This document shows positions 1 through 23,500 of a DNA stretch of 23,500 bases, piece after piece. The DNA comes from a virus. Position 1 is the first letter of the stretch, and every line of letters starts with the position of its first letter. The translations under genes were made by a program, and so were the position numbers. The notes under the pieces were generated by a model that saw nothing but the letters and a program-made list of their open reading frames with translations, had not been told where the DNA came from and did not search any database. Where the stretch lies: the IMG/VR virus record IMGVR_UViG_3300025132_000309, positions 1 through 23,500 of that record; one strand, 5' to 3'.

Positions 1-2
1 CT

Positions 3-425
3 AAAAAACTCAAAGCACTTGATGACCCCACTAAGCCTGCCTTAAGACCAGAAGACGCATATCTATTAAAAAGTGCTAACTCTTTAGCCCGTGCTTATGT
101 TGGTCTTTTTACAACTCCAGGTCGTGTAATGACTGCTGTTAAAAGTATGGTATCTGGTAAAAAAGGTATTAAACAAGTAGAACTATTAAGTAACCCAGAT
201 ATGTTGTACGATGCTATTATAAAAGATAGATGGCAAAAAGATCCTGTTGTAAAAGGTTTAGTTAGGGAACTAGGTAGAATATACTATAGAGAAGAAATAG
301 CAGAGGAAGAACCAACTACTGATGTTACTCCAGAAGAGACATTAAGATTTGGTCCAGGGTTCCAAAGACCAGAAGGTATGAATACAGGTGGTGCTGTAAA
401 ATTAAAATACGGATACGGAGAATAA
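3..425 (+). CDS. C-terminal part of a larger, probably virion-associated protein (truncated by window edge)
   Basis: The reading frame is open from the first complete codon of the window to a stop at 423-425, so this is the 3' end of a gene that starts outside. An internal ATG at 129 exists, but the same frame continues uninterrupted upstream with similar composition, so it is not the likely start. The visible 140 residues are charged and helical-looking, ending in a glycine-rich tail (MNTGGAVKLKYGYGE). GG-V-type tails occur in many marine phage structural proteins, which together with the following proline-rich gene suggests the end of the virion module. Function is unrecognised. The next gene starts 1 base after the stop, with the GGAG of this gene's last codons as its ribosome binding site. 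Confidence 0.75.
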   Translation, partial: KKLKALDDPTKPALRPEDAYLLKSANSLARAYVGLFTTPGRVMTAVKSMVSGKKGIKQVELLSNPDMLYDAIIKDRWQKDPVVKGLVRELGRIYYREEIAEEEPTTDVTPEETLRFGPGFQRPEGMNTGGAVKLKYGYGE

Positions 426-426
426 A

Positions 427-1206
427 ATGGGATTTTTTAGAAAGTTAATGAAAAATGTAAAAGATCGTACAGATATGCAGGATCAAAGTATGAGTATAGA
501 AAGACTCCCTACAGATTTTAAAGGTATAAAATCTTTACCTGTTGATGCTACACCTGTATCTCCTCAGCCAGCCTACACACCAGCAGGTTTAGAGGCTTTG
601 ATAAGACCACCAAGAACAGATCCAGGTGGTCAAGAAGACATGAGAAAACTCATGGACATGCAAAGACAAACATTTAGAAGTTTTCTGGCACCACCTCCAT
701 CTGATTTTGTAGTCCAACCTGGACCGTATTTTCCTATTGACGGTGGTGACTTAGGCTTACCTACTGGTCCAGGGACACCAATGCCTCCTGGAACAATATT
801 TGAAGGAGAAGTGGGCGGTACTCCGATAAACATACAAGAAATATTAGATAATCTACCTAAAGGTGTTGGGGTTGGTGGTATAGGTTCTATACCTGTTTCA
901 GATATCCCATATGAAATACCTCAGATAACAGTTCCTGCTGACTTACCTAAGTTACCTGTTGATCTACCTATAGACTTACCTATACAAGTTCCCCCAGTAG
1001 AAGACTTTGTTATGCCTAGTTTACCTATAGATCTTCCTTTACAACTACCACAAATAGAAAATATTGGGATACCAGCAATACAACTTCCTTTTGAAATACC
1101 TAGTCTCCCACAAGTTGCTATGATGCCTAGTGTAAGTCCTGTAGCTATGCCTGCTATGAGAATGGCCAGAGCTACCCCTTCAATGGCTGGTATGAGAGAA
1201 CGCTAG
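427..1206 (+). CDS. Proline-rich repetitive protein, probable structural protein
   Basis: A 259-residue protein with a basic N-terminus (MGFFRKLMKNVKDR) and then a low-complexity, proline-rich body. From about residue 155 to 235 it is built of short degenerate repeats of the type LP-x-D-LP-x-x-x-P (for example PVDLPIDLPIQVPP and SLPIDLPLQLPQ), with aliphatic residues alternating with proline. The C-terminus (about 230-259) is Met/Ala/Ser-rich and ends in basic residues. There is no signal peptide or membrane segment. The start ATG follows GGAG in the previous gene's end. Such extended proline repeats usually form rod-like or polyproline segments; a virion neck, tail or capsid accessory role is an inference from position only. 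The stop codon overlaps the stop of the opposing helicase gene. Confidence 0.8.
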   Translation: MGFFRKLMKNVKDRTDMQDQSMSIERLPTDFKGIKSLPVDATPVSPQPAYTPAGLEALIRPPRTDPGGQEDMRKLMDMQRQTFRSFLAPPPSDFVVQPGPYFPIDGGDLGLPTGPGTPMPPGTIFEGEVGGTPINIQEILDNLPKGVGVGGIGSIPVSDIPYEIPQITVPADLPKLPVDLPIDLPIQVPPVEDFVMPSLPIDLPLQLPQIENIGIPAIQLPFEIPSLPQVAMMPSVSPVAMPAMRMARATPSMAGMRER

Positions 1207-2645
1207 ACTAACCAATCTGTCCACTTTTCTTCACCAAGCACAGTTTGAGCGATGTTTTGTTTTTGACGTAAAGCCTTAACAATCTTCTCATCAACTGTAC
1301 GCTCACAAACTATGTCTATATAAGTAACTTTATTTGTTTGACCTATACGGTGAGCACGGTCTTCAGACTGTAGTCGTTTTTCTAAGTCGTAGTTATTACT
1401 GTAATATATAACTGTGTTTGCTGCAGTAAGCGTAATACCATACCCACCTGTCTGAGTATTACCCACAAAAAATCTTAATGGACTATCAGCGTTTTGAAAT
1501 TGATTAATAACTTCTGCTCTACGTTCTTGATCTACATCACCATAATAAGTTCCTACAGACTCTTCTCCGTAGACCTTGGTCAACTCTGCTTCTATCTTTT
1601 TTATATCGTGCCTATAGTTTGCCCAGATAATTACTTTACCATCTGTTTCTTCTAGTATCTCCATGAGCTCGGTTAATCTTTGACTCGGTAGTTCAGTAAG
1701 TCCTCCGTTATCAAGTCCCACAAAACCACAAGATACTTGATGAAGTCTAATAATTTGTGTAATCAAATGAGTAATAGTTACCGTACCTTTACTCAAAGAA
1801 GCCTTTGCCTGTTTTTGTAAATCTTTATAAACACGTTTTTGTTCATCAGTCATTTGAATAATTCTTTTGAGATACACTTTATCAGGTAGGTCTAAACAGT
1901 CCTTTTTTAGGACTCGAGAGCTAAATTTAAGGAGATTCTCGTTCAGTTCTGTCAAGTTTTTGTACCCTACTACCTGTTTGAACGTCCTACCGTTCGCTGA
2001 TCTTTCTACTAAATTAGCATATCTGGCTCTAAATGAAAAATAACTACTAAACCCTAATAAGCTAGGATCTAAAAAATATGCTTGACTGTACAGGTCTAGT
2101 GGACTTTTAGTTACAGGACTACCTGTTAATATTCTTTTATAGTAAGCGTACTTACCTAAACGAACAGCATTAATTGTTCTTTTAGCTTTATGGTTTTTGA
2201 TAGTTGTGCTTTCATCAATTATAAACATAGACTTTCTTTTAAATAAAAAGTCAGTAACAAACTGAGTGCCTTTCTTTGTGCTCAAGGCTTCTATATTCAT
2301 TATTAATATATTGAGCCTTTCTGGTTCTTCTGATAATGTGGCTAATAACTTTTTATTCTTTTGTGTATTAGCGTTTGACCATTTTACTGAATGATAGTTT
2401 ATTTCGTCTGGTACATGGGTTGGTATCTCTTTACTGTACCATGTATCATACACACCTTTAGGTGCTAATATTAATACACCGTTTATTTTTTCTTCTCTAT
2501 AAAGATGTACAAAGTTATCTATAACTACTTTTGACTTACCACAACCCATCTCCATAAATAAAGCAAACTCTTCTTTATCGTGCGAAGACTGTAGGGCTTC
2601 TAGTTGGTGTTGATAGGGATCAGTTTTAAATAAAAACTCTGTCAT
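1203..2645 (-). CDS. SNF2/DEAD-like superfamily 2 helicase
   Basis: A 480-residue ATPase of the phage SNF2-like (SF2) group, the only gene here on the minus strand. Visible motifs in order: YQHQLEAL (about residues 11-18, Q-like motif), MGCGKSKVV (33-41, Walker A with Cys in place of Thr), FIIDESTTIKNHKAKR (141-156, motif II of type DES rather than DEAH), LTGSPV (173-178, motif III), GNTQTGGYGITLTAAN (395-410, motif V) and QSEDRAHRIGQ (426-436, motif VI with both arginines). All helicase motifs are intact. These enzymes translocate on or remodel double-stranded DNA and in phages are linked to replication, recombination or repair. The start lies behind a purine-rich AAGAAAGAAG stretch. It is transcribed away from the replication operon across a shared intergenic region and converges on the virion module with overlapping stops and no terminator between them. 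Confidence 0.93.
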   Translation of the reverse strand: MTEFLFKTDPYQHQLEALQSSHDKEEFALFMEMGCGKSKVVIDNFVHLYREEKINGVLILAPKGVYDTWYSKEIPTHVPDEINYHSVKWSNANTQKNKKLLATLSEEPERLNILIMNIEALSTKKGTQFVTDFLFKRKSMFIIDESTTIKNHKAKRTINAVRLGKYAYYKRILTGSPVTKSPLDLYSQAYFLDPSLLGFSSYFSFRARYANLVERSANGRTFKQVVGYKNLTELNENLLKFSSRVLKKDCLDLPDKVYLKRIIQMTDEQKRVYKDLQKQAKASLSKGTVTITHLITQIIRLHQVSCGFVGLDNGGLTELPSQRLTELMEILEETDGKVIIWANYRHDIKKIEAELTKVYGEESVGTYYGDVDQERRAEVINQFQNADSPLRFFVGNTQTGGYGITLTAANTVIYYSNNYDLEKRLQSEDRAHRIGQTNKVTYIDIVCERTVDEKIVKALRQKQNIAQTVLGEEKWTDWLV

Positions 2646-3001
2646 GTTTCTTCTTTCTTATATGTGTCTCCATAGTATGCCATATAATAAGTAAAAAATA
2701 AATACACGTTTTACCATTATTGCTTAAAAACCTTCAATAACCCCTCAATAGCTTTTTCAATATCTTTCTAAACTCAGTTACTACAGGCTCTTCAGCTTTA
2801 TGACTATTACCTTATTAGCAAAAATTAAAAATTTTAGGCATGCGTGGTATATAAAATTTAAATTACTACTATAATAATAGGGTAGTAGTAGGTAGTGGCG
2901 GTGATGCCTAAAGTTTTTTAACACACCGTCAACCTGTTGCTTTACCTTTTTAAATTTTAAAGTTAAAATCGAAAAGGTAACAAGAAATAAGAAACAAGAA
3001 T
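2646..3001. promoter_or_regulatory. Divergent intergenic regulatory region (possible operator or origin)
   Basis: These 356 bases contain no credible gene and separate the leftward helicase from the rightward replication operon. Seen in it: three TCAATA repeats at 2734, 2745 and 2757 (11-12 bp apart, about one helical turn); AAAATT-AAA-AATTTT (2821-2835); the palindrome AATTTAAATT (2855-2864); and a stronger inverted repeat TACTACTA / TAGTAGTA (2864-2871 and 2883-2890) around an 11-base spacer. The rightward promoter is annotated separately. On the minus strand a TTTACT box (2690-2695) upstream of the helicase start may be part of its promoter, but no well-spaced -10 box is clear. The arrangement fits an operator/promoter switch; a replication origin is possible but unproven. 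Confidence 0.6.
2941..2969 (+). promoter_or_regulatory. Sigma-70-like promoter for the replication operon
   Basis: TTTACC (2941-2946) is separated by 17 bases from TAAAAT (2964-2969), which fits a host sigma-70 promoter with a 4/6 -35 box and a 5/6 -10 box. Transcription would start near 2976, about 25 bases before the ATG at 3002. The TTTAC -35 core is the same one found in other intergenic regions of this window. The AT-rich spacer means other weak -10 boxes also exist nearby. Confidence 0.55.
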
Positions 3002-3316
3002 ATGAATAAACCTACAGTCTACGTCGCCCAAAAACCTGACGAAAAGAAAAATATATTTTCCGCTAATAAGTACGGCGAGTTTAAATTTATCTTACCAGAA
3101 AAAACAAACCTTATGTGGGATACAGCATCTGCTGTATCTACTATCAAAAAAGAGTTACGTTATTTTAACGACAGAGACCACCTATTATTAATAGGTGACC
3201 CAGCAGTTATAGGAATATGCACTGCTGTGGCTGCAGATTATAATCAAGGACGTGTTAAGTTTCTTAAATGGGATAACCGAGAATTTACATACTATCCAGT
3301 CGAGGTGGAAATATGA
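3002..3316 (+). CDS. Unknown small protein, first gene of the replication operon
   Basis: A 104-residue soluble protein of unrecognised family. It is mixed alpha/beta in character, with a central segment NDRDHLLLIGDPAVIG (about residues 56-71) that reads as a beta strand and turn, and a C-terminus rich in aromatic and hydrophobic residues. It has no membrane segment, signal peptide or cysteine cluster. No Shine-Dalgarno sequence is present just upstream of the ATG; the bases before it are A-rich with AAGG more than 20 bases away, so the ATG depends on an unusual initiation context. It overlaps the following gene by an ATGA junction, which indicates translational coupling with the coiled-coil and SSB-like proteins and suggests an early replication-related role. 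Confidence 0.8.
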   Translation: MNKPTVYVAQKPDEKKNIFSANKYGEFKFILPEKTNLMWDTASAVSTIKKELRYFNDRDHLLLIGDPAVIGICTAVAADYNQGRVKFLKWDNREFTYYPVEVEI

Positions 3317-3861
3317 GCATAATAGATAAAATGGAAAAAGAAACTCAACCTGATATACAGGCTGAGGACTTAGGTAACATAAGTGACTTAGGTAGACAAC
3401 TAGCAGAGCTAGAAGAAAAAATACAAATAGAAGAAGAACATTTAAAAAACCTGAAAAACGAGTACCGTAAATTAAGTGAGGATACCTTACCTAATAAACT
3501 ACGGGAACTTGGAGTCAGTGAATTTAAATTAGCAGATGGTACAAGTATGTCAGTACAGTCGTATTATTCTGCGAGGATTACTCCTGATAACCGTGATGCA
3601 TGCTTTCATTGGCTTGAGAATAACGGTCTTGGGGATATAATCAAAAACACAGTGTCGGCTAACTTCGGTAGAGGTGAGGATGATGCTGCTAAAGATCTCA
3701 TGACTACGCTTGAGAGTGAAGGGCACGACTTAGTTCAAAAGAAGTGGGTAGAGCCTATGACTCTAAAAGCAGTAGTTAAGGAGCAGGTGGAAAAAGGGAA
3801 CGACCTACCCTTAGAAACCTTTAACGTTTATGTAGGTCAAAAAATAAAGGTGAAAAAATGA
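3313..3861 (+). CDS. Coiled-coil conserved phage protein, replication-associated
   Basis: A 182-residue protein. Residues about 22-58 are a strongly charged heptad-like helix (ELEEKIQIEEEHLKNLKNEY) typical of a coiled coil, followed by a compact domain with LPNKLRELGVSEFKLADGTS, an NFGRGEDD segment and a basic C-terminus (GQKIKVKK). I recognise the overall pattern (helix, then an ELG-SEFKLADG segment, then an FGRGED segment) as one seen in other tailed-phage replication modules next to single-stranded DNA binding proteins, but no biochemical function is known to me. It starts within an ATGA overlap behind GAGGTGG, and its end overlaps the SSB-like gene by 4 bases, so the two are probably made together. 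Confidence 0.85.
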   Translation: MSIIDKMEKETQPDIQAEDLGNISDLGRQLAELEEKIQIEEEHLKNLKNEYRKLSEDTLPNKLRELGVSEFKLADGTSMSVQSYYSARITPDNRDACFHWLENNGLGDIIKNTVSANFGRGEDDAAKDLMTTLESEGHDLVQKKWVEPMTLKAVVKEQVEKGNDLPLETFNVYVGQKIKVKK

Positions 3862-4658
3862 CAGAGAAAAATGAAAAAGTAACTGAGGAAAAAGTAACTG
3901 AGAAAACTGAAGTAGCGGAAAAGAAAACTACAGCCCTTACTACAGCGTCAGCTTTTGAAGAAGATGCAGGTAGTGGCTTAGAAAACTTAACAGCTGATGA
4001 CCTTACTATTCCTCGTTTAAAAATACTTCAAGCGTTAAGCCCAGAAGTAAATAAAAGAGACGGTAAGTATGTAGACGGTGCTGCTGCTGGAGATATTATC
4101 AATACAGTGACCAGTGAACTCTTTACAGAGGAAACAGGTTGTACGGTAATACCTGTAGCATATAAGCGTATGTTTCTTGAATGGCAACCACGTGAAAACG
4201 GTGGTGGTTTAATTCAACAACACCTCGACCCTGATATCCTTTCTAAAACTACAAAAGATAAAACTGGGGCAGATGTGTTAGAAAACGGTAACTATATACA
4301 AACATCGGCTACACATTACGCACTGGTGGTAAGTGGTGACTCTTATCAACAAGTAATGATCCCTATGGCTGGCACACAGTTGAAAAAGTCTAGAACTTGG
4401 AACTCAGTGATGGCTAGTCTAAAAGTAAAATCTAGTGAAGGTAAAGTATTCACTCCACCTTCGTACAGTCATAAGTACAAACTTACAACTGTAGCGGAGT
4501 CAAATGACCGTGGTACATGGTTCGGTTGGAGTATTGAAAACCTTGGAGTACTAGAAGAAGCGGAGATGCATTTATATGATGCAGCTAAAAACTTTGCTGG
4601 AAGTATCAGCTTTGAAAATAGCTTTGGCTCTACTGATTCATCAGAAGCTCCATTTTAA
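3858..4658 (+). CDS. Putative single-stranded DNA-binding protein
   Basis: A 266-residue protein with a low-complexity Lys/Glu/Thr N-terminus (about 1-40), a globular core with the segment DLTIPRLKILQALSPEV (about 47-63) and a KKSRTWNSV segment (about 175-183), and an acidic/serine tail ending ...SSEAPF. An acidic tail ending in Pro-Phe is the signature by which bacterial SSB (…DIPF) and functional analogues recruit replication partners, and the gene sits directly before primase and helicase genes. The core family is one I know from phage replication clusters but not by a firm biochemical name, so ssDNA binding is inferred from tail and context. AAGGTGA precedes the ATG. A stable hairpin follows the gene. 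Confidence 0.65.
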   Translation: MTEKNEKVTEEKVTEKTEVAEKKTTALTTASAFEEDAGSGLENLTADDLTIPRLKILQALSPEVNKRDGKYVDGAAAGDIINTVTSELFTEETGCTVIPVAYKRMFLEWQPRENGGGLIQQHLDPDILSKTTKDKTGADVLENGNYIQTSATHYALVVSGDSYQQVMIPMAGTQLKKSRTWNSVMASLKVKSSEGKVFTPPSYSHKYKLTTVAESNDRGTWFGWSIENLGVLEEAEMHLYDAAKNFAGSISFENSFGSTDSSEAPF

Positions 4659-4672
4659 TTATAGGGTAACTT

Positions 4673-4694
4673 GGGTGGGGGTTCGCCCCCACCT
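4673..4694 (+). terminator. Strong G-C hairpin with TTCG loop between SSB-like and primase genes
   Basis: GGTGGGGG (4674-4681) pairs perfectly with CCCCCACC (4686-4693) around a four-base TTCG loop, extended by one G-T pair (4673/4694). This is the most stable hairpin seen in the window. It lacks a run of T after it (the sequence continues CAATCGG), so it is not a standard intrinsic terminator. It may attenuate transcription, protect the upstream mRNA from 3' exonucleases, or reduce primase expression relative to the SSB-like protein. Confidence 0.6.
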
Positions 4695-4711
4695 CAATCG
4701 GAGTGTGACCG

Positions 4712-6223
4712 TTGGAGATAGCAGAAAAATTAAATCAGATCTTTCATGGCTCAAATAGGGCTCACGGCACTTTTACTGTAGAAAATAATATAGTAGGACA
4801 AAAAACTCAAGGAAAAGCAAAAACTATCAAAACCGTAGGTGCGGGAGTTAAGCACTGGCAAGACCACCTAAACGGTACACAAGGTTTAGGTATTATCCCC
4901 ATAGATGAAGAAAACTCAGTAAAATGGGGAGCTATAGATATAGATATATATTCTCTTAATTTAGAGAAGTTAGTTAATAAAATAGAAGAATTTAAACTGC
5001 CCTTAGTAGTGTGTAGAAGCAAGAGCGGTGGTGCTCATGTTTACTGTTTTTTAAAAGAAAAAGCACCTGCAGGAGATATGCAAGATAAACTTAGAGAAAT
5101 ATCTGCAGGGTTAGGGTACGGTGGTGTAGAAATATTTCCTAAACAAAGAGAAGTTTTAGTTGACCGTGGTGATATAGGAAGTTGGTTAAACATGCCTTAC
5201 TTTGAAGGTGATGAGTCAATGAGATATGCGTTTGACTCAAAAGGTGATGCGTTATCACTGACTAACTTTATAAAGTTTGTAGAAGAAAGAATGATAACTC
5301 ATGAAGAGTTAGTTGAATTAGAGGTACCTGTATTAGATGATATAAAAGATGGTCCACCTTGTTTACAAGTATTACTTAAACAAGGGTTTCCTGAGGGTAC
5401 AAGGAATAATGGATTATTTAATGTTGGTGTTTATCTTAAAAAATCTAACCCAGAAAAGTGGGATCTTGAGATAGAGGAGTATAACCGTAAGTACGTTCAT
5501 CCTCCCTTACCTGCTCAAGAAGTTTTGACTTTGATAAGCACATTAAAAAAGAAGGAGTATAACTATAAGTGTAGTGATGAACCAATTAAATCATACTGTA
5601 ATGTGGCTAAGTGTCGTGGGTGCAAATACGGTGTTGGTGATGCTAATAGTACGCCAACCTTTTCTAGTCTTTCTAAGCTCGATACCAAACCACCTCTATG
5701 GTTTTTATCTATAAATGATAAACGGTTAGAGCTTAACACAGAACAACTGCAGAATCAATTAAAGTTTCAAAGAGCGTGTATGGAAATATTAAATATGATG
5801 CCTGCGCGTATGAACGATAGAGCTTGGCAAACTTTAATACAAAGCCTGATGGACAGTGGTATGGAAATTATAGAGGTTAGTGATGACGTAACTATTGAAG
5901 GTCAATTTATGGAGTTACTAGAATCATTCTGCACAGACATGGCTCAAGCAAACACTAGGGATGAAATACTGTTAGGTAAACCGTGGACTGAGGAAGGTAA
6001 AACCTACTTTAGAATAAAAGATTTAAAAGATTATCTAGCTAAACACAGGTTTACAGATATGGAAACTAACCGTATCGCTTCTAAATTACGAGACTTAAAA
6101 GCTAAACATAAGTTTTGGAATATTAAAGGTAGAGGCACTAATGTTTGGTACATTGATGAGTTTAGTTATAACGATAATGAAGATTTACTCGATCCTCAAA
6201 CCTTTGACGAAGGTGAGATATAA
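4712..6223 (+). CDS. Archaeo-eukaryotic-type primase (AEP) with Cys-rich motif
   Basis: A 503-residue protein whose N-terminal half carries AEP polymerase motifs: WGAIDIDIY (about residues 72-80, the D-x-D metal ligands D76 and D78), KSGGAHVYCF (104-113, the S-x-H nucleotide-binding motif with H109), VEIFPKQ (139-145) and GSWLNMPYF (156-164). A segment with PPCLQ (215-219) and then C287, C296, C301 and C304 looks like the metal-binding region of the TOTE-type/PriCT-bearing primases. The C-terminus (about 420-490) looks like a winged-helix DNA-binding segment. It would make primers for the phage polymerase. TTG is the start: GGAG at 4700-4703 lies 8 bases upstream, and in-frame GTG at 4703 runs straight into a stop. 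It is joined to the downstream helicase by TAATG. Confidence 0.85.
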   Translation: MEIAEKLNQIFHGSNRAHGTFTVENNIVGQKTQGKAKTIKTVGAGVKHWQDHLNGTQGLGIIPIDEENSVKWGAIDIDIYSLNLEKLVNKIEEFKLPLVVCRSKSGGAHVYCFLKEKAPAGDMQDKLREISAGLGYGGVEIFPKQREVLVDRGDIGSWLNMPYFEGDESMRYAFDSKGDALSLTNFIKFVEERMITHEELVELEVPVLDDIKDGPPCLQVLLKQGFPEGTRNNGLFNVGVYLKKSNPEKWDLEIEEYNRKYVHPPLPAQEVLTLISTLKKKEYNYKCSDEPIKSYCNVAKCRGCKYGVGDANSTPTFSSLSKLDTKPPLWFLSINDKRLELNTEQLQNQLKFQRACMEILNMMPARMNDRAWQTLIQSLMDSGMEIIEVSDDVTIEGQFMELLESFCTDMAQANTRDEILLGKPWTEEGKTYFRIKDLKDYLAKHRFTDMETNRIASKLRDLKAKHKFWNIKGRGTNVWYIDEFSYNDNEDLLDPQTFDEGEI

Positions 6224-7716
6224 TGTGGAACGTTGTACTTGGTCCACCTGGAACTGGTAAAACTACCTACCTATTAAATAAAGTAGAGCAGTTTCTAGAA
6301 GCAGGTGTCAAACCAGATAAACTAGGTTATGTAGCGTTTACTAAAAAAGCTGCAAACGAAGCTCTTGTACGAGCTGTAGATAAGTTTGAGTTTGACCCTA
6401 AAGAGCTTGTTTATTTTAGAACCCTTCACTCACTGTGTTATCATTGGCTTGGTCTAACGAGAAGTGACGTTATGGCTCGTAGTAATTTACGAGAATTTAG
6501 TAGAACTATAGGTGAGCGTATAAACTCGGCTTGGGATGGTGAAAACTTAATGTCTTTAAAAAGCAAAGGCGATACTATGTTATTCATAGAAAATATGGCT
6601 CGTAACAGGTGTGTCGGTTTTAGGGAGCAGTGGAACGAGGCTGGTACAAATATATCTTGGATGCACTTTGATTGGTTTGTAAAAAACTATTCTAACTATA
6701 AAGAGGGTAATTTCTTAATAGATTATACAGATATGTTAGAAATGTTTTTACACTCAAACGGTAAGCCTATCCTTGACGTATTAATAGTTGATGAAGCACA
6801 AGACTTATCTGCTTTACAGTGGGAGTGTGTAAAGAAACTAGCAGAGGGGGTAGAAGAAGTCTACATAGCAGGAGACGATGATCAAGCTATATACCGTTGG
6901 GCTGGGGCAGACGTTGAGCAGTTTATAGACTTAAAAGGTAAGACACAATATCTAAAACAATCATACCGTGTACCTAGAAAAGTTCATGATGTAGCGTTGT
7001 CCGTGGTTAAACGTATCGGTAATAGAAAAGAAAAAGTATGGGAACCAAAAGAAGATGAAGGATCAGTAGCCTATCATGCTAACTTTGAACACGTAAATAT
7101 AGATAATGGTGATTGGTTATTTTTAGCTAGGAATAATTATCTATTGAATCAAGTAGAAGATTATTTAAAACTACAAGGTAGAGTTTATCAAAAAGGTAAC
7201 AAATCTTCTGTATCTGAAAATTTAATTACAGCTATAAAAGATTGGGAGTCTTTACGCAAAGGTGAGCAGATTGAAGCTGGTAGGATAAGAAAAATATACG
7301 GCTACATGAAAGTTGATAAAGGTGTTAAAAGAGGATATAAAACTTTAAAAACAGTGGGAGATGACGCAATGCTCAACATCAATGATCTTAAAAAAGATTA
7401 TGGCTTATTAGTTGATTGTTTGTGGCACGAGTGTTTTGATTCAATCGGTAATACTCAAAGAGAATATGTTATATCCTGTTTGAGACGAGGAGAGAAGTTA
7501 TTATCTTCTAAAATAAAATTAAATACGATACATGCAGCTAAAGGCGGTGAGTCTGACAACGTAGTATTACTTACAGACTTAGCGAATAAAACATGGGAGG
7601 AGTTATATGTAAACCCAGATAACGAGTGTAGAGCCTTCTATGTAGGAGTAACAAGAACTAAAAACAATCTACACATAGTGCGAGGTAAAACTCGCAAGGA
7701 GTTTTTATTTGTATGA
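6223..7716 (+). CDS. UvrD/Rep-like superfamily 1 DNA helicase
   Basis: A 497-residue SF1 helicase, shorter than bacterial UvrD (about 720). Motifs in order: GPPGTGKTT (residues 7-15, Walker A), GYVAFTKKAANE (35-46, motif Ia), RTLHS (66-70), DVLIVDEAQDLSALQWE (185-201, motif II), AGDDDQAIYRWAGAD (216-230, motif III), KQSYRVP (245-251, motif IV), NTIHAAKGGESDNVVLL (434-450, motif V) and YVGVTRTKNNLHI (473-485, motif VI). All catalytic residues are present. It would unwind DNA 3' to 5' and, beside the primase and upstream of PolA, is the best candidate for the replicative or recombination helicase; no DnaB-type helicase is in the window. The accessory 1B/2B domains look reduced, which fits the short length. 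Confidence 0.92.
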   Translation: MWNVVLGPPGTGKTTYLLNKVEQFLEAGVKPDKLGYVAFTKKAANEALVRAVDKFEFDPKELVYFRTLHSLCYHWLGLTRSDVMARSNLREFSRTIGERINSAWDGENLMSLKSKGDTMLFIENMARNRCVGFREQWNEAGTNISWMHFDWFVKNYSNYKEGNFLIDYTDMLEMFLHSNGKPILDVLIVDEAQDLSALQWECVKKLAEGVEEVYIAGDDDQAIYRWAGADVEQFIDLKGKTQYLKQSYRVPRKVHDVALSVVKRIGNRKEKVWEPKEDEGSVAYHANFEHVNIDNGDWLFLARNNYLLNQVEDYLKLQGRVYQKGNKSSVSENLITAIKDWESLRKGEQIEAGRIRKIYGYMKVDKGVKRGYKTLKTVGDDAMLNINDLKKDYGLLVDCLWHECFDSIGNTQREYVISCLRRGEKLLSSKIKLNTIHAAKGGESDNVVLLTDLANKTWEELYVNPDNECRAFYVGVTRTKNNLHIVRGKTRKEFLFV

Positions 7717-8291
7717 TGAAAGTAATAAAAAGAGGATTAGTGGGATACAGACCTGAAATACCTGAATGGGATGAACCTGTTATTAGAAATTTTAACGGTA
7801 AAGAGGTTATAGGTAGATATACAAAAGCATACGGAACTAAATCTTTTGAGTATGCTGGTAAGTTATATGAACCTGAACCGTGGTCAACCTCTATGTCGGT
7901 TTTAAAAATGGCTACACAACTGCTTCTTTATAAAGAACTAGGAAAGATAATTAGATTTAATTTTTGTTTGTGTGGACTTTACGAAGATGGAAGTGTTTCA
8001 ATACCTCATCACTCAGACACTGTACCAACAGAAGATGACTTAGTGGTTGGTGTTTCGTTTGGTGCTCCAAGGTTTATGGAGTGGAATCAATACGATACTT
8101 ATATAAAAGAACATACAAATACCAGTGAGATTGATAATGAACTATCTTGGTCTTTACAGAAAAAGTATTTCCTTGACGATGGTGATGTGTATGTGTTTGA
8201 TGGTCATTCACAAATGAACAGTACCCATGCTATACCTCCTATGGATAACGTAGGAGAACGAATAAATTTAACGTTTAGGACAGGTTTATGA
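7713..8291 (+). CDS. AlkB-like 2-oxoglutarate/Fe(II) dioxygenase
   Basis: A 192-residue protein with the complete AlkB signature. The iron ligands are H100-x-D102 in PHHSD and H172 in STHAIPP; the 2-oxoglutarate-binding arginine motif is R183-INLTF-R189, the R-x-N-x-T-x-R form that separates AlkB from other 2OG enzymes. VSFGAPRF (114-121) matches the AlkB SLGA-R-F strand. AlkB enzymes oxidatively demethylate 1-methyladenine and 3-methylcytosine in DNA or RNA. It overlaps the helicase gene by 4 bases, with AAGGAG about 10 bases upstream, and is the last gene of the first operon. Direct repair is the default role; given the modification genes downstream, activity on modified phage DNA is a possibility only. 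Confidence 0.9.
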   Translation: MMKVIKRGLVGYRPEIPEWDEPVIRNFNGKEVIGRYTKAYGTKSFEYAGKLYEPEPWSTSMSVLKMATQLLLYKELGKIIRFNFCLCGLYEDGSVSIPHHSDTVPTEDDLVVGVSFGAPRFMEWNQYDTYIKEHTNTSEIDNELSWSLQKKYFLDDGDVYVFDGHSQMNSTHAIPPMDNVGERINLTFRTGL

Positions 8292-8306
8292 TAAAAATTT
8301 TACGAA

Positions 8307-8342
8307 TCTTCCTATACTTTCACTTTACAAGTAAAGTAAAAT
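8307..8342 (+). promoter_or_regulatory. Candidate promoter with CTTTAC inverted repeat, possibly giving a leaderless mRNA
   Basis: The 58-base gap before 8350 contains ACTTTAC-AA-GTAAAGT (8322-8337), a perfect 7-bp inverted repeat. Bases 8307-8328 match 19718-19739 at 19 of 22 positions, starting TCTTCCTA and ending ACTTTAC. TAAAAT (8337-8342) is a good -10 box; the -35 would be TATACT (8313-8318, 18-base spacer). With that -10 box transcription would begin about at the ATG at 8350, and no Shine-Dalgarno sequence precedes it. Confidence 0.5.
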
Positions 8343-8349
8343 ATACCGT

Positions 8350-8814
8350 ATGAATATATTTAAATTAGATACAACTCCTCAGCTTTGTGCTCAAACGCAC
8401 TGTGACAAGCATGTATCTAAGATGATATTAGAATCAGCTCAAATGCTTTGTACTACGTTGTGGAGTAACGGTCAAAACGCTCCTTATAAACCTGTACACG
8501 CTAAACACCCTTGTACTATATGGGCTGGGGAGAGCTTAGATAACTGGCTTTGGTTAAAAGAACTAGCTATATATTTAAATGAGGAGTTTTGCTGGCGATA
8601 TGGTCGCTCTGCTAGTCATAAATCAATAGAAGTCATTAATGAATTATTTCCTCCACTTATAGAAAGTAAAGGCTTACAACAACATCCACAGTGTATGCCT
8701 GACGAGTATAAGGTAGCTAATGATCCTATATCGGCTTACCGTAACTACTATATAGGGGAAAAACATTTTGCAGTGTGGACTAAACGTGAGGTACCAGAAT
8801 GGTTTCAAGTGTAG
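8350..8814 (+). CDS. Conserved phage protein of unknown function (CDKHVxKM family)
   Basis: A 154-residue protein that I recognise as a family found in T4-like and other marine phages without a known function. Characteristic segments are CDKHVSKMILESAQ (about residues 18-31), HAKHPCTIWAGES (50-62), a WRYGRS segment and CMPDEYK (about 114-120), with a conserved end of the type AYRNYY...WTKREVPEWF. It is rich in conserved His, Cys, Asp and Trp, as expected of an enzyme, but no catalytic site can be assigned. No Shine-Dalgarno sequence precedes the ATG, and the N-terminus matches the family start, so the ATG is likely correct. It overlaps the following modification-type gene by 16 bases, which suggests a linked role. 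Confidence 0.8.
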   Translation: MNIFKLDTTPQLCAQTHCDKHVSKMILESAQMLCTTLWSNGQNAPYKPVHAKHPCTIWAGESLDNWLWLKELAIYLNEEFCWRYGRSASHKSIEVINELFPPLIESKGLQQHPQCMPDEYKVANDPISAYRNYYIGEKHFAVWTKREVPEWFQV

Positions 8815-9641
8815 AAGGTTTCTATAATTATATTAATGAAAGATATACCATACATTTAGTTAAAAGCTGGAGCACCTCTCCTCCGTGGACTGATGATGAA
8901 ATATTACAGACATACAGTTTTTGTAATGTATTCCGTGAAGATGATAGGGTAACCACTTGGATACGTGAAAATTGGAAAGAGCCTTACGCTGATCACCCTA
9001 ACTTGCCCTTTGCTATGGCTGTAGCACGTCAAATAAATTGGCCAGATACTTTACAGGAAATAGGTTTCCCTGAGCACTGGAACCCTGAGCGTGTTAAAGC
9101 TATTATGCAAGGTAGAATGGATAGAAAAGAAAAGGTGTACACAGGTGCGTATATGTTGACAGGTACGTTAGGTGGTACAAAAGTTGAACAAACAATAGAT
9201 AAAATATTAACACCACTTTATGAATCACCGCCTGAGATAGTACCGCATTCTCTTGAGGAGACTTGGAAAAAATATTTACCGTATCCAGGATTCAGTGGAT
9301 TTATGGCTTACGAGGTAGTTACGGATTTACGCCACAGTAAATATTTAGAAAACGCTGACGATATTATGACTTGGGCTAATGCTGGTCCAGGAGCAAAACG
9401 TGGCTTAAATAGAATACATGGCAGACCACTTGAGCAAAATATTAAACCAAGCCAATTAACTGAAGAGATGTTAGAACTATTAAATCTTGCTAGTACATAT
9501 GCTGTAAGTCATTTACCTACACTAGAGATGAGAGAAATAGAACATTGTCTCTGTGAGTACGATAAATATGAAAGAGTGCGTTTAGGTGAGGGTAGACCTA
9601 GAGCAAAATATAAATACACAGGAGAAACAAAATGGCTATAG
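8799..9641 (+). CDS. Putative DNA base hypermodification protein (HMUDK helical-domain / aGPT-PPase-like)
   Basis: A 280-residue, mostly helical protein. The N-terminus has FYNYINERYTIHLVKSW (8-24), PPWTDDEILQTYSFCNVFRE (28-47) and DDRVTTW (48-54). PWT-D-IL--Y-F-NV-RE-D is the pattern I associate with the helical domain of the 5-hydroxymethyl-dU DNA kinases and glutamyl/putrescinyl-thymine pyrophosphorylases of hypermodifying phages. No P-loop (G-x4-GK-S/T) is present, so it is not itself a kinase; YPGFSGFMAYEVVTDLR (about 166-182) and WANAGPGAKRGL (about 191-202) are further conserved-looking segments. Expected role: acting on a modified thymine or 5-hydroxymethyluracil in DNA. Start follows GAGG with 8-base spacing inside the previous gene; family assignment is from memory of motifs. 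Confidence 0.68.
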   Translation: MVSSVEGFYNYINERYTIHLVKSWSTSPPWTDDEILQTYSFCNVFREDDRVTTWIRENWKEPYADHPNLPFAMAVARQINWPDTLQEIGFPEHWNPERVKAIMQGRMDRKEKVYTGAYMLTGTLGGTKVEQTIDKILTPLYESPPEIVPHSLEETWKKYLPYPGFSGFMAYEVVTDLRHSKYLENADDIMTWANAGPGAKRGLNRIHGRPLEQNIKPSQLTEEMLELLNLASTYAVSHLPTLEMREIEHCLCEYDKYERVRLGEGRPRAKYKYTGETKWL

Positions 9642-9961
9642 AACCAAAAGATTTATTTAACCTAGTAGAAGACGACGTCCGTGAGCTCGTACACGCAGAA
9701 AAAAGCTACGGAGATAGTTGGCGTAAACGTGGTGGCGTGGGAGCTTTTATGATGTTAGCACGTAAATGGGATAGGATAGAAAACCAGTGCATCAAAGAAG
9801 GTTACGATATATTCGACACAATATCAAAGGATCCAACTGATACAGGTATTTTAGATGACATACGTGATTTAAGAAGGTACTTGATATTGGTTGAAAACTT
9901 TATGACAAAGATTCATACTATAGAAAAAAGAGAGGATAACTATGAAGAAAGTAGAGATTAA
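9632..9961 (+). CDS. Small conserved phage protein, possibly Nmad1/DUF1599-like
   Basis: A 109-residue all-alpha, charged protein. The segment YGDSWRKRGGVGAFMMLARK (about residues 26-45) followed by WDRIENQ, then a DDIRDLRRYLILVENF helix (about 75-90), follows the layout K-YG-SW ... L--K--RI ... D---D---Y of the nucleotide-modification-associated domain 1 (DUF1599) and related MazG-like helical proteins. That identification is tentative. AGGAGA precedes the ATG within the end of the previous gene, and the gene overlaps dUTPase by 20 bases, so it belongs to the nucleotide modification block. If correct, it would help handle or sense modified or non-canonical nucleotides. Confidence 0.7.
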   Translation: MAIEPKDLFNLVEDDVRELVHAEKSYGDSWRKRGGVGAFMMLARKWDRIENQCIKEGYDIFDTISKDPTDTGILDDIRDLRRYLILVENFMTKIHTIEKREDNYEESRD

Positions 9962-10400
9962 AATAATAGACCCAAGTTTATTTGACCACACTGACCCACA
10001 CATACTCCCTGAGTATGCCACTGTAGGTTCAGCTGGTTTAGACTTACGGTCAGCAGAAGACTATGAGTTAGCTCCAGGAGAGTCTCATACATATCGCACA
10101 GGGTTAGCTATGTATTTAGGTGACTTTGAGCTTTGTGGTTTGCTTGTGCCTCGTTCTAGTTTAGGTATCAAAAAGATACATTTAACTAATACACTAGGAA
10201 TTATTGACGCAGACTATCAAGGTGAGTTAATGGTTCCACTTACCAATAACGGAGAGAGGGGCATGCTTATTGAAAAGACCCAAAGGATAGCTCAGTTAGT
10301 GGTAGTACCTGTGGTTCAAGTAATGTGGCAACCTGTGTTAGATTTTAGTAGCATCACCATGCGTAGTATAGGTGGGTTCGGGAGCACAGGTACAAAATGA
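9942..10400 (+). CDS. dut: dUTP diphosphatase (dUTPase)
   Basis: A 152-residue trimeric-type dUTPase with all five family motifs: AGLDLRSA (about 30-37, motif I), PRSSLGIK (motif II), TLGIIDADYQGEL (motif III, with the catalytic Asp), RIAQLVVVPV (motif IV) and the C-terminal GGFGSTG (motif V). It hydrolyses dUTP to dUMP and pyrophosphate, which keeps uracil out of DNA and supplies dUMP to the TS-fold enzyme two genes downstream. Length and motif spacing are normal for the family. AGAGG lies about 7 bases before the ATG. It overlaps the gene before (20 bases) and, through ATGA, the glycosyltransferase after it. Confidence 0.96.
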   Translation: MKKVEIKIIDPSLFDHTDPHILPEYATVGSAGLDLRSAEDYELAPGESHTYRTGLAMYLGDFELCGLLVPRSSLGIKKIHLTNTLGIIDADYQGELMVPLTNNGERGMLIEKTQRIAQLVVVPVVQVMWQPVLDFSSITMRSIGGFGSTGTK

Positions 10401-11188
10401 AGATATACATACCAACAAGAGGTAGACCAACTAATCAAGAAACACTCAAGTGGTTTCCTAAAGAAATGCAAACTAACGGTCAGGTTGTGTTAGTTATAGA
10501 CGAGGACGAAAAAGATCAGTACACTAAATACCCAGATACACCTAAAATGATTGTACCTGAAGACTGTGTAGGTATTGGTCCAAAGCGTAAGTACATAGTA
10601 GAAAACACAGATGACCCACGTATGGTTATGTTAGATGATGACTTACGTTTTTACATTCGTAAAAGCCCAACTGACTGGCACCTCAGATACCTTGACTCAG
10701 AGGAATACCCTGCTTTGTTTGGTTTGCTTGATGAGTGGATGGATCAGGGTTATGCTCATGTAGGGGTAAGTGCTAGAGAAGGTAATAATAGGGTAGAGGA
10801 CTTATCTGTAGAAAACACACGGTATATGAGGGTTTTAGGCTATAACCTAGAACAGTTCCCCAGTGATGTTGAGTGGGGTAGGACTAGAGTCATGGAAGAT
10901 TTTGACATAGCTCTACAATTATTAAGAAGGGGTAAAGCCTGTAAAGTAAGTTTTTACTACGCTCAAGGTCAAAAGTCATCGAACGCTGACGGTGGCTGTA
11001 GTGAGTGGAGAACTATTGACGTACATAATGAAGGAGCTCAAAGGTTACACGACCTTCATCCCACTTGTGTAAAGGTGGTTGAGAAACAAACAAAAACTGC
11101 ATGGAACGGTTTACCACGTAAAGACGTAATCATAGGTTGGAAGAAAGCCTACAAAGAAGGAGTAGAAAATGCAAGTATTACACGTTAG
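10397..11188 (+). CDS. GT-A-fold glycosyltransferase, TET-associated (TAGT) type
   Basis: A 263-residue protein. It begins MKIYIPTRGRP and has VGIGPKRKYIVEN (58-70), MVMLDDDLRF (76-85, the D-x-D metal/nucleotide-sugar motif as D80-D82), a downstream MEDFDIALQLLRRG (166-179, acidic ED pair) and NADGGCSEWRT (196-206), then LHPTCVK and a WKKAY end. This order matches the GT-A glycosyltransferases that lie next to TET/JBP enzymes in phages (TAGT family), which put sugars onto hydroxymethylated bases in DNA. No TET/JBP protein is seen here; instead the gene lies between dUTPase and a TS-fold enzyme, so 5-hydroxymethyluracil would be the natural acceptor. Donor sugar is unknown. ATGA junction with dut; 20-base overlap with the next gene. 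Confidence 0.78.
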   Translation: MKIYIPTRGRPTNQETLKWFPKEMQTNGQVVLVIDEDEKDQYTKYPDTPKMIVPEDCVGIGPKRKYIVENTDDPRMVMLDDDLRFYIRKSPTDWHLRYLDSEEYPALFGLLDEWMDQGYAHVGVSAREGNNRVEDLSVENTRYMRVLGYNLEQFPSDVEWGRTRVMEDFDIALQLLRRGKACKVSFYYAQGQKSSNADGGCSEWRTIDVHNEGAQRLHDLHPTCVKVVEKQTKTAWNGLPRKDVIIGWKKAYKEGVENASITR

Positions 11189-12176
11189 AAACGTACATGA
11201 CGCTTTAGTGCGTGGTATGGATCTACTTTATATAGAGGATAATGAATCAGACAGCAGAAACGGAAAAGTTTACGAAGCTACAACACCTGTAACTACAGTA
11301 TATAAAGAACCTAAAGAAAGAGTTTTATTTTGGGAGGAGCGTGACGCTAACCCTTTCTTTCATTTTATGGAAGGTTTGTGGATGCTTGATGGTCGTAATG
11401 ACTTACAAACCATGTACTACTACAACAAAGGCATGAAAAACTACAGCGATGATGGTCAAACTCTTCACGGAGCGTATGGTTGGAGATGGAGATCATTTTT
11501 TACCTATGATCAACTACCTGTAATTATTGAGAGACTTAAAGAAGATCCGAGGGATAGAAGATCTGTATTACAGATGTGGGATCCTGTTGAAGATTTAAAC
11601 AGAGATGGTAAAGATGTACCGTGTAACACTTGTATATATTTTAAGATATACGACAACCGTTTAAACATGACTGTTTCTAATAGATCCAACGATATTATTT
11701 GGGGTGCTTACGGTGCTAATGCAGTACATATGTCTATGTTACAAGAATACATGGCGAGTGCCATAGGGGTGGGTGTAGGTACTTACTATCAAATAAGTGA
11801 TAATTATCACGCATACAGTGAAGTTTTTGATGGTTTACTGGATAAATTAAATAAACGTGACGCATTTGATTTTTATACCCAAAGAAGCCTAATTAGACAA
11901 AACCCCTATAAAATAGGTGAGGTAAAACCATACCCAATGATAGAAACAGATATCAATACTTGGAACCTTGACTTACTTTCTTTTCTAGAAAGAACACCTT
12001 TTGAAGACGTAGACTTTGAAGATACCTTTTTCACTGAAGTTGCTAGTCCTATACAGGATGCTTGGTGGCTACATAAAATAGGTAGAACAGAAGAAGCTCT
12101 TATAGAAATACAAAAATGTAAGGCAACTGATTGGCGTAAGGCTTGTTGGGAGTGGATCAATAGAAGATTAAAATAA
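11169..12176 (+). CDS. Thymidylate synthase-fold enzyme (thymidylate synthase or dUMP hydroxymethylase)
   Basis: A 335-residue member of the ThyA fold. Landmarks: FFHFMEGLWMLDGRND (63-78), DRRSVLQMWDP (129-139, the phosphate-binding Arg pair), DVPCNTCIYF (149-158, catalytic Cys152), NRSNDIIWGAYGAN (171-184, with the Asn184 that reads uracil rather than cytosine) and SDNYHAY (210-216, His214/Tyr216). The residue after Cys is Asn where classical ThyA has His, and the ThyA C-terminal closing motif is missing; a Trp/Lys-rich helical extension (about 290-335) takes its place. So dUMP is the likely substrate, and the product may be dTMP or 5-hydroxymethyl-dUMP. AAGGAG precedes the ATG. It sits beside dut and a DNA-modification-type glycosyltransferase. 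Confidence 0.9.
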   Translation: MQVLHVRNVHDALVRGMDLLYIEDNESDSRNGKVYEATTPVTTVYKEPKERVLFWEERDANPFFHFMEGLWMLDGRNDLQTMYYYNKGMKNYSDDGQTLHGAYGWRWRSFFTYDQLPVIIERLKEDPRDRRSVLQMWDPVEDLNRDGKDVPCNTCIYFKIYDNRLNMTVSNRSNDIIWGAYGANAVHMSMLQEYMASAIGVGVGTYYQISDNYHAYSEVFDGLLDKLNKRDAFDFYTQRSLIRQNPYKIGEVKPYPMIETDINTWNLDLLSFLERTPFEDVDFEDTFFTEVASPIQDAWWLHKIGRTEEALIEIQKCKATDWRKACWEWINRRLK

Positions 12177-12186
12177 AGGAGTAACC

Positions 12187-12867
12187 ATGATTAAACAATG
12201 GTCGTACAGCAGATTAAGCTGTTTTGAAAAGTGTCCCAAACAAGCAGAGTTCAAGTTTATAAAGAAGATAAAAGAACCTGGAAGTGCTGCGATGGATAGA
12301 GGTAAAGATATCCATAAACTGTGTGAAGATTTTATAAGAGGTAGTATAGAAGAAATACCAGCACAACTGCAAGACTTTGAGGATGCGTTTGTAATACTCA
12401 AAGATTTATATCTATACGGTCATGTAATCTGTGAAAGTGATTGGGCTATAGATCAGAACTGGGAAAAGACTGGTTGGTTTGAAGATGATACTTGGGGTAG
12501 AGCTAAAGTAGATGCTTTTGTTTATGAAGAAGGTATTAGTAAAGAAGCTCGAGTAATAGATTTTAAAACTGGTAGGTATGACGGTAATCAAGAAACACAC
12601 AGAGAGCAATGTGAGCTTTACGGTGCTATTGCCTTGAACCGTTACCCTGAACTAGAAAGTATTACTACTGAGATGTGGTACTTGGATCATGGTAAGATTG
12701 ATCGCTACATATACACACCAGAAAGTATCAAAGTAAAACAAGAAAGGTTAAACCTAAGAGCTATAGCCATGACTACAGCAGAAGAGTTTCCAGCTAACCC
12801 ATCTAAGTTTAAATGTAAGTGGTGTTACTTCGGAAAACAAAATATGTGTAGGGAGGCAGAAGTATGA
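12187..12867 (+). CDS. RecB/Cas4-like PD-(D/E)XK nuclease with probable Fe-S cluster
   Basis: A 226-residue nuclease. It begins QWSYSRLSCFEKCPKQAEFK, typical of the Cas4/AddB/RecB nuclease family, followed by GKDIHKLCEDF (the family His), WGRAKVDAF (metal-binding Asp), ARVIDFKTGRYD (the D-x-K catalytic pair), REQCELYGAIA (the Q-x3-Y motif) and a C-terminal CKWCYFGKQNMC. An N-terminal Cys plus three C-terminal Cys is the layout that holds a 4Fe-4S cluster in Cas4 and AddB. Expected role is single-strand or end-processing exonuclease in phage recombination and replication. AAGGAG precedes the ATG, and the stop overlaps the polymerase start (ATGA), so the two are coupled. Confidence 0.88.
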   Translation: MIKQWSYSRLSCFEKCPKQAEFKFIKKIKEPGSAAMDRGKDIHKLCEDFIRGSIEEIPAQLQDFEDAFVILKDLYLYGHVICESDWAIDQNWEKTGWFEDDTWGRAKVDAFVYEEGISKEARVIDFKTGRYDGNQETHREQCELYGAIALNRYPELESITTEMWYLDHGKIDRYIYTPESIKVKQERLNLRAIAMTTAEEFPANPSKFKCKWCYFGKQNMCREAEV

Positions 12868-14747
12868 CACAGATGGTTATGGATTTTTTAAAACCAGAAA
12901 CACAGTGGGCTCCACCCACCTCTTTCCCTGATTTAACTAATCAAAAAGAGATAGCGATTGACCTAGAAACTTGTGACCCTTGGCTCAGGTCTCATGGTCC
13001 AGGATGGGCTTGTAAAGACAGAGGTCATGTTATAGGTATAGCGATAGCTACTGAGGGTTGGAAGGGATACTTTCCTGTGGCTCATAGTAACGGTGCTAAC
13101 TTGGATAAGAACGTGGTTCGTAGATGGCTACAAAAACAGTTAGATGCACCTAACGCTAAGATATTTCATAACGCTCAATATGACGTAGGTTGGCTCAAAG
13201 CAGAAGGTTATACAATCAACGGTGAGATACACGATACTATGATGGCTGCTCCTTTACTGAATGAAAACGAATACAGTTACTCACTTAATAGTTTAGGTAA
13301 AATGTATCTTGGTGAGGTAAAAGATGAAACCATGCTCACAGAAGCTGCACAAATATTCGGTGTTGATCCTAAGTCTGAGATGTATAAACTAGCACCAGAG
13401 TATGTAGGTATGTATGCTGAGCAGGATGCTGACCTTACTTATAGGTTATGGCAGATACTAAAAAAGGGTATTAGTGAGGAAAACATAACTGATATTTATA
13501 ATCTAGAGCGTGGATTATTACCTGTGCTTATAAAGATGAGGATGAAAGGTGTCCGCATAGACATAGATAAAGCTCAACAGGTTAAAAAACAACTTAAAAA
13601 AGATGAGGATAAAATAATCAAAGAGATTAAAAACTGGTACGGTATCGCACCTGATTTATGGGCAGCACAATCACTAGCACAGGTGTTTGATAGAGCAGGT
13701 CTTGACTATCCTAAAACCCCTAAGACTCAAGCACCAAGTTTTGTAGCTAATTGGTTAGAGGCTCACGATCATAAACTACCCATGGCTATAGCTAAAGCTA
13801 GAAAACTTAACAAGGCTCGTACTACGTTTATAGATAAAATGATACTTGAGCATTTAGTTGACGGCAGAATACACGGTGAACTACATCCTCTTAGGTCAGA
13901 TAGTGGCGGTACTGTTACAGGTAGGTTTAGTTGTAGTAACCCAAACTTACAGCAAGTGCCAGCTAGAGATCCTATGATTGGTAATTTAATAAGATCATTA
14001 TTTATACCAGAGGAAGGTAAACACTGGGGATGTTTTGATTACTCTCAACAAGAACCTAGACTAACAGTACACTATTCTGTAATTACACAACAAGATGGTG
14101 CAGAAGAAGCAGCACTTGACTACCATGATGACGACGCAGACTTTCATCAAATAGTAGCAGACATGGCTAACATAAGCCGTAAAGAAGCTAAGATAATTAA
14201 TCTAGGGTTAAGTTATGGTATGGGTAAGGATAAGCTAACAAGTCAGCTTGGTATCAGTAATGAAGAAGCTGAGATACTCTTCAACCAGTATCATGAACGA
14301 GTACCTTTTGTCCGTGGCTTGCGTGATTCTGCTGCTCGTCAAGGAGCTAACAGAGGTTACGTCAAAACTATTCTAGGTCGTAAATGTAGATTTAATTTAT
14401 ACGAACCTCACGATAGAAGGGAAACACCCTTACCTTTTGATAAAGCTATGGACGAATATGGCGGTAGGCTAAAAAGAGCCTACACCTATAAAGCTATGAA
14501 CCGTTTGATACAAGGCTCAGCTGCAGACATGACAAAGCAAGCTATGCTTGATCTTCATGAGGAAGGTTTACTAGCACATACTCAAGTACACGATGAACTT
14601 AATATATCGGTAACTGATAAAAAAGAATGTGAAAAGGTTGTGGACATAATGAGAGACTGTGTAGAACTTAAAGTACCTAATAAAGTTGACGCAGAGATTG
14701 GTCCAAGCTGGGGTAACGTTGTAGATTACAGAGAATATTTTAAATGA
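12864..14747 (+). CDS. polA: Family A DNA polymerase with 3'-5' exonuclease (Leu at 762-equivalent)
   Basis: A 627-residue replicative polymerase with no 5'-3' exonuclease domain. Proofreading domain: D33-x-E35 (AIDLETCD), FHNAQYDVGW (101-110, D107) and YAEQD (184-188). Polymerase domain: SGGTVTGRFSCSNPNLQQVP (347-366), motif A GCFDYSQQEPR (389-399, D392), motif B SRKEAKIINLGLSYG (438-452, R439, K443, Y451) and motif C VHDEL (575-579, H576/D577). The residue matching E. coli Phe762 is Leu447, a variant that viral-ecology studies link to slower or temperate-like replication. Motif A reads QQEP instead of the usual Q-IEL, an uncommon form. It would replicate the phage genome together with the primase and helicase upstream. 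ATGA overlaps with both neighbours. Confidence 0.96.
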   Translation: MTQMVMDFLKPETQWAPPTSFPDLTNQKEIAIDLETCDPWLRSHGPGWACKDRGHVIGIAIATEGWKGYFPVAHSNGANLDKNVVRRWLQKQLDAPNAKIFHNAQYDVGWLKAEGYTINGEIHDTMMAAPLLNENEYSYSLNSLGKMYLGEVKDETMLTEAAQIFGVDPKSEMYKLAPEYVGMYAEQDADLTYRLWQILKKGISEENITDIYNLERGLLPVLIKMRMKGVRIDIDKAQQVKKQLKKDEDKIIKEIKNWYGIAPDLWAAQSLAQVFDRAGLDYPKTPKTQAPSFVANWLEAHDHKLPMAIAKARKLNKARTTFIDKMILEHLVDGRIHGELHPLRSDSGGTVTGRFSCSNPNLQQVPARDPMIGNLIRSLFIPEEGKHWGCFDYSQQEPRLTVHYSVITQQDGAEEAALDYHDDDADFHQIVADMANISRKEAKIINLGLSYGMGKDKLTSQLGISNEEAEILFNQYHERVPFVRGLRDSAARQGANRGYVKTILGRKCRFNLYEPHDRRETPLPFDKAMDEYGGRLKRAYTYKAMNRLIQGSAADMTKQAMLDLHEEGLLAHTQVHDELNISVTDKKECEKVVDIMRDCVELKVPNKVDAEIGPSWGNVVDYREYFK

Positions 14748-15145
14748 TAAAAGGTTTTACTTGTGGTTGTTTTGATTTACTGCATGCTGGTCATATAGTT
14801 ATGTTAAAAGAAACAAAACAACACTGCGACTATTTAATTGTTGGACTACAAACAGATCCATCAATCGATAGACAAGAAAAGAATCAACCAGTTCAATCAG
14901 TTTACGAAAGGTTTGTTCAATTAAACGCAGTTAAATATGTTGATGAGATAATACCTTACGATACAGAACAAAGTTTGATAGATCTACTGGAGTCCACTCC
15001 TATAGATATTAGGTTTGTAGGTGAAGATTACAAAGATAAATCTTTTACGGGAGATTACTTACCCATCGACACCATATACACAAACAGAAAACATTCATTT
15101 AGTACAAGTAGTTTGAGGAGAAAAGTTTCAAATGAAGAGAGCTGA
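14744..15145 (+). CDS. TagD-like cytidylyltransferase/nucleotidyltransferase
   Basis: A 133-residue HIGH-superfamily nucleotidyltransferase. It begins MIKGFTCGCFDLLHAGHIVM with the nucleotide-binding H14-x-x-H17, followed by DYLIVGLQTDPSID and a C-terminal STSSLRRKV, equivalent to the ISTT/STS-x-x-R ATP/CTP-binding end of the family. Length fits single-domain glycerol-3-phosphate cytidylyltransferases, which make CDP-glycerol, although related enzymes use ethanolamine phosphate, sugar phosphates or pantetheine phosphate. The substrate cannot be read from the sequence. It overlaps polymerase (ATGA) and the HTH gene (14 bases). It may supply an activated group to the modification block upstream, or support host-surface or lipid changes. 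Confidence 0.85.
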   Translation: MIKGFTCGCFDLLHAGHIVMLKETKQHCDYLIVGLQTDPSIDRQEKNQPVQSVYERFVQLNAVKYVDEIIPYDTEQSLIDLLESTPIDIRFVGEDYKDKSFTGDYLPIDTIYTNRKHSFSTSSLRRKVSNEES

Positions 15146-15443
15146 ACTAAAAGATATATACTTTAATATCTATATGACCTATACAAACAGCTATACAACG
15201 CTTGAAGATATAGGGTATAAATACGATATATCAAAACAACGAGTGTGGCAAATAATACGCTACTGTAAACTTGGTGGTGGTAATTACTACAAAGGATTAG
15301 AAGCCTACAATAAAGCACACAAAGAAATCAAAGATAATTTAAAAGATGAAGGTTCTAAGGTAATCAATAAAGCCATGCGTGAATGGTTAGAATCAAACGG
15401 AGTGAGGTTAATCAAAACTAAAAATGAAAAAAGAAAAGATTGA
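15132..15443 (+). CDS. Small helix-turn-helix protein (sigma region 4-like HTH)
   Basis: A 103-residue basic protein. Residues about 22-45 (TTLEDIGYKYDISKQRVWQI) follow the helix-turn-helix pattern of sigma-factor region 4, where the typical form is TLEEIG..-VSRQRVRQI, and Arg/Gln positions in the recognition helix are kept. No region 2 is present, so this is not a full sigma factor. It may be a transcription regulator or appropriator of host RNA polymerase, perhaps acting on the repeated CTTTAC promoter sites of this phage; that link is speculative. GAGGAG lies 11 bases before the ATG, and the gene overlaps its neighbours on both sides. Confidence 0.75.
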   Translation: MKRAELKDIYFNIYMTYTNSYTTLEDIGYKYDISKQRVWQIIRYCKLGGGNYYKGLEAYNKAHKEIKDNLKDEGSKVINKAMREWLESNGVRLIKTKNEKRKD

Positions 15444-15672
15444 ACAAATAGAAAAAGAACAGTTAGTCTCAATAGACAACGTAATATTTGAACCTATGCC
15501 AAAGAAAAGACCTTTTCCAAGAGACAAGTACATTTATGAGGACGAAAGGTTTAACCCAGAACGAGATACAATATACCTAAATAAATTAGGTAGGACTATA
15601 GAAATAACTTCATGTGCATTTATTTTATTATCTTTAATGGGTTTAATAGGGCTTATATTATGGGTAAAATAA
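15424..15672 (+). CDS. Small membrane protein with C-terminal transmembrane helix
   Basis: An 82-residue protein with a charged N-terminal part (about 1-58; Lys/Glu/Arg-rich) and one hydrophobic segment at residues about 61-80 (ITSCAFILLSLMGLIGLILW), followed by only VK. This is a single-pass, tail-anchored topology with the charged part most likely in the cytoplasm. No family is recognised. It overlaps the HTH gene by 20 bases and the following nuclease by 13 bases, so it is firmly inside the operon. A holin or membrane-tethering function cannot be judged from sequence. Confidence 0.72.
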   Translation: MKKEKIEQIEKEQLVSIDNVIFEPMPKKRPFPRDKYIYEDERFNPERDTIYLNKLGRTIEITSCAFILLSLMGLIGLILWVK

Positions 15673-16058
15673 ATTCAAGAAATAAAGGTGCGTCTTTTGA
15701 GCGTGAAGTGGCTAAACTTATCAATACTTTCTTTGATGAAATTAATTATGACTATAAAGTCAAACGTAATTTAGAACAGTATCAAGAAAAAGACTTGGGT
15801 GATTTAAACATACCTAATCATACTATTGAATGTAAACGATATGCTTCTGGTAATTGGTACAAAGAAGATTGGTGGTCACAAGTTTGTGAGTCTTGCGGAG
15901 ATACGATTCCTGTTCTGATATGGAAATATAATCATCAACCTATACGAGTTTGTGTTCCTCTTTGGGCTATGGGGCAAGACTGGGGTAAAGATAATTCAGT
16001 TACAGTAGTCCTTACATTTGATCACTGGTTAAATTATGAACTTGCCTATAATCTTTAA
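15660..16058 (+). CDS. Holliday-junction resolvase-like PD-(D/E)XK nuclease
   Basis: A 132-residue protein when started at the ATG at 15660 (MGKINSRNKGASFEREVAKL). An upstream in-frame ATG at 15612 would add a hydrophobic stretch foreign to the family, so 15660 is preferred; AGGG lies about 7 bases before it. The early GASFEREV helix, then GDLNIPN (D48) and TIECKRY (E57-x-K59) form the E ... D ... E-x-K catalytic core of resolvase-like phage nucleases. A later pair of Cys (about residues 77 and 80) may be structural. Expected role: resolving branched replication or recombination intermediates before packaging. It is the last gene of the long operon; an inverted repeat overlaps its stop. Confidence 0.82.
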   Translation: MGKINSRNKGASFEREVAKLINTFFDEINYDYKVKRNLEQYQEKDLGDLNIPNHTIECKRYASGNWYKEDWWSQVCESCGDTIPVLIWKYNHQPIRVCVPLWAMGQDWGKDNSVTVVLTFDHWLNYELAYNL

Positions 16059-16064
16059 GATTAT
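16048..16064. repeat. Perfect inverted repeat across the nuclease stop codon
   Basis: ATAATCTT-T-AAGATTAT is a perfect 8-bp inverted repeat with a single central base, overlapping the TAA stop at 16056-16058. It is followed by GCTTTTAT. As RNA it could form a 6-bp A-U-rich hairpin with a weak T-run, and as DNA it looks like a regulator operator. A second small inverted repeat, CTTTA-CTA-TAAAG (16081-16093), containing the CTTTAC motif, lies before the DUF932 gene and may belong to its promoter. Confidence 0.5.
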
Positions 16065-16145
16065 GCTTTTATCCTTAACGCTTTACTATAAAGTAGTAGC
16101 TATGTTTAGTAATTATACGAAAACATTTTTAGAAAGGAGAAAAAT

Positions 16146-17174
16146 ATGGCACACGCTGTAGAAACGATGGCTTATGCTGGGGAGACCCCTTGGCATGGGC
16201 TCGGTGTACAGGTTGAAGATAACCTTACACCACAAGAGATGCTTGTAGCTGCTGGACTTGATTGGACAGTTAGTAAAAGGCATTTATTTACCCACGCTGA
16301 CCCAGACGTAAACGCTAGTGATGATATCATTGGTGTAGAAAATTACTCTGTGTTAGTCCGTGATAGTGATAACAAGACCTTTGGTCCATGTGGTCCAAGG
16401 TTTGTCCCTAGCCAGAACGCAGAGGCTTTTGAGTTTTTCAAAAAGTTTACTGACGCTGGGCACATGAAAATGGAAACTGCTGGCTCACTGAAAGGTGGAG
16501 AGCAGGTTTGGGGATTAGCTAATGTCAGTAAAGACTTTACGCTTCCTGGTGATGACCGTGTACTAGGTTACTTATTAGTAAGTGTATCTCATAAGTGGGG
16601 TAAGTCTAATGAGATTAGGTTTACACCTATTAGAGTAGTCTGTAATAATACGTTGACCATGGCTTTATCTAATAAAAACACTGCTGGTTTTAAGATGCCT
16701 CACGTTAAGGCTCTTGACCATCAAGTGTTTGCTTCTGCAGAGCAGGCTTTAGGTTTGGCTGCTGATAAAATGACTGAGTTTAAAGAGTCAGCTGAGTTTT
16801 TAAGCTCTAAGAAGTTTAAGAAAGATTCAGTGGTCAATTACATTGCTGACCTGTTTCAACCTGAGTTACTCGTAGCTCAAGAAGAGATAGAGAAAATGAG
16901 TAATGTCAAGGCTATCGCTACTCGTCAATCTATAGTTGATGAGTTTAAACGCATACCAGCTATGGTACACCAAGCGATTGAGGAACAGCCAGGAGCTGAC
17001 CTTAAATCATCTAAAGGTACGTGGTGGGGTGCTATGAATGCAGTGACCTTTGTGGTCGATCATAAGTGGGGTCACGACCGTGACGCTTCTTTACATAATG
17101 CTTGGTTTGGCGGTCGTGCTTCGTTGAAGCAGAAAGCTATGAATAAAGCTATTGAGTACGCTAACGCTGCATAA
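16146..17174 (+). CDS. DUF932 / phage-plasmid-like protein (TIGR03299 type)
   Basis: A 342-residue protein of the DUF932 family, common on phages and plasmids. Family hallmarks are the start MAHAVETMAYAGETPWHGLG (ETPWHGLG is the signature) and the later segments NYSVLVRDSDNKTFGPCGPR, GGEQVWGLANV and RFTPIRVVCNNTLTMAL. It is cytosolic and has no membrane segment. The molecular role is not known; its spread on mobile elements has led to suggestions of host-interaction or anti-defence roles, but nothing here decides. A strong AAGGAG precedes the ATG. An 87-base gap with inverted repeats separates it from the replication operon, and a terminator follows, so it is its own transcription unit. G-rich codons are more frequent than in its neighbours, consistent with high expression or a different origin. 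Confidence 0.9.
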   Translation: MAHAVETMAYAGETPWHGLGVQVEDNLTPQEMLVAAGLDWTVSKRHLFTHADPDVNASDDIIGVENYSVLVRDSDNKTFGPCGPRFVPSQNAEAFEFFKKFTDAGHMKMETAGSLKGGEQVWGLANVSKDFTLPGDDRVLGYLLVSVSHKWGKSNEIRFTPIRVVCNNTLTMALSNKNTAGFKMPHVKALDHQVFASAEQALGLAADKMTEFKESAEFLSSKKFKKDSVVNYIADLFQPELLVAQEEIEKMSNVKAIATRQSIVDEFKRIPAMVHQAIEEQPGADLKSSKGTWWGAMNAVTFVVDHKWGHDRDASLHNAWFGGRASLKQKAMNKAIEYANAA

Positions 17175-17182
17175 TTGTATAC

Positions 17183-17208
17183 GGAGCGGTGTTTTATAGC
17201 ATCGCTCC
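17183..17208 (+). terminator. Intrinsic terminator after DUF932
   Basis: GGAGCGGTG (17183-17191) pairs with CATCGCTCC (17200-17208) over 9 positions, one of them G-U, around the loop TTTTATAG, and is followed by a short T run (TTTACAC). It lies 9 bases after the DUF932 stop. The T run doubles as the start of the -35-like box of the next promoter. Confidence 0.75.
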
Positions 17209-17236
17209 TTTACACTATCTTAATCATACCTAAACT
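17209..17236 (+). promoter_or_regulatory. Sigma-70-like promoter for the 17243 gene, possibly leaderless
   Basis: TTTACA (17209-17214, 5/6 to the -35 consensus) is separated by 16 bases from TAAACT (17231-17236, 4/6 to the -10 consensus). The predicted start of transcription falls about at the ATG at 17243. No Shine-Dalgarno sequence is present between the -10 box and the ATG, so a leaderless transcript is plausible. Confidence 0.45.
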
Positions 17237-17242
17237 AAAGCT

Positions 17243-17818
17243 ATGAAACTAACTGAATTAAAAGACGTGAAGGTTATCGCCTTTGTGAACAATACACCCG
17301 ATGGTCCAGATTATAAAAGAGCTGTTATCACAACAGTTGGAGAGGTACATAAGATAAAAGGTGGATCACCTTTGTTATACGACCCTGATAGATTTAATGC
17401 TCGTACGTGGATCAACTCTGAAAGATACTACAAAGTGTGGAACACACACAGTAAAAAGAAACTGGGTAAAGTACCCAACATAAAAATAGAAGAAAGAGAA
17501 AAATATGCAGAAAAATTGTGGAGTCTTATAGAACCTATAGCTGTAAAACCTACTGTCGAAGATATGACTGGGGTTGTAGTAGAAACACCTGAGAAAGAAC
17601 CTAAAGCAAAAAAGAAGACACCTGTAAAAACAGACTCGGTAGTAAACGAGAACAGTATTATTCAAGCTACAGGTAAACAAGCTAAGTCTGAGAAAAACGC
17701 AGCACGTCATAAACTGTATAAGAAAGTTAAGGTCAAAACAATATTAAGCAAGAATGGTTTAAAACTTGCTGATATAAAGTATGATATTAAGTCTGGATAC
17801 GCTGAGGTAGTGGGCTAA
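17243..17818 (+). CDS. Lys-rich two-part protein with C-terminal DIKYDI motif
   Basis: A 191-residue basic protein. The N-terminal domain (about 1-110) is globular and unrecognised, with NTPDGPDYKRAVITTVGEVH (16-35) and TWINSERYYKVW (54-65). A Lys/Pro/Val-rich linker (about 110-155, with EPKAKKKTPVKT) connects it to a C-terminal segment ending KLADIKYDIKSGYAEVVG. The last segment closely resembles the end of the small basic protein at 22155 (ARDIKYDISKGFMLIA), so the two share a short C-terminal domain. Function is unknown; the linker resembles nucleic-acid-binding basic tails. No clear Shine-Dalgarno sequence lies before the ATG. The stop is followed directly by the ATG of a 13-codon mini-ORF. 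Confidence 0.78.
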   Translation: MKLTELKDVKVIAFVNNTPDGPDYKRAVITTVGEVHKIKGGSPLLYDPDRFNARTWINSERYYKVWNTHSKKKLGKVPNIKIEEREKYAEKLWSLIEPIAVKPTVEDMTGVVVETPEKEPKAKKKTPVKTDSVVNENSIIQATGKQAKSEKNAARHKLYKKVKVKTILSKNGLKLADIKYDIKSGYAEVVG

Positions 17819-17860
17819 ATGCAGCCCCTTGGAGCGTTGATAATAATAACCTATAGGTAG
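17819..17860 (+). CDS. Possible 13-codon leader ORF with duplicated start sequence
   Basis: Starting one base after the TAA of the previous gene, this frame reads MQPLGALIIITYR and then TAG. Its first 10 bases, ATGCAGCCCC, are repeated exactly at 17897-17906 at the start of the oxygenase gene, 78 bases (26 codons) downstream and in the same frame. A hairpin GGGCT-AAATGC-AGCCC (17812-17827) covers this first start. It may be a regulatory leader peptide or the relic of a duplicated gene start. There is little direct support that it is translated. Confidence 0.3.
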   Translation: MQPLGALIIITYR

Positions 17861-17896
17861 GTATACCCTAGCTAAAAAGAATTAAATGGAGCCCTC

Positions 17897-18598
17897 ATGC
17901 AGCCCCCTCCGTACCTAATCAAAAACTTTTTACTTACTATCAAAGCTGAGTGGATGCTTGATAAAACTACGCTTGAATTAACTAAAGACTCTATGAAGAG
18001 TTTAAAAGAGTTTCAGCTAAGTGATGGTCAAGGTGATGTAGAAAACGTCTTACAAGAATACGTTACTAAACACGGTCACGATATTTATTCTGTGCCTTTG
18101 TTTACTCAAGAGTTCTGTGACACTATGTTGGATGAAATAGAAAATATGAAACAACATCTGGCTTTTGAACCTAACACAGATGAAGATGAACTGAGGCAGA
18201 TACCAGAAATAGTACTGCACGAAAAAGCACCAGAACTATTTAACTCGATGCTTGGCGTAGTTTTCAATGTCATGAACCCTATCTTCATGTCAATATGGCA
18301 ACGTTACTGTAATGCTGCCGCAACTATACAGATTGCGAACTATAACGTAAAAGACAAAAAGCAAGGTGCGTGGCACCATGACCAGACCGCTGATATTAGT
18401 ATGGTTGTACCGTTAAACACTGGAGATTATAAAGGCGGAGGAACTGAGTTTCATAGTCGTACTACTGTAGAACCGTTACCCAGTGGTCACGCTTTATTCT
18501 TTCCTAGTTTTACACACATGCACCGTGGCTTACCAGTCGAGGAAGACGGTGACCGTTATTTACTTGTGTTTTGGTTGTACGGTGGAAGTAATGAATAA
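17897..18598 (+). CDS. 2-oxoglutarate/Fe(II) oxygenase, prolyl-4-hydroxylase-like
   Basis: A 233-residue protein. The C-terminal half is a P4Hc-type double-stranded beta-helix: H160-x-D162 in AWHHDQTAD, GGGTEFHSR (180-188), SGHALFFPSFTHMHRGLPV (196-214, distal iron ligand H209) and DRYLLVFWLYG (219-229, R220 for 2-oxoglutarate). The first 120 residues are a helical region without known motifs. Targets of phage members are mostly unknown and include proteins and nucleic acid bases. GGAG lies 5 bases before the ATG. The gene has its own 78-base leader with short palindromes (CCTATAGG at 17850, GGTATACC at 17860) and is the second 2OG enzyme in the window, unrelated in subfamily to the AlkB-like one. 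Confidence 0.85.
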   Translation: MQPPPYLIKNFLLTIKAEWMLDKTTLELTKDSMKSLKEFQLSDGQGDVENVLQEYVTKHGHDIYSVPLFTQEFCDTMLDEIENMKQHLAFEPNTDEDELRQIPEIVLHEKAPELFNSMLGVVFNVMNPIFMSIWQRYCNAAATIQIANYNVKDKKQGAWHHDQTADISMVVPLNTGDYKGGGTEFHSRTTVEPLPSGHALFFPSFTHMHRGLPVEEDGDRYLLVFWLYGGSNE

Positions 18599-18600
18599 TC

Positions 18601-18630
18601 CTTTACACTGAGTTAAAAGTAAAGTAGAGT
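18601..18630 (+). promoter_or_regulatory. Candidate promoter with CTTTAC/GTAAAG inverted repeat
   Basis: TTTACA (18602-18607) lies 17 bases before TAGAGT (18625-18630), a plausible sigma-70-like pair with a strong -35 and weak -10 box. CTTTAC (18601-18606) and GTAAAG (18619-18624) form an inverted repeat with a 12-base spacer, as in the leader of 8350. It precedes the 18659 gene. Confidence 0.5.
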
Positions 18631-18658
18631 TTAATTTTAAATAAATAAAAGGTGATGA

Positions 18659-18997
18659 ATGTTTGACAAAGATTATAGAAAAGTTATATGGCAAGACATA
18701 GAACTTATAAATAAATTTGCAGAAAAGAATGGATACAACCGTCAGGTTGATATAGATAAACTTAAAGTAGATCTAAAAAACGCAATAGAATCAATGGGTT
18801 ACGAAGATTTTGACTCAATAGTTTTTGTAGCCAGTGCACTTTTATTACATCAACATAAAAGTGGAGAAGAGTGTGAACCACACATGAGAATTAGTATATT
18901 TCTACCAGACCTTGGCTCAGCTATAATTGACTGTGACCTTGATATCTGGAGATCATTAGAAACTATCGACAAAGATCTAGTACCAAGCATACATTAA
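18659..18997 (+). CDS. Unknown acidic small protein
   Basis: A 112-residue acidic, soluble protein without recognised family. A helical N-terminus with many Asp/Lys (about 1-45), a hydrophobic stretch FDSIVFVASALLLHQH (about 52-67) too short and broken to be a clear membrane helix, and a C-terminal strand-rich part (RISIFLPDLGSAIIDCDL, about 79-96) can be seen. AAGGTGATGA precedes the ATG. It follows a promoter-like element and is followed by a small gene 3 bases downstream that is probably co-translated with it. Confidence 0.75.
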   Translation: MFDKDYRKVIWQDIELINKFAEKNGYNRQVDIDKLKVDLKNAIESMGYEDFDSIVFVASALLLHQHKSGEECEPHMRISIFLPDLGSAIIDCDLDIWRSLETIDKDLVPSIH

Positions 18998-19000
18998 ATT

Positions 19001-19246
19001 ATGAAAATATCCTCTTTTGAAAAAGGTGTCCCTATACCTGAAATCATGCCTCGTAATAATAAATACAATTTACATCTTATGGAAGTAGGTCAACACTTTA
19101 CCGTAGAAGATTACTGGAACTCTGATAATGTACAAAAACTCAGAGTAGCTATATCTAATTACGGTAGAAGAAATAATAAAAAGTTTGTCACTCGTAAAAT
19201 AGAAGACGAAGGTGATTATAAACTTCGTGTGTGGAGGGAGTTTTGA
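19001..19246 (+). CDS. Small conserved phage protein with KF-TRK...RVWR end
   Basis: An 81-residue protein of a type common in phage early regions: a MEVGQHFTVEDYW segment (about residues 27-39), a central NYGRRNNKKFVTRKI stretch (about 53-67) and the end LRVWREF. The pattern G-x-F-x-V...KFVTRK...LRVWR is recognisable from many small phage proteins of unknown function; it suggests a compact nucleic-acid-binding fold, not shown. No Shine-Dalgarno sequence stands before the ATG, which lies 3 bases after the previous stop, so it probably depends on re-initiation. Its TGA overlaps the TTG start of the terminase gene. Confidence 0.78.
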   Translation: MKISSFEKGVPIPEIMPRNNKYNLHLMEVGQHFTVEDYWNSDNVQKLRVAISNYGRRNNKKFVTRKIEDEGDYKLRVWREF

Positions 19247-19707
19247 GTAAGAAGCTAACCCCTAAACAAGAAAAGTTTGCACAAAACGTCGCAAAAGGTA
19301 TGAAGAAAAAAGACGCTGCAAAAGATGCTGGCTACAGTGAGAAAAATGCAGCACGTGCTGGTACTATGTTAACCAGTGACGCTAACCCCATAGTCAAAGA
19401 CCGCATACACGAACTGCAAACAAAAGCAGCAGATAAAGCTGAACTCACGCTGGGTAACCATTTAGTAGACCTCAAGGAGATACGTGATGGGGCTATGCGT
19501 AATGGTGCGTGGTCTGCTGCAGTAACTGCCGAAGTGGCAAGAGGTAAAGCAGCAGGTCTTTATGTAAATCGCAGTGAGCTTACTGTGAACAGAGTTGATA
19601 GCATGTCAAAAGAAGAAGTGCTAGAGCGTATGCAACAACTCTACTACGAAACAGGTGGCATCCTACCTCAAGGCAAGGTTATAGAAGGTGAGTACGAAGA
19701 ACACTGA
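19243..19707 (+). CDS. terS: Terminase small subunit (TerS), TTG start
   Basis: A 154-residue small terminase of the Terminase_2 type. The N-terminal DNA-binding domain has the hallmark LTPKQEKFAQNVAKGMKKKDAAKDAGYS (about 5-32; quoted in part: LTPKQEKFAQ ... AAKDAGYSEKNAARAG), a HTH that binds the packaging site; a helical oligomerisation part follows and an acidic C-terminus (EGEYEEH). The TTG at 19243 is chosen because GGAGGGAG (19233-19240) ends just before it and TTGA overlaps the previous stop; the upstream GTG at 19231 would lie inside that binding site. It recognises phage DNA for packaging by TerL, which is not in this window. A strong promoter follows its stop. Confidence 0.88.
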   Translation: MSKKLTPKQEKFAQNVAKGMKKKDAAKDAGYSEKNAARAGTMLTSDANPIVKDRIHELQTKAADKAELTLGNHLVDLKEIRDGAMRNGAWSAAVTAEVARGKAAGLYVNRSELTVNRVDSMSKEEVLERMQQLYYETGGILPQGKVIEGEYEEH

Positions 19708-19717
19708 CCGTTGCCTA

Positions 19718-19763
19718 TCTTCCTAAACTTATACTTTACTTTCCTTTACTTCTAACCTATGCT
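19718..19763 (+). promoter_or_regulatory. Sigma-70-like promoter upstream of 19794
   Basis: TTTACT (19735-19740) and TATGCT (19758-19763) are 17 bases apart. The region 19718-19739 matches the leader of 8350 at 19 of 22 positions, and the core TTTACTTT...CTTTACTTCTAAC...TAT is shared with the promoter at 22077. A leader with ATAGGAGA follows before the ATG at 19794, also shared with the leader of 21359. Confidence 0.6.
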
Positions 19764-19793
19764 TTAAGGGTTAATTAAGTATAGGAGATTTTT

Positions 19794-20009
19794 ATGGAAG
19801 AATTTGAATACTGTAACGGTGAAACGTACGAGCAAAACTTTAATAGATGGTACGGTATGAACTGTAAGGAGAGGAAAGACCATAACGAGGAGATATACTC
19901 TAAACAAGAAGGTCTTGAAGTTTTTAAGAAAATGCATCGTGGTTCGTTAGCACATACTATACGGATCAATGCTAAAGGTTTACTAGAGGATGTCCTCGTT
20001 AAAGAATAA
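19794..20009 (+). CDS. Unknown small hydrophilic protein
   Basis: A 71-residue protein, charged throughout, with an aromatic-rich start (MEEFEYCNGETYEQNFNRWY), a KERKDHNEE helix and a C-terminal amphipathic part. No family recognised; no membrane segment. A perfect AGGAG lies 8 bases before the ATG behind a clear promoter, so it is likely expressed. It is the first of a run of small accessory genes after terS. Confidence 0.72.
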   Translation: MEEFEYCNGETYEQNFNRWYGMNCKERKDHNEEIYSKQEGLEVFKKMHRGSLAHTIRINAKGLLEDVLVKE

Positions 20010-20178
20010 GTTTTTAGTGGGGTGGGAGCCTCCTACGAGCCACGGTATCTCCAGGTGGCGCAATCTAGATAAAATGTGTGTGACGCTGTGGATCCCGCTC
20101 CTGGGGGATTTGAAAGTTTACCCCATATTCATAAAAGACTCAGCTAATTTTATCACTGGAGACTTTCCTCATGGGTAG
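19990..20178 (+). CDS. Doubtful 62-codon ORF in an unusually G/C-rich stretch
   Basis: A 62-residue frame (starting MSSLKNKF, ending ITGDFPHG) that overlaps the previous gene by 20 bases and the next by 8. Against it: no Shine-Dalgarno at proper distance (AGAGG abuts the ATG), codon choice unlike neighbours (several CTC, CTG, GGG, CCG codons), and many tryptophans and prolines. For it: otherwise 161 bases would be non-coding in a packed region, and its end position with the GGAG of the next gene inside it is typical of phage gene chains. The stretch also has base-pairing potential (ATCCC/GGGAT at about 20092-20112), so a structured RNA is an alternative. Confidence 0.35.
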   Translation: MSSLKNKFLVGWEPPTSHGISRWRNLDKMCVTLWIPLLGDLKVYPIFIKDSANFITGDFPHG

Positions 20179-20548
20179 AAGTTGTGTATATTGTGGGGAT
20201 GAGCTCCCTCTAAACAGACAGACAAAACAGTACTGCTCAGATTATTGTCAAAAACAAGATCTCTACGCTAAAAACAGAGACCCACACAGCGTTGGTGCTA
20301 CAGGTTGGCGGGAAGGCTTACTTAAAAGAGATGGCTTACCTATGATGTCTGTAGAACAACACATACTTGAATTAGCAGAAGAACACGAGGAAGATAAATT
20401 TATAGTTGAAGACCCTTTTGAACTTGCCTTAATCATAGCTGAAGAATTACCCACAGCTCGTTATTCAAACGGAAGCGTTTATCAAAGTGAGGGTTTTAGT
20501 CATGGGTTTCCGTTTGTACTGAATAACCGCAAGAATCCTAACCATTGA
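20171..20548 (+). CDS. Zinc-knuckle protein, unknown function
   Basis: A 125-residue protein with an N-terminal treble-clef/zinc-ribbon-like cysteine set, C5-x2-C8 and C22-x3-C26 (MGRSCVYCGDELPL ... QYCSDYCQKQ), the form found in small phage proteins with 'YCS--C' knuckles. The rest has an acidic helical region (about 60-92) and a Gly/Asn-rich C-terminus. The second half is not recognised. Zinc binding is inferred from the cysteines. GGAG lies 9 bases before the ATG. Confidence 0.8.
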   Translation: MGRSCVYCGDELPLNRQTKQYCSDYCQKQDLYAKNRDPHSVGATGWREGLLKRDGLPMMSVEQHILELAEEHEEDKFIVEDPFELALIIAEELPTARYSNGSVYQSEGFSHGFPFVLNNRKNPNH

Positions 20549-20597
20549 AATAATTCTAAGGTAAGCTAAAAGCCGTTTAATATATAAAGGAGAAAAT

Positions 20598-21146
20598 ATG
20601 CCGAATCATTGTTATAATGTACTTACTGTCACATCACCTGACCGTGGCGACTTAGCTAAAATCAAAGAACACCTAAAAGGTGCAGAAACTGATTTTGATT
20701 TCAATAAACTTGTCCCCATGCCTCCAGAGGTACAGGACTTCAACGTCTTACATGCTGAGGGTAAAGAATACTATTATTCTCAAAAAGCGTGGGAGGAAAG
20801 TAAACAAGACTCTATTATGCCTACCGTTGAGTGGATAAAGGAGAACCATGTTGATGACTTCACCGTCCGTAGACTTAAAGTTGAGTACGGTAGTGCGTGG
20901 TGGTACGATTGGTCTATTAACCACTGGGGCACTAAATGGAACGCTTACGACGTAGAGGTTGGGTTAAACAATAATACGTTGGTTTATCATTTTACTACTG
21001 CTTGGGCAGAGCCGAGACCTGTTATCAGTGCTTTGATGCAGTATTTAGCTCAGCCTGGATTTGACCAAGACTTAGAGATGCGCTGGAGCTTCAAAGAAGA
21101 GCTAGAGCATTTTCAAGGTGTTATAACTTTAGATGATGAAATTTAA
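20598..21146 (+). CDS. DUF1281/Api92-like ferredoxin-fold protein
   Basis: A 182-residue protein of a family widespread in phages and mobile elements. Hallmarks: the start MPNHCYNVLTV, FDFNKLVPMP (about 33-42), a WYDWSINHWGTKWNAYD segment (about 102-118) and FTTAWAEPRPVISAL (about 132-146). These fit DUF1281/Api92-type proteins with a duplicated ferredoxin-like fold. Function is unknown. AAGGAG lies 7 bases before the ATG. A small gene overlaps its end. Confidence 0.88.
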   Translation: MPNHCYNVLTVTSPDRGDLAKIKEHLKGAETDFDFNKLVPMPPEVQDFNVLHAEGKEYYYSQKAWEESKQDSIMPTVEWIKENHVDDFTVRRLKVEYGSAWWYDWSINHWGTKWNAYDVEVGLNNNTLVYHFTTAWAEPRPVISALMQYLAQPGFDQDLEMRWSFKEELEHFQGVITLDDEI

Positions 21147-21303
21147 AGTTATCAGCTTTGACAATATACAAGAAGCTAAAACGTTTTTAGATGTGTACTT
21201 TCCTCACCGAGAAAAAGAAGGTGAGGGATTGTACTTAATTGATGGTAATCAGGCTATCGTTGTGAGTGGTAAAAATGTACTTTTTATTTACCAATCGTCC
21301 TAG
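21136..21303 (+). CDS. Small unknown protein overlapping the DUF1281 gene end
   Basis: A 55-residue frame beginning MKFKVISFDNIQEAKTFLDV and ending at TAG 21301-21303. It overlaps the end of the DUF1281 gene by 11 bases, uses the same AT-rich codon choice as its neighbours, and fills what would otherwise be a 212-base gap. Alternating hydrophobic strands and a charged turn (HREKEGEG) suggest a small alpha/beta protein. An ATG directly upstream (21133) is the alternative start. No good Shine-Dalgarno sequence is seen, so translational coupling would be needed. Confidence 0.6.
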   Translation: MKFKVISFDNIQEAKTFLDVYFPHREKEGEGLYLIDGNQAIVVSGKNVLFIYQSS

Positions 21304-21358
21304 TGATGGGTTTAGTTCTAAGTAAACTAGATAAGGTAAATTAATTATAGGAGAAATT

Positions 21359-21847
21359 ATGTCAACAAGAAGTAATATCATAATACAAAACGAAGACGGT
21401 TTAGTTCACTCAATTTATTGTCATTACGATGGTTATATAGAACATAACGGTAAAATTCTTTTAGAAAACTACACCTCTCGTGATGAGGTCGTACGTTTAA
21501 TAAGTCTAGGGAATATCAGGTCTCTCAAGCCTACCGTTGAGGAGATGACTGAGAGTGAGGATTACCAAATATATGATGATCCGTTTCAAACCCATAAAAG
21601 TCTTCGTGCTTATATGGATCAGGTCGATACGTTGTTTATAGAGTTTATTTATATGTGGCACGTGCGTAAACAAAAGTGGCTGGTTAGTGAGAGTAAGTCT
21701 GTAGACGTAGCTGATGGTTTTCACCACACTATGTTTTATCACTCACGTTTTACTGATTTACAGGTAACTGAAGAAGACGTTTGTGAGTGCGGTGAGTTAG
21801 TTAAAGACTGCCCAGATGCCTATGTACACATCACCTCAGGAGCTTAG
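21359..21847 (+). CDS. Conserved phage protein of the MSTRS-IYCHYDGY type
   Basis: A 162-residue protein of a very common accessory phage family recognised by MSTRSNIIIQ at the start and SIYCHYDGYIEHNGKILLEN (about 18-37; IYCH-DGY is the hallmark). The function of the family is not known. The C-terminal part is strand-rich with aromatic residues and ends CECGELVKDCP, a possible metal-binding cluster. ATAGGAG lies 7 bases before the ATG. The stop is followed at once by the next gene. Confidence 0.85.
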   Translation: MSTRSNIIIQNEDGLVHSIYCHYDGYIEHNGKILLENYTSRDEVVRLISLGNIRSLKPTVEEMTESEDYQIYDDPFQTHKSLRAYMDQVDTLFIEFIYMWHVRKQKWLVSESKSVDVADGFHHTMFYHSRFTDLQVTEEDVCECGELVKDCPDAYVHITSGA

Positions 21848-21848
21848 T

Positions 21849-22064
21849 ATGGAGAAGCATACATTCAGTGAAGCTGTAGAAATATTCAAGAACCGTGTGC
21901 CAGATAAGTATGACAAGACACCTGTTGAAGACTTGTCTGATTTACGCATGGGTGGTTGGATAATTCGTGACGCTAACAATATGGTTATAGGTTGGGTGGG
22001 GCATCGTGGTGACGTCACGGTATATAACTATGAAGATCGCCCTCTTAAAACTTATTTAGAATAA
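21849..22064 (+). CDS. Small unknown protein (71 aa)
   Basis: A 71-residue protein. The ATG at 21849 is chosen because AGGAG (21838-21842) lies 6 bases upstream and 21847 ends the previous gene; a farther in-frame ATG at 21816 would overlap that gene by 32 bases without a binding site. MEKHTFSEAVEIF forms a helix, and RMGGWIIRDANNMVIGWVG a beta-hairpin. No family recognised. Confidence 0.75.
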   Translation: MEKHTFSEAVEIFKNRVPDKYDKTPVEDLSDLRMGGWIIRDANNMVIGWVGHRGDVTVYNYEDRPLKTYLE

Positions 22065-22076
22065 CCTGATCATGTA

Positions 22077-22104
22077 TTTACTTTACTTTACTTCTAACTA
22101 TAAT
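22077..22104 (+). promoter_or_regulatory. Strong sigma-70-like promoter upstream of 22155
   Basis: TTTACT (22077-22082), a 16-base spacer and a perfect TATAAT (22099-22104). The spacer, with CTTTACTTCTAAC, is nearly identical to that of the promoter at 19735. This is the best consensus promoter in the window, and it drives the small basic protein at 22155, which has a strong AAGGAG ribosome site as well; high expression is likely. Confidence 0.7.
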
Positions 22105-22154
22105 AGAGTGTATAAGTTAGTAATTACGCTGACTTTAAGAAAGGAGAAACGGCA

Positions 22155-22454
22155 ATGCCTAAATCTACTACTGCCAAAAAAGCTAGTCCTAAGGCGACTG
22201 CACCTAAGTCTAAATCAGCTAAACGTCCTTTAGCAGATATAGCAGCCAGCACTACTAAAAAGGTAAACGCTGGTGGTCTTGACCTCAAAGCTGTCCTTAA
22301 AAATAATAAGGATAAAGTGGCGAGAGTACCCCATAATGCAGAGAGGCACTTATCCCTAGACGGTAAAACAGTTGAGGAAGCACTCGCTACCCGACTGGTT
22401 GATGCTCGTGATATCAAGTATGATATCAGCAAGGGGTTTATGCTAATTGCGTAA
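22155..22454 (+). CDS. Small basic histone-H1-like protein with DIKYDI C-terminus
   Basis: A 99-residue, strongly basic protein. The first 25 residues (MPKSTTAKKASPKATAPKSK and on) are a Lys/Ala/Ser/Pro-rich tail like that of histone H1 or AlgP-type proteins, which suggests DNA or RNA binding. The C-terminal part has ERHLSLDGKTVEEALATRLV (about 63-82) and ends ARDIKYDISKGFMLIA, matching the end of the protein at 17243. A nucleoid-like, genome- or promoter-binding role is possible; no family name can be given. It has its own strong promoter and is followed by a hairpin terminator, so it is a single-gene unit, fitting an abundant protein. Confidence 0.82.
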   Translation: MPKSTTAKKASPKATAPKSKSAKRPLADIAASTTKKVNAGGLDLKAVLKNNKDKVARVPHNAERHLSLDGKTVEEALATRLVDARDIKYDISKGFMLIA

Positions 22455-22461
22455 CTATCAT

Positions 22462-22486
22462 GCCCAGTGGCTTATGGTCACTGGGC
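22462..22486 (+). terminator. Intrinsic-terminator-like hairpin after the basic protein gene
   Basis: GCCCAGTG (22462-22469) pairs perfectly with CACTGGGC (22479-22486) around a 9-base loop. It is followed by TATTTAGG, a weak T-run. It separates the basic protein from the downstream small genes by 8 bases after the stop. Confidence 0.7.
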
Positions 22487-22502
22487 TATTTAGGAGAAAA
22501 TT

Positions 22503-22745
22503 ATGGAAACAATAACAATCAAAGATACGTTTTGTGGTAAAGAGCGTACACGTAAGTTTACTCAAGATGAGTATGTCAAACAATGGACGGAAAGTATAGG
22601 AGTAGCTAGTTTGTGGATGCTTGTCCGCAGTAGCTATCATGCTGATTTTGTAGAAGCTGATCAAAAACAAGTTGAAAAAATTCGTAGCCTTGTAGATGAG
22701 ATGGCTAGACATAAGTTCGTTGAATTATCACTGGAGGAAGAGTAA
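22503..22745 (+). CDS. Small unknown protein (80 aa)
   Basis: An 80-residue, mostly helical and charged protein with the hydrophobic ESIGVASLWMLVRSSYHADF in the middle (about 30-49) and a charged helix at the C-terminus. No family recognised. AGGAG lies 7 bases before the ATG. It is joined to the next gene by a TAATG junction with GGAGGAAG upstream. No promoter is clear between the hairpin and the ATG. Confidence 0.75.
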   Translation: METITIKDTFCGKERTRKFTQDEYVKQWTESIGVASLWMLVRSSYHADFVEADQKQVEKIRSLVDEMARHKFVELSLEEE

Positions 22746-22972
22746 TGGAAAAATATTTTAGCACACTAGATAGTATTTTGTATACTTATGCCCATCTACC
22801 GTTGCGTACTATACGCAAAAAAATGCGTGAAGCCTTAAAGGATAGACATGATGTGGTTGGAGGCTGGCGCTATCTTGTGGATATTTGGAAAAAAGACAGG
22901 ATACATGGTTATGACTTCAATAGCTCAACACCCAAGCCTGTGGTACATCCTGACTTATTTAGGAGGATATGA
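22745..22972 (+). CDS. Small basic unknown protein (75 aa)
   Basis: A 75-residue protein with many Arg/Lys (RTIRKKMREALKDRHDVVGG, about 22-41) and aromatic residues in the centre. No family recognised; RNA or DNA binding is possible from charge only. GGAGGAAG stands before the ATG; the stop overlaps the next start as ATGA. Confidence 0.75.
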   Translation: MEKYFSTLDSILYTYAHLPLRTIRKKMREALKDRHDVVGGWRYLVDIWKKDRIHGYDFNSSTPKPVVHPDLFRRI

Positions 22973-23100
22973 TGGATAGGTGTCAGGTTTGCGGTAAACA
23001 AGAAGACGAAAGAAACATGCAAGAACAGTGCGGTATAAGTTTGTGTGTAGCTTGCGACGGTTTATATACAGATCAAGAACTACTTGAGAAGGAGCTATGA
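22972..23100 (+). CDS. Mini zinc-ribbon protein (42 aa)
   Basis: A 42-residue protein, MDRCQVCGKQED ... CGISLCVACDGL ..., with two C-x2-C pairs (C4/C7 and C25/C28) plus C20, the layout of a small zinc ribbon. AGGAGG (22961-22966) lies 5 bases before the ATG at 22972; ATG at 22969 would be too near. It is part of an ATGA-linked chain. Such tiny zinc proteins of phages often have regulatory or anti-host roles, but none can be assigned here. Confidence 0.72.
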   Translation: MDRCQVCGKQEDERNMQEQCGISLCVACDGLYTDQELLEKEL

Positions 23101-23237
23101 TGGACTTTTTAATAACGTTGATTTATGTTCCGTGGTACGTGTTTCAGGCTCTCATTATTATTGGTGGGTGGTACGTGCTGGGTATGTTTACTGGTAAGGT
23201 TATTAGTGATTTATTTGATCATTTATGGTTAAAATAG
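23100..23237 (+). CDS. Tiny membrane protein (45 aa)
   Basis: A 45-residue hydrophobic protein. Residues about 3-34 (LITLIYVPWYVFQALIIIGG and on) form one long or two tight membrane helices, followed by a polar end with FDHLWLK. GGAG lies 5 bases before the ATG, which overlaps the previous stop (ATGA-type junction). A holin-like or host-membrane-acting function is possible, not shown. Confidence 0.65.
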   Translation: MDFLITLIYVPWYVFQALIIIGGWYVLGMFTGKVISDLFDHLWLK

Positions 23238-23326
23238 AACATATCTTGAACACTTTAGCGTGGCTCGTGGTACTTCTACCGTTCTGGGTCACGCTGTTTC
23301 TATATTACTTCTCACCAATTTTATAA
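23225..23326 (+). CDS. Possible tiny membrane protein (33 aa)
   Basis: A 33-residue frame, MVKIEHILNTLAWL ... FSPIL, almost entirely one hydrophobic helix (about 8-30). It overlaps the previous gene by 13 bases. No Shine-Dalgarno sequence is seen, so support is weaker than for its neighbour; two consecutive tiny membrane ORFs in a coupled chain favour it being real. Confidence 0.4.
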   Translation: MVKIEHILNTLAWLVVLLPFWVTLFLYYFSPIL

Positions 23327-23500
23327 TTCTTTTTTCGTAAAATATCTCTGATTTGCTAATAAGGTAATAGGGTGTTCCTTGTATACCTCTTAGTAGATCG
23401 CTTTTATTGGGTTATTGGCTATGCTATTAGCGACCTATTGGCTAGAACAAGGTAATAGGTACGTGGACTGTGGTTCGTGGTAATATGCTGGTAACAGTGC
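23327..23500. repeat. Gene-free end region with direct repeats
   Basis: No gene is visible from 23327 to the window edge. AAGGTAATAGG occurs at 23361-23371 and again at 23449-23459; TATTGGCTA occurs at 23413-23421 and 23436-23444. TTCCTTGT near 23375 and ACAAGG at 23448 form an inverted pair. The repeats could belong to a regulatory region, a structured RNA or the edge of a gene outside the window. Confidence 0.5.

Follow-up and report, generated by a model that had tools for sequence, protein, structure and literature searches.

Several described phage systems lie close to the locus analysed here. Phages M6 and YuA combine a dUMP hydroxymethylase, a 5-hmdU DNA kinase (PF18748), an ADDT protein (PF18724; gp10 in YuA) and a helical protein (PF18723), and M6 DNA contains the 5-hmdU-derived base 5-NedU (PMC6449724). 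In T-even phages (T4/T6), a cytosine-type enzyme carries out hydroxymethylation at the nucleotide level and glycosylation follows in DNA, where TAGT serves as the second-sugar enzyme. In TET-TAGT phages, the hydroxymethyl group comes from a TET oxygenase. The base J of kinetoplastids is an O-glycosyl-5-hydroxymethyluracil, which arises when JBP oxidises T within DNA. A TS-fold enzyme, a helical protein and a TAGT have already been noted together in HTVC023P-type pelagiphages (PMC9599517); the transferase was said there to possibly widen functionality, and neither its exchange for a kinase, direct glycosylation nor the chemistry was proposed. A survey of 753 phage genomes also reported solitary TAGTs in 288 of them, which it called potentially novel transferases (PMC13216743, 2026).

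The window, i.e. the whole 23,500-nucleotide stretch of IMG/VR record IMGVR_UViG_3300025132_000309, is a fragment (23.5 kb record) of a marine phage; ocean samples contain dozens of its relatives. Five consecutive plus-strand genes with overlapping frames, from 8799–9641 through 11169–12176, encode the helical protein (PF18723 HMUDK_hel, 8799–9641, 280 aa, no P-loop), a small conserved protein (9632–9961, 109 aa), a dUTPase (9942–10400, 152 aa), a TAGT glycosyltransferase of GT-A fold (10397–11188, 263 aa) and a TS-fold predicted dUMP 5-hydroxymethylase (11169–12176, 335 aa). Family calls were made from Pfam profile matches, each well above cut-off except for the small gene. A first-pass annotation had described four overlapping genes followed by a TS-fold gene. 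All of its gene coordinates were recovered and the overlap holds, with the TS-fold gene joining as a fifth member, as it starts at 11169, ahead of the TAGT end at 11188. We consider that the block is probably a thymidine-hypermodification operon whose last step is glycosylation and which lacks the 5-hmdU DNA kinase step.

The TS-fold enzyme matched PF00303 (Thymidylat_synt; 80 bits, 3e-22) and was, across 99% of its length, 50% identical to the M6 dUMP hydroxymethylase. Its catalytic Cys152 lies in a 'PCN' motif and Asn184 is the uracil-reading residue; both were kept in 46/46 relatives. The 'PCN' active site is common to the M6 and SPO1 enzymes, that of CBA120 being VCN and that of the JS10 thymidylate synthase 'PCH', and T4 dCMP hydroxymethylase (gp42) has Asp at the base-reading site. 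The best solved-structure match was a CMP 5-hydroxymethylase (88 bits versus 50 for thymidylate synthase). Judged by its sequence, the enzyme is therefore of the dUMP-hydroxymethylase kind, closer to those proteins than to thymidylate synthase, which agrees with the uracil-type TS fold originally assigned to it. As in M6/YuA, a stand-alone helical protein is encoded near the TS-fold gene and a family A polymerase lies close; unlike in M6/YuA, a GT-A glycosyltransferase adjoins the helical gene, and neither kinase nor ADDT was found.

The 5-hmdU DNA kinase profile PF18748 had no match in the window or in any of 25 records with linked TAGT and TS-fold genes (0/25), whereas M6, YuA and two further records (L162, L164) were positive in the same search, which superseded the YuA kinase as a single, too narrow, query. 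Likewise, PF12851 (TET/JBP) matched neither the window nor the 25 TS-linked TAGT records, whilst TET-TAGT records L051 and L053 were positive. The initial observation that no kinase or TET is present thus extends to the relatives, and it rests mainly on the larger ones, as the window is a fragment beyond whose ends such genes could lie. Conversely, no kinase-bearing record held a TAGT above cut-off. ADDT (PF18724) was found neither among 18 window proteins scanned nor among 13 TAGT-bearing relatives, the latter search being run without a positive control, as was that for the alpha-GT PF11440 (no match in 22 records). In L156, a GT-B glycosyltransferase occupies the place of the TAGT seen in its same-lineage sisters, and in four other records (L166, L168, L159 and L087) the partners of the helical gene are GT-B enzymes. 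We propose that kinase, TAGT or GT-B glycosyltransferase substitute for each other beside the helical gene.

The helical protein matched PF18723 over model positions 4–277 of 281 (152.3 bits, cut-off 25; 2.3e-44), answering the profile search suggested against PF18723/PF18724-type models. PF18723 was also detected in M6, YuA and CBA120 and not found in SPO1, T4 or the T4-type 5-hmC phages searched; structural homologues occur in phi-W14 and in SP10 (fused within a 637-aa kinase). The gene goes with 5-hmdU hypermodification (M6, CBA120, phi-W14, SP10). Its predicted structure (pLDDT 90, pTM 0.86) has a helix-hairpin-helix (HhH) DNA-glycosylase fold. A first Foldseek pass against the PDB gave no significant E-value, and the ordering of folds was taken from a second look with VIA-align, in which the phage 5-PmdU glycinyltransferase 8z2n ranked top (Z 11.8, 212 residues), followed by HhH glycosylases (Z 7–10). 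The likeness to HhH-GPD DNA glycosylases is one of fold only. We regard the protein as a putative 5-hmdU DNA-binding or base-flipping partner. T4 beta-GT is reported to glucosylate duplex DNA at 5hmU only where this base is mispaired with G (PMC4111573), which makes a base-flipping helper plausible.

CBA120 and M6 hold both kinase and helical protein, so the role of the latter could differ, and could even be catalytic. In one alternative, the helical protein would be the first DNA-level enzyme, activating or substituting 5-hmdU, with TAGT adding sugar to that product. Its nearest solved fold is indeed that of an enzyme, it also resembles viral ADDT proteins in structure, though less closely, it occurs with every decorator type and many of its polar residues are invariant (R15, D33, N43, R46, D49, E172, D176, D188 and C252–R259). 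Against this, glycinyltransferase chemistry requires that the base be phosphorylated first, and the kinase is absent from these phages. MW202897, moreover, has TAGT and TS-fold genes with no detectable PF18723; hence the helical protein is not indispensable. We consider this alternative unlikely, though the strongest of those weighed.

The protein at 10397–11188 matched PF20691 (84.4 bits, cut-off 27.5; 1.3e-23), the family proposed for it at first pass. Its model (pLDDT 87) matched GT-A enzymes (Z up to 13), and residues 80–82 form an invariant Asp-rich metal motif (DDD). We predict that it is a DNA 5-hmdU glycosyltransferase. The same family occurs in TET-TAGT phages, whose records have neither PF18723 nor a TS-fold gene adjoining TAGT. 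TAGTs of two of them (L051/L052), which likewise have a nucleotidyltransferase nearby, were 52–53% identical to the window protein and nested inside the TS-linked TAGTs, so TAGT phylogeny alone cannot fix the modified base. This closeness, together with the activity of T6-type TAGT on glucosyl-5-hmC (PMC13216743), would suit a TAGT acting on 5-hydroxymethylcytosine in T-even or TET style, with the TS-fold and helical proteins serving a separate pathway. However, TET occurred in no TS-linked TAGT record, the hydroxymethylase carries the uracil-type Asn in every relative rather than the Asp of the T-even dCMP enzyme, the block has a dUTPase or a YfbR-type nucleotidase and not a dCTPase, and T6-type TAGTs, although of the same Pfam family, formed only a distant outgroup, making a cytosine target quite improbable. 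T4-type phages searched also lacked the helical protein, and TAGT would be the first transferase here. Least probable of all is an ordinary thymidylate synthase in a nucleotide-metabolism operon with a surface-glycan transferase and unmodified DNA, as the 'Thymidylate synthase' Pfam label and the mostly glycan-directed activity of GT-A enzymes might suggest, given the full-length identity to the M6 enzyme, the 'PCN' motif, the better match to CMP 5-hydroxymethylase and the hypermodification marker PF18723 within the operon.

Sugar attachment to 5-hydroxymethyluracil, as first suggested, is therefore the best supported prediction, with both families positive, a uracil-type TS fold, and kinase and TET absent. 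In the proposed pathway, dUTPase would hold dUTP down and provide dUMP, which the TS-fold enzyme would convert to 5-hydroxymethyl-dUMP, a specificity supported at the level of sequence, as are the family and fold of both TAGT and the helical protein and the lack of kinase and TET. Host kinases would then form the triphosphate, and the phage polymerase would insert 5-hmdU instead of T at some or all positions. No dTMP (thymidylate) kinase-like gene was detected in 19 phage records (cellular controls were detected), so the triphosphate step would have to rely on the host. The helical protein, a glycosylase fold with no kinase domain, may bind the duplex and expose 5-hydroxymethyluracil, onto whose hydroxymethyl oxygen TAGT would presumably move a sugar from a nucleotide-sugar, directly in DNA. 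The bulky base would perhaps stop restriction or CRISPR nucleases. The predicted product class, O-glycosyl-5-hydroxymethyluracil, is that of base J, unlike which 5-hmdU would be made before replication. We give roughly even odds to the broader idea of kinase-free marine phages with directly O-glycosylated 5-hmU, a base J analogue, in which PF18723 is an interchangeable 5-hmdU-presenting platform (for kinase, GT-A or GT-B).

The block itself is not new, as HTVC023P-type pelagiphages, related marine phages of about 60 kb, carry the same gene families near DNA polymerase (PMC9599517); the predicted base, like the exchange of kinase for glycosyltransferase, is an unproven proposal. These proposals suggest that thymidine modification by glycosyl transfer instead of phosphorylation is a widespread route in marine phages. 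They also give a testable role to PF18723, which recurs in hypermodified-T phages with no assigned function in the literature covered, and a candidate function to part of the solitary TAGTs of PMC13216743. If true, the enzymes could be used for labelling 5-hydroxymethyluracil in DNA, and would help phages that infect abundant ocean bacteria to counter host defences.

The dUTPase (PF00692, 103 bits, 1.8e-29; NF001862 above cut-off) was not present in many relatives; a YfbR-like 5'-deoxynucleotidase occurs in several of these (L036: PF12917, 5e-16). The small gene 9632–9961 accompanies the block in most relatives. Its earlier description as Nmad1-like stands only as a distant likeness: the window protein had no Pfam match of its own, so direct identity was rejected, and one distant alignment member matched PF07659 (Nucleotide modification associated domain 1; 2.7e-5). 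Downstream, a family A DNA polymerase (12864–14747, plus strand), about 50% identical to its best annotated matches, the DNA polymerase A proteins of HTVC023P-type phages, was near the block in nearly all relatives. Two genes unlisted at first pass encode an AlkB-like 2OG oxygenase, not TET/JBP (7713–8291), and a cytidylyltransferase-like nucleotidyltransferase (14744–15145, plus strand, 133 aa; PF01467, 3e-17). The latter is, speculatively, a possible maker of the activated donor; an obligatory role was rejected, as it occurs in only about half of TAGT+helical records. It is absent from M6/YuA, and in L051 a cupin fusion of it separates TET from TAGT. PADLOC, run on eight window proteins, returned nothing beyond generic helicase and primase matches.

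Across 81 distinct helical-gene loci, a sample leaning towards close relatives, TAGT lay ≤3 kb from the helical gene in 68, and 67 of those 68 also had the TS-fold gene. Together with low pN/pS against relatives (TAGT 0.05–0.17; helical gene 0.12–0.28), this linkage argues that the block is not a chance association. The TAGT, TS-fold and helical genes also co-occurred in distant phages (LuckyBarnes, L054, L056, L157 and L170); LuckyBarnes, a cultivable Brevibacterium phage, has two TAGTs. A TAGT search of one genome per bacterial species gave a single weak match (22%), so no host link was drawn. FkbM-type methyltransferases adjoined TAGT in L142/L143, which is compatible with later sugar methylation, and L167 paired the helical gene with two TAGTs.

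The gene block at 8799-12176 was confirmed in this 23.5 kb virus record, whose polymerase was closest to those of pelagiphages of the HTVC023P type and of a gammaproteobacterial phage from freshwater (about 50% identity). All five genes run in the same direction with overlapping ends, and the TAGT and helical genes are under purifying selection. Both proteins singled out for profile searches by the first-pass annotation, the helical protein (HMUDK_hel, PF18723; 8799-9641) and the TAGT glycosyltransferase (10397-11188), scored well above Pfam cut-offs, as did the dUTPase (9942-10400) and the TS-fold enzyme (11169-12176). A Pfam search of the small gene (9632-9961) returned no match. Upstream, an AlkB-like 2OG-Fe(II) oxygenase (PF13532, 6e-17; 7713-8291), not of the TET/JBP type, adjoins the block and differs in location among relatives. 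The gene at 8350-8814, which overlaps the helical-gene start, matched phrog_624 'DNA binding protein' strongly and Pyr_excise weakly (0.03).

The TS-fold enzyme shares 50% identity over 99% of its length with that of phage M6, whose DNA contains 5-NedU derived from 5-hmdU (PMC6449724). Its catalytic Cys152 precedes an Asn shared with the M6, SPO1 and CBA120 enzymes, where thymidylate synthase has His, and Asn184 aligns with the Asp of T4 dCMP hydroxymethylase; Cys152 and Asn184 were invariant among 46 non-redundant relatives. The top solved-structure match was a CMP 5-hydroxymethylase, with thymidylate synthases ranking lower. Together, these features argue strongly for a dUMP hydroxymethylase.

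The earlier observation that no kinase or TET enzyme is present also held: neither the 5-hmdU DNA kinase (PF18748) nor TET/JBP (PF12851) was found in the window. PF18748 was absent from all 25 records with a TS-linked TAGT, and was detected in M6, YuA and the viral record L162, and below cut-off in L164. Among the records searched, PF12851 was limited to L051 and L053. Because the same searches of relatives were negative and the controls positive, this absence is valid beyond the window fragment. Reciprocally, no kinase-bearing record had a TAGT above cut-off, M6 giving one sub-threshold fragment. In L051 and L053, TAGT is accompanied by a nucleotidyltransferase-cupin fusion, without a TS-fold or helical gene; in L051 (8330-10774) the TET/JBP oxygenase, fusion and TAGT are consecutive. 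The L051 TAGT is 53% identical to that of the window.

The helical protein was modelled with AlphaFold2 from 29 sequences (pLDDT 90, pTM 0.86). Against viral models, Foldseek matched it to helical-domain proteins of phi-W14 and phiRSL1, to the 637-aa SP10 5-hmdU DNA kinase, which includes the helical domain, and more weakly to amino acid:DNA transferase proteins; against the PDB, Foldseek alone gave nothing significant. In VIA-align the best match was 8z2n, a 5-PmdU glycinyltransferase from a phage (Z 11.8 over 212 residues, 3.6 A), and helix-hairpin-helix DNA glycosylases came next (Z 7-10), values that helical folds can reach through a common helix arrangement. As nearly all rows listed were DNA glycosylases and the top one was a phage 5-hmdU-pathway enzyme, the case for a helix-hairpin-helix DNA-glycosylase-type fold is good but not conclusive. 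By gene content, PF18723 tracks hypermodified thymidine: M6, YuA and the 5-NeOmdU phage CBA120 (PMC11721090) have it, and the search found none in SPO1, T4 or the T4-type phages that it covered.

Scans with the TAGT protein, the helical protein and the helical-protein alignment gathered about 80 related contigs of marine viruses, several of them close to 60 kb long. Their stable core order was helical gene, TAGT, TS-fold gene, exonuclease and polymerase; AlkB, dUTPase, nucleotidyltransferase and the small gene were relocated or lost, and several sisters without dUTPase carried a YfbR-like 5'-deoxynucleotidase inside the block. Distinct helical-gene loci followed by 3 kb or more of sequence numbered 81; in this sample, skewed to close relatives, TAGT lay within 3 kb in 68 and was missing there in 13; 67 of the 68 also had the TS-fold gene. 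The association recurred in unrelated phages, namely L054, L056, L157, L167, L170 and Brevibacterium phage LuckyBarnes, in which two TAGT genes stand between the TS-fold gene and the helical gene. MW202897, with TAGT and TS-fold gene and no PF18723 found, is a counter-example to a strict requirement for the helical protein.

The enzyme adjoining the helical gene varied: TAGT in the window group, TAGT with an FkbM methyltransferase (L142/L143) or radical SAM protein (L170), a kinase (YuA, M6, L162, L164), an APS-kinase-like protein together with a sulfotransferase-like one (L086), or a GT-B glycosyltransferase in L156, of the same phage lineage as the window, and in L166 and L168; a motif or weak match places L159 and L087 in this last group. 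The L156 replacement genes sit between the helical and TS-fold genes. This variation supports a predicted common 5-hmdU substrate served by interchangeable finishing enzymes. In L156 (7001-12700) a cupin-like protein, FkbM methyltransferase and GT-B glycosyltransferase occupy TAGT's place. In L167 (7001-12100) the helical gene is accompanied by a divergent pair of TAGTs, a pair of radical-SAM-like proteins and, by motif only, an LmbE-like deacetylase-like protein.

The TAGT model (pLDDT 87) is GT-A, matching GT2-like and GalNAc transferases, and its DDD motif and further residues are invariant. TET-linked TAGTs were surrounded by TS-linked ones in the tree, with T6-type TAGTs far away, so the family has moved between routes to the hydroxymethyl group. 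As reported in PMC4111573, T4 beta-GT on duplex DNA uses 5hmU only at a 5hmU:G mispair, which makes a base-flipping partner for TAGT plausible. Under the proposed mechanism, 5-hydroxymethyluracil in DNA would be glycosylated directly, with no kinase and with a glycosylase-fold partner. The gene content suggests that such a route probably operates here, supporting the proposal of the first-pass annotation that sugar is attached to 5-hydroxymethyluracil. Solitary TAGTs, found in 288 of 753 phages, have been counted as potentially novel transferases (PMC13216743). Among the papers searched, none reported glycosylated 5-hmdU from such enzymes; conservatively, the system is best placed as a variant of thymidine hypermodification.

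A CTP_transf_like nucleotidyltransferase (14744-15145; top profiles heptose-1-P adenylyl- and glycerol-3-P cytidylyltransferase), found in about half of the relatives with TAGT and helical gene, is a possible donor-sugar enzyme. A second 2OG-Fe(II) oxygenase (PF13640, 1e-8; 17897-18598), downstream of the block, is retained in many relatives. In L164 (6900-11500) the genes after the helical gene encode a 5-hmdU-DNA-kinase-like protein with a weak PF18748 match, a member of the ADDT family, a putative FkbM-like methyltransferase and a myo-inositol-1-phosphate synthase, a DNA-modification cluster that may use inositol. L086 (120-5170) combines a GT-B-like fragment and an LmbE-like deacetylase (each by motif only) with the helical gene, an APS-kinase-like P-loop protein, a sulfotransferase-like protein and the TS-fold gene, suggesting a sulfated thymidine hypermodification.
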